Assembly (NCBI RefSeq): GCF_019823105.1
Contig: NZ_CP081960.1
Location: 186,001-250,000 of the forward strand
DNA length: 64,000 nt
DNA from: Halobaculum magnesiiphilum
GTDB taxonomy: Archaea > Halobacteriota > Halobacteria > Halobacteriales > Haloferacaceae
Direction: 5' to 3'
Shown here: one piece after another, positions 1 through 64,000 of the stretch
Layout: each line of letters begins with the position of its first letter
How positions within the stretch are numbered: the first letter of the stretch is position 1
Notes under the pieces: generated by a model
Told to the model about the DNA's origin: nothing
Seen by the model: only the letters and a program-made list of their open reading frames with translations
The model's database searches: none
Position numbers and translations under genes: made by a program

Positions 1-1773
1 GATAAACGGGACCTTCTCTGCCACGTCGTGTACGAGATAACCGGCAAGCGCGAACACCAATCCGGTAACTTCGCGCTCGCTCTCGGAGAGATGGTCGATC
101 GTGTCTTCGTAGACGGTCCCGTCCGCAGTCGAACGAACGATATGGAGATCGAATCGAGACCGCATCACCTTCTTTCGACCCTCTCGGACCTCTGTCTCCC
201 GTTGTTCGATCCAGATCCGATCGAGGTTGTCGTATTCCAGGATGTCGAGGACGGTTTCCATGTGCTCATTGAAGTTCTCGATAGCGTCTTGTTCGATACG
301 GTTGACCCGCGTTCGTAGTTCAGTGAGCTGCTCGGTGACCGCTTCGCGTTCTGCAGTGAGTTCATCTCGTTGTTCGATAGCCGACTCTTTGTCCGCGATT
401 TCCTCGTTGATCTCGTCAAGCTCTGACTCCAGCCGGTCGATTCGAAGCTCGATCCCGTTGATTTCGCGGTGGAGTTCGAGGACTTCGTCGTGGTCTTCTA
501 GCTCGATGCTCTCGGCTTCCGCTTCGAGTTCGGAAACTCGTTGTTCTTGATCTTCAATACGTTGTTCAAGCTCAGCGACGCGCTCGCGTGATGATTCGAT
601 GTCCGATTCGACCGTTTCGAGCCGTCGTTCGGTCTGTTGGCGCTCGCTCTTCCGTTCCCTGATCGATTCCTTCTGTTCACTCAACTCATCGATCTCTGAG
701 CGGATACGATTCCGCTCATCGAGTTTGTCTGACCGCAGGTCACGAAGCCGCTGTAGCGTGTCCTCGATCTGGGTGGTCTCGACTTCGGACCCGCAGGTCC
801 AACACACCGTCTCGTCGTTCTCGAGGAGTGCGTCCGTCGGATCCGTGTCGGTCTCGAGGTCTATCCCTTCCCCATTCAGCATCTCCTGGTTGAAATTGAT
901 GACGCTCCCGAGTTCGTTGATAGTATCGTCGAGCGATCGCTTTCGTTCACGGAGTTCCGAAATACGGCCTTCGAGCCTGTCCGTAGACTCCGTCACCTCC
1001 TCCAGTTCCTCGAGACTCGCCTCCAATTCGTCGCGTTCCGCTTCGAGCTGTTCGATCGTAGATCGTTCGGTTTCCAAATCGAATTCCAGATCGTCCAACT
1101 CGGATCGCGCGTCACGAACGCGATCGAACGCGTCTTCGAGGTCCTGTTTCCGTGAGCGACTTTCCTCGACGCCGGTATCGACTGCATCGAGTTCGGCCTG
1201 CTTTGTTTCGAGCTTGTCACGGGCTGTTTCCAACTCCTCTTTCGTTTCTTTCTTCTCGGCCTCGAGTTGTGGGAGTTCCTGTTCGAGCCGGTCGAGTTCT
1301 TGGATCTTCGATTCGAGTTCGTCGCGTTCCTGCTCGCACGCCTCGATCTCGGCTTCGATCTGATCGGTGTCGATCGGGCGCATGATGATCTCTCTGAGAT
1401 CGTCACCGCGGGCGACAGCGCGTCGTGCCTCGTTGTCTTCGAGCAGGAACGCGAACGAGTCGGCGATCTCGGGGTCCTCGAGATACGGATCGCCGCCGAA
1501 CACAACGGTGTCACCGCTACGTTTCAGTGTCCGAGTATAGGTTTCCCCGCCGAGTTCCAGCGTAACTGATCCCTCCTCAGCGTCGCCTTTCAACGTGGTT
1601 TGCGTGCTGCCGAGCCCACCCATGAGCGCTTGGAGGAAGGATGTCCTGTTCGATGCGTTTCGGCCAGCAAGCACGGACACACCGGGAGGGAGCGTTACCG
1701 TTGTTTCATCGATCCCACCGATATTGCGTACTTTAACCCGAGTCTGTTGATGCGAAACTTGTTCTGATGACAC
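1..1773 (-). CDS. Archaea-specific SMC-related ATPase (partial, 3' end outside window)
   Basis: A Rad50/SMC-like coiled-coil ATPase; 591 codons are visible and the end lies beyond base 1. The chosen start is GTG at 1773, since TGA at 1797-1795 is in frame upstream and no ATG lies between. Residues 37-45 read GRNASNRTS, a degenerate P-loop in which the usual GKS/T becomes NRTS; as I recall, this is typical of haloarchaeal archaea-specific SMC-related proteins. Two long Glu/Arg/Leu-rich heptad regions (about 130-310 and 350-540) flank CWTCGSE near residue 324, which resembles a Rad50 zinc-hook CxxC. Near residue 555 an LSESERE stretch resembles the ABC signature, and Walker B would lie just off the window. 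Members often pair with the rod-determining factor RdfA, and a possible RdfA remnant lies head-to-head at 1822-2124. The family call is confident; function is unproven. Confidence 0.85.
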   Translation of the reverse strand, partial: MSSEQVSHQQTRVKVRNIGGIDETTVTLPPGVSVLAGRNASNRTSFLQALMGGLGSTQTTLKGDAEEGSVTLELGGETYTRTLKRSGDTVVFGGDPYLEDPEIADSFAFLLEDNEARRAVARGDDLREIIMRPIDTDQIEAEIEACEQERDELESKIQELDRLEQELPQLEAEKKETKEELETARDKLETKQAELDAVDTGVEESRSRKQDLEDAFDRVRDARSELDDLEFDLETERSTIEQLEAERDELEASLEELEEVTESTDRLEGRISELRERKRSLDDTINELGSVINFNQEMLNGEGIDLETDTDPTDALLENDETVCWTCGSEVETTQIEDTLQRLRDLRSDKLDERNRIRSEIDELSEQKESIRERKSERQQTERRLETVESDIESSRERVAELEQRIEDQEQRVSELEAEAESIELEDHDEVLELHREINGIELRIDRLESELDEINEEIADKESAIEQRDELTAEREAVTEQLTELRTRVNRIEQDAIENFNEHMETVLDILEYDNLDRIWIEQRETEVREGRKKVMRSRFDLHIVRSTADGTVYEDTIDHLSESEREVTGLVFALAGYLVHDVAEKVPFI

Positions 1774-1821
1774 AGTCCCATAGGAGGGCGTCTGTCAGTT
1801 AAATCTATTGAACGATTGTAA

Positions 1822-2124
1822 CAGTCTGCAAGCAGGATACTGCTCGCTGCTGCCATCTCAAAAGCCACACACCTCACGAAGGAATGCGGATCGAGTCTCC
1901 CACCGGCAACTGAAGACATCGCCAATACTAAAGCGGATACTATTGGGGAGCTTCAACGTCGAGTCTCGGCAGTTACCGAATTGGCCATCTCATCACGTTC
2001 AAACCCGTGCGAACTGGACAACGCTACCTACGAAATTCTCATGAAGTCCGTGGTGTCCGTCCGAACTGAGGGACAGACGTCCTCACTAGTAATGCCAAAA
2101 AGGATTACGCCTGTAATGATGTAA
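1822..2124 (+). pseudogene. Possible 3' remnant of an RdfA-like gene
   Basis: An open frame of about 100 codons runs from just after a TAA (1819-1821) to TAA at 2122-2124, with no ATG until 2041. It contains DTIGELQRRVSAVTE (codons from about 1936) followed by a hydrophobic segment. From memory this resembles the C-terminal region of haloarchaeal RdfA proteins, where a rLqsRtvAVTE-like motif precedes the last domain. The N-terminal half and the terminal Cys pairs are missing. It stands divergently from the SMC-related gene, whose family often neighbours rdfA. The identification rests on motif memory alone; the stretch could be a chance frame in a spacer. Confidence 0.35.
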
Positions 2125-2166
2125 TAGTCAATGTCCTTCACTAGTGTTCGGGATGACCGAACAATC

Positions 2167-2928
2167 CTATGAGTATGCGAGATTGACTTCGACGACGTTT
2201 GCTACCTGTGAAACCCGATCAGCGAGTTCGGTGTTCAGTCTGTCCTCCTGCATCCTGCTTTTCGGCCCGGAGATACTAATTGACCCGAGGGCGTAATCGC
2301 TTCCATCAGTAATCGGCGCGGCGACACAGCACAACCCCGGGAGTCGCTCCTCTTGGTCGATTGCATACCCCCGTGAACGGATCGTCTCCAACCGGTTATC
2401 GAGCTCTTCACGGGTAGCAACGGTATTACTTGTTTCAGCCGGAAGACCATAATTTTTAACGACATCATCGACGAACTCTTCAGGTCGGTGGGCGAGAATT
2501 GTTTTTCCGACAGCAGTCGAGTGAAGGTACTCGCGCTTGCCTAGGTACGAGTCCAGATTCACCGCGTTGTCTCCGCGTTTGAGATCTAGGTAGACACCTA
2601 AACCGTGTTCTTCGGTCACCAAGTTCACCAATTCACCCGTCTCGTTGGCGAGGTCTCGGATCTCAGGTCTAGCCACCTGATAGAGGTCCATTTCGTCCCG
2701 TTTGCGACCGCCATGTGTGAGAAACTTCAGACTGAGCTCGTAGGTGTTCCCCCGTTTAATCACGTATTTGTTTTCGACCATGGTCTTCAGGTGGTCGTGA
2801 ACGGTACTCTTGGCGATACCGGTCTCCCGCGAGATGTCCGTAATACCAGCGTCCTCCATATCTTCTATTGCTGCGACTATCTCGAACCCGGTCCCGAGCG
2901 ACTTGACGAGCGAATCGTTTCGTGCCAT
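2167..2928 (-). CDS. IclR-family transcriptional regulator
   Basis: 253 residues, starting at ATG 2928 (MARNDSLVKSLGTGFEI); an in-frame upstream extension to 2988 lacks IclR features. Residues about 8-75 form the winged helix-turn-helix (DISRETGIAKSTVHDHLKTM). Residues about 80-250 form the effector-binding domain, with the late GSISISGPKSRM motif usual in haloarchaeal IclR proteins. It is divergent from ridA, and the 250-bp gap holds a 12-bp inverted repeat (2987-2998/3110-3121). Its position suggests control of the adjacent catabolic genes, perhaps with substrate or intermediate as ligand; this is inferred. A paralogue lies at 20955-21734. Confidence 0.93.
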   Translation of the reverse strand: MARNDSLVKSLGTGFEIVAAIEDMEDAGITDISRETGIAKSTVHDHLKTMVENKYVIKRGNTYELSLKFLTHGGRKRDEMDLYQVARPEIRDLANETGELVNLVTEEHGLGVYLDLKRGDNAVNLDSYLGKREYLHSTAVGKTILAHRPEEFVDDVVKNYGLPAETSNTVATREELDNRLETIRSRGYAIDQEERLPGLCCVAAPITDGSDYALGSISISGPKSRMQEDRLNTELADRVSQVANVVEVNLAYS

Positions 2929-2986
2929 GAGTAGACATGGCGGGACGATCTGTAATATATGTTCCGCATCACCGAACAAGTGACAC

Positions 2987-3121
2987 ATTCGAATCCATCT
3001 CCGTTTCCAACATTAGATATCGCATACGCACGTTACAAGCCATGAATCAGACGATAACTTCATAATCTGACTCAGGAATACGGCGTCACTGTGGACGGTA
3101 TTACCGAATATGGATTCGACT
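2987..3121. promoter_or_regulatory. Divergent promoter region with spaced 12-bp inverted repeat
   Basis: ATTCGAATCCAT at 2987-2998 and ATGGATTCGACT at 3110-3121 are reverse complements with one mismatch, about 110 bp apart. They lie between the divergent IclR gene and ridA. Paired half-sites in such a gap would suit a regulator that binds both promoters. The spacing is large, so the match may be chance. Confidence 0.35.
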
Positions 3122-3178
3122 CTCCCGGACAGGCTATGAAGGGGAAGTCATTATGCACCCGTACATACAGCACTGAAT

Positions 3179-3556
3179 ATGGAGAAAATCACATCCGGCC
3201 CGGAGAGCAGTGATCTCCCCTTTTCGGAGGGAATCATTCACAATGGAACAGTGTATGTCTCGGGGCAGGGTCCGCTTGACCCACAGTCAGGGGAGATCCT
3301 CGGTTCGACTCCTAGCGAACAAACACACCTAACCCTCGACAACATTCAGCGAATTCTCGAGGCAGGAGGGTCATCCTTAGATTCGATCGTCAAGGCGACG
3401 GTCTACCTTGATGATATCGAGTACTACGACGAGGTCAACGAGGCGTACGGCGCCAGACTCTCGGAGCCATTCCCCGCGCGGACCGCTATGGAGGTGGTGA
3501 ACCTTCCAGTCGATATCGCGGTCGAGATCGACGTCATCGCTGCAGTGGAGGACTGA
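3179..3556 (+). CDS. RidA/YjgF-family protein
   Basis: 125 residues, the normal RidA length. RidA enzymes hydrolyse reactive enamine/imine intermediates formed by PLP enzymes and flavoprotein oxidases, releasing 2-oxoacids and ammonia. Visible signatures are the N-terminal PFSEGIIHNGTVYVSGQGP strand region, the PFPARTAMEV segment carrying the conserved active-site Arg, and the closing IEIDVIA strand. It is cytosolic, as there is no signal peptide. It faces a PLP aminotransferase and an M81 hydrolase, which fits a role in clearing imines from amino-compound catabolism. The family includes YjgF-like members with other hydrolytic roles, so the substrate is open. Confidence 0.93.
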   Translation: MEKITSGPESSDLPFSEGIIHNGTVYVSGQGPLDPQSGEILGSTPSEQTHLTLDNIQRILEAGGSSLDSIVKATVYLDDIEYYDEVNEAYGARLSEPFPARTAMEVVNLPVDIAVEIDVIAAVED

Positions 3557-3581
3557 GAGAAGACGGATGCTGGCTGCTCGG

Positions 3582-5120
3582 TCAGTCCCAGTTCGGATAG
3601 GCGTCATCAGCTAGATCATCGAGCGGGAACAACGGCCGAGGAATCCGCTCATAGTCGAATCGTGCGGGGTTCACGGCACTGGTTCCTGGCGTATCGATGA
3701 GGATGACCTCGCTCGACATCGTCTCGTAGTCACCGAGGAATGCGATAAGACTCGGGATGCAGATCATATCCAATCGTTCGGGAGGCTGGCCGATGTGACG
3801 CCAGATCTCTGCGTCGAATGCGGAGGCTCGAGTCGGTGCGAGTACCACGGTCACCGAATCGTTGGTCCCACACTGGAACCGGACCGTGGTTCCGATGTCG
3901 TTCTGGACGCCCTTTCCAGAATGTGAGGTCCCCGTGTTCACATAGCGACCGTCTGTAATGGCCTTCACGTAGCCGTCGACGTTCTCGATCGTCTCGCCAT
4001 GGTTATCATCGGTCTTGCCCCCGATGTCGGTTGTGACGCGGTTTCCGACTCCCGCGTTGAGACACTTCTCCACCGCTTCGGGGTCGTGCATAATGGCCCA
4101 ACCGGCTTTTTCGATTCCTTGGTCCAAAATCTCTCTTAGAACTGTCGTCCCATCGGAGGCGCCGCCCCCGCCGGGATTCGAGCCGAAATCGGCCATGACA
4201 ATGGGGCCGTCTTCAGGATCCATCTCCGCTTGGAGTTCTTTGGCTGTGCGGATGGCTTCGGACGGTTTCGGATACTCCTCGACGAACTCCTCACGCTTCG
4301 TCCAGACGAATTCAGCCAGCTCCCGCGAGACATCTCGAGCGGTGTCGGGATCGTCGTCGGTTACTACGGGGATCGTGTACCCCATCTCGGGGATATCCGC
4401 GTGATAAAACCCGGGCAGCACGTTCACTTTCAAAACACCGGGCCGCTGTTCGAGTTGCCGGGCCTTGGTCATCACCTCTGCCATCGGCCCATTCGGGGTG
4501 TAAGCCTTCGGCTGGAACGCGATGACCGGTGGCCGCTCCATATGCATCGACGGATCAATGTCACCTTCGATGGCCCTGAGGAGCAATCGCATCCCGCGTT
4601 CGCCGGTCTTTGCCTTATCGAGATGGGGATAGGTCTCGTAGGCCACCAACGCATCGGCGGCTTCGACCATCCTCCCGGAGACGTTTCCGTGTAGATCGAG
4701 TGTGACGACGACAGGTACCGTTTCACCGACGATGTCCCGGACGTCTTGGATGAGTCGTCCCTCGCCGTCGCTGTCGGATTCGGTGACCATCGCGCCATGG
4801 AGCGGAAGCATGACTCCGTCCAGTTCGTCCACGTTGTCTCTGACTGCGTCGAGAATGAGGTCCGTGTAGAACTCGTACGTATCGTCATCCACGACGCCAC
4901 CGGGGGTGGCGAACGCCGATACTGTGTGGATGAGGTCTATCTCCTCCTCGTCGGCGACGTCGATGACGCCACCGATCGCCGTCTCGGTTCCTCGCATGTT
5001 CCTCGGCACCGCGTCGTACAGGTACTCCTCACGCGCTTGGAAATCCGCTCTGGTGACCGCGTCCGGGACGAACGTGTTCGTCTCGTGGGCGAACGCACCC
5101 ACTACGACTGTGTGGCTCAT
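3582..5120 (-). CDS. M81-family metallohydrolase (MlrC/microcystinase C-like)
   Basis: 512 residues, full length for the family. MlrC-type proteins are predicted zinc hydrolases; the founding member cleaves linearised microcystin. The N-terminus shows VGAFAHETNTF, followed by PLHGAMV and LDLHGN around residues 100-150 and DFGSNPGGGGASDGT near residue 310, all conserved in the family and supplying His/Asp/Glu metal-ligand candidates. The ATG overlaps the stop of the upstream aminotransferase by 4 bp, so the two are translationally coupled. In bacteria M81 genes commonly sit beside dipeptide ABC transporters, as here. The natural substrate is probably an amide or peptide-like compound. Confidence 0.9.
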   Translation of the reverse strand: MSHTVVVGAFAHETNTFVPDAVTRADFQAREEYLYDAVPRNMRGTETAIGGVIDVADEEEIDLIHTVSAFATPGGVVDDDTYEFYTDLILDAVRDNVDELDGVMLPLHGAMVTESDSDGEGRLIQDVRDIVGETVPVVVTLDLHGNVSGRMVEAADALVAYETYPHLDKAKTGERGMRLLLRAIEGDIDPSMHMERPPVIAFQPKAYTPNGPMAEVMTKARQLEQRPGVLKVNVLPGFYHADIPEMGYTIPVVTDDDPDTARDVSRELAEFVWTKREEFVEEYPKPSEAIRTAKELQAEMDPEDGPIVMADFGSNPGGGGASDGTTVLREILDQGIEKAGWAIMHDPEAVEKCLNAGVGNRVTTDIGGKTDDNHGETIENVDGYVKAITDGRYVNTGTSHSGKGVQNDIGTTVRFQCGTNDSVTVVLAPTRASAFDAEIWRHIGQPPERLDMICIPSLIAFLGDYETMSSEVILIDTPGTSAVNPARFDYERIPRPLFPLDDLADDAYPNWD

Positions 5121-6520
5121 ACGTGATCGGCGGCGACTTTAGCCGCCTCTAAGGCCTCGTCGATGTGCTCATCGGTATGGGCGTGCATGAGATTTATACG
5201 TCCCGTTTTCGGTGGAAGGAAGATTCCCTCACCCATCATCGCGGCTGCGAACCGGCTGTAGGCATCGGGGTCGGTGTTCGGCCCGATGTCGCGGTACTCG
5301 CGCCACGCCGCCGGGTCGCCCCCGCCGTCGAGGAAATGAACAGCGAAGAATCCGGCAAATTTCGGTACAAAGACATCGTGCCCTGCGTCTGCAAGTATTT
5401 CCTTGAGACCCGCTGTCAAGCGCTCACCCCTGTCATAGAGTTTCTTGTAGCCTTGTTCGCCCACTTCATGTAGAAGCTCGAGGTTGGCATGGGCCGCTGC
5501 CACGACCAACGGGTTCCCGGAGAACGTCCCCATAAAGGTCGATTTGTCGCTCCCTGACTCCAGAAACCGCATGACCTCTTCGCGGCCACAGAGCGCAGCG
5601 CAGGGATAACCGTTCGCCATCGCTTTGCCGAAGACGGTTAGGTCGGGATCGATATCGAAGTAGCCCTGGGCACCTTGGAGGCCCATTCGAAAGCCAGTCA
5701 CGACCTCATCAAGAATGAATAGCACATCGTGTTCGTTCGTCAGTCGACGGAGTTCATCTAGGTACCCGTTTTCGGGCCACAGCAACCCGCTGTTGCTCAT
5801 CACGGCCTCGGTCATGACTGCCGCGATGTCGTCGCCTTCTCGCTCTAGCTTCTCTTCGAGTAGGTCGATGTCGTTCCAGGGGGCGGATTCGACTGTCTCC
5901 ATCGTCTCTTGTGGAATGCCGGTTGTCTCCGGGATTTTCGTCGGGTTCCGTCTGGTACCGAGATCCTCGGCGCCGGGATGGACATTGACCAAGGCGTAGT
6001 CTGTGTGGCCGTGATACATTCCCTCGAATTTGAGCACCTTTTCTTTGCCTGTGTAGGCTCTGGCCAATCGAATGGCGCTCATGATGGCCTCAGTTCCAGT
6101 GCTGATGAATTTCGCCAGATCGCTAGACGGGACCATCTCGTTGAGAAGGTGGGCCGCCTCGTGTTCCTTTTCGTATGAAGTAGCGAAGTACGGCCCGTTG
6201 TCGATCTGTTGTTTAACAGCCTCGATCTGTCTAGAAGGACTGTGACCGTTGATTATCGCTGAGACACCAGCGTGGAAGTCGATGTAGTTGTTCCCGTCTA
6301 CGTCAGTGAGTTCAGCCCCGCTGCCGCTCTCCATGAAAACCATCGGATAGGGGGCGTACGATCCACTGCCGCGGTAGTTCGACGATGTAGACTCGGGGAT
6401 CTCTTGACTAGCTCGTCGTTGAAGTTCGATCGATCGCGAGAACTTCTCGAGCCTCTTGTTTCCGTACTGGGTGAACTGCTTTTCAGCTACGGAACGCTCT
6501 TCCGACTCGGGCGTACCCAT
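5117..6520 (-). CDS. Class III PLP aminotransferase (glutamate-1-semialdehyde aminomutase-like)
   Basis: 467 residues, fold type I. The PLP Schiff-base Lys is K299 in VFGKAMANGYP, the cofactor Asp sits in DEVVTGFR (271-278), and STGTEA (140-145) binds phosphate. The sequence resembles glutamate-1-semialdehyde 2,1-aminomutases and related beta-amino-acid or D-amino-acid aminotransferases. The catabolic setting (M81 hydrolase downstream with 4-bp overlap, RidA and IclR nearby) argues against heme synthesis. A BRE/TATA-like element shared with the 20330 gene lies 20 bp upstream of the start. The amino donor is unknown. Confidence 0.9.
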   Translation of the reverse strand: MGTPESEERSVAEKQFTQYGNKRLEKFSRSIELQRRASQEIPESTSSNYRGSGSYAPYPMVFMESGSGAELTDVDGNNYIDFHAGVSAIINGHSPSRQIEAVKQQIDNGPYFATSYEKEHEAAHLLNEMVPSSDLAKFISTGTEAIMSAIRLARAYTGKEKVLKFEGMYHGHTDYALVNVHPGAEDLGTRRNPTKIPETTGIPQETMETVESAPWNDIDLLEEKLEREGDDIAAVMTEAVMSNSGLLWPENGYLDELRRLTNEHDVLFILDEVVTGFRMGLQGAQGYFDIDPDLTVFGKAMANGYPCAALCGREEVMRFLESGSDKSTFMGTFSGNPLVVAAAHANLELLHEVGEQGYKKLYDRGERLTAGLKEILADAGHDVFVPKFAGFFAVHFLDGGGDPAAWREYRDIGPNTDPDAYSRFAAAMMGEGIFLPPKTGRINLMHAHTDEHIDEALEAAKVAADHV

Positions 6521-6540
6521 AGCAAGTTGTTACCAAGACT

Positions 6541-6556
6541 CATAATAAACATTCCG
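6541..6556 (-). promoter_or_regulatory. Core promoter (BRE/TATA) of the aminotransferase-M81 operon
   Basis: On the minus strand the sequence reads CGGAATGTTTATTATG, 20 bp before the ATG at 6520. The layout is BRE-like purines followed by a TATA-type TTTATTA, which predicts a very short or absent leader. A nearly identical 16-mer stands at 20355-20370 before another minus-strand gene. Confidence 0.55.
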
Positions 6557-6576
6557 CAGGGTTCCCTCTGATTTCA

Positions 6577-6590
6577 CACATTTATAGATA
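6577..6590 (+). promoter_or_regulatory. TATA-like promoter of the creatininase gene
   Basis: ACATTTATAGATAG lies about 55 bp before ATG 6641 in the divergent gap with the aminotransferase. The TATA core TTTATA would place transcription start near 6608, giving a leader of roughly 30 nt. Confidence 0.45.
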
Positions 6591-6640
6591 GAGTGCAGTC
6601 GGCGCGAACTCTTATGTAATACCTCTCTGAGCAGTGTAGT

Positions 6641-7447
6641 ATGCGACCTGACCTCATGACCACCGCCCCGGGGGACTGGAGTGCCCGCACCGCGCCGGAA
6701 ATCCGCGAGTTGGCACGTACAGATGGTTCGGTGCTGATAGTTCCCATCGGCAGTATCGAACAACACGGTCGGCATCTCCCAGTCGCCACGGATTCGCTGC
6801 TCGTCTCTGCTGTCGCGCAGTTCGGCGTCGAGCGTGTCCGCGAAGAGGTCCCCGTCCTAACGTTGCCTACGTTCTGGAGTGGCTACTCTCCGCATCACCT
6901 CTCGTTTGGTGGCACGGTCTCACTGGAGTTCGAACACATGCAGCACGCCCTTGAGGATGTGGTCGATTCGGCACTGTCGAATGGCTTCGATGCGGTACTA
7001 CTTCTCAACGGGCACGGCGGCAATGCCGCGCTCGTAGACGGAACCGTCAGCACGGTCGGAACTGAGCATCCCTCGGCGGAGGTGCTGGGGCTGACGTATT
7101 TCCAACTCGCTGAATCATTCATCGACGAGATCAGAGAGAGTGACCCGGGCGGGATGGGGCACGGCGGTGAGTTTGAGACTTCGTTGATGATGTACCTCCA
7201 TGAGGACCTAGTCAGAACGGATGAACTGGACGGTACACCAATGGATGAACCCTACGACAAAGCGCTGGATGATATGTTCGCAGGTGGGCCTCTTGGTGTC
7301 TATCGGAGCTTCGAGGAATACTCAGAGACTGGCGCAATTGGTAATCCGGGTTTAGCAACCCCGGAGAAAGGACAGCGAATGTACGAGCGACTCGGGGATG
7401 AGTTGGAGGCAGTCTTGCGGCAGATCCACGACCAGAACACCGAGTGA
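6641..7447 (+). CDS. Creatininase-family amidohydrolase
   Basis: 268 residues, normal for the family, whose members hydrolyse cyclic or formyl amides (creatinine, archaeal FAPy in flavin synthesis, mycofactocin peptide) with a dinuclear metal centre. Visible motifs are PIGSIEQHGRHLP (Glu and His ligands, about 35-47), the ATD metal Asp just after, LLNGHGGN (about 123-130), and MGHGGEFETS (about 170) with ligand His and Glu. An alternative ATG at 6656 would remove five residues. It lies divergently from the aminotransferase-M81 operon. Together with M81 and RidA it suggests degradation of a cyclic amide or N-acylated amine, but the exact substrate cannot be read from sequence. Confidence 0.9.
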   Translation: MRPDLMTTAPGDWSARTAPEIRELARTDGSVLIVPIGSIEQHGRHLPVATDSLLVSAVAQFGVERVREEVPVLTLPTFWSGYSPHHLSFGGTVSLEFEHMQHALEDVVDSALSNGFDAVLLLNGHGGNAALVDGTVSTVGTEHPSAEVLGLTYFQLAESFIDEIRESDPGGMGHGGEFETSLMMYLHEDLVRTDELDGTPMDEPYDKALDDMFAGGPLGVYRSFEEYSETGAIGNPGLATPEKGQRMYERLGDELEAVLRQIHDQNTE

Positions 7448-7518
7448 CCCACCGCGGAACCGAGGCCAGAGGCATTCGCTGCCTACCGGAGGCGATAAAA
7501 TGAATGCCTGAATCAGGG

Positions 7519-9006
7519 CTACTTCGGAGTGCTGTCGATATTGACGGTCACGTTTTTGACCTGACTCATCTCATCGATCGTGTACTGACCGCCGATACGA
7601 CCGACCCCGCTATCGGTCTTCGAGTGGCCGCCGACGGGTGTATGCGTTTCCCAGTGGGCGCTGCCCTCATTGATGTTGATGAGTCCGGCATGGATCTGTT
7701 CGGCGAAGCGGTACATCTTCGACACTGACTCAGTGAAGACGCCACAGGATAGACCCAAATCGATACCGTTGGCGATGTCGATGGCCTCGTCGTAGTCGGA
7801 GAACGTGATGATCGGTGCGATGGGGCCGAACGTTTCGGCCTCATTGGTCACCATGTCGGTGGTTACATCGTCCAAAACCGTCGGTTGGTAGTAGAGATTG
7901 CCCGGGAGCTGAGTCGAGCGCTCTCCGCCATGGAGGAGTGTTGCCCCTTTCGAGACGGCGTCCTCCACGTGCGCGTCCATCTTTTTGGCGACCGATTCGT
8001 TGTTGAGCGGCCCCATGTCGGTTGCCTCTGATAGGGGATGGCCGAGCGTCACTTCCTTGGTGTGTTCTAGTAACTGCTCCCGAAACGGTTCGTGGACGTC
8101 CTCGTGGACGAGGATGCGTTCACTCGCCGTACAGATCTGGCCGGCATTGGTAAAACAGCCTCCGGCAACGGTTTCGGCAGCATGTTCAATATCGGCATCA
8201 TCGAGGACGATAACCGGACCGTTCCCACCGAGTTCCAACAAGGTCGGTTTGGCGCCTGCATTTCGCGCGACTAACTCGCCTGTCTCAGGGCTACCGGTGA
8301 AGCCGACGGCATCGGTGCCGCCGTGCTTCACGACAGCTTCTCCTACTACCGGCCCCTCCCCGGTAACCAGGTTTAACGCGCCGTCGGGGAGGCCAGTTTC
8401 CGCGAGCACTTCGACCAGTTTCACGGAAAAAACGGACGTTGTCGGTGCGGGAACCCAGACAATGGCGTTTCCGACCCCTAAGCCTGGGGCAAGATATTCG
8501 CTCGGAATCGTCAGCGGATAGTTCCACGGCGTGATGACTCCATAGACGCCGTGAGGTTCGCGGAGAGTGAACACGCGGGTATCTGGATCGGCCGCGGGAA
8601 TGGTCTCTCCGCCCGCTCGCTTGACGTTCTCCGCGGCGTCACGATACATCTCGACAGCCAGATCGACCTCGATCTTCGCCTCGGTGAGCGGTTTCCCTTG
8701 GTCGGCCGAGAGCCACATGGCCAGGTCGTCAGCTTCGCTATTGATAGCGTCGGCAAGTTCGTGAACAAGTTCAGCTCGCTCAAACGCTGTCATTGCCGCC
8801 AGATCTTGCTGAGCCTCGGTCGCCGCCACGACAGCGTCGGACACGTCTTCTTCCGTCCCCATCGTAACCGTCCCGATTACCTCTTCAGTAGCTGGGCTGG
8901 TGGCAGGTGAGCTACGGTTTGGCTTACCCCGCCACTCGCCGTCGATGAAGAGACCGTACGCCTCCTGAGGCAAGTCGTAGACTTGGTGATCCGCTGTATC
9001 TCCCAT
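7519..9006 (-). CDS. NAD(P)-dependent aldehyde dehydrogenase with unusual cofactor motif
   Basis: 495 residues, full-length ALDH superfamily. Catalytic residues are in place: oxyanion Asn162 (TPWNYP), Glu258 in LLELGGNGP, nucleophile Cys292 in NAGQICTASERI. The cofactor-binding strand reads AIVWVPAPTTS, so the usual Lys of the KP(A/S)E motif that contacts the NAD(P) ribose is Val185. Family members oxidise aldehydes, often semialdehydes from amine catabolism. It is convergent with the creatininase gene and divergent from the transporter operon, so it is probably its own unit. The likely role is oxidation of an aldehyde made by the aminotransferase or flavin oxidases nearby. Confidence 0.93.
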   Translation of the reverse strand: MGDTADHQVYDLPQEAYGLFIDGEWRGKPNRSSPATSPATEEVIGTVTMGTEEDVSDAVVAATEAQQDLAAMTAFERAELVHELADAINSEADDLAMWLSADQGKPLTEAKIEVDLAVEMYRDAAENVKRAGGETIPAADPDTRVFTLREPHGVYGVITPWNYPLTIPSEYLAPGLGVGNAIVWVPAPTTSVFSVKLVEVLAETGLPDGALNLVTGEGPVVGEAVVKHGGTDAVGFTGSPETGELVARNAGAKPTLLELGGNGPVIVLDDADIEHAAETVAGGCFTNAGQICTASERILVHEDVHEPFREQLLEHTKEVTLGHPLSEATDMGPLNNESVAKKMDAHVEDAVSKGATLLHGGERSTQLPGNLYYQPTVLDDVTTDMVTNEAETFGPIAPIITFSDYDEAIDIANGIDLGLSCGVFTESVSKMYRFAEQIHAGLININEGSAHWETHTPVGGHSKTDSGVGRIGGQYTIDEMSQVKNVTVNIDSTPK

Positions 9007-9086
9007 ATCCTGCCATCTTGGTCATGTGAGATAAACACTGGCACTTAATTGCTCGTCCCACGAGTTTGTATTCGACGCTCCCCGGG

Positions 9087-9110
9087 TCTATTCGGCGATA
9101 TATTTATTAC
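9087..9110 (+). promoter_or_regulatory. TATA-like promoter of the transporter/MR/FAH operon
   Basis: CTATTCGGCGATATATTTATTACC precedes ATG 9134 by about 25-45 bp. It contains a TATATTTAT core with BRE-like bases before it and is the only evident promoter for the tightly packed genes running to 17013. Confidence 0.45.
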
Positions 9111-9133
9111 CCCCCTATGTGGATTGTCATGCC

Positions 9134-10879
9134 ATGCCTAGCCAAAGGCGTAAATTCCTGAAGCAACTGGGAGTCGTTGGTACAGCAGCCGGCCTCGCAG
9201 GCTGTTCCGGCGAGGGTCAGAACACTCCAGCAGGTGGGAGTACCGAGACGGCTACTCCTGTTGAAACGAAGACGCTCGAGCCGGACATCGAGTACGAGGA
9301 GGTTCCGGAATTCAGTTGGCTTACCCTCGCTAGGGGAGATAATCCAGTCTACTACGAGGAGGCTCAACAGGCACAGGGCATGCTGGAAGAATTGGGATTC
9401 CGGTTTTCGGAGGACGTTTTCGAGTCGGGACAGTGGGTTGATACCCTCTTCGCGAAGGAGTACGACCTGGCGAATATCGGCTGGTCGAACACGGTCGAGC
9501 GGCTGTTCCCGTACTACAACCTCTACTTCAGTTTCCACTCCCAGTACGCGGGCGAGGGCGGTGGGAACTTCATGAACTGGACGAGCGACGAGTACGATAC
9601 GGCCGTCGAAAACTTTGCGTCCGAAATGGACGACGAAGCTCGTCAAGAGCTGGCGTTCCGTTGTCAGGAGATCATCGCCCAGAACGCGCCAGTCGCAATG
9701 ATGACCCACCCGTCGTCGTTGATCGCGCACAACACTCAGGAGTACTCTGGATGGGACCCGATGGTCGGCGAGTGGGCGTACTTCAACCCGACGACTCTCA
9801 AGACGGGCGTGGACGAGGCGGGCGACGGGACAGTGATCTTCGCCACGACGTCTCCCCCTGAGCAGTATCCCAACTTCATGTCCCACACGGGACCGGCAGC
9901 TGTGTTCCTCCACAAACTGAACTACGACCCACTGGTGCAGATGGACACGGAGGGTCAGCCGATCGCGGAGGGTGCGGCTCAGGATTGGGAAATCGTTGAT
10001 GACACGACTATCGACGTCCAGCTACGCGAGGGCATGACCTGGCATGATGGTGAGCCAGTAACGCCGGAGGACGTCAAGTTTACGTGGGATTACGCAACGG
10101 AATGGGGTATCCCGTACCTCTCCTCGGACCTTGCACCCTACGAGAGCTCGGAGGTGATGAGTAACAACACGATCCGGTTCAACCTCAAGAATCCGTTCGC
10201 AGGGTTCGTGCAGGTCAGCCTTTACAGGGTACCCATCCTGCCCCAGCACATCTGGGACGGGGTCGCAGAGGAAAATGACCTCGACCATCCAGGACAGTGG
10301 ACTGACCCAGATATGACGGGCAGTGGGCCGTTCATGATGACAGAGTACGACCCCGGCAACCGCATTGTCTTCGAGAAGCACGAAGGCCATTACCACGCTG
10401 AGGAGTACGATATGGACCAAATCGTGTACAACATTTACGGTTCGAACTCGACCGCCGTAGGTGATCTCATCAACGGTGATGCGACATTCTCTCAAGGCCT
10501 CGGAACCATCGACTGGGAACGGACGCAGGAGAGTGGAAATACGGAAGCGATCCAGAACCCAAGTATCCAGGCTAACGGGGTGTTCATGAATACGAATAAC
10601 GAGCCGTTCAATGACGTGATTGTCCGTCGAGCGGTCGCACACGCGATCGACCGTTCGCTCATCGTTCAGACTGTACACCAAGGGAACGCCGAACCCGCAA
10701 AGTCTCCGATCGCACCGGCCAACGAGTTCTATCACAATCCCGACGTACCCGCGTACCAGCATAGCCTGAGCCGGGCCCAAGCCCTTCTTCAGGAGAGTGG
10801 GTTCAGATACGATGGCGATACCTTGCTTTGGCCGACAGATTGGGAGCCGAACACGGAATTCGTCAGCGTCGATAGCTAA
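9134..10879 (+). CDS. Peptide-type ABC substrate-binding lipoprotein with circularly permuted lobe order
   Basis: 581 residues from ATG 9134; an ATG at 9119 would push the signal inward. The N-terminus has a Tat motif (RRKFLKQLG, 5-13) and lipobox LAGC (Cys24), so it is exported folded and lipid-anchored. It belongs to family 5 solute-binding proteins (DppA/OppA). Residues about 58-222 (LARGDNPVYYEEAQQ, then GGGNFMNWTSDEYDTAVEN and EIIAQNAPVAMMTHP) match what is normally the C-terminal lobe. The usual N-terminal start (YDPLVQMDTEGQPIAEGAAQ, then LREGMTWHDGEPVTPEDVKF) begins only near 232. The protein stops at DGDTLLWPTDWEPNTEF, where that lobe normally follows. The binding protein at 18636-20330 has normal order and serves as internal control. 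First gene of the run 9134-17013. Confidence 0.9.
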   Translation: MPSQRRKFLKQLGVVGTAAGLAGCSGEGQNTPAGGSTETATPVETKTLEPDIEYEEVPEFSWLTLARGDNPVYYEEAQQAQGMLEELGFRFSEDVFESGQWVDTLFAKEYDLANIGWSNTVERLFPYYNLYFSFHSQYAGEGGGNFMNWTSDEYDTAVENFASEMDDEARQELAFRCQEIIAQNAPVAMMTHPSSLIAHNTQEYSGWDPMVGEWAYFNPTTLKTGVDEAGDGTVIFATTSPPEQYPNFMSHTGPAAVFLHKLNYDPLVQMDTEGQPIAEGAAQDWEIVDDTTIDVQLREGMTWHDGEPVTPEDVKFTWDYATEWGIPYLSSDLAPYESSEVMSNNTIRFNLKNPFAGFVQVSLYRVPILPQHIWDGVAEENDLDHPGQWTDPDMTGSGPFMMTEYDPGNRIVFEKHEGHYHAEEYDMDQIVYNIYGSNSTAVGDLINGDATFSQGLGTIDWERTQESGNTEAIQNPSIQANGVFMNTNNEPFNDVIVRRAVAHAIDRSLIVQTVHQGNAEPAKSPIAPANEFYHNPDVPAYQHSLSRAQALLQESGFRYDGDTLLWPTDWEPNTEFVSVDS

Positions 10880-10964
10880 CTGATCATGACCCAAGCCCGT
10901 ACATCGGACAGGCCGGACTGCGTGCTCTCAGGGCGGCTCACAGAGTCACGGCGATGGAGGGTCC

Positions 10965-11957
10965 ATGAATAAGAAAGTCACCTTCATCCTTCAGCGACTG
11001 GCGCTGACGCTCGTCTCGCTGTTCGCAGTTGTAACGCTGCTGTTCCTGTTGTTCCGAATCATGCCCGGAGACCCGGCGAGTCAACTCGTGTCCCCGCGGT
11101 TCTCCGATGAACAGCGCCAGGCTATCCTCGCACAGCACGGGCTCACACAGCCGTTGCACATCCAGTACCTGTACTACTTGGAGAACCTCGCACAAGGGAA
11201 CCTCGGTGTCTCGTTCCAGTACGGACGGCCGGTGCTACCGTTCCTTCTGAACAAGACGCTAAACACGCTCTCGATAACGGTACCTGCGCTATTCCTTGCA
11301 TTCACGTTCGGGCCGTTCATCGGCGCGAACTTCGCATGGAACCGGAACGAATCCCTCGATTCGTACGGAACCGGTCTGGTGTTGATCGCGTTCGCTGCGC
11401 CGATATTCTGGACCGGAATGTTGGCGATCATGGTGTTTTCGTTCTGGCTCGGATGGCTCCCGTCCTCGGGGATGCACTCGGCGACCTACACCGAGACGTC
11501 GCTCGTCGGGCGGTTCGCCTCTCTCGAGTTCATCAGGCACGCGATCCTTCCGATCCTGATCTTCGGACTGTGGCGCTTGAGTCAGCCGACGCTGATCATG
11601 CGAAACAACATGATCGACGTTATCGGCGCAGACTTCATCAAGCTGAAACGCGCCGAGGGACTCGACGAGAGGCGAATCATGTACCGTCACGGGGCGCGAA
11701 ACGCACTGCTGCCGTTGGTACACTATATGGCCTTAGCGTTCGGATTCGCCTTCGGCGGCTCCATCATCTTGGAAACGGTGTTCTCCTGGCCAGGGGTCGG
11801 ACGGGCGATGTGGACCGCAGTCCTTGCCAGTGATTACCCCGTGGCCCAAGGGGCGTTCATGATCATCTCGGTTGCTATTATCCTGTTAAACTTCCTGGTC
11901 GACGTGCTCTCTGTGTACGTCGATCCGCGAGTGGCCGACACGGGGGTAGAGACGTGA
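10965..11957 (+). CDS. ABC transporter permease, DppB/OppB type
   Basis: 330 residues with about six membrane helices, the first at 8-32. The N-terminal family signature FRIMPGDPASQLV is present, as is the cytoplasmic EAA-like loop with the ATPase contact (RAEGLDERRIMYRHGARNALLP). It imports peptide- or opine-like solutes with the neighbouring genes. It starts 85 bp after the binding protein; its stop overlaps the GTG start of the next permease by 4 bp. Confidence 0.94.
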   Translation: MNKKVTFILQRLALTLVSLFAVVTLLFLLFRIMPGDPASQLVSPRFSDEQRQAILAQHGLTQPLHIQYLYYLENLAQGNLGVSFQYGRPVLPFLLNKTLNTLSITVPALFLAFTFGPFIGANFAWNRNESLDSYGTGLVLIAFAAPIFWTGMLAIMVFSFWLGWLPSSGMHSATYTETSLVGRFASLEFIRHAILPILIFGLWRLSQPTLIMRNNMIDVIGADFIKLKRAEGLDERRIMYRHGARNALLPLVHYMALAFGFAFGGSIILETVFSWPGVGRAMWTAVLASDYPVAQGAFMIISVAIILLNFLVDVLSVYVDPRVADTGVET

Positions 11958-12868
11958 TCGAAGTCGTCCTCAATCGGTTGTCGACTGGCAGGCGACTCCA
12001 GTACGCACACTACATCGAGCAGATCCGTGATGGGGTGAACGTGTTCACCGAGAACCGGATGGCCACCGTCGCGATGGTGATCGTTCTGGCAACCCTCCTG
12101 ATGGCGGTCTTTGCGCCGTTCATCGCACCGTATGAGCCGACCGAAACCGTCTACAATGACCAGGGACAGCCGGAGACACTCCAACCGCCGACGGTCAACA
12201 ATCCGATGGGTACCAACCATCTGGCACAGGACATTTACAGTCAGTGGATATACGGGAGTCGGGTGTCGCTGCTTGTCGGCTTCCTCTCAGCCATCACAGT
12301 AATCTCGATCGGCACCACCGTCGGGCTCGTCTCCGGCTACTACAAGGGACTCATCGACCTTGTGTTGATGCGGGTAGTCGACATCCTCTATGCCATTCCG
12401 GCCACGCCGCTGGTCTTAGTCGTAGCCATGTTCTGGGGTAGTTCCGTCTGGACCGTCATAATCGCCATGATGTTGGTCCTCTGGCGGACCTCCGCACGGC
12501 TAATACGTTCGGAGACGATGTCGCTGGCAGAGCAACCATTCGTAAAGGCTGCCCGAGCTTCGGGGGCGAGCGACATGCGTATCATGTTCGTCCATATCGC
12601 ACCGATCCTGGTCCCGATCATGCTCATTGAGGGGACTTTCGTTGCGGGATCAGCCATACTGCTGGAGGCTGGCATCTCTTTCCTGGGATTAGGTGCGACC
12701 GAGATGATGAGTTGGGGTGTGATGCTCCAGCTCACCTTCTCGAGTGGCGCGATCTCAGTTGCTTGGTGGTGGGTTCTCCCGCCGGGCCTCAGTATCACCG
12801 CCCTCGTGGTGTCGTTCTTCTACATCTCGCGGGGTATCGAAGACGTAACTAACCCACAAATCGAATAA
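11954..12868 (+). CDS. ABC transporter permease, DppC/OppC type
   Basis: 304 residues, starting at GTG 11954 within a GTGA overlap with the preceding stop, which favours this start. The N-terminal helix near 36-58 is followed by the extracellular loop carrying [20 protein letters not shown], the DppC hallmark (usually GTDxxGRDxxSRxxYGxR). The EAA loop reads [21 protein letters not shown]. It forms the heterodimeric channel with the 10965 gene and precedes the ATPases. Confidence 0.94.
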
Positions 12869-12870
12869 CC

Positions 12871-13896
12871 ATGTCGTTACTCACTATCGAAGACCTCGGC
12901 GTCGCATATGAGGATGAGAGCACCGTCGTTCAGGCGGTTGAATCAGTGGACCTCTCGGTCGAAGCCGGTGAGACGCTCGGAGTCGTCGGAGAGAGCGGAT
13001 GCGGGAAATCGACTATCATCAAGTCTCTCATCCGCATCCTCGACGAGAACGGTTCCGTCGATGAGGGTCAGATCCTGTTCAAAGGTCGGGACCTGACTCA
13101 GTATTCGATCGAGGAACTAAACGAGGAGATCCGCTGGAAGGAGATCTCCTACATCCCGCAGAATGCGATGGCCTCACTGGACCCCGTCTACCGGATCGGA
13201 GACCAGATCGTCGAGGTCATCCGCGCCCACACCGATCGGACCAAACAGGAGGCTCGAGATCGGGCAAAGGACCTGCTGACTGATGTTGGCTTGGACGAGG
13301 AACGACTCTACGACTACCCACACGAACTGTCGGGAGGTCAACGCCAGCGGGCGGTGATCGCTCTCGCGCTTGCGCTCGAACCGTCGGTCATCTTGGCGGA
13401 CGAACCGACGACCGGTCTGGACGTAGTCATTCAAGACGAGATCCTCTCGCTGTTAGATGATATCCAAGCAGAGATCGATTGCGCGATTATCCTCGTCACT
13501 CACGACATGAGCGTCGTCGCGGAGGTAGCAGACACCATCGCGGTGATGTACGGTGGTCGTGTGATGGAATTCGGGCCGACAACGGAGGTGTTCGGCGAGA
13601 GCGCACATCCCTACACCATCGGCCTGAAGAACGCGTTCCCGTCACTGGAACGAGGAGAGAAGTCACGGCTAGTCAGCATTCCGGGAGCACCGCCGAATCT
13701 GAGAGACCCGCCGTCTGGGTGCCGTTTCAAAAGTCGGTGTCCCTTCGCTACTGCGGAATGCGATACCGTTGAACCGCCAACGGTCGAGGTAGGGGAACGT
13801 CATCGAGCCAAATGCCATTACACCGACCAAGCAGCCGATTTCAGAGAGGAAGGGAAGTCTGCAGAGCTCTGGCTTTCCGTTGGGGGTGAGCAGTAA
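12871..13896 (+). CDS. ABC transporter ATP-binding protein, DppD/OppD type
   Basis: 341 residues. Walker [10 protein letters not shown] (about 44-52), the Q-loop at YIPQNAM, signature LSGGQRQR (about 152-159), Walker [13 protein letters not shown] and H-loop VTHD are complete. The C-terminal oligopeptide-transporter extension has Cys residues in [17 protein letters not shown] plus CHY, which in this family can hold an Fe-S cluster. It starts 2 bp after the permease stop and energises the permease pair with the next gene. Confidence 0.95.
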
Positions 13897-13897
13897 T

Positions 13898-14929
13898 ATG
13901 TCGAGACAAACGACCAGCTCCGATTCAAAAACGCACCCACTATTCCGGGTGCAAGGTCTTTCGAAGTGGTTCTCGTCCACGGGCGAAGGGTCGTTCTTAT
14001 CGAACCTCTTCTCCCAAGGGGACCACCTGAAGGCTGTCGACGATGTCGACTTCACCATCGGCAGAGGGGAGATTGTTGGACTGGCCGGCCAGAGCGGCTG
14101 CGGGAAGTCTACACTGGGCGAACTCTTGGTCGGACTCCAGGAGCCAACGGACGGACAGATCACGTTTGACGGTAACGACGTCAATTCCTTCGACTCCGCA
14201 GAAATGAACGCCTTCCGCAGAAAGGCACAGGTCATTTTTCAGGACCCGTATGAAGCGATGAACCCACGGTTCCCGGTCGCCCGTACTGTCTCTGAACCCC
14301 TGAAGATCCACGGCATTGGTGATCGAGAATCCCGAATTGAACGAACCAGGGAGACGCTGGAGGAGGTAGGACTCTCACCCGCCGAGAAGTATCTGGATAA
14401 GCTCCCGGGGGAACTCTCCGGAGGAGAACGCCAGCGGGTGTGTATCGCTCGGGCCATTATTCTGGACCCTGACTTCCTGATCGCCGACGAGCCGGTCTCG
14501 ATGCTGGACGTCAGTGTTCGAACTGGCATCCTCCATCTGTTCGAGCGGCTTCAGGCCGAGCGAGATCTGTCCATTCTTTACATCTCTCACGATCTCTCCA
14601 CAATAAACTACCTTGCCGATCGCACGATGATCATGTACCTCGGGAAGATAGTCGAGTCGGGGGTGACCGACCGGGTCATTCACGAACCGTCTCATCCGTA
14701 CACTGAGGCACTGCTCGAATCAGTCCCCGACCCTGACCCGATGGCGACTCGATCTCGGGGTCAGTTAGAAGGACAGGTTCCGAGTCCAACTGATATCCCA
14801 TCCGGTTGTCGATTCCATCCGCGGTGTGCCTACGCTGACGAGACGTGTTCAGCGGTCGAACCCGACCTTGAAGAGAAAGGTGAGGGTCAACGGGAAGTGG
14901 CCTGTCACTACCCCTTGGAGGCCAACTGA
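13898..14929 (+). CDS. ABC transporter ATP-binding protein, DppF/OppF type
   Basis: 343 residues from ATG 13898; a TTG at 13880 in the same frame overlaps the upstream gene and is less likely. GGGGGTGAG just upstream is a plausible ribosome-binding site. Walker A GQSGCGKST, signature LSGGERQR, Walker B FLIADEPVSMLD and ISHD are intact. The C-terminus again carries the Cys-rich SGCRFHPRCAYADETC tail. It is separated by one base from the preceding stop and by two from the next start. Confidence 0.95.
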   Translation: MSRQTTSSDSKTHPLFRVQGLSKWFSSTGEGSFLSNLFSQGDHLKAVDDVDFTIGRGEIVGLAGQSGCGKSTLGELLVGLQEPTDGQITFDGNDVNSFDSAEMNAFRRKAQVIFQDPYEAMNPRFPVARTVSEPLKIHGIGDRESRIERTRETLEEVGLSPAEKYLDKLPGELSGGERQRVCIARAIILDPDFLIADEPVSMLDVSVRTGILHLFERLQAERDLSILYISHDLSTINYLADRTMIMYLGKIVESGVTDRVIHEPSHPYTEALLESVPDPDPMATRSRGQLEGQVPSPTDIPSGCRFHPRCAYADETCSAVEPDLEEKGEGQREVACHYPLEAN

Positions 14930-14931
14930 CC

Positions 14932-16041
14932 ATGGAAGTCGCCTCCATCGAAGCTATCCCAGTCGAGGTTGGGGTTCGACCTCTCGACGACGGGGGGATC
15001 GCACCTTACCGTGGCAAACACGGAGCGGTCGAGAACGTCGAACGAGTTCTGCTTCGGCTCGAAACCACGACCGGCATCGAAGGTTGGGGTGAGATTCGGC
15101 CGTCACCCTCGGTCGACTCGGCACTCGCAGTACTAAAGTCGGACATAATCCCAGAGGCAGTTGGTCGTCCGCTGTGGGCGATTGAGGCATTCAGGAATGC
15201 GTTCCACTACGAGTATTTGGACGTGAATGGCTACGTGGCAGGTGTTGAGATGGCAATGTGGGACGCACTCGGTCACGAGTTGGGTGTGCCGCTTCACCAA
15301 CTTCTCGGGGGGCGGATCGATGAGGCGGTTCCAATTGCTGCAACGCTAGGTATTCTGAGTCCGGAGCGGTCCCGTGAATTCGCTCGTCGAGCCCTCGAGG
15401 CGGGCTACGATGTGCTGAAAGTGAAGGCTGGGCGCAACTGGAAGCAGGATGTTGACCGAGTCTTGGCGATGGATAACGAAGTCGACGGAGACTTGGAATT
15501 CCGCGTCGACCCTAATCAGGGCTGGACGTTCGAAGACGCCGTCCGCGTGGGAGCATGGCTCGAAGACGCCGGGGTGTATCTCCAGTATTTCGAACAACCC
15601 ATCAGGGTCGATTCGATCGGGACCTACCGAAGTCTTCGGAGTCGCCTGCACACCCCTATCGGAATCAATGAAGACACCTATCATCGGCGAAATCTAACAC
15701 AGCTTCTCCATGCAGATGCCATTGATGTGGCCGTGGTTGACCTCGTGCCTGCCGGTGGGATCCTCGCACTGAAGGCTCAGGCGGCGGTCGCGGATGAGTA
15801 CGGTATCTCACTCGCCCATCATGACGGGTTCGATCTGGGTGTCAAAAAGGCCGCCGTGCTCCACTCTGTCGCCACTACACCGGCGATTAACTTGGCAGTG
15901 GACACGGTCTACCCACACTGGGAAGAGTACCTTCTGAAGGCCCCGTTGACAGTCTCGGAAGGGACGATGGTTGTCCCCGACGGGCCAGGGTTAGGGGTGT
16001 CGGTCGACCCTGCACAACTCGATCGACTTCGTATCGACTGA
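14932..16041 (+). CDS. Mandelate racemase/muconate lactonizing enzyme-family protein
   Basis: 369 residues, enolase superfamily. The N-terminal capping domain (1-120) precedes a TIM barrel. The barrel shows the KVKAG motif (KxK, general base), metal ligands in RVDPNQGW (Asp), YFEQPI (Glu) and GINEDTY (Glu), then VVDLVPAGGI and SLAHHDG late in the barrel. These enzymes abstract a proton alpha to a carboxylate, then racemise, epimerise, dehydrate or cycloisomerise. Lying between transporter ATPases and a fumarylacetoacetase-family enzyme, it probably acts on the imported carboxylate or its product. Epimerase versus acid-sugar dehydratase cannot be settled by eye. Confidence 0.9.
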   Translation: MEVASIEAIPVEVGVRPLDDGGIAPYRGKHGAVENVERVLLRLETTTGIEGWGEIRPSPSVDSALAVLKSDIIPEAVGRPLWAIEAFRNAFHYEYLDVNGYVAGVEMAMWDALGHELGVPLHQLLGGRIDEAVPIAATLGILSPERSREFARRALEAGYDVLKVKAGRNWKQDVDRVLAMDNEVDGDLEFRVDPNQGWTFEDAVRVGAWLEDAGVYLQYFEQPIRVDSIGTYRSLRSRLHTPIGINEDTYHRRNLTQLLHADAIDVAVVDLVPAGGILALKAQAAVADEYGISLAHHDGFDLGVKKAAVLHSVATTPAINLAVDTVYPHWEEYLLKAPLTVSEGTMVVPDGPGLGVSVDPAQLDRLRID

Positions 16042-16125
16042 TCGTTGATATCTATACGATCGAGTGGACCGATCGCTGCAGAGCTACCCAAACGGCTAAT
16101 ACCCAGCGGTCCACTTATCTGGGCG

Positions 16126-17013
16126 ATGCGACTCGTCAGATTCTCTCACGGTGAGGAACAGCCACGGCTGGGTGCACTTGAACCGAGCACGGAAGTGGTC
16201 GTTGACCTCCAAGCGGTCGGAACCGACCTCGACGTCGGTATCCCCTCCAGTATGCGGACACTCCTAGCGAGGCCCCGGTGGCAAGAGACGGTCAAACTAC
16301 TCCGAGACTACGCCATAGACGTAGAAACGGGCCTCCACGAACGGCAGGAAGTCGAGATCCTTTCCCCTCTCGTTGAACCCCAGAAGATCATCTGTGTTGG
16401 GCTCAACTACATCGAACATATCGAGGAATCCGAGGAAGAACGACCCGAGAACCCAGTATTGTTCTCGAAATATGCCTCCGCATTGGTTGGTCCCGGCCAA
16501 GCAATCAAGTGGGACCCAGAATTAACATCGGAAGTGGATTACGAAGTTGAACTTGCCGCTGTCGTCGGAAAACGAGCCCGGCGGATCGACAGATCCCGGG
16601 CGAGAGACCACATTGCCGGCTACACCGTCGCGAATGACGTCTCAGCACGTGATCTACAGTTCGCGGACGAGCAGTGGGTCCGCGGGAAAACGCTAGATAC
16701 GTTTTGTCCGCTTGGTCCTGCGATCGTCACGGAAGACGAACTTGAGGATCCTGAGGACCTGCGACTGTGGGCAGAGGTAAATGGGGAACGGCTTCAGGAC
16801 TCGACGACGGAGAACCTTATTTTCGGGATTGATGAACTCGTCTCATTCTGCAGTCGGGCCTTCACTCTCGAACCGGGAGACGTAATTCTCACAGGGACTC
16901 CGACGGGTGTCGGTGTGTTCAGAGATCCTCCCGTCCTGCTGGACGATGGGGATCAGGTCACGGTTGGGATCGAAGAAATCGGGGAGCTTACCAACATGTG
17001 CTGTCATCAGTAA
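16126..17013 (+). CDS. Fumarylacetoacetate hydrolase-family protein
   Basis: 295 residues from ATG 16126 (MRLVRFSHGEE); an upstream in-frame TTG at 16045 adds residues unlike the family. Motifs include KIICVGLNYIEHIEE, SEVDYEVELAAVVGK with metal-binding Glu, GYTVANDVSARDLQ and LTGTPTGVG. Family members hydrolyse C-C bonds of acylpyruvates, decarboxylate oxaloacetate, or act in homoprotocatechuate and sugar-acid pathways. It is the last gene of the operon-like run, about 85 bp after the preceding stop, and would complete breakdown of the compound processed by the preceding enzyme. Confidence 0.92.
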   Translation: MRLVRFSHGEEQPRLGALEPSTEVVVDLQAVGTDLDVGIPSSMRTLLARPRWQETVKLLRDYAIDVETGLHERQEVEILSPLVEPQKIICVGLNYIEHIEESEEERPENPVLFSKYASALVGPGQAIKWDPELTSEVDYEVELAAVVGKRARRIDRSRARDHIAGYTVANDVSARDLQFADEQWVRGKTLDTFCPLGPAIVTEDELEDPEDLRLWAEVNGERLQDSTTENLIFGIDELVSFCSRAFTLEPGDVILTGTPTGVGVFRDPPVLLDDGDQVTVGIEEIGELTNMCCHQ

Positions 17014-17138
17014 TCGCTGTCTCTGACTGGATTCGAAACCTAAGACGCTGGTAATATGTAGTTCCTTTGTTTAGGTTTCTATAATATTATGTTAATTCAG
17101 CTTATATACTAAAAGTAGGATGATTCCTACCCTCGCCA

Positions 17139-17195
17139 CGACGCATTGCGGCCACATGTTCCGCCGTGACAGCCGGACCCGGTCCATGGCAGTGT
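17139..17195 (-). repeat. Flank repeat shared with 31722-31777
   Basis: Read on the minus strand, this stretch (GGACCGGGTCCGGCTGTCAC, then CGGCGGAAC, then GTGGCCGCAATGCGTCG) matches the plus-strand sequence after the transposase remnant at 31722-31777 with few differences. In both places it begins right after the degenerate IS6 transposase stop, so IS copy and flank are duplicated together in inverted orientation. Confidence 0.6.
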
Positions 17196-17590
17196 TCAGA
17201 TTGACTGGTTCCATCCGAAACTGAACGCTTGCAACCGAGATTCGACGGAGTTTGCGTCGGCGTGACTGTACCAGTTTAAAAATATAATTTCAGCATCCAA
17301 TTTTTAAATAAGTATCCGACGTTGACTCGATTATTGTATGATTCGCATTAATACTCACAATTTGACAGAACAATGATGCATACAGCAAGTGCAGAATCGT
17401 TATGAAAGAGTGCATCGTCGACGGGATGTTTCTCGCGGAGTTCAGAGGGGATCAACACGGTACTTTTTGGCTTCCAGTCGGAGAGAGCTTTACAAGCAGG
17501 AAGACGTTCGTTTTGGGAGCGACAGCAGCGTCGAACCAAAATCGTTCATTGCTGAGTTGGGCCAGGATTCAGTAACTGCGACTTGAATCT
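17196..17590 (-). pseudogene. Degenerate IS6-family transposase (copy A)
   Basis: A minus-strand remnant with several frameshifts. It contains NERFWFDAAVAPKTNVFLLV (about 17550-17490), ELREKHPVDDALF (about 17450-17410), and the C-terminus SHADANSVESRLQAFSFGWN ending at TGA 17198. These correspond to the central and terminal parts of haloarchaeal IS6-type transposases, in which FxSNCFSHADAETVExWLQAFAFAWNQLI ends the protein. The N-terminal half is absent. It cannot be functional. Confidence 0.75.
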
Positions 17591-17607
17591 GATCGGCGTC
17601 AATCAGG

Positions 17608-18128
17608 TAGTGTTCAGATAAGCTGGTTCCATGCGAAGGCGAACGCTTGCAGCCAATGTTCGACGGTTTCTGCGTCGGCGTGGCTGAAACAGTTTGAGAA
17701 CTGGTTGGTTCGGCGTTTTATTTCTCTGAAGACACGTTCGACGCTGTTCCGAGTACCGTGTTTCTCGTATCTGTACTCAAGGCTGTGATGGTAGAGAGCT
17801 GCTTGCAGTCACGGTGTAGGATCGACGAGAAAGAGCGGATCATCGATGTGTTAGCTCTCTCCGAAATCGGTAATAATATCTCGATGATTAGATGGTTCCT
17901 CGCAGTGATGAGCTATATATCCAGCAAACATTTCATATCGAGAGCGATAGCAGCTGATAGCCAAACCAGTGAATTGTCGAGTTGATCGCGGTTCATCAAC
18001 CGAGACGTGTCCGCGTCGGGAAGGTCGAGCGGCTGTCGATCTGCCTTCTGCACCCAGCTGGGAACGGTGATTCGACAGCCGTTGATGACCAATATATATG
18101 AAATTGAGGTAGTATCTGGATTTGACAA
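17608..18128 (-). pseudogene. Degenerate IS6-family transposase (copy B) with terminal repeat
   Basis: A minus-strand remnant. The N-terminal part (to about 17913) reads VPSWVQKADRQPLDLPDAD then LVWLSAAIALD. After a break the C-terminal part reads DPLFLVDPTP, an in-frame TGA, LQAALYHHSLEYRYEKHG, TRNSVERVFREIKRRTNQF and WLQAFAFAWNQLI, then stop at 17614-17616. GTAGTGTTCAGATAAG at 17608-17623 matches the terminal inverted repeat I would expect for this IS group. It lies directly next to copy A. Confidence 0.78.
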
Positions 18129-18635
18129 TTTAGTCGGATGGAGTCGGATGCCGAACTGTTACCCCACGGTCTGATAATGGACGTGCCTTTCGCTACGAAG
18201 CGACGAATTTGCTGGGAATCGACGTCTGATAAAAGTCGAACATATCTATTCTATGCGTCTTTCTGCGATGTCCACGGTTTTGGGATCGATATCAGGCTAC
18301 CACACTGTCACCGGTGTTTTCTGATCTTTGCGTCTAGACTGCTTAGCAAGTTCGACAGTTAAAATGCTCCATCCAACCGAATGACCGTTGATGAAACGAC
18401 TGTTTTTCGGAAGAATGGAACACTGAATAAACGCAGGGTCCGTATCGATTTCCGGATATATATGGTTTCAACGAGAAGTCCGGAAATGAGTTGTCTGCCG
18501 TAACGGCTTTCCGCTCGAAAAGCCGTCAGTAGTTCCCCTGAAGTGTTACTGGACTCTCTATACTGCCTCCGCGTGCTACAGCCACGTATTCTAGCACTTG
18601 TGTCTCATTATTTCGTCTAGTTTACGCTCACTCGG
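18129..18635. other. Gene-free spacer, AT-rich
   Basis: About 500 bases between the IS6 remnant and the stop of the binding-protein gene. No convincing coding frame or RNA gene was seen. It may contain further decayed IS sequence, but nothing could be aligned by eye. Confidence 0.5.
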
Positions 18636-20330
18636 TTACTTCGTCGGAGCATTCGCTCCAAGGGCATATTCATCGGGGTAAATCTGGTATGCAAGCGGAT
18701 TAAGTTCGTACTTTTCTACGTAGTTCTTCGAAGCTCCGATCGTGTCGATATAGAACGATATCGCGTACGGGCCTTCGTCTCGAACCAGCGTCTGGGCCTC
18801 GTTCATGTACTGTTGTTTTTGCTCTCGGTCGGTCTCTGCGATCGCATTGTCGACGAGATCATCGAACTCTTGGTTCGTCCAATCGGATTCGCTGTTCCAG
18901 TTGCCTTCGGAGTGCAGCATCAGCTTCATGAAGTTCGCCCCGCTGATGCGCATTCCGTATGCACCGACGTAGAACGGGGATTTTCTCCACACGGTAGCAC
19001 TCCAGGTGTCGTATCCCATCGTTTCGAGTTCGAACTCGATGCCGACTTCCTCGAGCTGCTCCTGCATCAACACAGCCGTACCCCGCATGTGCGGGATATT
19101 ACTGGCTGTCTGCAGCGTCAGGTCGAACTCCTCCGTCAGGTTGATGCCATCGGGATATCCTGCTTCGGCGAGAAGTTCTCTTGCCTTCTCGAGGTCTTGC
19201 TCAGGTGGATCGATATCGGCATGAAAGTCGTACGCGGGGGAGAGAAGATTATCCTGTCCCACCACTCCGAGTCCATCTTGGACCGCGCTTAGAATTGCTT
19301 CACGGTCAATAGCGTGTTTTACGGCTTTTCTCACACGAGGGTCGGACCACGGTTCAACGCTCGTGTTCATGACGAAGTTCGCGATCTCTCCCCCTGGCGT
19401 CCTATGGGCGTTTGCGTCGCTGAGGTTCTGGAGCTGCCCCCATTGACCGTACCCAGGTTGCCAGATGATGTCGACGTCTTCTCCTCGGAGCGCGTTGACC
19501 TGATTACTTTTCTCAGGGATCGTTATTTGACTGATTCTATCGACGTACGGGAGTGGTTCCCCGTCGTCACCGGTCCTGTAATAGTCGTCGTACGCGACCC
19601 CGACAAGTTCGTCACCGGGGGCGAACTCCTCCAACGTGAAGGCACCTGACCCATGCTCCTCCGTTCCGAGTGCCTGCCGCTTTTCGGGATCAGTGACGAT
19701 GTCCTCTGGAACGATCGACCCCCATCCCTTGGAAACGAGTTTGGCGAAGTCAGAGTTACTCCCGCCGAGAATGAACCTGACAGTGGTTTCATCGACGGCT
19801 TCGACCTGTTGAATGTCGCCCATCGTTCCCATTCCTGGGCTCCCAACATCCTCATCGTACACCGTTTCGAACGTCGCTTTCACATCCGAAGCGGTGACCT
19901 TGCTCCCGTCGTGGAACGTTGCATCCCGCAACGAGAACGTCCACTCATCGGACGCGTCATTCGATGACCAGTCTGCGGCCAAATCGCCGTATGGTTCGAG
20001 ATCGGGGCTGACACGGGTCAGGGTGGAATAAAACAGCTTCACTCCCCAACGTTGTGGGAACTTCGAGGACATCATTACCGGGTTTATCGTCGAAGTTTCC
20101 GGCGTGATGGCTATCCTGAGATGGCCTCCACGCAGATTGTTAGAACTCGATCCGGACTCTGACCCAGAGGCAGATCCCTCTCCCGAACCTGAGTCATCGC
20201 CCGACGAGCCTCCTTGGTTGGAGTCACCCGTGCAACCGGCGAGCCCAGTCACAGCACCTACACCGATCAGTCCCAAATAGTGACGCCGTTCAAGGGTACT
20301 ACCTGGACGGTTTGCTACTTCTTGGCGCAT
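18636..20330 (-). CDS. Peptide-type ABC substrate-binding lipoprotein (normal lobe order)
   Basis: 564 residues from ATG 20330 (MRQEVANRPGS); an in-frame ATG at 20366 adds 12 residues before the Tat signal. ERRHYLGLIG followed by LAGC (lipobox) marks Tat export and lipid anchoring; a Ser/Gly/Asp linker follows. The family 5 binding-protein order is standard: GGHLRIAITPETSTINPVM, then LRDATFHDGSKVTASDVKA, then HAIDREAIL, then the second lobe ending near LNPLAYQIYPDEY. Its likely partners are the fused ATPase (23784-25856) and permeases (26168-28029), although it is 3.5 kb away and separately transcribed. The promoter motif at 20355-20370 is shared with the aminotransferase operon. Confidence 0.92.
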   Translation of the reverse strand: MRQEVANRPGSTLERRHYLGLIGVGAVTGLAGCTGDSNQGGSSGDDSGSGEGSASGSESGSSSNNLRGGHLRIAITPETSTINPVMMSSKFPQRWGVKLFYSTLTRVSPDLEPYGDLAADWSSNDASDEWTFSLRDATFHDGSKVTASDVKATFETVYDEDVGSPGMGTMGDIQQVEAVDETTVRFILGGSNSDFAKLVSKGWGSIVPEDIVTDPEKRQALGTEEHGSGAFTLEEFAPGDELVGVAYDDYYRTGDDGEPLPYVDRISQITIPEKSNQVNALRGEDVDIIWQPGYGQWGQLQNLSDANAHRTPGGEIANFVMNTSVEPWSDPRVRKAVKHAIDREAILSAVQDGLGVVGQDNLLSPAYDFHADIDPPEQDLEKARELLAEAGYPDGINLTEEFDLTLQTASNIPHMRGTAVLMQEQLEEVGIEFELETMGYDTWSATVWRKSPFYVGAYGMRISGANFMKLMLHSEGNWNSESDWTNQEFDDLVDNAIAETDREQKQQYMNEAQTLVRDEGPYAISFYIDTIGASKNYVEKYELNPLAYQIYPDEYALGANAPTK

Positions 20331-20354
20331 TGCAAGCCAACGACTAACACACAC

Positions 20355-20370
20355 CATAATAAACATTTCG
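20355..20370 (-). promoter_or_regulatory. Core promoter of the binding-protein gene
   Basis: The minus strand reads CGAAATGTTTATTATG, 24 bp before ATG 20330. It differs at one base from the element at 6541-6556. BRE-like CGAAA followed by TTTATTA predicts a near-leaderless transcript. Confidence 0.55.
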
Positions 20371-20954
20371 ACTGGCGTGGTTCTGGCAATGAGAATTTAA
20401 ATAGATGCTTATAGAATCATTCTTTGTTATATCTGAGTAGAGCAGGACTTTGCTGAGAACCTGGTCCGCAGCAGCGCTCCAATCCCAGTCAGTAATTTCG
20501 AGTGGTATCAACAATCGCTACCCTACCCTCCCGAAGCGTGTCTGAGGGAGTCATTGCGGTCTAAATGGGGAGTTCCAAGTACGTGTCGTATCCCAGATTC
20601 AGCAATGTGGCCCCTCATGCACAGAAACAATTGTCCCTCGTCTTACTCCACCACGAGTTTTTCTCAGTCAATTTAGGGGAGATCTCTGGCTACACCACTA
20701 AGATTTGCAATATACAAATAACGGAGTGGTGGGTGAGCATGCGAAGGTGAAATTCCGGTCATGACTCGGTGTTCAATGCGATCTCAATATCAAGCCCATA
20801 TGTAGTCTAATTAATGAGTTTGGAGAATATCCCGCCCCCGATTACAAACCTATGGTTGTAATGGATAGGTAGATTCAGCTTTCAAACGGGCGTTCGTTTG
20901 GCTTGGGGTGAATAAACAGATCGAAACTTGTTTGCTATTTACAAATGTATCAGT
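20371..20954. other. Gene-free spacer with a small inverted repeat
   Basis: About 580 AT-rich bases between the divergently placed binding-protein promoter and the 3' end of the IclR gene. ATTACAA (20841-20847) and TTGTAAT (20856-20862) form a 7-bp inverted repeat with an 8-base centre. No gene could be supported; a 61-codon frame near 20565 shows no recognisable features. Confidence 0.4.
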
Positions 20955-21734
20955 TTACTGATTTTGAAGCGTAGTGATATTCACACTGATGATGTTGGCG
21001 GCTTCCAGAACTTTATCACTCAATTCAGCATGAAGGTTGTCGAACGTAAACCGGCTTTTCGGGCCGGAGATACTGATAGCCCCGTAGAGTCCTTTATCAT
21101 TCTCAATTGGCGCACCGACAGCGCGGGTTCCTATGATCTCTTCTTGATCATTGATAGCGTACCCCTGCTCTCGAATAGTTTCGAACTCTGCAAACAGTTC
21201 TTCCGGGTCGGTAATTGTATTTTCGTTCATCGACGGTAATCCGTGTTCTTCAATGATTTCCCTTGCCTCTTCGGGGGGTAAATGCGCTAGATACGCCTTT
21301 CCAGTCGAACCCCAGTGTAGATAGTCATGCCGTTTGAGTTTCATCTCGTTGAAATCTTTCGAGATGCCCCGCTCACCCTTTGATTTGTGTAGAAACACTC
21401 CACGGCCGTGTTCACAGGTCATCAGATGTGCGAATTCCCCCGTCTCCTCGGCGAGATTCTCGGTGACCTCTTTACCAGCACGGTACACTACGTTGTTGTC
21501 TATGACGTGTCTCCCTTTGTTCAAAAACTTCATACCCAACTCATATTGTCCATCTTTTTTGACAACGTATCCCTCGTTGGCCAGCGTCGCCAAGTGATTG
21601 TAGGCACCACCCGGTGAGACACTTAATGACTCGGCGACCTCTGTGACGGTAGCACCGTTGTTCTCTTCGAGAACGTCGATGACTTTACAGGTGGTTTCTA
21701 CCGTACTCAATGTTCGGGGTGCGCTGTCCTTCAT
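20955..21734 (-). CDS. IclR-family transcriptional regulator
   Basis: 259 residues. An N-terminal winged helix-turn-helix (TEVAESLSVSPGGAYNHLATL, about 33-53) is followed by the IclR effector domain, ending with YGAISISGPKSRFTFDNLHAE. It is a paralogue of the regulator at 2167-2928, sharing the GRDxG and SISGPKSR regions. It lies between a binding-protein gene and a flavin oxidase gene transcribed divergently, both plausible targets. Effector unknown. Confidence 0.93.
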   Translation of the reverse strand: MKDSAPRTLSTVETTCKVIDVLEENNGATVTEVAESLSVSPGGAYNHLATLANEGYVVKKDGQYELGMKFLNKGRHVIDNNVVYRAGKEVTENLAEETGEFAHLMTCEHGRGVFLHKSKGERGISKDFNEMKLKRHDYLHWGSTGKAYLAHLPPEEAREIIEEHGLPSMNENTITDPEELFAEFETIREQGYAINDQEEIIGTRAVGAPIENDKGLYGAISISGPKSRFTFDNLHAELSDKVLEAANIISVNITTLQNQ

Positions 21735-22056
21735 GCGTTGTCCAGTAGACTATCCGGAGATACATAATATTTTGCAGTACACAAACGACTCTGGGAATTC
21801 AAACTAATCACGTACGGTGACTCAGTCTGGTGATCGGACAAAACTGGTAGTACTGACATCATCATATGAACGTTGAGTCGCAGTGTCGGGCCCTGTAGCT
21901 CAAAATCGCGGATCGTTTCGCTAAGAGGTTCTCAATCGGGGATTTCGTTTTCACTGTTGTAGCCTGTCAGCGACATCAGTTCATACCCCGTTCGTACGCT
22001 CTGTGATATCATGTTCGACTGTTACTCGATCTGAGCTGATTCCTGATGTCGAAAAC

Positions 22057-22078
22057 CAGTAACATACTACTGTTACAG
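22057..22078. promoter_or_regulatory. Imperfect palindrome upstream of the flavin oxidase
   Basis: CAGTAACA (22057-22064) and TGTTACAG (22071-22078) form 8-bp arms with one mismatch, ending 7 bp before ATG 22086. The position would overlap promoter or transcription start of a short-leader gene, which suits an operator for the nearby IclR protein. The link is inferred from position only. Confidence 0.4.
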
Positions 22079-22085
22079 TAGATTT

Positions 22086-23276
22086 ATGGTTCCGGTCTCG
22101 GATGACATCGCTATGCAGACCAGTAGTCAGCGATTCGATGCCATAGTCGTTGGTGTCGGAGGCATCGGTAGCGCAGCCGTCTACCATCTGGCTCAACGGG
22201 GCCTCGATGTCCTGGGGTTAGACCAGTACAATATCCCCAACTCGATAGGGTCCTCACACGGCGATTCCAGACTGATCCGCTTGACGAATCACGAAGATCC
22301 CGAGTATGTCCCTCACGTCCGCCGTTCGCTAACCCTGTGGGAATCACTGGAGAACCAGTACGGCGAACAGCTTCTCCATCGGACGGGAACAGTCGACGCT
22401 GGGCCTCCCGATAGCGACACGGTCCAAGGGGCTATCAAAGCCTGCAAGGAGTACGATCTCTCGTACGAACACCTCTCGTCACAGGAATTGTCAGAAAAAT
22501 TCCCCGGCTTCGAACTCCCTGAGGACTTCGAGGCGGTTTATCAACCTGATGGGGGGTTCATCAACCCCACTAAGTGTGTTCAGGCACACGTCGAACTCGC
22601 ACAGGAACACGGTGCCGTCACGCACGCCCACGAGACAGTGGAAGATTGGAATTCGACGGCAGACGGTGTCACTGTCGAGACCGACAGGGCCACCTACGAG
22701 GCCGACAACCTCGTCATCACGGCCGGTGCGTGGACCCAGTTACTCGTCGATGAGTTGGAAGAAACCTTGACTCCCTGGCGTGTCATCGTAGGCGGGTTTC
22801 AACCCGCCGACAGAGAGCAGTTCACTCCGAAGAACTTCCCCGTGTTCTCTATCAATGATGGAAGTCAGGGATATTATGGTGGCCCCGACGCGGGAACGTC
22901 CGGATTCAAGTTCGGGCTCGTGGACAACTTGGAGGAAGTAGCAAACCCAGGTGACTTCGATCCTCGTCCAACAGAAAAAGAACGAGAACGACTCCGGACC
23001 GAACTCCTCGAAAACGCACAGAGGTACTTCCCCGAGGGTGCAAGAACGATAAAACGGTTGAAGACGTGTATGGTAACCCACACACCCGACCAAGACTTCA
23101 TCGTTGACCACCTCCCGTCGGATCCCAACGTCATCGTTGGTGCCGGGTTCTCCGGTAAGGGGTTCAAGTTCAGTAGCCTCATGGGAGAACTCCTAGCTGA
23201 CCTTGTGACTCACCAAGAGTCCGCCGTCGACGTCGAACTGTTCGATATCAGCCGGTTTCAGCGGGTGACCCGGTGA
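22086..23276 (+). CDS. N-methyl-L-tryptophan/monomeric sarcosine oxidase-like flavoenzyme
   Basis: 396 residues from ATG 22086; ATG 22113 is an alternative that better matches family length. VVGVGGIGSAAVYHLAQRG is the FAD-binding Rossmann motif. The early GSSHGDSRLIRLTNHEDPEYVP and the segment KTCMVTHTPDQDFIVD match MSOX/MTOX enzymes. Cys328 in that segment aligns with the Cys that holds FAD covalently. GAGFSGKGFKFS closes the FAD domain. Such enzymes oxidise secondary amines (sarcosine, N-methyl amino acids, pipecolate) to imines, producing H2O2. Imine products are classic RidA substrates, and a RidA gene is present at 3179. Confidence 0.9.
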   Translation: MVPVSDDIAMQTSSQRFDAIVVGVGGIGSAAVYHLAQRGLDVLGLDQYNIPNSIGSSHGDSRLIRLTNHEDPEYVPHVRRSLTLWESLENQYGEQLLHRTGTVDAGPPDSDTVQGAIKACKEYDLSYEHLSSQELSEKFPGFELPEDFEAVYQPDGGFINPTKCVQAHVELAQEHGAVTHAHETVEDWNSTADGVTVETDRATYEADNLVITAGAWTQLLVDELEETLTPWRVIVGGFQPADREQFTPKNFPVFSINDGSQGYYGGPDAGTSGFKFGLVDNLEEVANPGDFDPRPTEKERERLRTELLENAQRYFPEGARTIKRLKTCMVTHTPDQDFIVDHLPSDPNVIVGAGFSGKGFKFSSLMGELLADLVTHQESAVDVELFDISRFQRVTR

Positions 23277-23783
23277 TATTCCACTGATATCGGCCTCGAG
23301 GCCTCCCGGGGCGCTCGGTCAGAGCTGCCTGTGTGATAATCGTCAGAGGGGGGTTCCCGGTCGATACGAAGTACAGCTTCGTAGGCCCCGTACTGACTGA
23401 TATCGAGGACTGTTGATCGTAAGGGAATACCAGGCAGGATACCGCTGGCGATCTCAACACCAGTCGTTTCTCGAACCAATGGGAGTTCCATTTCCACCAT
23501 CTGAGTGTCCATTACTGTCCATAGTAGTCTCCGTACTGTCCCCGTGAACTCATGTTTGTGAGGAATAGAATCGACAAGCGATGCAACGATTACCCACTTC
23601 CGCGGTGAATATCCCTGGAGAGGACCGATGCAGTTGGACCCGGGTGTCGAGTGACAATTTACCAAGGTTATATCTATTTCAAATGCTCAGTGAGTCTGTG
23701 ATAGCACTCAACTACGCAAGGACGGCCGACTCAAGAAACCTAGTAATATTCGACGAACAATTCGTAGCGATACGGCGGAGTCA
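23277..23783. other. Spacer between convergent genes
   Basis: About 500 bases between the oxidase stop and the stop of the fused ATPase. A minus-strand frame of 135 codons (23258-23665) begins MVNCHSTPGSN but has no family resemblance and overlaps the oxidase end. It could be a small unknown protein or noncoding; support is weak. Confidence 0.35.
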
Positions 23784-25856
23784 CTATACGATGTCGTTTG
23801 ACGGAGTCATCTCTTCGGGTTCTAAGTGGCACGAGATCTGGTGTTTGGGATTGTCGGAGTCGACAGTTTCGAGCTTTGGATGATCCCGCTCACAGACATC
23901 ACCGATCTTCTGTGGACACCGAGTTTGGAAGGGACATCCCGACGGTGGATTTCGTGCGCTCGGAACATCGCCTTCGAGATAGATCTGCTCCCTCTCTATG
24001 GAGGAATCTGTCGACGGAATATTCGACAGCAGCGCCCGCGTGTATGGGTGGTACGGTGGTTCGAATATCGACTCCGTCGACCCTGTTTCCACGAAGTTCC
24101 CAAGGTACATGACCGCGGTTCTATCACTGATGTAGTTGACCACACTGAAATCGTGACTTATGAGCAGATACGAGGTCCCGTACTCCTCTTGGAGACTCGT
24201 GAGGAGATTGAGTATGCTTGCCTGAACGCTGACGTCGAGTGCTGACACCGGCTCGTCGAGTACAACGAATGAAGGATTGACCGAGAAGGCACGGGCGATC
24301 GCGACACGCTGTTTTTCACCCCCGGAGAGGTCACGTGGATAGCGATCCGCATAGCTCGGCTGTAGTCCGACCTGCGTCAGGAGTTCGGCCACGCGCTCAC
24401 GTTGTTCGTCCTCGGACTGGTCGGTGAACATCTCAAGCGGCCGCTTGATAGCTTGTCCGACCGTATGTTTTGGGTTAAGACTCGAATGAGGGTTCTGGAA
24501 CACGATCTGACACTCCGAGCGGAACTCTTTCCAGTCTTGGTCATCCATCGAATCGAATTGTTGGCCTCTGAAATAGATCTCCCCGTCTGTGGCTGGAAGG
24601 AGGTCCAACAGAACCGACCCGAGTGTACTTTTCCCACATCCGGATTCGCCAACCACCCCCAGGGTCTCCGATTCATTGATGTGCAGATTCACGCCGTCAA
24701 CGGCTTTCACTGGTGGTTCACCGCCGAACACGCGATCCAGTAGGGATGTCTCGCCGAAGTACTTCTGTACATTCCGAGCCTCAATGAGGGTAGAGTCTTT
24801 TGACTCGGCGGTGCGTTGAATCTTCTGGCTATCTGCTTGAATTGGATTTTCCAACGCGTGTTCCCATCGTTTGCACCGAGTGAGGTGTTCTGGGTCGTCA
24901 TTGACAGGCACCTTCTCCACAGGGGTATCTCTACACTCGTCTGTCGCAAACTCACACCGTTCGGCGAACACACACCCGTTTGGAATCCTTCTCAAATCGC
25001 CAATCTGCCCAGGAATCGGCTTCAAACGCCGGTCGTCTCCCTGCGGAAGTGACGCGAGCAATCCTTGCGTATATGGGTTCGCCGGCGAACTAAATACGCT
25101 CTCAGTCGTCCCCATCTCCATAATTTCACCGGCGTACATGATACCGACTCTATCCGAGATCTGATTAATGACCCCGAGGTTGTGGGTGATGAGTAAGACG
25201 CTCGTGTCCCACTCCTCGATGAGTTCGTCGATAAGGTCCAGAATCGTTGCTTGCGTAGTAACGTCCAGACCGGTCGTCGGTTCGTCTAGGATGAGAAGCC
25301 GTGGCTGGCACGCCAACGCAATAGCCAGTATGACACGCTGTTGTTGACCACCTGAGAGTTCGTGTGGATACTGGGAAGCATTCGTTTCTGGATCGGGAAG
25401 GTTGACCTCCTGAAGCACCTCGTAAGTCTGTTCCATCGCTTCTGAGCGTGTCACGTCGCGATGCGTACGAACGACTTCCGCTATCTGTTCACCTACCGTC
25501 ATACTCGGGTTCAGCGCCGTGTTCGGATCCTGAGGGACGTGGGCGATTTCATTCCCGCGGAGCTCCTTGAGCTCCGCCGATGAAAGTTCGAGAATCGACT
25601 GGCCCTCGTAGTTAATTGAGCCACTCGTGATTTGGCCATTATCCCCGAGATACCGCAGGATTGCGAGCGCTAACGTACTTTTGCCGCTCCCGCTTTCCCC
25701 TGCGATACCGAGAGTCTCCCCGGGTTCGATGTGGAGAGATACATCCCGGACTGCTTTGACCGAACTGTCTCCCGTCAGATACTCAACAGACAAATCAGTT
25801 ACCGATAGCACTGATTGGTCATCTTGATCGGTATGTGCTTCACTGACAGACCTCAT
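23784..25856 (-). CDS. Fused double ABC ATPase for peptide-type transporter (DppD-DppF fusion)
   Basis: 690 residues from ATG 25856 (MRSVSEAHTDQDDQ); upstream in-frame starts to 25940 add a Cys-rich stretch unlike the family. The first ATPase module has Walker A GESGSGKST, signature [20 protein letters not shown] and ITHN; the second has [29 protein letters not shown] and ISHD. Each ends in a Cys-containing oligopeptide tail (CVFAERCEFATDEC and CPFQTRCPQKIGDVC). Such fusions replace the two separate ATPases seen at 12871-14929. It is divergent from the permease pair at 26168. Confidence 0.94.
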   Translation of the reverse strand: MRSVSEAHTDQDDQSVLSVTDLSVEYLTGDSSVKAVRDVSLHIEPGETLGIAGESGSGKSTLALAILRYLGDNGQITSGSINYEGQSILELSSAELKELRGNEIAHVPQDPNTALNPSMTVGEQIAEVVRTHRDVTRSEAMEQTYEVLQEVNLPDPETNASQYPHELSGGQQQRVILAIALACQPRLLILDEPTTGLDVTTQATILDLIDELIEEWDTSVLLITHNLGVINQISDRVGIMYAGEIMEMGTTESVFSSPANPYTQGLLASLPQGDDRRLKPIPGQIGDLRRIPNGCVFAERCEFATDECRDTPVEKVPVNDDPEHLTRCKRWEHALENPIQADSQKIQRTAESKDSTLIEARNVQKYFGETSLLDRVFGGEPPVKAVDGVNLHINESETLGVVGESGCGKSTLGSVLLDLLPATDGEIYFRGQQFDSMDDQDWKEFRSECQIVFQNPHSSLNPKHTVGQAIKRPLEMFTDQSEDEQRERVAELLTQVGLQPSYADRYPRDLSGGEKQRVAIARAFSVNPSFVVLDEPVSALDVSVQASILNLLTSLQEEYGTSYLLISHDFSVVNYISDRTAVMYLGNFVETGSTESIFEPPYHPYTRALLSNIPSTDSSIEREQIYLEGDVPSARNPPSGCPFQTRCPQKIGDVCERDHPKLETVDSDNPKHQISCHLEPEEMTPSNDIV

Positions 25857-26167
25857 TCCTACGCATTCTGTATTCAGCCCCATACAAGTAAGTTTCGCAC
25901 AGAAGGGTCGGCTCCGACAACGATGGACGTCCAGATCCATCCTTCGATGGTACCACGACCCTGCTTGAGCCCTAGGTGTACAGCATCGGAGAGTACCACT
26001 GTGGCAAGCACTTCAATATCAGAACGCATCTCGTCATCACGTGAGATCGGAACTTAGGAGAGTTGCGCCTCAACGACAGATGTGTGTCGCCGAGATCTCG
26101 TCATGGTCGAGGGAATCACAGTAAGGGAAAAATATAAGCCTGTGTAGTAAGGTTGAGTTTCTGTAGC
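25857..26167. other. Divergent promoter region of the second ABC transporter
   Basis: Separates the fused ATPase (minus) from the permeases (plus). GGGAAAAATATAAGCC at about 26126-26141 gives a TATA-type element some 30 bp before ATG 26168. No other gene was seen. Confidence 0.45.
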
Positions 26168-27133
26168 ATGTCCGCGTTTAGCGCATATCTGGTCAAGAGA
26201 ATGGGATATATCGGGGTCACACTCCTGTTGATCTCCCTGATAATATTCTCCATCACCCAACTGCTTCCAGGCAACGCAGCAGTCATGATCTTAGGAAAAC
26301 AGGCGACCGAGGAGAGTATTACTGCAATCGAACAACAGCTCGGGTTGAACCGTGTTTGGTACGTCCAATACTTCGATTGGTTAGTCGGTTTCGTAACGGG
26401 TGACTGGGGAACCAGTTTCTCGAACCGTCAGGCCGTTTCGGAACTCATCTTCCCCCGACTTATCCGGTCGGCCCAGCTCGCCCTGATTACATCGGTCTTG
26501 GTGACGATAACAGCCATACCGTTGGGTGTGCTCGCAGCAATTAAACAGGACTCGATCTGGGATCTCTTGGCTAGCGCGGGTGGCTATATCGGAGTCAGTT
26601 TACCCGAATTCGTCATTGGAACGGCATTCATTGCGCTGTTCACGGGTCCGATCTTCCAGATCCTTCCGTTCGGAGGATACGAACCAATGAGTGCTGGAAT
26701 GATAACGTGGGCGAAGCACCTGATACTGCCGAGTGTAACGCTGTCAATAATCCTTACCGCACACGTGATGCGGTTGACCCGATCAGAGCTTGTCGAAGTC
26801 CTGCGAAAAGACTACGTCCGGACAGCACGACTCAAGGGACTGGATGAGTCGAAAGTCATCTCCAGACATGCTCTTCGAAACGGACTTCTACCGACGATTA
26901 CCTTGCTCACGTTGAACGTCGGGTATCTCTTGGGGAGCATCGTCGTTGTCGAGGAGGTGTTCACCTTCCCGGGACTCGGACGTCTCCTTGTACGGTCGAT
27001 TCAAGCGAGGGACCTTCCAGTAATTCAGGTGACCGTCATGCTGTTGGCTATCGTGTACGCGTTCGCGAATCTCACAGCAGACTTGCTGTACACGTACCTG
27101 GACCCGCGGATCGAATACGGTGAGAAACAATAA
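26168..27133 (+). CDS. ABC transporter permease, DppB/OppB type
   Basis: 321 residues from ATG 26168 (MSAFSAYLVKRMGY); TTG 26153 is a less likely start. Six predicted helices begin with YIGVTLLLISLIIFSITQLLPGN, the latter being the DppB signature. The EAA loop reads TARLKGLDESKVISRHALRNGLLP. The stop overlaps the next ATG by one base (TAATG). It forms a channel with the next gene, powered by the fused ATPase. Confidence 0.94.
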   Translation: MSAFSAYLVKRMGYIGVTLLLISLIIFSITQLLPGNAAVMILGKQATEESITAIEQQLGLNRVWYVQYFDWLVGFVTGDWGTSFSNRQAVSELIFPRLIRSAQLALITSVLVTITAIPLGVLAAIKQDSIWDLLASAGGYIGVSLPEFVIGTAFIALFTGPIFQILPFGGYEPMSAGMITWAKHLILPSVTLSIILTAHVMRLTRSELVEVLRKDYVRTARLKGLDESKVISRHALRNGLLPTITLLTLNVGYLLGSIVVVEEVFTFPGLGRLLVRSIQARDLPVIQVTVMLLAIVYAFANLTADLLYTYLDPRIEYGEKQ

Positions 27134-28029
27134 TGGCAACTGAAGAATCCACAACGGAGTCAGTCCGGATTTCTGAGCCCGTGAAGAGTAGAGTTTCGAG
27201 CGTCGTTCTGGGGCTCCTCTCGACGAGAAAGGGCTTCGTCAGCGTGTGTCTCCTTGCACCGGTTCTCGTGTTGAGCCTCGCTGCTCCGATCATCGCACCT
27301 TACGATCCGACGGCCACCCATGCCGCCGATGCATTTGCGGGACCGGGTGGACAGTACCTTCTCGGGACCGACAATTATGGACGTGACCTGTTGTCACGAG
27401 TGCTTTACGGGGGGCGTGCGAGTATCCTCATCGGCCTTTGCTCGACAGCGTTTGGCCTAACCTTCGGAGTTCCGATCGGCATCCTTTCAGGATACATCGG
27501 AAGCCGCTTCGACGAGATAATGATGCGCCTGATGGACACCCTGCTAAGCATCCCGTCGCTGTTACTGGCATTGCTCGTCGTGACAGTTCTCGGGTCCGGG
27601 ATTGTGAACACGATCATTGCGATTGGAGTCGTGTTCACCCCCGGTATCGCCCGCATCACACGGAGTAGTACGTTGTCCGTGAAAAACGAGGAGTACATCA
27701 CGGCGGCCGAAGCTCGTGGCGAACCAATCCATCGGATCGCGTTCCGCGAGATACTGCCGAATGTTAGTTCGCCGATCCTAGTTGAGGCGTCAATCCGTGT
27801 CGGCTTCGGTATCCTCATCGGGACTTCACTCTCGTTCCTTGGACTCGGTACTCAACCACCGTATCCGGATTGGGGCTATATGATTTCGATCTCACGCAGC
27901 CATCTGCACTCCTCGATCTGGTTCATGTTCTGGCCGAGCTTGGCACTTGGTATCTCGATCATGGGGTTCAATCTGATGGGGGATGCGCTCCGCGACGAGA
28001 TGGATTCGCAGTATCACTCGGACGGCTGA
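27133..28029 (+). CDS. ABC transporter permease, DppC/OppC type
   Basis: 298 residues. The extracellular-loop hallmark LLGTDNYGRDLLSRVLYGGR (about 75-94) is canonical, and the EAA loop reads ITAAEARGEPIHRIAFREILP. TM1 lies near residues 36-58. It is coupled to the preceding permease by a TAATG overlap. The transported compound is unknown; the neighbouring secondary-amine oxidase suggests N-methyl or cyclic amino acids or small peptides. Confidence 0.94.
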   Translation: MATEESTTESVRISEPVKSRVSSVVLGLLSTRKGFVSVCLLAPVLVLSLAAPIIAPYDPTATHAADAFAGPGGQYLLGTDNYGRDLLSRVLYGGRASILIGLCSTAFGLTFGVPIGILSGYIGSRFDEIMMRLMDTLLSIPSLLLALLVVTVLGSGIVNTIIAIGVVFTPGIARITRSSTLSVKNEEYITAAEARGEPIHRIAFREILPNVSSPILVEASIRVGFGILIGTSLSFLGLGTQPPYPDWGYMISISRSHLHSSIWFMFWPSLALGISIMGFNLMGDALRDEMDSQYHSDG

Positions 28030-28284
28030 ACGCTCGGAAATTCTCTCTATCCTCTCTTTTGGGGAGGATCGGTCACAAGGTGTCGACACGCGTTTCGTGT
28101 ACCGAGACACAGTACTATCGGGGAGATTCGCGGCCTTTTTCGCAACCAGACGAGAGCCGTTGAGACGGTTTATGAATTCGGTCGGCCGCGCTCGTCACCA
28201 AAATATGTAGTCAGTTGGAGCGACACGGGCACGACCCATGGTCGAACCGGTACGAATAAGTCGAACAGTCGTCGTGTTGAAGGC

Positions 28285-29259
28285 ATGAGGTTCGGAGTCC
28301 TGAGTACGGCGAATATCGGAGTAAAGAATCTGATTCCAGCGATTAGCAGAACTGACCACGAAGTCGTCGCGATTGGCTCACGGAGCCGATCAAAAGCTCA
28401 AGAGGTGGCCAAAGAGTTCCAAATCGAGGACGTCTATGGATCGTATGAGTCGTTGCTTGTCGAAAGCGATGTTGACGCAGTATACAATCCACTGCCGAAC
28501 GGCCTCCACGCGGAGTGGACGAAGCGAGCTGTGGATAACGGACGGCACGTCCTCTGTGAAAAGCCATTGACAGCGGATGCCGATGAAGCCGAGGACCTCC
28601 GTTCGTACGTTGATTCGACCGATCGCCTCGTGATGGAGGGACTCATGTACGCATACCACCCACGAACGGAACGCGCCCTTGAACTGATCGAAGAACGGTT
28701 GACCGGAGTCAGTTCCGTCACTGCTCGGTTTTCGTTTCAGCTGAAAGGAACGGACGACATCCGACTTGACGGCGACCTCGCAGGCGGGAGTATGATGGAT
28801 ATCGGTTACTATCCCGTTGATCTCGTGCGAACAGTGCTCGGAGTTCCGGAGGCGGTCTACGGATCGTTGGTTGATGCTCGCGACTGTGGGACTGATACGA
28901 ACATGAAAGCGGTGTTTGAATACGAGTCGGACGTCACGGCGCAGATCTCATCCAGTTTCGAGTCGCCGCTTACCCAGTTTTACCGCGTCGAAGCGAGGAA
29001 CGGATGGATCGAAGTCGAGAATGCCTTCGATACGCCCAAGGAACTTGAGGCGACTATCCGAGGCGAAATTGACGGCCAACCCGTCTCGGAAACATTTGAC
29101 CCCACTGACCAGTACGCGAGAGAAGTCACTCACTTCGGGAACTGTGTCGACGAGAATCGAACGCCTCGAACGGACATTTCGAGAGCAATCGAGAACATGA
29201 ACCTGGTCGATAGTATCAGGAGGAGTGACACGCGAGAAGAACGTGTACCTGTGAAGTGA
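28285..29259 (+). CDS. Gfo/Idh/MocA-family oxidoreductase
   Basis: 324 residues. An N-terminal NAD(P) Rossmann fold (MRFGVLSTANIGVKNLIPAI) is followed by YNPLPNGLHAEWTKRAVDNG and the catalytic CEKPLTAD motif (Lys of EKP). AGGSMMDIGYYPVDLVR supplies the Asp/Tyr active-site region of the sugar-dehydrogenase branch. Members oxidise or reduce sugars, inositols or diols. It is a close paralogue of the frameshifted gene at 32972-33969, and the second half (DPTDQYAREVTHFGNCVDE) shows what that gene has lost. It stands alone between the permeases and a DAO-type flavoprotein. Confidence 0.92.
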   Translation: MRFGVLSTANIGVKNLIPAISRTDHEVVAIGSRSRSKAQEVAKEFQIEDVYGSYESLLVESDVDAVYNPLPNGLHAEWTKRAVDNGRHVLCEKPLTADADEAEDLRSYVDSTDRLVMEGLMYAYHPRTERALELIEERLTGVSSVTARFSFQLKGTDDIRLDGDLAGGSMMDIGYYPVDLVRTVLGVPEAVYGSLVDARDCGTDTNMKAVFEYESDVTAQISSSFESPLTQFYRVEARNGWIEVENAFDTPKELEATIRGEIDGQPVSETFDPTDQYAREVTHFGNCVDENRTPRTDISRAIENMNLVDSIRRSDTREERVPVK

Positions 29260-29707
29260 GAGCCGATCGATCGGATTGTCGGAGCTAAACAACCTATTCT
29301 TTCGGTCGGTGTGCCGGACACGGGCGTACTCACCTTTTTCGATAGCCGAATCCGGCCTCATCTGTCTCGTGGAACGAACTCGGCCAGCGATTCAGTTGCT
29401 TGTACTGCACGTTCTCCGATTCTCCGTGGTATCCCTGCAATGTATTCTCTTGTACCTTTTGTGTATGACAAAAGGTGTATTACTTCTGTATGTTTGTAAT
29501 GGTAAGGTACGACCCCCGACATCAGTGTGAATTTGGTTCACGAGATCCGATCCTCCATGGTGAGTCTAAGGAAGAGAACTATATTACTAGTATACTCGGT
29601 AGAAATTTGTTGGCTGCAAATACAATAACGAATAATTAATACCCTTATCGCATATCAGAAATTTGTACTACCCGTAGTTATAAAATGGCTGGTGGAGATC
29701 GACAACT
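29260..29707. other. AT-rich gene-free spacer with promoter
   Basis: About 450 bases with no convincing frame. GTAGTTATAAAATGGC at about 29674-29689 is a TATA-like element around 25 bp before ATG 29708, predicting a near-leaderless transcript for the next gene. Confidence 0.45.
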
Positions 29708-30886
29708 ATGTCGCGAGTAAATAGCTACGACGTTGTTGTGATCGGGGCGGGCTCAATCGGCTGTAGTACTGCGGACCACCTCGCGGACGACAATGATGTC
29801 CTAGTGCTCGAAAAAGGGCAGCTTGATGAGAGTGCTTCGGCGAACGCGAGCGCATTTATTTCCGACTGGTGGTATTTCCTTGAGGGTGAGTACATCCCGG
29901 GGGTTACGGAGAAGATCCGAGAGTACTTCCACGGGTTGGAGACAACAAGCGACTTCGAGTTCCACGACCAGCCCTTCATCAGTCTGGTCGACGAAGGCGA
30001 GAGGGACAGTCCCAAAACAGAAAAAATGCGGGAGAACGCGGAGAAGATACCCGGAATAACGTACTTCGATGCGAAAGAACTCGCCTCGATGTATCCGGAT
30101 GTCTTGAATCTTGATGGATTCGCCGGCGGGATCGTCGATACGGAGGCTGGCTATGTCGAACCGGGCTCATATCTCAGAGCGATGAAACAACGCGCGGAGG
30201 TGAAGGGTGCAGTGTTCGAATTCGGAACGGAGGTTGAAGAGATCGAGACAGCCGATGGACAGATAGACCATGTAACGACGACCTCCGGTGACGAGATCCA
30301 CTGTGACAGTGTTGTCGTCGCAGCCGGAACACACACCGAATCACTGGTTTCGAAGTTTACCAACCTCCCCGTTCGCCCATTCGTCATCTGTGCTGCCGAG
30401 GTGAAGGGTGACCCATCCTTCAGCGGTTCGGTACCGACGACGTCCGGGCGTGGAACGCTCATCGGTCCGAACACGGCCGGGAACTTGCTTGTCGGCGACG
30501 AATACTGGATCGAGGATCTCGACAGGATCCCACAAGAGTTCCCTGAGGAAGCGAAAGAGAAGATCGCGGGTTTACTTCCCCAATTGTTCACTGGGTTCGA
30601 CGGTGAACTGGAGTACGTCGAGGATGGCGAACACCACTGCCCGGAGGGAATCACGATCACTCCTGATCAGATCCCGGTGATCGACGAAGTCGGCGGCGTC
30701 GATGAACTCGTTGTTGCCGACGGGAGTCGTGGCGCGGTCTCGTTGGCACCGGTGATCGCTGTCGCAGTGCAATCCCTGCTGACCGGTTCGAAAACCAAAT
30801 TCTCCATGGAAAGGTTCGCCGTCGATAGGTTTGATCTTGAGAACCCGGAGTACGATCTCCCTATGATAACCGAGCCCCGTTCGTGA
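29708..30886 (+). CDS. FAD-dependent DAO-family oxidoreductase
   Basis: 392 residues. VVVIGAGSIGCSTADHLAD near the N-terminus is the FAD-binding motif, and GYVEPGSYLRAMKQRAEVKG and VVVAAGTHTESLV are typical of the D-amino-acid/sarcosine/glycine oxidase-dehydrogenase superfamily. TITPDQIPVIDEVG and ADGSRGAVSLAPVIA close the FAD domain. No signal peptide or covalent-FAD Cys motif as in the 22086 oxidase was seen. It probably oxidises an amino or N-substituted amino acid; the substrate is unknown. Last intact gene of the second catabolic block. Confidence 0.87.
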   Translation: MSRVNSYDVVVIGAGSIGCSTADHLADDNDVLVLEKGQLDESASANASAFISDWWYFLEGEYIPGVTEKIREYFHGLETTSDFEFHDQPFISLVDEGERDSPKTEKMRENAEKIPGITYFDAKELASMYPDVLNLDGFAGGIVDTEAGYVEPGSYLRAMKQRAEVKGAVFEFGTEVEEIETADGQIDHVTTTSGDEIHCDSVVVAAGTHTESLVSKFTNLPVRPFVICAAEVKGDPSFSGSVPTTSGRGTLIGPNTAGNLLVGDEYWIEDLDRIPQEFPEEAKEKIAGLLPQLFTGFDGELEYVEDGEHHCPEGITITPDQIPVIDEVGGVDELVVADGSRGAVSLAPVIAVAVQSLLTGSKTKFSMERFAVDRFDLENPEYDLPMITEPRS

Positions 30887-31092
30887 ATAGACTCTACTGT
30901 TCCTGCCCAATTCGAGCGATTCAGTTGATGATCTGATTTTTATCTGAAACTCCTAATGTTATATCATCGTCTAGTCACGATAAAGGGGATTTTGAGGGCA
31001 AATTTAGAATAATACTTGTATTTTGTATCCTGTGGATTGAGCGATGTTCAGAAAAGGATACAGAGTGAGACGGAGCGATCGTTGAGTGGTCA

Positions 31093-31721
31093 ATGTTCGA
31101 AATAGCCCGCATCAACGGAGGCAGCGACTGTTTCGAATTAGATCTCTGGATCGACAGGCGACACCCGAGCCACCGATGAAGTTCGTATCCGACTTCAGCT
31201 GGCCATACTATCATATTTATATACTATCTTAGTTTTCGATATGTTGGGTGTCGATCGCTGTCGATCCATCGTACACAACTGATACAGAAGGCAGATCGAC
31301 AGCCGTTGAACGCCGCCGACCCGGACACGTTGGGTTTGATCAAACCGTGTTCCAGCTCAACAATGAACGGTTTTGGCAGGAGGCAGCTGTCGCTCCCGAC
31401 ACGAACCGATTGCTCATGTGAAGCTCTATCCGATGAAAAATCAATCGATTGTCGAGATATTATTAGCCGAACTCCGCAGAAATATCCCGTCGACGATGCA
31501 CCCTTGTCATCGATTCTGTACCGTGGCTGCAAGCGTCATTCCACCGCCGCGGCCTCGGGTATAGATACGAAACACACGAAAATCGAATCACCGCCGGTAA
31601 TATCATTTAAAATATAAAATATCGAACTGATACGTTTTCAAACTCTTTCGGCCACGCCGACGCAACTGCCGTCGAAAATCGGCTGGGAGCGTTCGCTTTC
31701 GCATTGAACCTACTTGTCTGA
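31093..31721 (+). pseudogene. Degenerate IS6-family transposase (copy C)
   Basis: A plus-strand remnant across the full gene length with frameshifts and stops. It begins MFEIARINGGSDCFELDL at 31093, then LGVDRCRSIVHN (about 31240-31280), QTVFQLNNERFWQEAAVAP with DTNRLL (about 31335-31410), VEILLAELRRNIPSTMHP (about 31455-31505), and FSNSFGHADATAVENRLGAF ending in TGA 31719-31721. The order matches haloarchaeal IS6-type transposases throughout. Confidence 0.78.
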
Positions 31722-31777
31722 ACCTACTACGGACCGGATCCGGCTGTTACGACGGAACTCGTGGCCACAATGCGTCG
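31722..31777 (+). repeat. Flank repeat shared with 17139-17195
   Basis: Immediately after the stop of copy C, CGGACCGGATCCGGCTGTTA, CGACGGAACTCGTGGCC and ACAATGCGTCG parallel the reverse complement of 17139-17195. Homology fades beyond ATGCGTCG. The IS body plus this flank therefore occur twice, inverted, bracketing 17.2-31.7 kb. Confidence 0.6.
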
Positions 31778-32027
31778 CGTCGGGAGTGCGAACTGTCCCA
31801 GTTTCGGAGGACGGACTGTCTTGACGTAGTTTTCGAGTAGTTCATGGGTCAAATGAGTTACTACTGTTAGGGGCTCATCGGTCTCATTCGGTATATTTCG
31901 CTAAGTACGCAGATTTACCGACCAACTGTTCCATACTTATCCACACAGTAATCAAGTACGCATCAAACACGTCTTCCGAGGGTGTATTCCTCCATTCTCC
32001 GGGGTTCTTGGAAAGTTAGGGTAGAGT

Positions 32028-32493
32028 TCAGATAAGCAGGTCACATGCGAAGGCGAACGGTTGAAGCCAATTTTCGACGGCGTCTGCGTCGGCGAGGCTG
32101 AAACAGTCTAAGAACTGGATAGTTCGACGTTTTAGTTCTCTGAAAACACGTTCGACGGCATTCCGATTACCAGTTTTTCGTATCTGGCCGTGTCGGTGCA
32201 GTGCCGCGCGAAGTGATTGGCAGTAACGACGAGAGAGACCACGTCATCGACGAGATGAGTCTTGCAGGATTCATCGGGGTGAATATCGGTAGGCGGTTGA
32301 ATTCTCGTCGGAGTGAGCTTCGTATTTCGAAAGCGCTTCGTGGCGGATCAACCGCTGAGTACAGTCGGAACCGCCCGTCGTTTCGCATAACTACGATTTT
32401 GTCGAGTCCGTTCCGAACCGGGCCGGCCCCTCGAACGATGTAGAGTCGCTTTTTGCACCCGGTTTTGAACGGTGGGACGACACCGATCGACAC
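32028..32493 (-). pseudogene. Degenerate IS6-family transposase (copy D)
   Basis: A minus-strand remnant. RNDGRFRLYSAVDPPRSAFE (about 32384-32325) corresponds to the central RYWLYAAVDPETN motif. After a frame change come HLVDDVVSLVV, then GNRNAVERVFRELKRRTIQF and ADADAVENWLQPFAFACDLL, and stop at 32028-32030. GTAGAGTTCAGATAAGC there resembles the IS end at 17608. It converges with copy C. Confidence 0.75.
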
Positions 32494-32971
32494 ATAATAT
32501 CACATATCAAGACAGTATTTGATTGTGATGAGTGAACGAACGGGAGTCGGACACCGACCGTTATCGAGTGCTCGTGTGTCGCCACTCGCCTCGGCGGAAC
32601 CAACTCGGAATTCCCGGCGAAGTGGACGATTTCTTGCATCGACCGCTCGACGTTTAATTCGGTTCACTCCACATCCGTCAGCGTCACCGGGTGTACCGCC
32701 ATATCGACCGAACGACTCAGGCGCTGCTCCCAGATCGGACTGCCCGGCCCGACGGATTCACAAACACCTTATCTCGGTGGTCGCTACGATACCGAGTGAT
32801 CTCGACGATGGTTCTCACCACTGGCTCTACGAGCGGACCCACATCACGGTCCGATAGGCGGGACGACACAGCCGAACTAACGGGGCAGCACGCGGACGCC
32901 GGAGATGTGGGCTCGGGCCGCATCAGGTTCACTCGATCAGACTCATCGTGTCACCTGGTGGTGCTTGGGGC
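32494..32971. other. Gene-free junction where base composition changes
   Basis: About 480 bases between IS6 copy D and the GC-rich Gfo/Idh/MocA gene. No supported gene. The AT-rich left side gives way to GC-rich sequence within this stretch, so it marks the apparent boundary of the accessory segment. Confidence 0.5.
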
Positions 32972-33969
32972 GTGACGGACTCGTCGCACCGACTCGCCTT
33001 CGGCGTGCTCGGAACCGCCGGGATCGCCCGAACAGCGGTGATCCCGGGAATACGGGCGAGCGAGCACACGGTCGAGGCGGTCGCGTCCCGGGACGGCGAG
33101 CGTGCCAGCGAGTTCGCGGCGGAGGAATCGATCCCGCGGAGTTACGGTTCGTACGAGGAACTGCTGGCCGACGAGGATCTCGATGCAGTGTACGTGCCGC
33201 TTCCCAACGGACTCCACGCCGAATGGACGAAACGCGCGGCCGACGCCGGGCTCGACGTGCTCTGTGAGAAGCCGCTCGCGGTCGACGCGTCGGAGGCGCG
33301 TGCGGTCGTCGACCACTGTGCGCAGCGAGGCGTCACCCTCATGGAGGGGTTCATGTACCGGTACCACCCGCGAACCGAACGGGTGCTCGATCTCGTCGAC
33401 GACGTCCTCGCGGACGTTCGCTCGGTGACCTCGACGTTCCGGTTCCCGCTGTCCGACCGTCCGAACGACGTCCGTCTGCGTCCGGATCTCGCCGGAGGTT
33501 CGCTAATGGACGTCGGTTGTTACCCGGTATCGCTCACGAGAGCGGTCCTCGGCGATCCCGACCGGGCGTACGCCCACACCGACGATACTCGGGACGCCGC
33601 CGTCGACACTGAGCTGGCCGGGGTGCTCGAATACGAGGACGGCCGCTCGGCGCGCGTCGCCTCCGGGTTCGACACCCAGCTCGTCCAGCGATATCGGATC
33701 GACGCGACGAACGGCTGGATTTCGGTCGAGCGGGCGTTCGACGCGCCCGTCGACGAGTCGGTGTCACTCGAGTACGAGATCGACGGCAGACAGGCCGTCG
33801 AGACGTTCGGCCCGACGGATCAGTACCGACTCGAGGTGAGCACTTCGCCGACTGTGTCGCCGACGACGCGACGCCGCGGACCGACGGCGAGAACGCGGTC
33901 GCGACGATGCGAGTGATCGACGCGCTGTACGAGAGCGCCGACGAGGGCTCCCCGGTCGATCTCCGCTGA
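32972..33969 (+). pseudogene. Frameshifted Gfo/Idh/MocA-family oxidoreductase
   Basis: The likely start is GTG 32972 (MTDSSHRLAFGVLGTAGIAR); GTG 32948 is possible. VYVPLPNGLHAEWTKRAADA, CEKPLAVD and AGGSLMDVGCYPVSLTRAV parallel the intact paralogue at 28285. After GPTDQYRLEV (about 33835) the frame shifts: a single missing G in GAGGTGAGCAC, restored in the +1 frame, gives EHFADCVADDATPRTDGENA and a natural stop at 33967-33969. Without correction the protein ends at 33916 with about 25 aberrant residues. Sequencing error or a real recent inactivation are both possible. Confidence 0.8.
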
Positions 33970-34137
33970 TCCGGCGAGATATCCGTTTACAGTCCCTTAC
34001 GGCGGCGACCGCCACCGCGAGCGTGCTCGGCGGAACAAGCCAAATTTGATATAACAACATAGAGTTTATACGTCTGGTCTGGTCCAAATATTCACGGATT
34101 CAGGCCGTAAGACTGCCGAAAATGGGCAATGTGGTCC

Positions 34138-34544
34138 CTAGGTAATTCCACTTTTGCTTAATATACTAAGCATAAGTGGCTTTGAGCGGGTCGGAGCCCT
34201 CGGTGAAGCCGCTCGGATTCGACACTGGAGGAAACCCGTCTCTCCATAGTGGAAGCCGTCGTACAGGGTCACCTCTTGCTTGTACGTGGGCTGTGTCACG
34301 AAGAAGTACCGCGGTCCTACGAAGTAGTCGGTGTAGTTCGCGGCCACGAAGACGCCCTCCTGCACCCCCCGTTCGTAACCGGGGAAATCGAGCGTCTCCC
34401 GAGCGCGCTCAGTCCCGTATTGGATGTTGACGCAGCGGCGCGGGCGAGAAGCGGCCACCCGAGGGCGAATATCGGCACGTCGGGTCGATAGTCAAGGATC
34501 CGGCGACTGATTCGTGTGGTCAGGTGAGCGTTCTCGAGGCTCAC
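34138..34544 (-). other. Unrecognised coding-like fragment
   Basis: Two overlapping minus-strand frames look protein-like but short. One (from 34544) starts MSLENAHLTTRISRRILDYR with a following PDVPIFALGWPLLARAA. The other (34458-34138) contains ETLDFPGYERGVQEGVFVAA, NYTDYFVGPRYFFVTQPTY and LYDGFHYGETGFLQ. They could be one gene with a frameshift near 34440. No family was recognised. Confidence 0.3.
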
Positions 34545-34559
34545 CGTCCGCTCGACGAC

Positions 34560-36089
34560 TCAACCGCGGTCCGTCCAGTCGAAGGCAGTGTCGAGGTCGA
34601 CGGGCTCGTGGCCGCCGGTCGCACCGGCGCGATCGAGATACGCCCGAAGGTCGTCGCGGTAGTCGGGGTGTGCGCACTCGACGAGCGCGCGAGCGCGCTC
34701 CCTGGGCGAGGTGCCGCGCAGGTCGGCGACGCCGTGTTCGGTGATCACTACGTCCACATCGTGTTCGGTGTGGTCGACGTGTGAGGCCTTCGGGACGATC
34801 TTCGAGATGTCGCCGCCGGCGGCCGTCGAGCCGAGCGCGATCACCGACAGCGGGGCGTTGCGGGTGAAGTCGCCGCTGCCGCCGACGCCGCTGATCATCC
34901 GCGAGCCGCCGAGGTTCGTGGAGTTGACGTGCCCGTACAGGTCGACCTCGACGGCGCTGTTGACCGCGACGACGCCGAACCGGTCGATCAACGCCGGCCC
35001 GTTCGACACGTCGCCGGTTCGGATCACCACGTCCTCGGCGTACCGCTCGGCGTCGTCGAACAGCCGTTCCTGCCCTTCGGTCGACAGCGCCAGCGAGGTG
35101 GCGCTCGCGGAGCGAAGCTCCCCCGCATCGAGCAGGTCGAGCAGGCCGTCCTGGAGCACCTCGCCGTAGTAGATCAGGTCGCGATCGCCGAGATCAGCGT
35201 CCCCGAGCGCGCCCATCAGGGCGTTGCCGAGGCTGCCGACGCCGAACTGGATCCGCAGCGAGTCGTCGTACAGCGACGAACGCTCGACCTCCTGCTCCAG
35301 GAAGTCGCCGAGATGGCCTGCGATCTCCAGGTCCACGTCGGTCGGGTCGCGGAACTCGTAGGGGGCGTCCCGGCCGGTCGTCTCGACGACGGCCTCGAGC
35401 TTCCCCGGTTCGAACGCGATCCGCGGGCCGCCGATGCGCTCGTCGGGTGCGGTCAACGGGATCGGGTCGCGCTCGGGCGGCGTCCCGGTCCGATACACGT
35501 CGTGGAACGCCGACAGCGACAGCGGCTGATCCTCGTTTACCTCGACGATCACCGTGTCGGCGGCCTCGACGAACGCGTGGGTCAGCCCGACCGACGTTGA
35601 CGGGATCAACCAGTCGGGGCCGACGGCGACGGCCTCGACCACGGCGACGCTGCCGTCGGTGTCGACCAGCCCCCCGAAGCGAACGTCGTCGCCCAGCGAG
35701 GAGATGTGGCGGTCGGCGAACGCGACGCGTCCGTCGTTGATCGCCGTGTTGATCGCCTCGCGCGCCTGAAACGGGTAGCGCCGGTCGATCGCGTCGACCT
35801 CGACCAGGGCCTCGTCGATCTCCCCACCGACGCTCCCGCCGCTGACGACCGACAGCGACAGATTTCGGCCGGCGCCGGCGTCCTCGCTCCCGTCGTCCCT
35901 GCCCCCGGCGGCCGCGTCCGCCAGCGCCAGCGGCACGGCCTTCGGGTACCCCACGCTCCCGAAGCCGCTGACGAACATCGTCGCGTCGTCGGGAACGTGT
36001 TCGGCGGCAGACGCGGCGTCGACGACCGGGATATCGCCGTGGATCCGGCCGTCGGGGATGCGCGCCTCGGGATCCGTCTCGCGGCTCAC
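34560..36089 (-). CDS. Acetyl-CoA hydrolase/transferase-family (Cat1-type) CoA-transferase
   Basis: 509 residues. Two CoA-transferase domains are present. YYGEVLQDGLLDLL holds the catalytic Glu that forms the glutamyl-CoA thioester in this family, and VGGSGDFTRNAPLSV and TEHGVADLRG are family hallmarks of the C-terminal domain. Members move CoA between succinyl-CoA or acetyl-CoA and a carboxylate. It is the last gene of a minus-strand operon with 4-bp overlap to the MaoC gene. Context suggests activation of a C5 dicarboxylate such as itaconate or mesaconate, but simple acetate/succinate transfer cannot be excluded. Confidence 0.9.
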   Translation of the reverse strand: MSRETDPEARIPDGRIHGDIPVVDAASAAEHVPDDATMFVSGFGSVGYPKAVPLALADAAAGGRDDGSEDAGAGRNLSLSVVSGGSVGGEIDEALVEVDAIDRRYPFQAREAINTAINDGRVAFADRHISSLGDDVRFGGLVDTDGSVAVVEAVAVGPDWLIPSTSVGLTHAFVEAADTVIVEVNEDQPLSLSAFHDVYRTGTPPERDPIPLTAPDERIGGPRIAFEPGKLEAVVETTGRDAPYEFRDPTDVDLEIAGHLGDFLEQEVERSSLYDDSLRIQFGVGSLGNALMGALGDADLGDRDLIYYGEVLQDGLLDLLDAGELRSASATSLALSTEGQERLFDDAERYAEDVVIRTGDVSNGPALIDRFGVVAVNSAVEVDLYGHVNSTNLGGSRMISGVGGSGDFTRNAPLSVIALGSTAAGGDISKIVPKASHVDHTEHDVDVVITEHGVADLRGTSPRERARALVECAHPDYRDDLRAYLDRAGATGGHEPVDLDTAFDWTDRG

Positions 36090-36667
36090 TCCTCTAGGTC
36101 CTCCGGTTGGGTGCCGATCCCCTCGGGCCAGCCGGTCGGCGCCGCGGCGGACGGCTGGGCGTACTCGCGCTTCAGCACCATCGGCGTGCGCTCCAGGGTG
36201 AGCACGAGTTCGTCGTCCTGGTTGAACGCACGCAGTTGGGTGGTGACCATCCCGACGTGGTCGCGCGACTCGCTCTCACGCTTGTGGACCACCTCGCTCT
36301 CGGCGAAGATGGTGTCGCCGTGGTAGACCGGTGCGTGATGGCGGATGTCGTCGTAGCCGAGGTTGGCGGTCGCGTTCGCGCTCACGTCGATGACGCTCAT
36401 CCCGACGACGAGCGCGATGACGAACGTGCCGTCGACGAGGCGCTCGCCGAACTCCGTCTCGGCGGCGTACGCCTCGTTGAAGTGCATCGGGTTGAGGTTC
36501 ATCGTGAGGTTGGTGAACCAGACGTTGTCCGTCTCGGTCACCGTCCGGCCGTACGGGTGCTTGTACACGTCGCCGACCGTGAAGTCCTCGTAGTAGCGGC
36601 CCTGCCAGCCCTCGACCAGTCGTCGCTCGATGTCGTCGCGTCCGTCGTCGGTGTCGTTGTCAGTCAT
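36086..36667 (-). CDS. MaoC-family acyl-CoA hydratase (itaconyl/mesaconyl-CoA hydratase-like)
   Basis: 193 residues from ATG 36667 (MTDNDTDDGRDD); the longer in-frame extension is low-complexity noncoding. A single hot-dog domain carries GRYYEDFTVGDVYKHPYGRT, then NPMHFNEAYAAETEFGERLV, where the MaoC catalytic Asp/His pair appears as Asn/His (NPMHF). This variant and the TETDNVWFTNLTMN stretch match the MaoC subgroup that, as I recall, includes the itaconyl-CoA hydratase of the mycobacterial citramalyl-CoA pathway. Its stop overlaps the CoA-transferase ATG by 4 bp. Hydration of a branched dicarboxylic enoyl-CoA is the likely reaction. Confidence 0.85.
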   Translation of the reverse strand: MTDNDTDDGRDDIERRLVEGWQGRYYEDFTVGDVYKHPYGRTVTETDNVWFTNLTMNLNPMHFNEAYAAETEFGERLVDGTFVIALVVGMSVIDVSANATANLGYDDIRHHAPVYHGDTIFAESEVVHKRESESRDHVGMVTTQLRAFNQDDELVLTLERTPMVLKREYAQPSAAAPTGWPEGIGTQPEDLEE

Positions 36668-36723
36668 GGTGTGAGTGGATTGTGGGTGTATCTGTGTGGT
36701 GAGTTCAGTGGCGCGTCCGTCCG

Positions 36724-37923
36724 TCAGTACGACCGCGGGAGCCCCAGCACGTTTTCCCCGAGGTAGTTCAGCGCCAGTTCCTGCGTGACGGGGACGAGCC
36801 GCGTGAGCCGCGCCTCCCTGAGGTACCGCTCCACGTCGTACGCGCGGTCGATCCCCCGGCCGCCGTGCGTCTGAACGGCGGCGTCCGCGGCCTCGAAGGC
36901 GGCCTCCGCCGCGAGGTACTTCGCGGTGTTCGCCCACGCGCCGACGGCCTTCCGGTCCTCGTCGCCGGTCCGCTTCGCGGCGGCGAAGGTGAATTGCTTG
37001 GCCGCCTGCAGGCGGGCGTGTCCCGCGGCAAGCGGGTGCTGGATCGCCTGGTTCTGGCCGATTGCACGGCCGAACACCTCGCGTTCGTTCGCGTAGTCGA
37101 CGCCCTTCTCGACGGCGAGCTCGCCGAGGCCGACGGTCTCGGCCGCGATGACGAGCCGCTCCTCGTTGAGGCCGTCGAGCACCTGGTAGAACCCCTCGTC
37201 CTCGACGCCGATCAGTCGGTCCGCGGGGACGCGGAGGTCGTCGTAGGTGACCCGGAAGGAGCTGACGACGCCGCTCGCGGTCTTGTCGATCTCCTCAAGA
37301 TCGAGGCTGCCCGCCTCGTGTCCCCGCTCGATGTCGACGAGGAACAGCGAGACGCCCTCGGTCTTCTTCTCGACTTCTTCGCGGGGCGTCGTCCGCGCCG
37401 CAAGCACGAGGTAGTCGCTCACGTCGATCCGGGAGGTCCACAGTTTCTCCCCGTTGATCACGTACTCGTCGCCGTCGCGGACGGCCTCGGTCCCGATCGC
37501 GGTCGACTCCGAGCCCGCCTTCGGCTCCGTCAGGCTGAAACACTGGATCCACGCGTCGCCGCTGGCGACCCGAGGAAGCAGATCGGACTTCAGCTCCTCG
37601 CTGCCGTAGTTCACGAGGGGCGCCGAATTGTAGATCGCCGCGTGGACCGTCTGGGCGCCGCTGAAACCGGCGCCGCTGCGGGCGATCGTGTACATCATCG
37701 CGACGGCCTCCTCCGTGCTGTATCCCTTCCCGCCGTACTCCTCGGGGAGGAGCACGCCGAGCCACCCCTCCTCGGCGAGGGCGTTCACGAAGTCGTGTGG
37801 GTACTCGCTCTCGGCGTCGTGTTCCCGCCAGTACGCGGCGTCGAACTCGTCACAGATGTCGCCGACGGCGTCGCGGACCGACCGTTGTCGATCGGTCAAC
37901 TGTACCGTGTCGGTAGCTACCAT
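36724..37923 (-). CDS. Acyl-CoA dehydrogenase-family protein
   Basis: 399 residues from ATG 37923 (MVATDTVQLTDRQ), preferred over TTG 37935. It has the three-domain ACAD fold: N-terminal helices, a central beta domain (QCFSLTEPKAGSESTAIGTE, then EKLWTSRIDVSDYLVLAART), and a C-terminal four-helix bundle. The C-terminal IYEGT-type loop with catalytic Glu reads LTRLVPVTQEL, so that Glu is absent. GLNEERLVIAAE has a Glu where isovaleryl- and long-chain dehydrogenases keep theirs. The FAD enzyme presumably oxidises a short branched acyl-CoA (methylsuccinyl- or isovaleryl-type). It is followed closely by the MaoC and CoA-transferase genes. Confidence 0.9.
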   Translation of the reverse strand: MVATDTVQLTDRQRSVRDAVGDICDEFDAAYWREHDAESEYPHDFVNALAEEGWLGVLLPEEYGGKGYSTEEAVAMMYTIARSGAGFSGAQTVHAAIYNSAPLVNYGSEELKSDLLPRVASGDAWIQCFSLTEPKAGSESTAIGTEAVRDGDEYVINGEKLWTSRIDVSDYLVLAARTTPREEVEKKTEGVSLFLVDIERGHEAGSLDLEEIDKTASGVVSSFRVTYDDLRVPADRLIGVEDEGFYQVLDGLNEERLVIAAETVGLGELAVEKGVDYANEREVFGRAIGQNQAIQHPLAAGHARLQAAKQFTFAAAKRTGDEDRKAVGAWANTAKYLAAEAAFEAADAAVQTHGGRGIDRAYDVERYLREARLTRLVPVTQELALNYLGENVLGLPRSY

Positions 37924-37967
37924 TCTGGTGTTCAAGAGTCCCGATAGCGAGCCGATAAACCGTCCGG

Positions 37968-39359
37968 TTACGGCAGTCGGGACGGGGTGTCGGCGCCGGC
38001 GACCGTCGCCGCCACGTCGTCCAGTTTCGGGAGTTCACACAGCCGCTCGTACAGTCGCTCGGCGTCCTCGTCGGCCACCGCACGCCCGGCGCACTCGAGG
38101 AACTTCCCGCGGCGTCGGTCGGGCGACAGCGGGTCGGTGTGGACCCCCGGCGGGTTCGTTCGCCGGCGCTCGTGACGCTCGCCGTCGACGGTCTCGACCA
38201 CGACGGTCGCTGCGTGTGAGTCGTACGGGAGCGAGTCGTCGACCGCGAAGTCGACGCGCTCGCGGACGGCGTCGACCGCGGGGTCGCCGAGCGCCTCGGG
38301 CTCGAACGCCGCCAGGTCGACGCGCTCGCGGACGGCCGCGCAGGCGACGGCGTGCTCCATCGAGAACTTCGCCTCCAGCCCGGTCTCCGGGTCGGGATAC
38401 GCGAGCGCGTCGCCGGCGCCGCCGGCCGCGCGAACCTCGATCCGGTCGATGTCGTCGGGGGCGACCCCGCCGTCGACGATATCCGCCGTCGCCGCGATGC
38501 TGGTGTGGGTGAAGTAACAGCACGGGTACGCCTTCGCGTGGATCCCCTCGGACTCGATGGCCCAGTCGCCGTCGGGGTCGAACGCGAACTCGTCGTGCCC
38601 GTCGTGCTCCGAAGCGTCCGCGTCCGGCCGGGGGTCGTACAGGTCCCAGAACCCCTTGTCGCCGGAGATGGCCGTCGTCGTCGCGGTGAGGCCGTCGCGC
38701 GCGAGCGTCGCGGCGGTGACGCCCGAGCGACAGCACAGGCCCGCGTGCAGCGGCTTCGTCATCGAGCCGAAGTTGCGCTTCGTCCCCGCGGGCGTCGACG
38801 CGGTGATGGACAGCGCTCGCTCGGTCGCGTCGGCGTCGAGATCCAGCAGCGACGCCGCCGCGGCGGTCGCGCCGAAGGCGCCGAACGTCGACGTGGCGTG
38901 CCAGCCCGCCTCGTAGTGGGCGGGGCTGATCGGCCCGGCGATCGCGCACTCGACCTCGAAGCCGACGGCGAAGGCCGCGATCAAGTCGCGCCCGGACGCG
39001 CCGGTTTCCTCGGCGAGTGCAAATAGCGGCGGAACCAGCGTCACGCTCGGGTGCCCGTCGAGGGCCCACGAGAGGTCGTCGTAGTCGAGCGCGTGGGCGG
39101 CAGTACCCACGCGCAACGCGGTCGCCGCGGGATCGTCGCCGCCAGCGGTACCCAGCAGCGTCGCCGCGTCGGCCGCCTCTGGGTCGATCCCCGCCGAACG
39201 GCCGGTGGTCTCCCCCGCGCCTTCGACGGCTCCCGCGAGGGTAACGCCGACGGTGTCGACCACCGCCCGGGTGACGGTCTCGGGGACTTCCTCCGGGAGG
39301 TCGGCGTACTCCGTGTCGGCGACGAACGTCGCGAGTCGTCGCTCCGGTGTTTTGCTCAT
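37968..39359 (-). CDS. MmgE/PrpD-family protein
   Basis: 463 residues, the normal family length. Members include 2-methylcitrate dehydratase, cis-aconitate decarboxylase (itaconate producer) and iminodisuccinate epimerase. Visible signatures are AVVDTVGVTLAGAVEG (residues about 31-46), HALDYDDLSWALDGHPSV (family-typical Asp/His region), GWHATSTFGAFGATAAAA and SMTKPLHAGL (Lys/His active-site region), then KAYPCCYFTHTSIAA. It is first of the four-gene minus-strand run, starting about 45 bp before the dehydrogenase start. Which reaction it performs is not decidable from motifs alone. Confidence 0.9.
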   Translation of the reverse strand: MSKTPERRLATFVADTEYADLPEEVPETVTRAVVDTVGVTLAGAVEGAGETTGRSAGIDPEAADAATLLGTAGGDDPAATALRVGTAAHALDYDDLSWALDGHPSVTLVPPLFALAEETGASGRDLIAAFAVGFEVECAIAGPISPAHYEAGWHATSTFGAFGATAAAASLLDLDADATERALSITASTPAGTKRNFGSMTKPLHAGLCCRSGVTAATLARDGLTATTTAISGDKGFWDLYDPRPDADASEHDGHDEFAFDPDGDWAIESEGIHAKAYPCCYFTHTSIAATADIVDGGVAPDDIDRIEVRAAGGAGDALAYPDPETGLEAKFSMEHAVACAAVRERVDLAAFEPEALGDPAVDAVRERVDFAVDDSLPYDSHAATVVVETVDGERHERRRTNPPGVHTDPLSPDRRRGKFLECAGRAVADEDAERLYERLCELPKLDDVAATVAGADTPSRLP

Positions 39360-39419
39360 GGTCCTTACTCCCGGACGAGCCGTATTAACCGTCCGTGTGG
39401 CGGCGAAGCTGCGTTTCCC

Positions 39420-40589
39420 TCACCCTCGGCTGTCCCCGGCCACGAGCTGTGGTTCGCCGCCGACGTGCTCGACGCCGTCGAACGTGAACGTCGTCCCGCC
39501 GGCGTCGCTGTGGACCGAGGCCTCCCACTCGTGCCCGCTGACGACGCGTTCGACGATCAGGAGCCCGAGCCCGATCCCGGCGCCCCGGTCGAACGATGGG
39601 GTGAACAGGGTCTCCTCGATCTCCACCGGCAGTCCCGGGCCGTCGTCCGCGACTGTGAACCCGTCCTCCGTGTCGCGGACGGCGACGTTCACCGTCGGCC
39701 CACAGTGCTCGACGGCGTTTCTGAAGAGGTTCTCGAACAGCTGTTGGAGCCGCGAGCGGTTCGCGTACACGGTCGCGTCGCTGTGCACCTCCAGTGTCGC
39801 CTCGCCGTTGTCGAAGAACGACCACGCGTCGCGGGCGACGGCCGCCACCTCGACCGGGACCCGCTCGCCCACGTCGCCCCCGTCACGGGCGAGCCGCAGG
39901 AGATCGTTGACGAGTCGCTCCATTCGGTCGGCCGCACGCTCGATGCGACGCAGGTGGTCGGCTTGGGTCCCCTCCGCCGATTCCAGCGCGAGGTCCGTGT
40001 AGCCCTGCACCGTCCCGAGTGGGTTCCGGAGGTCGTGGGCGACGATGCCGACGAACTCGTCGAGCCGCTCGTTCTGCTCGCGCAGTTCGCGGTGGTGGCG
40101 GTCGCGCTCGAGTTCGTACGACACCCACTGCGCGAGCAGACGGACGAACCGTCGTTCGATGTCTGTGAACCCGGTCTCCCGCGGATCCTCGCTGGAGAAA
40201 CACAACGTTCCGTACGTCTCGTTGTCGACGACGACGGCCGCGCCGATGTAACAGGAGATGCCGGTCGCCTCCACCGCCACGTCGTCGGCGTAGGCCGATT
40301 CCGCCACGTCCGCGAACGAGAGCAGTTCCCGATCCTCGATGACGTGGCGGCACCACGTCCGCTCGAGGTCGCTCCGGCCGCCGGGCGCGTACACGCCCTC
40401 GTTGATCGTCGACTTGATCACCTCGTACTCTCCGTCGGCGGTGTACGAGAGCACGCCGTTGGGGACGTCGAGCCGCTCACATCCCACCTCGATCGCGCGA
40501 TCGATCTTATCCCCGAGGGGCAACCCGTCCACGCTCGCGAGTCGGTAGAGGGCGGCGAAGTGGTCGCCGGCCTCCGGAGCGTCGGTCAT
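39420..40589 (-). CDS. GAF-domain sensor histidine kinase
   Basis: 389 residues, soluble. Residues about 10-165 form a GAF domain (ICCYIGAAVVVDNETYGTLC-like core). The HisKA segment has the phosphoacceptor in GIVAHDLRNPLGTVQGY, and HATPase motifs are LFENLFRNAVEH (N box) and VADDGPGLP plus GIGLGLLIVERVV (G boxes). No membrane helices are visible, so it probably senses an intracellular signal or partners another sensor. No cognate response regulator is adjacent, as is common in haloarchaea. Confidence 0.92.
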   Translation of the reverse strand: MTDAPEAGDHFAALYRLASVDGLPLGDKIDRAIEVGCERLDVPNGVLSYTADGEYEVIKSTINEGVYAPGGRSDLERTWCRHVIEDRELLSFADVAESAYADDVAVEATGISCYIGAAVVVDNETYGTLCFSSEDPRETGFTDIERRFVRLLAQWVSYELERDRHHRELREQNERLDEFVGIVAHDLRNPLGTVQGYTDLALESAEGTQADHLRRIERAADRMERLVNDLLRLARDGGDVGERVPVEVAAVARDAWSFFDNGEATLEVHSDATVYANRSRLQQLFENLFRNAVEHCGPTVNVAVRDTEDGFTVADDGPGLPVEIEETLFTPSFDRGAGIGLGLLIVERVVSGHEWEASVHSDAGGTTFTFDGVEHVGGEPQLVAGDSRG

Positions 40590-40628
40590 CGTCGGCGGTT
40601 CCTGAGCGGCTGGCTTAATGGTACGGTG

Positions 40629-41975
40629 TCACCCGGATGTTGGAAACGGTCGGTTGCCCTTCCCGTTCCCGTTCGAGGCGGCCGTCTGTCGCTCGATGAA
40701 TTCGACGGTGACCGTCGCCTCCCTGCCGGTCTCGCGTTCGATCCGGTTGGCGATCGCCCGACTCAACTCGGGATAGGGCCGGTCCTCGGGTCGGGCGACG
40801 ACGACCGTGACCCGCTGTTCGTCCCCCACCGACACGGGGGCGCGGAGCCGGAACGCCGTCGACACCGACACGAGCTCCAGATCGGCGTAGGACTCGTCCG
40901 CGAGCACGTCGCCGGCGGCGTCGTTGGCCTGGCGCTCGAAGCCGATCTGGGCGGCCACGAGTCCGCCGCTGACGAGAAGGGTCGCCGCGAGGACGAGGGC
41001 CAGTAGCGCCGCAGAGGTGTACCGGGGGGTGGCGCCGACGGCGTCGTCGCCGCCGGCGGTCGACCGCTCGGGGCGGTAGCCGAGATACCACAGCACCGCC
41101 GCCGCCGACAGGTGGATCGCGACCACGTTCAACACGAGCAGCAGGAACGCGCCCACCGCGACGCCGGGGACGCCCCACGCGATGCCGACGCCGACCGCGG
41201 CGGCCGCGGGTACCAGCGCCGCCGCAACCATCACGCCGACGAGCGCGACCGACACCCCGGTCGCGAGCCCGAACGCGCCGGCGGCGCCCGCGCACGCGCC
41301 CACGACGATCGACAGCAGGCCGGGCGAGACGCGGCCGGCGATCTGCTGGGTCGTGGTCACGTTCAAGGCCGGCGGGAGCACCGTCGCGTACCGTAGCGCG
41401 GCGCCGAACGCGGTCGCCGCCGCGATCGCGAGCACGAGTCCCAGGAGTTGCGTCTTCAACCCCTCCCACAGCATGTCGCGTTCGTCGAGGACGGTCCCCA
41501 CGCTGGCGGTGAGCGCCGACCCCACCAGCGGCGCGATCACCATGGATCCGACGACGATCGCCGCGGAGTCGAGCAGGAGCCCCGCGGTCGCGACGAGCGC
41601 GCTCAGCGCCGTCATCGAGTAGTACGTCAGCGGGCTCGGCGTCAGATCGAGGGCGGTCGCGCGCACCTCCTCGGTGGCGATCGCGTCGTTCTCCTCGGTG
41701 CCGGTGACGAACCGCGCCTCCAGTTCGTCGACGTGGGGGGCGAACACCGACTCCGCGCTGGCGACGACCGTGTACGCGTCCTCGCCGTCCCCAATGTCGC
41801 GGAGCTCGTCGAGCACGGTTTCGACCGCCTGTGTCGGCACGGGGAACTCCACGAGCACCGCGTCTTCACGGTCGCTCGCCTCGCGCACGACCACGTGATC
41901 GATGTCGTAGCCGTCGAGTATCGCCTCCACCTCTTCGACGGCGTCGGCCGACACTAGCGTCCGGACCAGTCGCAT
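40629..41975 (-). CDS. DUF389/TIGR00341-family membrane protein
   Basis: 448 residues. The N-terminal 110 residues form a soluble ferredoxin-like domain (MRLVRTLVSADAVEEVEAIL). A six-helix membrane region follows, with LTYYSMTALSALVATAGLLL and MVIAPLVGSALTASVGTVL, the DUF389 signature around APLxGxxLA. A second soluble domain is found at the C-terminus (SRAIANRIERETGREATVTV). The function of the family is unknown; transport has been suggested. Transcribed alone. Confidence 0.88.
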   Translation of the reverse strand: MRLVRTLVSADAVEEVEAILDGYDIDHVVVREASDREDAVLVEFPVPTQAVETVLDELRDIGDGEDAYTVVASAESVFAPHVDELEARFVTGTEENDAIATEEVRATALDLTPSPLTYYSMTALSALVATAGLLLDSAAIVVGSMVIAPLVGSALTASVGTVLDERDMLWEGLKTQLLGLVLAIAAATAFGAALRYATVLPPALNVTTTQQIAGRVSPGLLSIVVGACAGAAGAFGLATGVSVALVGVMVAAALVPAAAAVGVGIAWGVPGVAVGAFLLLVLNVVAIHLSAAAVLWYLGYRPERSTAGGDDAVGATPRYTSAALLALVLAATLLVSGGLVAAQIGFERQANDAAGDVLADESYADLELVSVSTAFRLRAPVSVGDEQRVTVVVARPEDRPYPELSRAIANRIERETGREATVTVEFIERQTAASNGNGKGNRPFPTSG

Positions 41976-42067
41976 GCAGCCGGCTTCACGCCCCGGGGTG
42001 GTTATCCCGGGCGGGCGTTCTCACGGCGCTGTGACGCGTGCGCCGTTCCGACTCACGGGCCCGTCGC

Positions 42068-42751
42068 TCAGGTCGACGACGACGATGACCTGGTCGGCAG
42101 TTTCGGGATCAGCCACGAGAGGAACGCGTCCTGACTGCGCGACTGGAGCCACACGGTCCCCGAGCCGGTGAACTCACACACGAGCCCCTCGCCGCTCGTC
42201 AGCGTCGAGCGCAGTCCCCCGACGCGCCGGACGGTGAAGTCGGCCGTCTCCTCGAAGGCGACGACGTGGCCGGTGTCGACGACGAACGAGTCGCGGTCGT
42301 CGAGGTCGATCGCCTCGATGGCGCCGTAGCTCGACACGAACAGCGGGCCGTCGCCGGCGACCCGAAGGAGGAACAGTCCCTCCCCGCCGAGGAACGTCCG
42401 GGCGCCGCCGAAGTCGGTGTCCACGTCGAGGTTCGCGTCGCCCGCGAGGTACGACCCCGACTGGACGTACACCGTCTCCCCCCGCAGTTCGAGGTGTTCG
42501 ATGTCGCCCGGGAGCGGCGGCGCGAACTGCACGTCGCCGCCCTCCGTCGCGGTGAATGTGTTCTGGAAGAAGCTCTCGCCGCCGACCGCGCGTCGGAGGG
42601 ACTTCAGGAACCCGCCGGTCGCGTTCGTCTCGATGTCGACGCCGGGGTCGTGGCTGACCATGGCACCCGCCTCCGCGCGGACGGCCTCTCCCCGATCGAG
42701 GGAGACGGTGAGCAGCGCGAACGACGGGCGCGAGGTGACTTCGTGGTCCAT
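42068..42751 (-). CDS. AIM24/TIGR00266-family protein
   Basis: 227 residues from ATG 42751 (MDHEVTSRPSFALLTV); upstream in-frame sequence lacks family features. The domain has the typical beta-rich order: GEAVRAEAGAMVSHDPGVDI, then TATEGGDVQFAPPLPGDIEH, VYVQSGSYLAGDANLDVDTD, FLGGEGLFLLRVAGDGPLFV and SGEGLVCEFTGSGTVWLQSR. It resembles mitochondrial AIM24 and bacterial YkvA-like proteins, whose biochemical role is unsettled. No membrane segment is visible. Confidence 0.88.
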   Translation of the reverse strand: MDHEVTSRPSFALLTVSLDRGEAVRAEAGAMVSHDPGVDIETNATGGFLKSLRRAVGGESFFQNTFTATEGGDVQFAPPLPGDIEHLELRGETVYVQSGSYLAGDANLDVDTDFGGARTFLGGEGLFLLRVAGDGPLFVSSYGAIEAIDLDDRDSFVVDTGHVVAFEETADFTVRRVGGLRSTLTSGEGLVCEFTGSGTVWLQSRSQDAFLSWLIPKLPTRSSSSST

Positions 42752-42936
42752 ACGGTGTGGTCGTCGGCTCACGAGAAATACCTCTCCCTCGGCTCTGACA
42801 GGTCGGGAACCGTCTCGGTCGGCGCCCCGCGGCATCGCTAGCGGCGGGCGGACGACCTGCGCAGGGTTCGGCTCCGCAGTCGTTCGAATATGTTCGGCGA
42901 GTAGACTTAATTGGGTGAGTTGTCATCTTCCGGTCG

Positions 42937-43491
42937 ATGTCCACACGAGAGGTCGAACTGCGGAGCACGATCGGGGGGTTCACTGCGGAGGGCAAACTGC
43001 ACACGTTGAGCGTCTGGTTCATCCTCGCGCTCAGGCTGATGATCGGCCTCGCGTTCTTCCAGAGCGGCGTCGACAAGGTGTTGTCGGGGAGCTTCAGCGC
43101 CGCCGGCTACCTGCAGAACGCGCCGCCGGCGAACGGAAGCCCGGTTGCCGGCCTGTTCGTCGCCATGGGGAACACGCCGTGGTTCGTCGACTTCGTCAAC
43201 ATCGCCGTACCGTGGGGCGAGGTGCTCATCGGACTCGGCGTGATCGTCGGGGGGTTCACGCGGCTCGCGGCGTTCTTCGGCGCGTTCATGATGCTGCTGT
43301 TCTATCTCGGCAACTGGGACATCTCCCACGGCTACATCAACGGCGACTTCGCGTACATGCTCGTGTTCCTCTCGGTCGCCGCCTTCGGCGCCGGTCGGAT
43401 CCTCGGACTCGACCAGTACATCGAGGCGTACGACGTTGGTGGCGAGACCCTCGTCGAGCGGTACCCGTGGCTCCGGTACGTGCTCGGGTGA
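42937..43491 (+). CDS. DoxX-family membrane protein
   Basis: 184 residues with four predicted helices. FILALRLMIGLAFFQSGVDK (DoxX motif with conserved Arg and Gly), VPWGEVLIGLGVIVGGFTRL and LLFYLGNWDISHGYINGDFA follow in order. DoxX-type proteins include quinol oxidase and thiosulfate:quinone oxidoreductase subunits and membrane oxidoreductase-complex members. Isolated here, so the role is open. Confidence 0.88.
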   Translation: MSTREVELRSTIGGFTAEGKLHTLSVWFILALRLMIGLAFFQSGVDKVLSGSFSAAGYLQNAPPANGSPVAGLFVAMGNTPWFVDFVNIAVPWGEVLIGLGVIVGGFTRLAAFFGAFMMLLFYLGNWDISHGYINGDFAYMLVFLSVAAFGAGRILGLDQYIEAYDVGGETLVERYPWLRYVLG

Positions 43492-43585
43492 GTGCCGTCC
43501 GGAAATTCCCTGTCGCTCGGAGCGATTTCTCCCGGAGTAGAACGGTGCCGACAGGATAGCGACCCGAACTACCCGGCCGACCGGA

Positions 43586-43912
43586 TCAGAACGGCGGCGA
43601 GTAGTCCTCGTACTCGGCCATCTCCTCCATCTCCTCGGTCTTGTTGGGCATGACCGCTGCACGCGGGCCGCCCGCGCGACGGACCGTGACGGAGCTGACG
43701 CCGTCGAGCTCCTCGGGAAGCCGATGCTCGATCGCCTTCATCGTCATCGGCGCGATGCCGCAGCCCGAGCAGGCGCCGCCGATCGCGACGGTTACCGCTC
43801 CGGTCTCGTCGTCGACGTCCTCGATCTCGAAGTGGCCGCCGTGCTGCTGGATCTGCGGGACGTTGTTGCTCAGGTAGTTCGCTGTTCGCCGTTCGAGGCC
43901 GTTCGCGCTCAT
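43586..43912 (-). CDS. NifU C-terminal-domain Fe-S scaffold protein
   Basis: 108 residues. GGACSGCGIAPMTMKAIEHR holds the CxxC of the Nfu domain, which carries a [4Fe-4S] cluster between two monomers for delivery to target proteins. The N-terminal 25 residues and the acidic C-terminal tail (EEMEEMAEYEDY) are extra. Head-to-head with the metal regulator at 44212, which may be meaningful for iron homeostasis. Confidence 0.9.
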   Translation of the reverse strand: MSANGLERRTANYLSNNVPQIQQHGGHFEIEDVDDETGAVTVAIGGACSGCGIAPMTMKAIEHRLPEELDGVSSVTVRRAGGPRAAVMPNKTEEMEEMAEYEDYSPPF

Positions 43913-44103
43913 ACACCCACCAGTTGGACCGGCGGGAGTATAGTTGTATCCAGTTTGGAGTCCCTAAAACGAACATGAATGTATTTGGAACGCCGAAAAC
44001 TCCGAGAATATTCAATTATTTCTCACACCGTTACCCGATCGCTCTCCTCGGTACGGTCAGGTCGTCGAGGGGTGAGGGACCGGTACACCGACAGAATTTT
44101 TAT

Positions 44104-44123
44104 TTTTTAGGTAGACCGAAAAA
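44104..44123. promoter_or_regulatory. Predicted metal-regulator operator before the DtxR-type gene
   Basis: TTTTTAGG at 44104-44111, spacer TAGA and CCGAAAAA at 44116-44123 form an inverted repeat with one mismatch. It matches the style of the perfect palindrome at 44774-44791. It ends two bases before ATG 44126, within a TATA-like T-rich promoter, so binding would block initiation and give autoregulation. Confidence 0.6.
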
Positions 44124-44125
44124 GC

Positions 44126-44212
44126 ATGCGCAACGGATTCGGGTCGGGGCCCGCGGACGGAGGGCTCGCGACTCCGGAGGGGAGCCGCGAACTGCCGGAG
44201 GGAAGGGGCTGA
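44126..44212 (+). CDS. 28-codon micro-ORF overlapping the DtxR-type regulator start
   Basis: ATG 44126 sits two bases after the operator and opens a frame of 28 residues (MRNGFGSGPADGG, then LATPEGSRELPEGRG), ending at TGA 44210-44212. The last base is the A of the regulator ATG (TGATG). The layout suggests a leaderless transcript in which the micro-ORF is translated first and couples to the regulator. Whether the peptide has a function is unknown; the region could instead be a structured 5' leader. Confidence 0.45.
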   Translation: MRNGFGSGPADGGLATPEGSRELPEGRG

Positions 44213-44679
44213 TGAGCAGTTCGGCGCAGTACCTACTCGCGCTGTTCATCTGTGAACACCGACAGGACCCGCCGATACGGACCGGAACGGTCGCCGAGCG
44301 GCTCGACCGGACGCCGGCGTCGGCGACGGAGATGATGAAGGACCTCGCAGAGGAGGGATACGTGGAGTACGAGCCGTACGAGGGGGCGACCCTGACCGAG
44401 GCGGGTCGCGGGCGCGCCGAGGAGCTACACGAGACGTACGCCGCGCTGTCGTGGTTCTTCCGGGGCGTCCTCGAGTTGGACGACCACGAGCGACAGGCCC
44501 TCGAGATCGCCGGAACGCTCGGTCCCGATGTGGCCGAGCGACTCGCCGACTCGTTGCTCTCCTCGGATCCGGACGAGCTGCCGGATAGATTCCCCGAACC
44601 GGCCGCCGGCGATGAGCCATCCGCCGCCGACTCGGAATCTGAATCGGAGAACGGTCACTCACGGCCTGACGGCGGATGA
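44212..44679 (+). CDS. DtxR/MntR-family metal-dependent regulator
   Basis: 155 residues from ATG 44212, preceded by GGAGGGAAGGGG, a strong Shine-Dalgarno. The frame is open further upstream but has no start nearer than 43924. SAQYLLALFICEHRQDPPIR and VAERLDRTPASATEMMKDLA form the winged helix with recognition helix. YVEYEPYEGATLTEAGRGRA and the LDDHERQALEIAG region follow, the latter being the dimerisation and metal-site domain. There is no SH3-like domain; the C-terminus is an acidic Ser/Glu tail. It probably represses iron or manganese uptake genes when metal is plentiful; palindromes at 44104 and 44774 are candidate sites. Confidence 0.88.
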   Translation: MSSSAQYLLALFICEHRQDPPIRTGTVAERLDRTPASATEMMKDLAEEGYVEYEPYEGATLTEAGRGRAEELHETYAALSWFFRGVLELDDHERQALEIAGTLGPDVAERLADSLLSSDPDELPDRFPEPAAGDEPSAADSESESENGHSRPDGG

Positions 44680-44773
44680 ATCGGACCGAGGGTCGCGACC
44701 GGTTCGCTTGGTACCACTCGTCGATCTAATTGACCGATCCCTCCCCGTGTCGAAAATGGGAACGTTTAGTATG

Positions 44774-44791
44774 TTTTAGGCAAGCCTAAAA
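44774..44791. promoter_or_regulatory. Perfect 8-bp-arm palindromic operator before the iron-type binding protein
   Basis: TTTTAGGC (44774-44781), AA, GCCTAAAA (44784-44791) is a perfect inverted repeat ending two bases before ATG 44794. It resembles DtxR-type TTAGG...CCTAA boxes. TTTAGTATG upstream (44764-44772) would be the TATA region, so the operator covers the transcription start. Confidence 0.75.
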
Positions 44792-44793
44792 AT

Positions 44794-45951
44794 ATGGCTG
44801 GAGAGATCCCACGTACGCGCCGGGACGTGCTCGGCGGAGCTGTGATCGGCGCAGGACTGCTCGCGGGCTGTGCGGGTCGGTCGAGCGATGGTTCGGAAAC
44901 CGCCGCGGACACCGAGACGACGACGGACGAGCCGACCGCGACGCCCGAGCCCGGCTACTCAGTGACGATGGAGCCGGCAGGGACCGTCGAGTTCGATGCC
45001 GTCCCCGAACGGTGGGTGCCGTTCACCGGCGTTTACGCCGACATGGGCGTCGCGCTGGGGCAGGCCGACGGGCTGGCCGGGATCGGGGTCCCGGGCCGGT
45101 ACGGCGCGCACCTGTACGAGGAGCTGCCGGGCGTTTCCGTCGACACCGACGAGCTCACCGCCCTGTACCAGGACGGCACGGGCAAGGAGATCTTCTACGA
45201 GATCGACGCCGACGTGCACGTCATCGACCCGAACTTCATGACCAACCGGCTCGGCTGGAGCCGGAGCGACGTGGACGAGGTCGCCGAGAACGTCGCGCCG
45301 TTCGTCGGCAACACGACGTTCACACGGGTGTACGACTGGCACGACTACCCGCACTACTCGATGTACGAGGCGTTCGGGAAGCTCGCGGAGGTGTTCCACG
45401 AGCGGGAGCGCTACGAGGCGTTCCGCGACTACCACGACGAGATTCTCGCGGACGTGCGGGACCGGTTGCCCGCGGACACGCCGGACGTCGCGCTGCTGTA
45501 CCCGGCCGAGATCCCGCCGGAGGGGTTCTACCCGTACCTCGAGGGGGAGGGAACGACCTCGAAGCACTGGCGCGACCTCCAGGTGGGCGACGCGCTCGCG
45601 GCCGCGGGTGTGGACGACGCGCAGGCCGGCGGCGGCGTCCTCGACTTCGAGACGCTATTGGAGATCGACCCCGACGCGCTCGCGATCCGGATCCAGGGCG
45701 AGATCACCGAGGAGTACTTCGACGAGAACGTTCGGTCGTACCTGGAGAACCACGAGGTCGCGAGCGAGCTGACGGCCGTCGAAAACGATCGAGTGATCTA
45801 CGGCGGGCTCACCTACCAGGGGCCGATCATCAACCTCTTCCAACTCGAACAGGCCGCTCAGGGACTGTACCCCGACGAGTTCGGCGGCGAGGAGCTGTTC
45901 GACCGCGAGCGCGTCGCGAACATCGTCACCGGCGAGTTCGGCGATGCCTGA
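44794..45951 (+). CDS. Iron/siderophore-type ABC substrate-binding lipoprotein
   Basis: 385 residues. A Tat signal (TRRDVLGGAVIG, about 7-18) and lipobox LAGC (Cys near 27) are followed by an acidic Thr/Glu linker. The mature part has the FepB/BtuF-like two-lobe pattern with EFDAVPERWVPFTGVYADMG, VHVIDPNFMTNRLGWSRSDV and FGGEELFDRERVANIVTGEF. It captures a chelated metal outside the membrane for an importer not encoded nearby. The perfect operator at 44774-44791 implies metal control by the adjacent regulator. Its end overlaps the flavoprotein start by 8 bp. Confidence 0.88.
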   Translation: MAGEIPRTRRDVLGGAVIGAGLLAGCAGRSSDGSETAADTETTTDEPTATPEPGYSVTMEPAGTVEFDAVPERWVPFTGVYADMGVALGQADGLAGIGVPGRYGAHLYEELPGVSVDTDELTALYQDGTGKEIFYEIDADVHVIDPNFMTNRLGWSRSDVDEVAENVAPFVGNTTFTRVYDWHDYPHYSMYEAFGKLAEVFHERERYEAFRDYHDEILADVRDRLPADTPDVALLYPAEIPPEGFYPYLEGEGTTSKHWRDLQVGDALAAAGVDDAQAGGGVLDFETLLEIDPDALAIRIQGEITEEYFDENVRSYLENHEVASELTAVENDRVIYGGLTYQGPIINLFQLEQAAQGLYPDEFGGEELFDRERVANIVTGEFGDA

Positions 45952-46858
45952 GCCGGACCACGAGGTCGTCGTCGTCGGGGGCGGCCCGACCGGAACCGGC
46001 GTGGGCGTGTTCACCGCCCGCTACGGCCTCGACACGGTCGTGTACGACCGCGGGAACGCGGCGCTCGCGCGGGCCGCGTTCATCGAGAACTACCCGGGCT
46101 TTCCCGGCGGGATCGACGTCGAAACGCTCACCGCGCTGTTTCGCGATCACCTCGCGGAGGCCGGAGGCGACCGCAGGGAGGACCTCGTCGAGTCGGTCGA
46201 GCGCGACGATACCGGGTTCCGAGTGACGCCCGCGGACGGGGAGCCGGTCACCGCCCGGTACGTCGTCGCGGCCGCGTGGTACGACGCGTCGTACCTCCGG
46301 GCGCTCGACGACGGCGACGAGTTCTTCGAGACGCACGAGCACCACGGCGAGGAGCGCGAACAGCTCGACCGCGACCTCCCGAACGACGACGGAAGCACGC
46401 CCGTCGACGGCCTGTACGTCGCTGCGCCGACCGACGGACGCAACGATCAGGTCGCAATCGCGGTCGGCCACGGCGCACACGTCGCCCGCACGGTGCTCGC
46501 CGATCTCCGACGGTCGGAGGGGTTCTCGGGCGGCGTCGTCCCCCACTACGACTGGCTCCGCCCGGACAGCGAGTTCACCGGCGAGTGGGCCGACCGCGAC
46601 CGATGGCGCGAGTGGTTCGACAGCGAACTTCACGGGGACGACGAAGTCCCGGCCGAGCGCATCGACGACCTTCGCGAGCGGTACATCGACCGGGCGTTCG
46701 CCACGCGCCTGTCGGAGGAGGAGATCGCGGCGCGCCGCGAGCGGGGCCACCGACGCCTCGCTGAACACCTGGATTCGGACGTCGTGCTCGATGCGATCGA
46801 CGACGAAGAGATCGCCGCGTACCTCGCCGACGGCGACGCGATCGGATCGAACACCTGA
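45944..46858 (+). CDS. Thioredoxin-reductase-like flavoprotein lacking NAD(P) domain and redox Cys
   Basis: 304 residues. EVVVVGGGPTGTGVGVFTAR binds FAD, FIENYPGFPGG matches the thioredoxin-reductase family, and DGLYVAAPTDGRNDQVAIAV is the closing FAD segment. Between YVVAAAWYDASYLRAL and the closing segment only about 50 residues remain, so the second Rossmann domain and its CxxC are absent. A C-terminal part of about 110 residues (LRPDSEFTGEWADRDRWREW) is added. Coupled to the iron-type binding protein by an 8-bp overlap, it may reduce imported ferric chelates with an unknown electron donor. That role is inferred. Confidence 0.78.
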   Translation: MPEPDHEVVVVGGGPTGTGVGVFTARYGLDTVVYDRGNAALARAAFIENYPGFPGGIDVETLTALFRDHLAEAGGDRREDLVESVERDDTGFRVTPADGEPVTARYVVAAAWYDASYLRALDDGDEFFETHEHHGEEREQLDRDLPNDDGSTPVDGLYVAAPTDGRNDQVAIAVGHGAHVARTVLADLRRSEGFSGGVVPHYDWLRPDSEFTGEWADRDRWREWFDSELHGDDEVPAERIDDLRERYIDRAFATRLSEEEIAARRERGHRRLAEHLDSDVVLDAIDDEEIAAYLADGDAIGSNT

Positions 46859-46892
46859 TCGATCCTACCGATTTCGTCGCCCGAACGTCAAC

Positions 46893-47615
46893 TCAGTCGG
46901 CAGCAGCGGACCGGGCTCCGACTGGCGGGCTGTCCCGGTCAGTGTCCTCGTGGGCCCCGATCTTCCCAGCATTCGCGAACAGGAACGCCGCGACGCCGAT
47001 GCGCATCAGGAAGTCGATGTAGATGTTCAGCGACGTGAGCAGGAACTCGGTGAGCATGCCCGACAAGGCGATCAGTGCGTACACGATGAGCATCGCGAAC
47101 AGGAACACCACGAGATTGCGGCACTTCCAGTGGACGAGTCGCCGTTCCGGGGACTGATCCAGCGCGGCCCGCCAGACCGGCTTCGCGAAGATAGCGACGA
47201 CCACGAACCACCCTGCAACCACGATCCCGGCCGCCACGAGCATCCCCGTTCCGTCCACGATGCCACCGTTCGGGAGCGCGAACGACAGACGTTGGATCGC
47301 AACGATTCCGGTTACGGTGAGGAGCCATCGCATCGATGCGCCCGCGAGGACGACGGTGATCGCATACAGGCCGGAGTACGTGATCATGTCGTCGACCAGG
47401 TTCGGTACGTCGACGACCCCGCCGGCAACCGGGACCGTTCCGAGCCCTAGGCCCATTGCCGCGTACGCGACCGCGGAGAGTCCGACGAACCCGGCGGCGG
47501 CCGCACACAGGCGCGTTCCGGCGCCGTCGAGGCGTCGATACCACCCCGCGAGCAGGAGAAAGGCGACGGCGTACACCGCGGCCGCACCGAGATACATCGT
47601 CGTCGACGGGATCAT
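46893..47615 (-). CDS. Opsin-like seven-helix protein lacking the retinal-binding lysine
   Basis: 240 residues, seven predicted helices (about 7-27, 36-59, 72-94, 96-115, 121-146, 166-187, 193-217). It aligns with type 1 opsins of sensory rhodopsin I type: [20 protein letters not shown] with RLDG, then [20 protein letters not shown] for helix C, and [19 protein letters not shown] for helix G. The Schiff-base Lys (BR K216) is Arg205, while the Asp four residues before (D201, BR D212) and D75 (BR D85) remain; BR R82 is Asn72. The helix F Trp/Pro residues are missing. It starts within ATGA of the transducer gene, the same order as htrI-sopI. It cannot bind retinal in the normal way. Confidence 0.78.
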
Positions 47616-49198
47616 CGGTCCCCTCCGTCGGTGGCGACGGTCGCGCTCGGGCCGGATGCGACATGCCCGTTGTCGGCGACGTGATCGGTATCGGCCGCGA
47701 CCGTGAACCGCTCCAGCCGCTCCCGAAGCGTGGCGGTCGCGTCGGTCAGTTCCTCGGCGCGGTCGTGCATCGTCCCGACCGTCTCGGCGGTCTCCTCGGC
47801 GGCGGCCGCGATCTCGCGACCTCGATCGGCGAGGCGGCGGGCGTGGTCTGAGACGTCGTTGACCGTCGCCGTGACTTCCTCCGTCCGCGCGGCCGCATCC
47901 TCCGTCGCGCGGGCGACCTCGGTGACGGACCCTTCGACGTCCGTCGCCGAGGCGTCGAGCTTCTCGAAGGTGTCGCCGCTGGCCGTCGCCGTCGAAACGC
48001 CGGCGTCGATCTTCGATTCGGCCTCCCGCATCTCCTCGATCACGTCGTCGACATCGTCCTGTGTCCGCCCGATGACTGCGGCGATGTCGTCGGACTGGCG
48101 GCGAGTCTCCTCCGCGAGCGACTTCACTTCCTCGGCGACGACGGCGAAGCCGTCCCCGTCGGCGCCCGAACGGGCAGCCTCGATGTTCGCGTTGAGCGCG
48201 AGGAGGTTGGTTTGCTCCGATATTTCCTCGATCAGTGCCGTCGAGTCGGCGACATCGGTCATACTTTCCTCCAGCGCCTCCACCAGCTCGGCGAGTTCCG
48301 TGATGGTCTCATCGAGGTCCCGCATCGACGAGACGGTCTCGGCTGCTTGGGCACTCCCCTCGTCGCTCAGCCCGGCCGCTCGACCCGCTTGCTCTTCCAC
48401 GCTGTCGGCCGTCGAGGCGATCTCTTCGATGGCGGCCGACAGCTGTGCGGCTTCGTCGCTGACCGACTCCAACTCGTCGGCTTGATCGACGATCGATTCG
48501 GCGTGATCGCGGAGGTCGGTCGCGAACCGGCGTTGGTCGCTCTCGACGGTCGCGGCGTCGTCGCGAACCGACGTGGCGACGTCGTCGACGCGATCCGCGA
48601 ACGCGCGTATCTGGACGACCGTCTCCGAGAGGTCGTTCGTCATCTCGGTGTAGGCGCTCCCGATCGAGTCGATCGCTTCGATGCCGGTCTCCGTCGGCGC
48701 CGTGTCGTCGAGGTGACCGTCCGACACCGCCGCTATCGACTCGGCGACCGTGTCCGCGTGATCGAGTAGTTCCTCGTTGAACGCCTCGGCGTCCGCCTGT
48801 GCGTTCTCGGCCCGCGTGCGTGCCCGTTCGGAGTCGGCCATCGCCTCCCGCAACGAGTCACGCATGTCACCGAAGGCCGTCGCGAGTTCGCCGAACTCGT
48901 CCCGTCGATCCGAGCGAACGGTCACGTCGTCGAGGTTTCCGGCTCGCATATCGTTCGTGGCCGCTATCAGCCGCTTCAGTTCCAACCCGACGTTCCCGCC
49001 GACGACGATCGTCACTAACCCGAGGTTGAGCGTGAAGACGAACGCGAGCGCGACGACAGCGCCGACGCCGGACCCGGGTGTTTGTCGGACCGACGCGACA
49101 CAGACGGCCGCAAACGCGAGCGTCGCGAGCGTCGCACCGATAAGCGTGGTCCCGATCCGTCTGGTATACTTTTCTGTCAGTGTGGCTGCAAGCGTCAT
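47612..49198 (-). CDS. HtrI-like methyl-accepting transducer
   Basis: 528 residues. Two helices (about 16-37 and 44-66) are joined by a very short outside loop, as in HtrI transducers of sensory rhodopsin I and unlike classical ligand-binding chemoreceptors. A HAMP domain follows ([20 protein letters not shown]), then a long coiled coil with the signalling tip [20 protein letters not shown] and [20 protein letters not shown], which contacts CheA/CheW. Methylation helices rich in Glu/Ala flank it. The stop overlaps the opsin-like gene start by 4 bp, so the two proteins probably form one membrane signalling complex. Confidence 0.9.
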
Positions 49199-49459
49199 TT
49201 GTCGACCGCGTCCACGATCGCATATATAAGTGGATCTCCCCGGAAATCAGATTCAATACGGAGGCCGTACCGAGCTCCGTTCCGGGCGTCTATTTCAGCA
49301 ACTTGGATTCGAATTCTATCTCGAAGCGATCTAGTCGCTATTGATTCAATATCGAAGGAATCGGACGGAACCTGGACCAGGGATGGTCGACAGCACCGAT
49401 GCCTGAGTCAAGTGGACAACTCGGGAGGGACCGACGACAGCGCCGACCGCAGTTCGGCG
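49199..49459. other. Short gene-free spacer upstream of the transducer
   Basis: About 260 bases. CGATCGCATATATAAGTGGA (49211-49230), read on the minus strand, provides a TATATAT-type promoter for the transducer gene. No gene supported. Confidence 0.4.
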
Positions 49460-50524
49460 CTACGTCTCGGCTCCGACCAGCGCCTCAACGTCAGCGTGGG
49501 TCTCCAACAGTTCGCGCATCACTTCGACGGTTCGCGCGTCCCGAGTGCGGCCGCTGCGGATCACGTCCTCCGCGCGGTCGACGGTGGTGAGCGTGTCCGA
49601 GGGCACGGACAGCACCGGAAGGCCGGCCTCCTTCGCCTTCCCGAGCACCGAGCCGGAGGGCCGATGCCCGCCGGTAAGCACGAGACAGCGAACGCTGTTG
49701 GCCTCGACGGCCGCCGTGGCGATGTCGGAGCGGTCGCCGCCGGTGATGACCGCGGCGTCGCGTGCGCGCCTGAAGTGCCGCAGCGCCTCCTCGGCGCCCA
49801 TCGCCCCGACCGTGAACCGCTGGACGAGCGCGTCGCCGTCGCCCTCGACGAGCACGTCCGCGCCGAGTTCGTCCGCCAGCGCCGACACGGTCACGCCGGC
49901 GAGCTCCGGACTGCGCGGGAGCGCCCCGAGCGTGTCGACGCCGCGGCTCGTGAGGAACGGGATCACGTCCTGGTCCACGTCGTCGTAGACGGCGTCGTCG
50001 ACGCGGTTGAAGAGGACGCCCGCCAGGCGGTCGCCCACGTCGTCGACGGCCGCGAGCAGGTCGTCCACGTCGCCGGACTCCCCGTACTCGGCCACCAGCA
50101 GTACGTCGGCGTCGAGGAGCTCGGCCACCTCCGGGTCGGTGAGGTCGACGACGCCGCCGGTGCGAACGTCGCCGCCGCCCTCGACGAACATCGCGTCGGT
50201 GTCCTCGGCGAGCCCGTCGTACGCCTCCGCGATTCGCTCGCGGAGCTCGTCGGGGTCCTCGCGGCCGCGGATGGCCCCCTCGATGAACGTCGGCGAGTAG
50301 ACGATCGGCTCCATTTCGTGCATCTCGGCGTCGGTGTCCAGCAGCTCTCGCGCGAGCATTGGGTCCTCGTCGAGCGTCTTGCCGACGACGCTCTGGAGGC
50401 GCGTGCCCTTCGGTTTCATGTAGCCGACCTCGCGGCCGCGCTCGGCGGCGATGCGCGCGAGCGCGAGCGTGACGGCCGTCTTGCCGGTGCTCTCGGCGGT
50501 CGATGTGACGAGTAACGGGTTCAT
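49460..50524 (-). CDS. DRTGG/BioD-like phosphotransacetylase-family protein
   Basis: 354 residues from ATG 50524 (MNPLLVTSTAESTGKTAVTL). The N-terminal half is a P-loop BioD/CobB-like domain (TSTAESTGKTAVTLALARIA; FVEGGGDVRTGGVVDL). The C-terminal half is a DRTGG domain (AALRHFRRARDAAVITGGDR-like, GHRPSGSVLGKAKEAG). Such proteins occur beside ADP-forming acyl-CoA synthetases in haloarchaea, usually annotated phosphotransacetylase family, but they lack the transferase catalytic domain. The start overlaps the synthetase stop by 4 bp. It may regulate the synthetase; unproven. Confidence 0.87.
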   Translation of the reverse strand: MNPLLVTSTAESTGKTAVTLALARIAAERGREVGYMKPKGTRLQSVVGKTLDEDPMLARELLDTDAEMHEMEPIVYSPTFIEGAIRGREDPDELRERIAEAYDGLAEDTDAMFVEGGGDVRTGGVVDLTDPEVAELLDADVLLVAEYGESGDVDDLLAAVDDVGDRLAGVLFNRVDDAVYDDVDQDVIPFLTSRGVDTLGALPRSPELAGVTVSALADELGADVLVEGDGDALVQRFTVGAMGAEEALRHFRRARDAAVITGGDRSDIATAAVEANSVRCLVLTGGHRPSGSVLGKAKEAGLPVLSVPSDTLTTVDRAEDVIRSGRTRDARTVEVMRELLETHADVEALVGAET

Positions 50525-52707
50525 GACTGTGACTCCAGCTCTTCGGGGTCGACGGTGAGTCGCAGGTCGACGGCCCGGACCCCGTCGGGCGTCGCGACCA
50601 GTGGGTTCACGTCCAGTTCCACGATGCTCGGGAAGTCGGCGACGAGCTGTGACACCCGCCTGACGGCGTCGACCACCGAATCGATGTCGACCGCTTCGCG
50701 CCCGCGGGCGCCGCGCAACAGGGGCGCGGCGTCGATCTCCTCGGTCATCTCGGCGGCCTCGTCGCAGCCGACCGGCGCCAGGCGGAAGGTGGTGTCCTCC
50801 ATGATCTCGACGAACACGCCGCCCAGCCCGAACATGACCAGCGGGCCGAACTGCGGGTCGGTGTGGCTGCCGACGATCGTCTCGACGCCGTCGTCGAGGT
50901 CGATCAGCTCCTGGACCTGCACGCCGAGGATCGTCGCGTCGGGCTGGTAGTTGCGCGCCCGAGACACCAGGTCCTCGTATGCGTCCGCGACCTCCGCGAC
51001 CGGGACGCCGACCTTCACGCCGCCGATGTCGGACTTGTGGAGGATGTCCGGCGAGACGATCTTCATCACGACCTCCTCGCCGATCCCCTCGGCGATCTGC
51101 TCGGCCTCGGCGGGGTCGTCGACGACCGCGCCCTCGGGTGTCGGGATCCCGTAGGCGTCGAATATCTCCATCGCCTCGACGCCGAGACGGTTGTCCGAGC
51201 GCTCCTCGACCGACGAGAGGATCTCGCGGACCCTGTCGCGGTCGGCGTCGATCGGCTCCGGCGCGGGGTACGAGCGCCCCCGAACCTCGCGGTACTCCGC
51301 GAGCGACTCCAGTCCCCCGACCGCGCGCGCCGGGTCGAAGTACGACGGAACCCCGCGTTCGCGCAACACGTCGCGGGCGTCGGCGAGGCGACCGCCGCCC
51401 ATCAGGCAGGCGGCCATCGGGACGCCGTGCTCGTCGGCGGCGTCGGCGATCATCTCGCCCAACTCGCCGAAGTCCAGCGTTGCCGTCGGCGCGGTGATCA
51501 CGACGACCGTTCCGACGTCCGGATCCCGCAGCGCGATGTCGAGCGCCTCGCGGAACCGGTCGACGCTCGCGTCGCCGATCACGTCGACCGGGTTGTACAC
51601 GTTCGCCTCGTCGGGCAGCGCCTCGCCGAGGCGCTCGACCGTCCCGTCGTCGAAGCTGGCGAGCCGGAGGCGCTCGGCGTCGCCGACGGCGTCGGTCGCC
51701 ATCACGCCCGGCCCGCCGGCGTTCGTCACGACGGCGACGCCGTCGGATTCGGGAACGTCGCCGCCGGCGAGCGCCCGGGCCGAATCGAACAGCTCCTGAA
51801 CCGATTCCGCCCGGAGGACGCCGGCAGCATCGAGGCCGGCCTCGTACGCCCGGTCCGATCCGGCGATCGCGCCGGTGTGGCTGGAGGCCGCCTGCGCGCC
51901 GGCGTCCGTTCGCCCGGACTTGACGACCGTCACGGGCGTGTCGTCGGTCGTCTCGCGGGCGGCATCGACGAACGCGCGGCCGTCGTCGATACTCTCGAGG
52001 TAGCCGACGACCACGTCCGTGTCGGGGTCGTCGCCCCACGCGCGCACGAAGTCCGTCTCGTCGAGGACGGCCTTGTTGCCCAGCGAGACGACGTCCTTGA
52101 AGCCGACCCCCTGTTCTTTCGCCCAGTCGACGACGGCCGTGACGAACGCCCCCGACTGGCTCATGAACGAGACGGCGCCCGCCGGCGGCGCGTCGGGGCC
52201 GAACGTGGCGTTGAGCCCGCGCGGGCTCGACATCACGCCGAGGCTGTTCGGGCCGACGAGGTTCAGGTCGTACTCCTCGGCGACGGATCTGAGCTGCTGT
52301 TCGCGGTCGGCGCCCTCGGCCCCGGTCTCGCCGAAGCCGGCCGTGAGCACGACGACGTTGTCGACCCCGGACTCGCCGCACTCGCGGACCACGTCGATGA
52401 CGGCGCCCGGCGGGACCGCGACGACGGCCATGTCGGCGTCGGCATCGGCGACCGATCCCACGCACGACAGGCCCAGCACCTCGTCGCGGCTCGGGTTCAC
52501 CGGGACGACTTCGCCGTCGAACTCGGCGATGAGGTTCTCCGTCACCGCCCGGCCGACCGATCCCTCGCGGTCGGTCGCGCCGACGACGGCGACGCGCTCC
52601 GGGGCGAACAACCCCGTGAGCGCCGCGCCGCCGTCTGTCGTCGCGTCGTCGGCGAGTGGATCATCGCTGTCGAGCAACGCGTCGGCCGGGTCTCGGTCAC
52701 CGCTCAT
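50521..52707 (-). CDS. ADP-forming acyl-CoA synthetase (acetate-CoA ligase, fused alpha-beta)
   Basis: 728 residues. The alpha part has a CoA-binding Rossmann domain (PERVAVVGATDREGSVGRAV), succinyl-CoA-synthetase-like domains and the catalytic His in SSHTGAIAGSD (about 263-273). The beta part is an ATP-grasp domain (YGIPTPEGAVVDDPAEAEQI; KIVSPDILHKSDIGGVKVGV; FGLGGVFVEIMEDTTFRLAP). The enzyme makes ATP from acyl-CoA, ADP and phosphate, the archaeal acetate-forming route, and can run in reverse. Substrate could be acetyl-, propionyl- or branched acyl-CoA. Coupled to the DRTGG protein. Confidence 0.93.
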   Translation of the reverse strand: MSGDRDPADALLDSDDPLADDATTDGGAALTGLFAPERVAVVGATDREGSVGRAVTENLIAEFDGEVVPVNPSRDEVLGLSCVGSVADADADMAVVAVPPGAVIDVVRECGESGVDNVVVLTAGFGETGAEGADREQQLRSVAEEYDLNLVGPNSLGVMSSPRGLNATFGPDAPPAGAVSFMSQSGAFVTAVVDWAKEQGVGFKDVVSLGNKAVLDETDFVRAWGDDPDTDVVVGYLESIDDGRAFVDAARETTDDTPVTVVKSGRTDAGAQAASSHTGAIAGSDRAYEAGLDAAGVLRAESVQELFDSARALAGGDVPESDGVAVVTNAGGPGVMATDAVGDAERLRLASFDDGTVERLGEALPDEANVYNPVDVIGDASVDRFREALDIALRDPDVGTVVVITAPTATLDFGELGEMIADAADEHGVPMAACLMGGGRLADARDVLRERGVPSYFDPARAVGGLESLAEYREVRGRSYPAPEPIDADRDRVREILSSVEERSDNRLGVEAMEIFDAYGIPTPEGAVVDDPAEAEQIAEGIGEEVVMKIVSPDILHKSDIGGVKVGVPVAEVADAYEDLVSRARNYQPDATILGVQVQELIDLDDGVETIVGSHTDPQFGPLVMFGLGGVFVEIMEDTTFRLAPVGCDEAAEMTEEIDAAPLLRGARGREAVDIDSVVDAVRRVSQLVADFPSIVELDVNPLVATPDGVRAVDLRLTVDPEELESQS

Positions 52708-53100
52708 CGCTCACCCCGCGTTGTCGTCGACCGGATCCGCCGCCGGTCCCGTTCGCGAGTCGACGGCGTCCGTGGACCGAACCTGTCGGGACTCGTCTCG
52801 TACACATCGTCACCGTCCGGGGGTTCGCGGTCGCCGCACAAGAATCTGCCCGCCGTTGTCACGCACTGACCCCCGGCGATGGACGGATAGGGCGCTCCTC
52901 GGGCCGTATTCCTCATAGACGATCACCCGTGATCCGGAGTTCGAACGTCCGTACGAGTGCGTCGTGGGATGTGGTCACGTACGGCGATGACGACGGAGAT
53001 CTCAGAAATTAAATGCCAGCCCCCACGGAGCAGGTGTACGGTCGATCGCGTTACATAGGCGACCCATCCGAGCGACGCCGTCGATTTCCTCACACCCACA
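52708..53100. other. Divergent spacer
   Basis: About 390 GC-rich bases between the acyl-CoA synthetase and TauE/SafE genes. A 70-codon minus-strand frame (52704-52916) overlaps the synthetase ATG but has Arg-rich composition typical of a chance frame. Promoters are expected here but were not resolved. Confidence 0.4.
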
Positions 53101-54207
53101 ATGACTTCGTCCACGACCGACGAGCTCGTCGAGACGTTTCTCAGATACCAACACCTGTTCGTACTGACCGCGCCCGTGCTGTTCGTCATCGGGGTCTACA
53201 CCGTGGCGCCGACGCCCGCGGACGCAGGCGCGAGCTACTGGTTCGAGTACTGGTGGCTCCTCCCGGTGTTCATGCTCGGGGCGACCATCGTGAACACGGT
53301 CGGGATCAGCGGCTCCGCGCTGTTCGTGCCGTTCCTCATCTTCCTGTTCCCGCTGGTCGCACAGCCGCTTTCTCCCTCGGAGATCGTCCTCGTGGGGCTC
53401 GTCAGCGAGTCGTTCGGCCTCTCCAGTTCCGCGTTCGCGTTCGTCCGCTACGGGCTCGTCGACCGCCGCCTCGCGGTCTCCCTCGTGGTCGGCGGGCTCC
53501 CGTTCGTCGTCGGCGGCGCGCTGGCGTCGTTCGTTATCCCGGAGACCGTGTTCTACGCCCTGCTCGGTCTCGCACTGCTCGCAGCGTCGTACCTGCTGTT
53601 CAACGCCGATCTCGGTCACGGCGACCACGCGGACGACGCCGATGCCGAGTTCGACGACGGAGCCGACGCTGAAGCGGTCGCCGACGGCGGCGGTCACGAC
53701 CTCCCCGATGACGACGACAAACCCGGCCCCGCGGGCGTTGAGACGGACGCCGACGGGGTCGTTACACGCGTCGACAACGACGGCAACGAGTACACCTACG
53801 ACCGGGCCGGCTATCTCGAACGGTTCGGCAACTACAGTATCGGCGGCGCGTTTCAAGGGCTGGCCGGGTTCGGCATCGGCGAATTGGGCATCATCTCGAT
53901 GTTGCGCACGAACGTCCCGGTCCGGATCGCTATCGGAACGAACCACATCGTCGTCGCCGTGACCGCGGTCATCGCGTCGCTCGTTCACGTCTTCGGCGGC
54001 GCGTTCGTCGACTTCGGCCACGCCTTGGACCTCGCGAACGTCCCGTGGAACATGGTCGTGTTCACTGCCCCCGCGGCGGCGATCGGGGGACAGATCGCCC
54101 CCTACGTCTCGACCGCCGTCGACACCGAGACGATCAAGACCGGCGTCGGCGTGCTCTTCGCGGTTATCTCGGTGGCGCTGTTCGGAATGGCGACCGGGAT
54201 CGCCTGA
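53101..54207 (+). CDS. TauE/SafE-family membrane permease
   Basis: 368 residues, about eight helices. VNTVGISGSALFVPFLIFLF and FQGLAGFGIGELGIISMLRT are the two family repeats (G-x-G-G-x-hxxP-like). A long acidic loop rich in Asp/Glu and His (about 180-235, GHGDHADDADAEFDDGADAE) separates the halves. Members export sulfite, sulfoacetate or other organic anions; the substrate is unknown. Followed by a universal stress gene. Confidence 0.9.
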   Translation: MTSSTTDELVETFLRYQHLFVLTAPVLFVIGVYTVAPTPADAGASYWFEYWWLLPVFMLGATIVNTVGISGSALFVPFLIFLFPLVAQPLSPSEIVLVGLVSESFGLSSSAFAFVRYGLVDRRLAVSLVVGGLPFVVGGALASFVIPETVFYALLGLALLAASYLLFNADLGHGDHADDADAEFDDGADAEAVADGGGHDLPDDDDKPGPAGVETDADGVVTRVDNDGNEYTYDRAGYLERFGNYSIGGAFQGLAGFGIGELGIISMLRTNVPVRIAIGTNHIVVAVTAVIASLVHVFGGAFVDFGHALDLANVPWNMVVFTAPAAAIGGQIAPYVSTAVDTETIKTGVGVLFAVISVALFGMATGIA

Positions 54208-54298
54208 CCGCCGCGGATCTCCCCGTGGCCGGGACGGTCTCCCGGTCGGGATCCCGAGTCACCGGCGCTTTTGCGCCCGGCCGAGGAACACGCGAGCG

Positions 54299-54757
54299 AT
54301 GTACGACGACCTGCTCGTGCCGACCGACGGCAGCGACGGCACCGACGCCGCGATCGAGCACGCCAACGCCCTCGCTCGGGCGTTCGACGCGACCGTGCAC
54401 GTGCTTTCGGTTGTCGACACGCGCAACCGGTTCGAGAGCCCATCGGCGGGGATCGCCGCGGAGGCGTGGGTCGACGCCGAGCGCGAACGCGCGGAGGAGG
54501 CCGTCTCACGAACCACGTCCGCGATCCCGGATGACATCGTCGTCGAGCGGTCGATCCGCGAAGGGACGCCGGTTTCGGAGATCACCGCATACGCAGCGGA
54601 GGCGGGGGTGGACGCTATCGTCATGGCGACACACGGTCGCAGCGGACTCGACAGATACCTTGTGGGAAGCGTGACCGAGAAGGTCGTCCGCTCCTCGCAC
54701 GTCCCGGTGCTCACGGTGTCACGACGCCAGGAACCCGACGATCCTTCTCACTCCTGA
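54299..54757 (+). CDS. Universal stress protein (UspA family)
   Basis: 152 residues, one Usp domain. LLVPTDGSDGTDAAIEHANA opens the Rossmann-like fold with the ATP-contacting Asp, and ATHGRSGLDRYLVGSVTEKV near 118 contains the G-2x-G-9x-G-S/T nucleotide motif, indicating an ATP-binding type. Located 90 bp after the permease gene, possibly with it. Confidence 0.93.
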   Translation: MYDDLLVPTDGSDGTDAAIEHANALARAFDATVHVLSVVDTRNRFESPSAGIAAEAWVDAERERAEEAVSRTTSAIPDDIVVERSIREGTPVSEITAYAAEAGVDAIVMATHGRSGLDRYLVGSVTEKVVRSSHVPVLTVSRRQEPDDPSHS

Positions 54758-54787
54758 CTTACCGTGTGGCCTGACTGACGGCAGCCC

Positions 54788-55492
54788 TCAGCACCACTCG
54801 CAATCGCAGTACTGCTCGCACACCGGGTTGTCACAGTCGGCGTCGCGCGCCGAACAGTGGGTGCGCCCGTGTTCGGTGAGCAGCACGTGTATCGGATAGG
54901 TGAGTTCGTCCGGGATCGTCGCGTCGAGCACGTCGTGAGCACGGGCGTTCGACGCCGACTCGGGGACGAGCCCGAACCGCTTGGAGACGCGTTCGACGTG
55001 GGTGTCGACGGCCATCGTCGGCTTGCCGAAGTGGAAGTTGAGGACGACGCCCGCCGTCTTCGGGCCGACGCCCTTGATGTCGGTGAGCCACGCCTTCGCC
55101 TCCTCGGTCCCCATCGCGTCGAGGAACGCCAGCGAGTAGGCCCCGCCCGTCTCCTCGCGGATCGCCGCGAGCGCACGCTGGATCCGGGTCGCCTTCGTGT
55201 CCGCCAGGCCGGCGACGCGGATCGTTTCCGCGAGCTCGTCGGTTGGGGCTGACTCGATGGCCGCGAAGTCGTCGTACGTCGAAAAGAGGCTCTCGGCGGC
55301 GCGGTCGGTGTTCGCGTCGGCGACGTTCTGTGAGAGGATCGTCGTCAGCAACTGTCGGACGCCCTCGCCCGGTTCGGCGTCGCTGTCGGCGCCATGCGCG
55401 TCGCTGGCGCCGATGGCGCCGTGCAGTTCGACCAGATCGGCGTGCTGGTCGCGGACGGCCGCCTCGTCCCAGTCCGCCGCTCGTGTCGACAT
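54788..55492 (-). CDS. nth: Endonuclease III-family DNA glycosylase/AP lyase
   Basis: 234 residues. Helix-hairpin-helix motif LTDIKGVGPKTAGVVLN (about 136-152) contains the catalytic Lys (PKTA), and VDTHVERVSKRFGL supplies the catalytic Asp. The C-terminal Cys residues (HCSARDADCDNPVCEQYCDC) include the four for a [4Fe-4S] cluster, although the spacing is slightly irregular, with two extra Cys at the very end. It removes oxidised pyrimidines in base excision repair. Confidence 0.92.
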   Translation of the reverse strand: MSTRAADWDEAAVRDQHADLVELHGAIGASDAHGADSDAEPGEGVRQLLTTILSQNVADANTDRAAESLFSTYDDFAAIESAPTDELAETIRVAGLADTKATRIQRALAAIREETGGAYSLAFLDAMGTEEAKAWLTDIKGVGPKTAGVVLNFHFGKPTMAVDTHVERVSKRFGLVPESASNARAHDVLDATIPDELTYPIHVLLTEHGRTHCSARDADCDNPVCEQYCDCEWC

Positions 55493-55648
55493 ATCAGCAA
55501 GAGTTACCTACTTCGGCTCTCGACTATGAGTGGGCCGATATGTTCCGAACCGTCGGATCAAGGCCCTGTTGACACCACCGCTGGACGGGGCGATCGGCCG
55601 TCGCCCCGGTCCGGTTTACCGCGTATCGTTAACCGCACGACGCCGGCT

Positions 55649-56311
55649 TCACTTCCGTCGACGAGTCGCCAGTGCCGCGGCGGTCAACAGGAGACCCAGC
55701 AGCGCGGGTACCGGACCGAACCCGGGCGTCTCCACCGAGGTGCGCAGTCGCTCAAGTCGCGACTGGGGGTCCGATCCCGCCGGCGCGCCACTCCCCGAAT
55801 CGGCGTCGTTCGGCGTGGTCGTGGCGTCCGCCTCACTCACTCGGATCGTGGCGCTCGCCGAAGTCTCCCGGTCCGTCCCGTCGCTCAGCGTGCCCGCCAC
55901 CGTTCCCTCGCCCGCGGCGTCGGACGGCACCGCGACCACCACGGTGAACTTCAGCGTCTCGCCGGGATCGACCGCCGTCCAGAGCCACTCGTTCGTCGAG
56001 TCGCGGAACGCGGCGTCGGTTCCCGACCACGAATCGAGCGTCCAGCCGTCGGGCAGCGATCCCAACCGCAACACCGTGGCGGGCGCGACCGCGTCGCCGG
56101 CGTTCTCGACGGTCACGCCGATCTGAACCGTCTCACCCGGCTCGACGGTGTCGCGAACCGGATCGAGCGAGAGACCGATCCCGTTGTCGGACTGGGCGGC
56201 GACTCCCGCCGTCGCAGCGGCGGCGACCACCAGGACCACGGCGAGGGCGGCACAGGTGGACCGGAATCGTCGGGATGGGGCGTCCGTGTCCGTGTGTGAC
56301 CGGTCACGCAT
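55649..56311 (-). CDS. Secreted NEW3-like domain protein with PGF-CTERM anchor
   Basis: 220 residues from ATG 56311 (MRDRSHTDTD); ATG 56320 is an alternative. An N-terminal hydrophobic segment (RSTCAALAVVLVVAAAATAG) is a Sec signal. One Ig-like beta domain (LDPVRDTVEPGETVQIGVTV, then LKFTVVVAVPSDAAGEGTVA) resembles NEW3/COG1470. A Thr/Asp/Gly-rich stalk leads to ETPGFGPVPALLGLLLTAAA with closing RRRK, the archaeosortase PGF-CTERM tripartite signal. It overlaps the end of the next gene upstream by 8 bp and is the wall-anchored member of a three-gene surface cluster. Confidence 0.82.
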   Translation of the reverse strand: MRDRSHTDTDAPSRRFRSTCAALAVVLVVAAAATAGVAAQSDNGIGLSLDPVRDTVEPGETVQIGVTVENAGDAVAPATVLRLGSLPDGWTLDSWSGTDAAFRDSTNEWLWTAVDPGETLKFTVVVAVPSDAAGEGTVAGTLSDGTDRETSASATIRVSEADATTTPNDADSGSGAPAGSDPQSRLERLRTSVETPGFGPVPALLGLLLTAAALATRRRK

Positions 56312-57308
56312 CCGTCTCATCCCCGTTCGCCTCGACCCACTCGGTGACGAGCCCCTGGAGCGTCTCGGTGTCGACGGTCTCGCCGCCGGTTCCGGGCACC
56401 TGCGTGTCGTTCGTCCAGTGCGTGATCGCCGTTCTGATGTCGGTTGCGTCCAGCTCGCCGGACTCACCCGCGATGGCCTCACTGACGGACTGAGCCGTCT
56501 CGCGCACGTCGAACGAGTGTGTCACCGACTCTACGACCGAACCGTCCGCCTCCAGCCTGATCGTCACTGAGTGGGAGCCCGCCCGACGCCCCGAGACCTC
56601 GATCGTCACGTCCGTTCGGTCGCCGCCCATGAGGCGTCCCACCTCGTAGGACGATCGGGCCGGCTCGAGACCCTCGTCGGACTCGACCGTCACCGAGAGG
56701 TCGACGGATTCCGCGTCGCCGACGTTGCCGACGGTCGCGACCAACTCGACGGTGGTTCCACGCGTCAGCTCCTCGGGCGCCGAGTTTCCCAGGATACTCG
56801 GGGTCGCGGTCAGCGACGCTTCGGAGGCGACCGACGAGGCCGTATCCGACGCCTCGCCGATGTCGCGTTCCGTGTTGCGCACGCGGTTCGTCGTCTCGAC
56901 CAGCTCCGACCCGTCCCGGGTTCCCTCGAAGAAGTTCACCGCCTCGACGAGAAAGCCCGTTCTGGTCAGGTCGGTCTGTGCGGCGTTCCTCGTGAACGCG
57001 AGCAGCTCCTCCCGCTCGGATTCGGTGAGAGTGCCCTCCTCGACTGCCGCCATCGCCCGCTGGGTGCGGGCCTGGAACTCCCGTCCGTTCCGTTCGTACG
57101 CGTCGGCGATCTGCCCGAGGATGGTTCGAGCGAGTACCCGACGGTCGTTGTCGACGGCCGTCGAGAAGTCGCCCAACAGCGAATCGATGCTCGACTCCGT
57201 GTCGTCGATCTGTACGGCGTATCCGACCGCCGCCGGGAGGTCTCCCTCCGCCAGCGCGCTGCGGTACTCGTCGAACAGCTCCGGTATCTGAGTAGATGTG
57301 TCCTGCAT
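56304..57308 (-). CDS. CARDB-like domain protein, no recognised function
   Basis: 334 residues. Residues 1-150 are helical (IPELFDEYRSALAEGDLPAA; SEREELLAFTRNAAQTDLTR). A beta domain of CARDB/COG1361 type follows (EELTRGTTVELVATVGNVGD; RTDVTIEVSGRRAGSHSVTI). The C-terminus has a helical pair (ELDATDIRTAITHWTNDTQV and TVDTETLQGLVTEWVEAN) reminiscent of dockerin repeats without calcium residues clearly in place. No signal peptide is visible. It lies 3 bp after the PKD protein gene, so it may be a partner of that protein. Confidence 0.6.
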   Translation of the reverse strand: MQDTSTQIPELFDEYRSALAEGDLPAAVGYAVQIDDTESSIDSLLGDFSTAVDNDRRVLARTILGQIADAYERNGREFQARTQRAMAAVEEGTLTESEREELLAFTRNAAQTDLTRTGFLVEAVNFFEGTRDGSELVETTNRVRNTERDIGEASDTASSVASEASLTATPSILGNSAPEELTRGTTVELVATVGNVGDAESVDLSVTVESDEGLEPARSSYEVGRLMGGDRTDVTIEVSGRRAGSHSVTIRLEADGSVVESVTHSFDVRETAQSVSEAIAGESGELDATDIRTAITHWTNDTQVPGTGGETVDTETLQGLVTEWVEANGDETDA

Positions 57309-57311
57309 CGG

Positions 57312-60128
57312 TCACCCCCTGATGGCGTTGAACAGTCCGAGATGATGCGTCACGTTGATCTTCACGAGCGCACCGATCCCCCCGCCGGTCGCGAACGCGT
57401 CCACGACGCCGCCGGCGACGAACAGGACGACTGAGCCGATCGTCTTCGCGACCTCCCAGAGGCTGGGATCGTTCCAGAGGCGATGCACCGACTCCGTAAG
57501 CGAGAACGACTCGCCGAACTCCTTCGCGTCCCGGATGAGCCCCTGTGTGTCCTCGGCCTCGTTCGCGATCGAGTGTGAGGCGTCTGTCGCCGCTGACATG
57601 GCCGCGTTCGTGTCGCCCCTGAGCCCGTCTTCGGCCACGCGCTCGGGCGTGAGGAACGCATAGAGGAAGTCGATGCCGGCCGCCAACGACGCCGGCGTCG
57701 ACCCGACGAACGACCCGACGAGCGGGGAAACCCCGGCCGCCATCCGGGTCTCGGCGTAGTACTGGATCGACGTCGACACAGTGTCGATGATCCGTTGGAC
57801 CGCGGCCTCGACGGCGTCGTTGACGGCACCGACCGTGTTCAGCCCGCCGGCGATTATCTCGCCGACGATCGTGTTGGCCTCGTAGTTGATCTTCGACATC
57901 GCGTCGATCTTCCGGCCCAACATCCCCTTCAGTATCGTCTTTACGGCGTCCTTGGCCTTCGACTTCGCCGTCGACAGGATCGCTTTCGTTCCGAGCCCGA
58001 CCCCCTGTGAAACCTTCTTCGCGATCGAGACGACGGTCAATACCAGCTCCATCGCCGTGTTGATCGTCGGAAGCGCCATCTCCTGGGCCAGGTCGACCCG
58101 ATTGCTGCTCAGTTCGTCGGCGGGGCCGATGTGTTCGAGCGTGTGTTCCGTGACGCTCAGTCCCGAGTCGAGCCGGCGGATAGCGTTGATCGCGGTGGCG
58201 TGATCGATGTCCCCCCGTTCGACGGCGTCGGTGAACGCCCGGTTCGCCCGTCGCGCCTTGGCGGTCGCGTCGAGGTTCGCGACGGAGATCGCGTCGACCC
58301 GTTCGGCCGTCTTCAGGTGGGCCGACGCGAGCGAGTCGAGCGGGCTCTCCGTGACGGTCAGCGTTCCCCTGGTCGTTCCTTTCGCGCCCGCGTCGTCGAC
58401 GACGGTGAGCGTGACCGTGTACTCGCCAGGCGACTCGTACGCGTACTCGACGGTCCGTCCGGTCGCGTCGCGGCTCCCGTCACCGGTCAGATCCCACCGA
58501 TACTCCCGGATCTCCCCGTCCGGATCGGTGCTCGCCGACGCGTCGAACCGAACCTGCTCGCCGGCCATCGGCTCGGTCGTCGAGCTGTCGAACACCGCCG
58601 ACGGAGGCTCGTTTTCCGGTTCGGCGACCGACACCGTCCGCTCGACCGCGTCGCCGGCGCCGTCGTCGTCGGTGACACGGAGCACGACCGTCGCGTCGCG
58701 GGCCTCCTCGAAGGTGTGTTCTACCGACGGACCCTCCGCATCGACGCCCCCGTCGCCGCCGAAGTCCCACTCGTAGCGCGCGATCGAGCCGTCCGGATCG
58801 GTGCTCGCCGACGCGTCGAAGGTGGCCGTCGAGCCCGCCACCGGCGGCGACGGGGAGACCTCGAACTCCGCCGTCGGGGGTCGGTTCTCGGCTTCGCCGA
58901 CCGTTATCGACCTGCTCGCGCGGTCGGTCGCCCCGTCGTCGTCGGTGACTCTGAGGACGACCTCGTACGTCCCCGCGCGCTCGACCGTTCGCTCGACGGT
59001 CCGCCCGGTAGCGTCGGTGTCGCCGTCGCCGTCGAGGTCCCACTCGTACCGCCGGATCGAGCCGTCGGCATCGCTCGCGCCGCTCGCATCGAACGTGAGC
59101 GTGTCCCCGACCGTCGGCGACTGTGGCTCGATCCGAAACGCCGCCGACGGCGCGGAGTTTCCGCTGCCGACCGCGACGGTCCTCGTCGTCACCGCCGTGG
59201 CCCCGTCGTCGTCGGTCACCCGGAGCGACACCGGGTACTCACCGCTGCTGTCGTACGAGCGGACGACCGTCTCGCCCGTCGCGTCGTAGTCCCCGTCGCC
59301 GTCGATGTCCCACGCGTAGCCGACGATCGAGCCGTCGGCGTCGCTCGCGTCGCTCGCGTCGAACACGACATCGTCCTCGACCGTCGGCGACGAGGGCGCA
59401 TATTGGAACGCCGCGTTCGGGACCTGGTTCCCGCCGCCGACTGTCTTCGCGACGACGGAGTCCCAGTACGCCGTAAAGTCCCCACTGTTGAGCGTGAGAT
59501 ACGAGATGTCCGTCTCCCAACTCGCCGCGTCGACAGTCGTCGTTCCCCTGCTCGACCCGCCGTCGATCTCGTACTCGAGCGTGATCTCGTCGGCGCCGCC
59601 GTCGTACCGGTAGGTGATGTCATAGCCCACCCACTCCCCGGGCGAGAACGAGCCGACGGCGACGTTACCGGGTGCATACAGCGTCCCATCTCGGTGCATC
59701 GTGAGGATGGAACGGCTGGACCCGTCGGACCAGCCGCCGCCGGCGTCGGTCCGGAGCTTGAGCCGCGCGTAGTACTTGTCGTGACAGCCGAAGGACCCGG
59801 CGGCGCCCGGGAGGATCGCCCCCGAGAATCGCACCGCGGTTTCGCCGGGATGCCCGCCGATCGGCGCGTTCGCGATCGCCTCCCAGCAGCCGCCGTGGCC
59901 GCCTTTGATACGGAGCGACCTGCTCCCGCCGTGTGATCGTTCGCTGACGACCGACTGATCCGTGGCTCCGTCCTTCCTCCATCCGTCGGGGTACCCGCCG
60001 ACGGAGACGGACTCGAAGTCCTGGTCGAGCCCCGAAAACGTCGCCCGCCCTACCGTCGTTCCGCCGACGGCTATCGACGCGGCGGCGCCGAGCCCGAGGA
60101 AGGTCCGTCTCCCGAACTGCCGATTCAT
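57312..60128 (-). CDS. Tat-exported PKD-repeat surface protein
   Basis: 938 residues. The N-terminus is a Tat signal (FGRRTFLGLGAAASIAVGG). Residues about 33-225 look like a LamG/carbohydrate-binding sandwich (SVSVGGYPDGWRKDGATDQS-like; VGYDITYRYDGGADEITLEY). Four PKD domains follow, each with a DASxxxDxDGxI-YxWDxxGDG core and ending in VTDDDGA or a variant. The last 340 residues lack repeats and contain amphipathic or hydrophobic helices (LGLGTKAILSTAKSKAKDAV; WEVAKTIGSVVLFVAGGVVD), unlike any domain I recognise. It may bind polymer at the cell surface. Confidence 0.85.
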   Translation of the reverse strand: MNRQFGRRTFLGLGAAASIAVGGTTVGRATFSGLDQDFESVSVGGYPDGWRKDGATDQSVVSERSHGGSRSLRIKGGHGGCWEAIANAPIGGHPGETAVRFSGAILPGAAGSFGCHDKYYARLKLRTDAGGGWSDGSSRSILTMHRDGTLYAPGNVAVGSFSPGEWVGYDITYRYDGGADEITLEYEIDGGSSRGTTTVDAASWETDISYLTLNSGDFTAYWDSVVAKTVGGGNQVPNAAFQYAPSSPTVEDDVVFDASDASDADGSIVGYAWDIDGDGDYDATGETVVRSYDSSGEYPVSLRVTDDDGATAVTTRTVAVGSGNSAPSAAFRIEPQSPTVGDTLTFDASGASDADGSIRRYEWDLDGDGDTDATGRTVERTVERAGTYEVVLRVTDDDGATDRASRSITVGEAENRPPTAEFEVSPSPPVAGSTATFDASASTDPDGSIARYEWDFGGDGGVDAEGPSVEHTFEEARDATVVLRVTDDDGAGDAVERTVSVAEPENEPPSAVFDSSTTEPMAGEQVRFDASASTDPDGEIREYRWDLTGDGSRDATGRTVEYAYESPGEYTVTLTVVDDAGAKGTTRGTLTVTESPLDSLASAHLKTAERVDAISVANLDATAKARRANRAFTDAVERGDIDHATAINAIRRLDSGLSVTEHTLEHIGPADELSSNRVDLAQEMALPTINTAMELVLTVVSIAKKVSQGVGLGTKAILSTAKSKAKDAVKTILKGMLGRKIDAMSKINYEANTIVGEIIAGGLNTVGAVNDAVEAAVQRIIDTVSTSIQYYAETRMAAGVSPLVGSFVGSTPASLAAGIDFLYAFLTPERVAEDGLRGDTNAAMSAATDASHSIANEAEDTQGLIRDAKEFGESFSLTESVHRLWNDPSLWEVAKTIGSVVLFVAGGVVDAFATGGGIGALVKINVTHHLGLFNAIRG

Positions 60129-60321
60129 ACCGATTTAGATACATATTTGTGATTTATATCTATCTCATTATACGATCATGGTGTCTCCGGAATGATTCAT
60201 TCGACGACGAACGTGGACGACGGCGACGATCGAACGACTCGGTGGGGGTGACGGCTTCGCCGCGGGATCGTGACTACGCGTGATTTTTCCGTCTTCGAAC
60301 CCTCGAGACGGTAGTCTAGCA
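60129..60321. other. Divergent AT-rich promoter region
   Basis: The minus strand just upstream of ATG 60128 contains AGATATAAATCACAAATATG-type sequence (60130-60160), a clear TATA region for the PKD gene. The kinase promoter on the plus strand was not resolved. Confidence 0.45.
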
Positions 60322-61356
60322 ATGGAGCCCGACATCCCGGCCGCCCCCGACAACTTCTACCGCGCCCTCGTAGAGAACACCGCGGAGGGGATGTTGACCA
60401 TCGACGAGGAGAGCACGATCCGGTACGCGAACCCGGCGATCGAGGACCTCCTCGGCTACTCGCCCGAGGAACTCGTCGGCGAGTCGAAGATGGTAATCAT
60501 CCCCGAGCGGCTCCGTCCGATCCACGAGGAGGCGCTCGCTCGGTACGTGGAGTCGGGCGAGCGGAGCATCGACTGGGACGGCATGGAACTCCCCGCGCTC
60601 CACAAGGACGGGACGGAAGTGCCGACGCTGATCAGCCTCCGCGAGCACACCCACGACGGTGAGCGATACTTCACCGGCATCGTCAGGGACATCTCCCGAC
60701 AGCGCGAGCGTGAGGCGGAGCTTCACGACCAGAAGGAGCGCCTCGACGACTTCGCGGACATCCTTGCACACGACATTCGCAACCCGCTGTCGGTCGCGCA
60801 GGGGTATACGGACCTCGCGCGCCGGGAACACGACGCGCCCGAGCTCGACACCGTGGCGGAGTCGCTCGATCGCATCGAGAAGCTCGTCGATGACATCCTC
60901 GCGTTGTCGAAGGAGGGGCGCTACGTCGGGGAAACCGAGTCGGTTCCGATCGCCGCGTGTGTCCGCGACGCGTGGGGAACCGTCCACGCCGACACGGCGA
61001 CGCTCGTGGTGGAGCTGGGGGAGGGGGCGGTCGACGCCGACAGGAGTCGGCTCCAACAGCTCTTCGAGAACCTGTTTCGGAACGCGGTCGACCACGTCGG
61101 CGAGACCGTCACCGTGCGTGTCGGACGGCTCGCCGACGGCGACGGGATCTACGTCGCCGACGACGGCCCCGGCGTTCCCGCCGACGTTCGCGAGGAGGTC
61201 TTCGATCACGGGTTTTCGACGCGCGACCGCGGGACCGGATACGGGCTGCCGATCGTCCGGCAGATCGCGACGGGACACGGCTGGACCGTCGACGTGACCG
61301 ATGCCGAGACCGGCGGTGCCCGCTTCGAGCTTCGCGGGCTCGACCTCCGGTCTTGA
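60322..61356 (+). CDS. PAS-domain sensor histidine kinase
   Basis: 344 residues from ATG 60322 (MEPDIPAAPDNFYRAL); a GTG at 60280 extends the frame but adds no family sequence. PAS domain about 10-125 (ENTAEGMLTIDEESTIRYAN; GYSPEELVGESKMVIIPERL). HisKA phosphoacceptor in ADILAHDIRNPLSVAQGYTD, N box LFENLFRNAVDHV, G boxes VADDGPGVP and GTGYGLPIVRQI. Soluble. Similar C-terminal half to the kinase at 39420. Confidence 0.92.
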   Translation: MEPDIPAAPDNFYRALVENTAEGMLTIDEESTIRYANPAIEDLLGYSPEELVGESKMVIIPERLRPIHEEALARYVESGERSIDWDGMELPALHKDGTEVPTLISLREHTHDGERYFTGIVRDISRQREREAELHDQKERLDDFADILAHDIRNPLSVAQGYTDLARREHDAPELDTVAESLDRIEKLVDDILALSKEGRYVGETESVPIAACVRDAWGTVHADTATLVVELGEGAVDADRSRLQQLFENLFRNAVDHVGETVTVRVGRLADGDGIYVADDGPGVPADVREEVFDHGFSTRDRGTGYGLPIVRQIATGHGWTVDVTDAETGGARFELRGLDLRS

Positions 61357-61412
61357 GTTCGGGAACGGCCGCGATCGGCTCCGACCCGTAGTCGACATCG
61401 TCGACCGAGGTC

Positions 61413-63764
61413 CTAGCTATCGACGGTGTCGACGCCGGTCACCTCGAACCGCGCCCCGCCGTCCGCGCCCTCGGCGACGGCGACCTCCCAGCCGTGTGCG
61501 TTCGCGATCTCCTGAACGATATACAGTCCGTACCCCGTGCTCCCGTCGTCGGTGGTGTACCCGGCCTCGAAGGCGGTATCGCGTTCGTCGGCGGGGATCC
61601 CCGGGCCGTCGTCGGCGACGTAGAACCCGCGGGGAATGTCGCCGACGGTGATGCGGCAGTCCTCGCCGGCGTGTTTCACCGCGTTCCCGATCAGGTTCTC
61701 GAAGAGTTGTTTGAGTCGGCTCGGGTCCGCACGGACGGTCCGCTCCGTCTCGACGATCAGCTCCGCTTCAGCCGTGTCGGTGTGCATCCAGCACTCGGAG
61801 ATCGCAGATGCGAGCTCGACGGGTTCGAGATCCCCCTCGTCGTGCCCCCGTCGCGCGACCGCGAGCGACTCTTCGAGCAGCGAGAGGGCTCGGTCGACCG
61901 CGCTCGCCGCCGGATCGAGGTGGTCCGTCTCCGTCTCCTCGCGGGCCAACGAGATCCGTCCCTGCGCGACGTTGAGCGGGTTCCGGAGGTCGTGTGAGAT
62001 CAGTCCGGCGAACTCGTCGAGCTGCTCGTTGCGCCGTCGCAACTCCCGCTCGTGTTCGACACGATTGAGCGCGGCGGTCGCCGCCGTCGCGAGGATCTCG
62101 ATGAACGTTTTGTCCGGCTCGTCGAACGCGTTCGGCTCCGTCGACGAGACGATGAACACCCCGTGGTCGTCGAGCGGGTGAACGATCACGCTCCGGCTCG
62201 GCGTCTCCGCGGCGAGGCTCTCGTGCGTGCGGATGTCGTCGATGTGTCGCGGCTCGCCGCTGTCGAACGCGCCCCAGACGACCGCACTGGCCGGATCGTC
62301 CTCGGCTCCCCGTTCGTACATCGGGGGCTCGTCGAAGGACGACTCGACGGACTCGGCGTGGGCCGCCAGTTCGAGTCGGCAGCCACTGTCGTCGACGAGG
62401 TGGACCCCGCTCAGTTGCCCTCCGAGGATCCCGCCGGCCGTGTCCACGGCGATCTCGGCGATCTCCTCGGTTGTGGACGCCCGCATCAACTGCTGGGTGC
62501 GGTCCTGAAGCTCCTCGAGCACGCGCTCGCGCTCGATGCGGTGTAACACCGCAGTCGCGTGCTCGGCCAGTGTCCGCGCCATCGACACGTCGAGGTCGTC
62601 GAACGCGTCGCGTTCGCGCGAGGCGACGAGCATCACCCCGTGATCCGACAGCGGGAGCGCCATCTCGCTGCGTATCGGCGTGTCCGGATTGAACAGCTCC
62701 GGAGCCTCGGTGATGTCCTGGTAGACGCGTGGTTCCCTACGCTGGTAGGCCCGGCCGGCGATCCCCTCCCCGGGGGTGAACGTCGGCGGCGCCCCGACGA
62801 TCTCCTCGGCCTCGCTCGTCCACGCGACCGGGACGAGTCCGTCCTCGCTCTCGTCGTAGAAATGGACGCCGTTGAACGGGAGATCGAGCACGTCGCGGAG
62901 GGCGTCGGCGGCGATCTGTGCCACTTCCTCGGCCGTCGCCGCCTCGACGAGCGCCCCCGTCGCGGTGTGGAGCTCCTCGATCGCGTTCGCCCGGCGTTTT
63001 CGCTCGGTGATGTCGGTGTGCCACACGTACCAGCCGTCCGCGTGGTCCCCGTCGGTGCCCCACGGGATTCCGCTCACCAGGAACTCCCGTTCGCCGTCGG
63101 CCGTCTCGCAGACGGCCTCGCCGAGTATCGGCTCCCCATCGGCGATCCGGGACCTGACGGTCCGGTGCTCGGCCATACGATCGGCGGGAACGATCACGTC
63201 GGCGATGTCCGATCCGACGACCTCCGACGACTCGTACCCGAACGTATCCTCGAAGGCGCCGTTGACCGCCCGGATGCGATGGGTGTCGCCGCCGTCCACG
63301 ATCTCCCCCTCGATGACCGAGTTGGGAGCGTTTTCGAACAGCGCCCGGAGTCGATCGTCCGCGGCAGTTCGCTCCACCGAACAGGTTCGGTCAACCGCCG
63401 TCCGGATCCGTTCGACGAGCCGGTCGTGTCGGTCCGTCCCCGCGTCCTTCGGGAGGTAGTCGGTCGCGCCCGCCGCGAACGCGTCGCTGGCTATCGCCTC
63501 GCTCCCCTCGCCGGTGTAGATGACGAACGGAATACGTGGACGGTCCTCGCGCACTCGTTCGACCATCTCGATCCCGGTTCGTTCCGGCAGCGCGTACTCG
63601 GACACCACACAGTCGAACGTCGCCGACGCGATCCGGTCGAGTCCCTCCTCGGCGTCGGAGACGACTTCGACGACGATGTCGTCCGCGCGCTCGAACCGCC
63701 CCGCGATCGGTGCCGCCGACTCCGGCTCGGGGTCGATGTGGAGCACGCGGATCCGATCGACCAT
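61413..63764 (-). CDS. Hybrid sensor kinase: receiver (Asp to Glu), PAS, two GAF, HisKA, HATPase
   Basis: 783 residues. N-terminal receiver domain (1-125) with D11/E13, T84 and K106 in place, but the phosphoacceptor position reads SEY (Glu56) rather than the usual SDY. A PAS domain follows (EGEIVDGGDTHRIRAVNGAF, about 145-265), then two GAF domains (about 285-430 and 450-580), then HisKA with GLISHDLRNPLNVAQGRISL, N box LFENLIGNAVKHAG, and G boxes VADDGPGIP and STGYGLYIVQEI. Soluble. Convergent with the kinase at 60322. Confidence 0.92.
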   Translation of the reverse strand: MVDRIRVLHIDPEPESAAPIAGRFERADDIVVEVVSDAEEGLDRIASATFDCVVSEYALPERTGIEMVERVREDRPRIPFVIYTGEGSEAIASDAFAAGATDYLPKDAGTDRHDRLVERIRTAVDRTCSVERTAADDRLRALFENAPNSVIEGEIVDGGDTHRIRAVNGAFEDTFGYESSEVVGSDIADVIVPADRMAEHRTVRSRIADGEPILGEAVCETADGEREFLVSGIPWGTDGDHADGWYVWHTDITERKRRANAIEELHTATGALVEAATAEEVAQIAADALRDVLDLPFNGVHFYDESEDGLVPVAWTSEAEEIVGAPPTFTPGEGIAGRAYQRREPRVYQDITEAPELFNPDTPIRSEMALPLSDHGVMLVASRERDAFDDLDVSMARTLAEHATAVLHRIERERVLEELQDRTQQLMRASTTEEIAEIAVDTAGGILGGQLSGVHLVDDSGCRLELAAHAESVESSFDEPPMYERGAEDDPASAVVWGAFDSGEPRHIDDIRTHESLAAETPSRSVIVHPLDDHGVFIVSSTEPNAFDEPDKTFIEILATAATAALNRVEHERELRRRNEQLDEFAGLISHDLRNPLNVAQGRISLAREETETDHLDPAASAVDRALSLLEESLAVARRGHDEGDLEPVELASAISECWMHTDTAEAELIVETERTVRADPSRLKQLFENLIGNAVKHAGEDCRITVGDIPRGFYVADDGPGIPADERDTAFEAGYTTDDGSTGYGLYIVQEIANAHGWEVAVAEGADGGARFEVTGVDTVDS

Positions 63765-63842
63765 GCTAACGGATCATCATTCAGTTGCCACGATATATAC
63801 GTTCGGTTACAATATCGATCATGATATAGATGCGAGCGCATA

Positions 63843-63860
63843 CCCCGTCTTCAGGCGGGG
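63843..63860. other. Short GC hairpin, IS200/IS605-like end
   Basis: CCCCGTC (63843-63849), loop TTCA and GGCGGGG (63854-63860) form a 7-bp stem with one G-T pair. Hairpins of this look occur near the ends of haloarchaeal IS200/IS605 (tnpB) elements. No transposase is present in the remaining 140 bases, and no other gene was seen between 63765 and 64000. Confidence 0.3.
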
Positions 63861-64000
63861 GTCAAGCGGACAACAGGCACGCTTGTTCGGTAGATTCAAA
63901 TCCGTGGTCTCTGTTCACAGGATGCTACGGATTCGGTGAGATGCCGTCCTCGAACCATACGGGGTGGCGAACTGTCGGTGGTTCGCACGGCGATGACATG

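Follow-up and report, generated by a model that had tools for sequence, protein, structure and literature searches.

Few transport proteins are as abundant as the family 5 solute-binding proteins (SBPs), and the open reading frame (ORF) at positions 9134 to 10879 of the window (the whole 64,000-nucleotide stretch of Halobaculum magnesiiphilum DNA analyzed here) raises the question of whether such a protein can occur in nature with the parts of its chain in swapped order. A sequence-only reading had claimed that the segment that normally ends these proteins stands first in this one, and that the result is a circularly permuted, complete fold. If so, it has to be asked how widely the arrangement is spread, how many times it arose, and what it means for transport. 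The features concerned are:

9134 to 10879, plus strand: permuted family 5 SBP gene, 581 amino acids plus stop (ORF, PF00496, and HMM)
9134 to 9205, plus strand: Tat-like signal and lipobox LAGC with Cys24 (sequence motif)
9206 to 9292, plus strand: disordered linker rich in Thr, Gly, and Glu, residues 25-53 (low pLDDT)
9293 to 9787, plus strand: displaced segment, residues ~54-218, corresponding to the C-terminal third of canonical proteins and to DppA precursor ~379-524 (HMM, Smith-Waterman, VIA)
9788 to 9817, plus strand: seam, residues 219-228, a short linker from the old C-terminus to the old N-terminus (HMM, pLDDT dip)
9818 to 10840, plus strand: residues 229-569, equivalent to the N-terminal two thirds of canonical proteins and to DppA precursor ~30-377 (PF00496, HMM, Smith-Waterman, VIA)
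10841 to 10876, plus strand: C-terminal tail beyond the permutation cut, residues 570-581, missing from most relatives
10965 to 11957, plus strand: DppB-like permease (Pfam BPD_transp_1), conserved beside permuted SBPs
11954 to 12868, plus strand: DppC-like permease
12871 to 13896, plus strand: DppD-like ATPase (ABC_tran and oligo_HPY)
13880 to 14929, plus strand: DppF-like ATPase (ABC_tran and oligo_HPY)
18636 to 20366, minus strand: second SBP of the family, in canonical order, serving as internal control (ORF, PF00496, and HMM)

The window protein, which carries an RR motif of the Tat type and the lipobox LAGC by sequence motif, belongs to family 5 by its PF00496 score (228.8 bits against a gathering cut-off of 32.4) and lacks the canonical chain order, in which the start of the N-lobe comes first. 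On a reference HMM of 544 positions built from ten canonical-order SBPs, residues 65-218 match positions 383-540 (E 1.7e-18) and residues 229-558 match positions 50-369 (E 2.8e-70). PF00496 itself is split in the same manner, with profile positions 5-297 at residues 280-569 and positions 287-362 found upstream in the same ORF, at window 9296-9532. Smith-Waterman alignment to E. coli DppA, judged against shuffled segments, places segment 55-224 on DppA 379-524 (z 11.6) and segment 225-581 on DppA 30-377 (z 45.6), and the two halves also align to residues 416-536 and 110-404 of the control SBP encoded within the window. The order swap is far beyond chance, and because the chain order is rotated the protein is a permuted variant of family 5 and no ordinary member. 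None of the curated SBP equivalogs in NCBIfam (e.g., DppA, NikA, OppA) scores above cut-off (best 108.7 bits, cut-off 600). Some details of the sequence-only reading shift with these results: the displaced segment, put at residues ~58-222, is indeed equivalent to the C-terminal third and has its structured start nearer residue 54; the C-terminus, said to stop exactly at the cut, lies near it, most relatives ending 'DGRLxYP' and the last ~12 residues of the window protein forming a tail; and the second SBP, given as 18636-20330, has the normal order and aligns to the halves in swapped positions, its ORF being 18636-20366 on the minus strand. In the genome of the window, 3 of the 11 PF00496 genes are permuted.

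The same order and the same cut are found in about 70 further proteins, here termed clade A, from haloarchaea, Chloroflexota, Bacillota, and Alphaproteobacteria. A scan of reference genomes yielded colinear homologues in Halobellus, Natrarchaeobius, a Clostridia bacterium, several Chloroflexi, and Rhodophyticola. Sorted by the order of their HMM hits, the collected sequences fall into 83 permuted and 17 canonical entries, and removal of re-fetched copies left about 70 distinct permuted loci besides the window, four of which turned out to belong to a second group, clade B (see below). A search of haloarchaea with a profile spanning the seam (E<=1e-25) returned matches in 132 of 292 Halobacteria genomes (~45% of the species sampled); the matches listed all span the seam, and some of the weaker ones are clade B. 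Permuted members are rare in the bacterial samples, amounting, with the starting genome counted, to 1/151 in the phylum of the Chloroflexi genome, 1/249 in that of Rhodophyticola, and 6/149 in that of the Clostridia genome. Intact permuted genes occur on complete plasmid records of Neorhizobium galegae HAMBI 540, Nitratireductor, and Halalkalicoccus jeotgali, where annotated ones are labelled plain 'ABC transporter substrate-binding protein'. Clade A is monophyletic (SH-aLRT support 91-94%), and its permutation is old and widely spread. An assembly or gene-model artefact that joined pieces of two genes or rearranged a contig, a reading that drew on a single ORF first met in one window, is refuted by independent genomes and has a negligible probability, since order and cut are identical in dozens of genomes from several phyla and in the complete plasmid records, and another genus has a 76% identical orthologue of the window protein, around which the gene cluster is conserved as a whole.

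Individual members of the set show further variation. In Neorhizobium galegae VafX2 (L187 4697-6350) the permuted gene is broken into two ORFs, one annotated as a hypothetical protein and the other as an SBP; the HAMBI 540 copy is the intact one. In a tailed subgroup (L002, L037-L045, L051, L054-L058, L060-L064) the C-terminus continues into a conserved tail resembling DAWxAFxERVExGHAxRxELDQxDFS, and HMM positions point to a longer N-terminal extension ahead of the displaced segment. In G000:C1:2109034-2110128 (L008/L113) one TGA falls inside the PF00496 match, yet the frame of 712 aa is open by ORF scan, and the TGA is probably an edge effect of the match.

The complete single fold that had been claimed is what AlphaFold2 predicts. 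Given an alignment of 27 permuted proteins, it returns a single, confident fold for the window protein (pLDDT 86, pTM 0.85). Most of the displaced segment exceeds pLDDT 90, residues 1-46 stay below 50, and the seam residues 219-228 drop to 65-82. VIA-align places residues 226-572 of the full model on AppA 17-361 (Z 24.6) and covers just this part because the aligner is sequential; the top Foldseek TM-scores stay below 0.5 for the same reason, a sequential aligner meeting a permutant. Modelled alone, the displaced segment reaches a pLDDT of 62, a poor prediction attributed to its being part of the fold and not an independent domain. Even so, its best VIA matches are to family 5 SBPs, in the next stretch of their chain (NikZ 326-454, 5u4o 356-486, and M. 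tuberculosis DppA 377-506), with Z 8.8-8.9 for 5u4o and NikZ from a low-confidence query model, and with high rmsd in the long alignments (about 14 A over two subparts). Both parts of the window protein match successive stretches of canonical structures in these sequential alignments, the displaced part from its low-confidence model, and the displaced segment is best read, on the predicted structure, as belonging to the one fold. No solved structure with swapped order was found among the best 60 of 112 PDB sequence matches, nor among the top VIA matches, none of which aligns ahead of residue ~223. The circular permutation proposed from the letters is borne out by the profile order, the single-fold model, the two-part structural matches, and the conserved order in dozens of genomes. 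A different account would make the N-terminal segment an unrelated domain, or a C-lobe fragment of another SBP gene fused to a truncated SBP, and it finds some room in clade A, where the displaced part resembles canonical C-lobes only weakly (blastp E ~1e-10) and origin from the same gene is not directly demonstrable. This account is highly improbable, since the displaced part matches exactly what the C-terminus is missing, the model is confident only when the segment is taken together with the rest of the protein, and in clade B both halves trace to a single canonical relative, on which they abut and to which they show equal identity.

The clearest case of the latter is the permuted protein L168, whose parts match residues 75-384 and 386-567 of the canonical L173 at 55.3% and 54.7% identity; the halves being equal in identity and abutting on L173, both come from one gene. 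Clade B is present in 24 of 292 haloarchaeal genomes, and its closest canonical-order relatives (L172-L175) are 42-55% identical to it. In clade A, measured on a 491-position canonical HMM, the median start of the displaced segment is 336 and the median end of the main part is 332, which corresponds to DppA precursor residues ~371-375. The clade A chain ends after 'AGYxWDxDGRLxYP' and, past the signal and linker, begins with the next strand, 'VPxIxxxS'. In clade B the displaced start lies at about 320-332 in nearly all members and the end at 305-311, just ahead of the helix 'DPEKAxxLL' (DppA precursor ~354/355), which is ~20 residues earlier than the clade A cut.

Cuts just about 20 residues apart might be expected from one ancestral permutation whose overlapping ends were trimmed differently, and a first test of clades A and B as a single clade, made without the closest canonical relatives of clade B, did not reject it (p 0.138). 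Once these relatives are included the single clade is rejected (delta lnL 213, AU p 2.6e-15), and the same relatives share orthologous permeases with clade B; a single origin is thus very unlikely. Circular permutation appears to have arisen at least twice in family 5, with two independent events as the best reading. A quick tree of clade B and its canonical relatives is compatible with either gain or loss of the permutation inside the group. A duplicated intermediate was sought among unusually long ORFs, none of which is a tandem duplicate: L031 (907 aa) and L142 (869 aa) each consist of one canonical-order SBP with an extension, and L085 (1017 aa) is one permuted SBP behind a likely start-codon overextension.

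The setting of these genes is that of a dipeptide-type importer. DppBCDF-type permeases and oligo_HPY ATPases, as in the family at large, are encoded with the window SBP. DppBCDF genes lie directly downstream at most clade A loci with usable flanks (one subgroup is without them), at 7/7 clade B loci checked, and at 4/4 loci of the canonical relatives of clade B. The DppB proteins of clade B are 57-69% identical to those of its canonical relatives and at most 39% identical to those of clade A. Since permuted and canonical SBPs stand beside orthologous importers, it is argued that docking and delivery survive the permutation, and permuted and canonical SBPs appear to work with one kind of transporter. 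Near L086, L087, L090, L091, L095, L096, L098, and L101, DppBC-like permeases gave no tblastn match within flanks of ~4-5 kb; the permease-less clade A SBPs are possibly orphan receptors. L008 565-2700 belongs with the same subgroup, and L090 carries two permuted SBPs close together.

Catabolic genes surround the window transporter and include an M81 peptidase, a class III aminotransferase, a creatininase-like amidohydrolase, an aldehyde dehydrogenase, a muconate/mandelate-type enolase, and an FAA hydrolase. Because of these neighbours, an amide- or lactam-like compound is the suggested substrate for uptake and breakdown. The cluster of M81 peptidase, class III aminotransferase, creatininase, ALDH, and MLE-type enolase is conserved in the window (3582-17013), L185, L099, and L188, and the gene surroundings in L099 and Halalkalicoccus are reduced versions of it.

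In the proposed explanation, the old termini of a cluster C (DppA/OppA-like) SBP would have been fused through the short linker and new termini opened, in clade A, at the start of the strand after the '(A)GY-dG' motif in lobe 2. Permutations usually arise by tandem duplication and subsequent trimming, a plausible origin here as well. The permuted protein would, on the predicted structure, fold as a normal two-lobe Venus flytrap and, after binding its ligand, would hand it to the adjacent DppBCDF importer, and clade B would represent a second permutation, one that arose among haloarchaeal relatives of canonical order supplying an orthologous permease. It is very probable that this reading holds as a whole, i.e., that the window protein is a complete natural circular permutant of family 5 with a normal fold and DppBCDF delivery, and that family 5 was permuted a second time in clade B.

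Both old termini of the DppA fold lie in lobe 1, and the cuts of clades A and B presumably both fall in lobe 2; for this reason the N-terminal lipid anchor would move between the lobes and hang from lobe 2 instead of lobe 1. A lipobox is recognized by motif in 40/54 haloarchaeal members of the clade A-centred set (four clade B proteins included) and in 19/24 of the clade B set. It is absent by motif from 12/18 bacterial permuted members, at least two of which (L081, L084) are perhaps motif misses; plain Sec signals occur in the permuted SBPs of Rhodophyticola, several Chloroflexi, and Neorhizobium. Selection for a shift of the anchor to lobe 2, along the lines suggested in the accessible text on TpMglB-2 (PMC4990184), would fit the lipobox motifs of most haloarchaeal members of both clades. 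It is nonetheless an unlikely explanation: because several bacterial members have plain Sec signals, anchoring alone does not account for the order, and the bacterial members without a lipobox by motif (some possibly missed) are joined by canonical lipoproteins that work with the same kind of permease. More generally, it is a tentative proposal, credible and still short of probable, that circular permutation is a recurrent and selected change in family 5, in which the same lobe-2 region was opened independently on two or more occasions and permuted forms took the place of canonical ones at orthologous transporters. If the permutation is indeed selected, then chain order (through the anchoring point, the order of secretion and folding, or hinge dynamics) would be a selected trait and not neutral drift.

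The rearrangement is invisible in the automatic annotation of family 5 SBPs. Clade B amounts to a natural experiment, with canonical and permuted orthologues at 42-55% identity beside orthologous permeases, which makes the effect of permutation on folding, export, anchoring, and transport directly testable, as well as the natural origin of permutations.

Among known systems, the nearest is E. coli DppA, a cluster C protein of SBP_bac_5 (PF00496), which resembles the window protein in both sequence halves, the GTGPF-like motif, the predicted fold of the main part, and the DppBCDF operon, and differs in that the parts of the window protein are rotated and its termini would lie in lobe 2. The matches of the window protein, in sequence and in fold, are to cluster C SBPs. 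Searches of open-licence literature, PDB, Pfam, and NCBIfam brought up no permuted family 5 SBP; the sequence-only reading had known of no described permuted member, and within the available portions of that literature a permuted SBP is known only from a different cluster. This is TpMglB-2 (Tp0684) of Treponema pallidum, a naturally permuted SBP of an ABC importer assigned to 'cluster Bc', for which the accessible text reports a crystal structure, glucose binding, and closure, and whose authors proposed anchoring as a reason for the permutation (PMC4990184). Unlike the family 5 permutants, it is described there as a type I/cluster B sugar-binding protein with another cut site, and its permuted part is poorly conserved in sequence and contains a large insertion (PMC4990184). 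The same portion of the description contains no closely related canonical-order orthologue pair, unlike clade B (PMC4990184). In the permuted halves of ribose-binding protein, as far as the accessible text goes, a periplasmic-binding fold is likewise permuted, but in engineered constructs (PMC9815098). Natural permutation of an SBP is therefore already known in cluster B, and what appears to be new here is its occurrence in family 5, with two origins and a natural matched pair.
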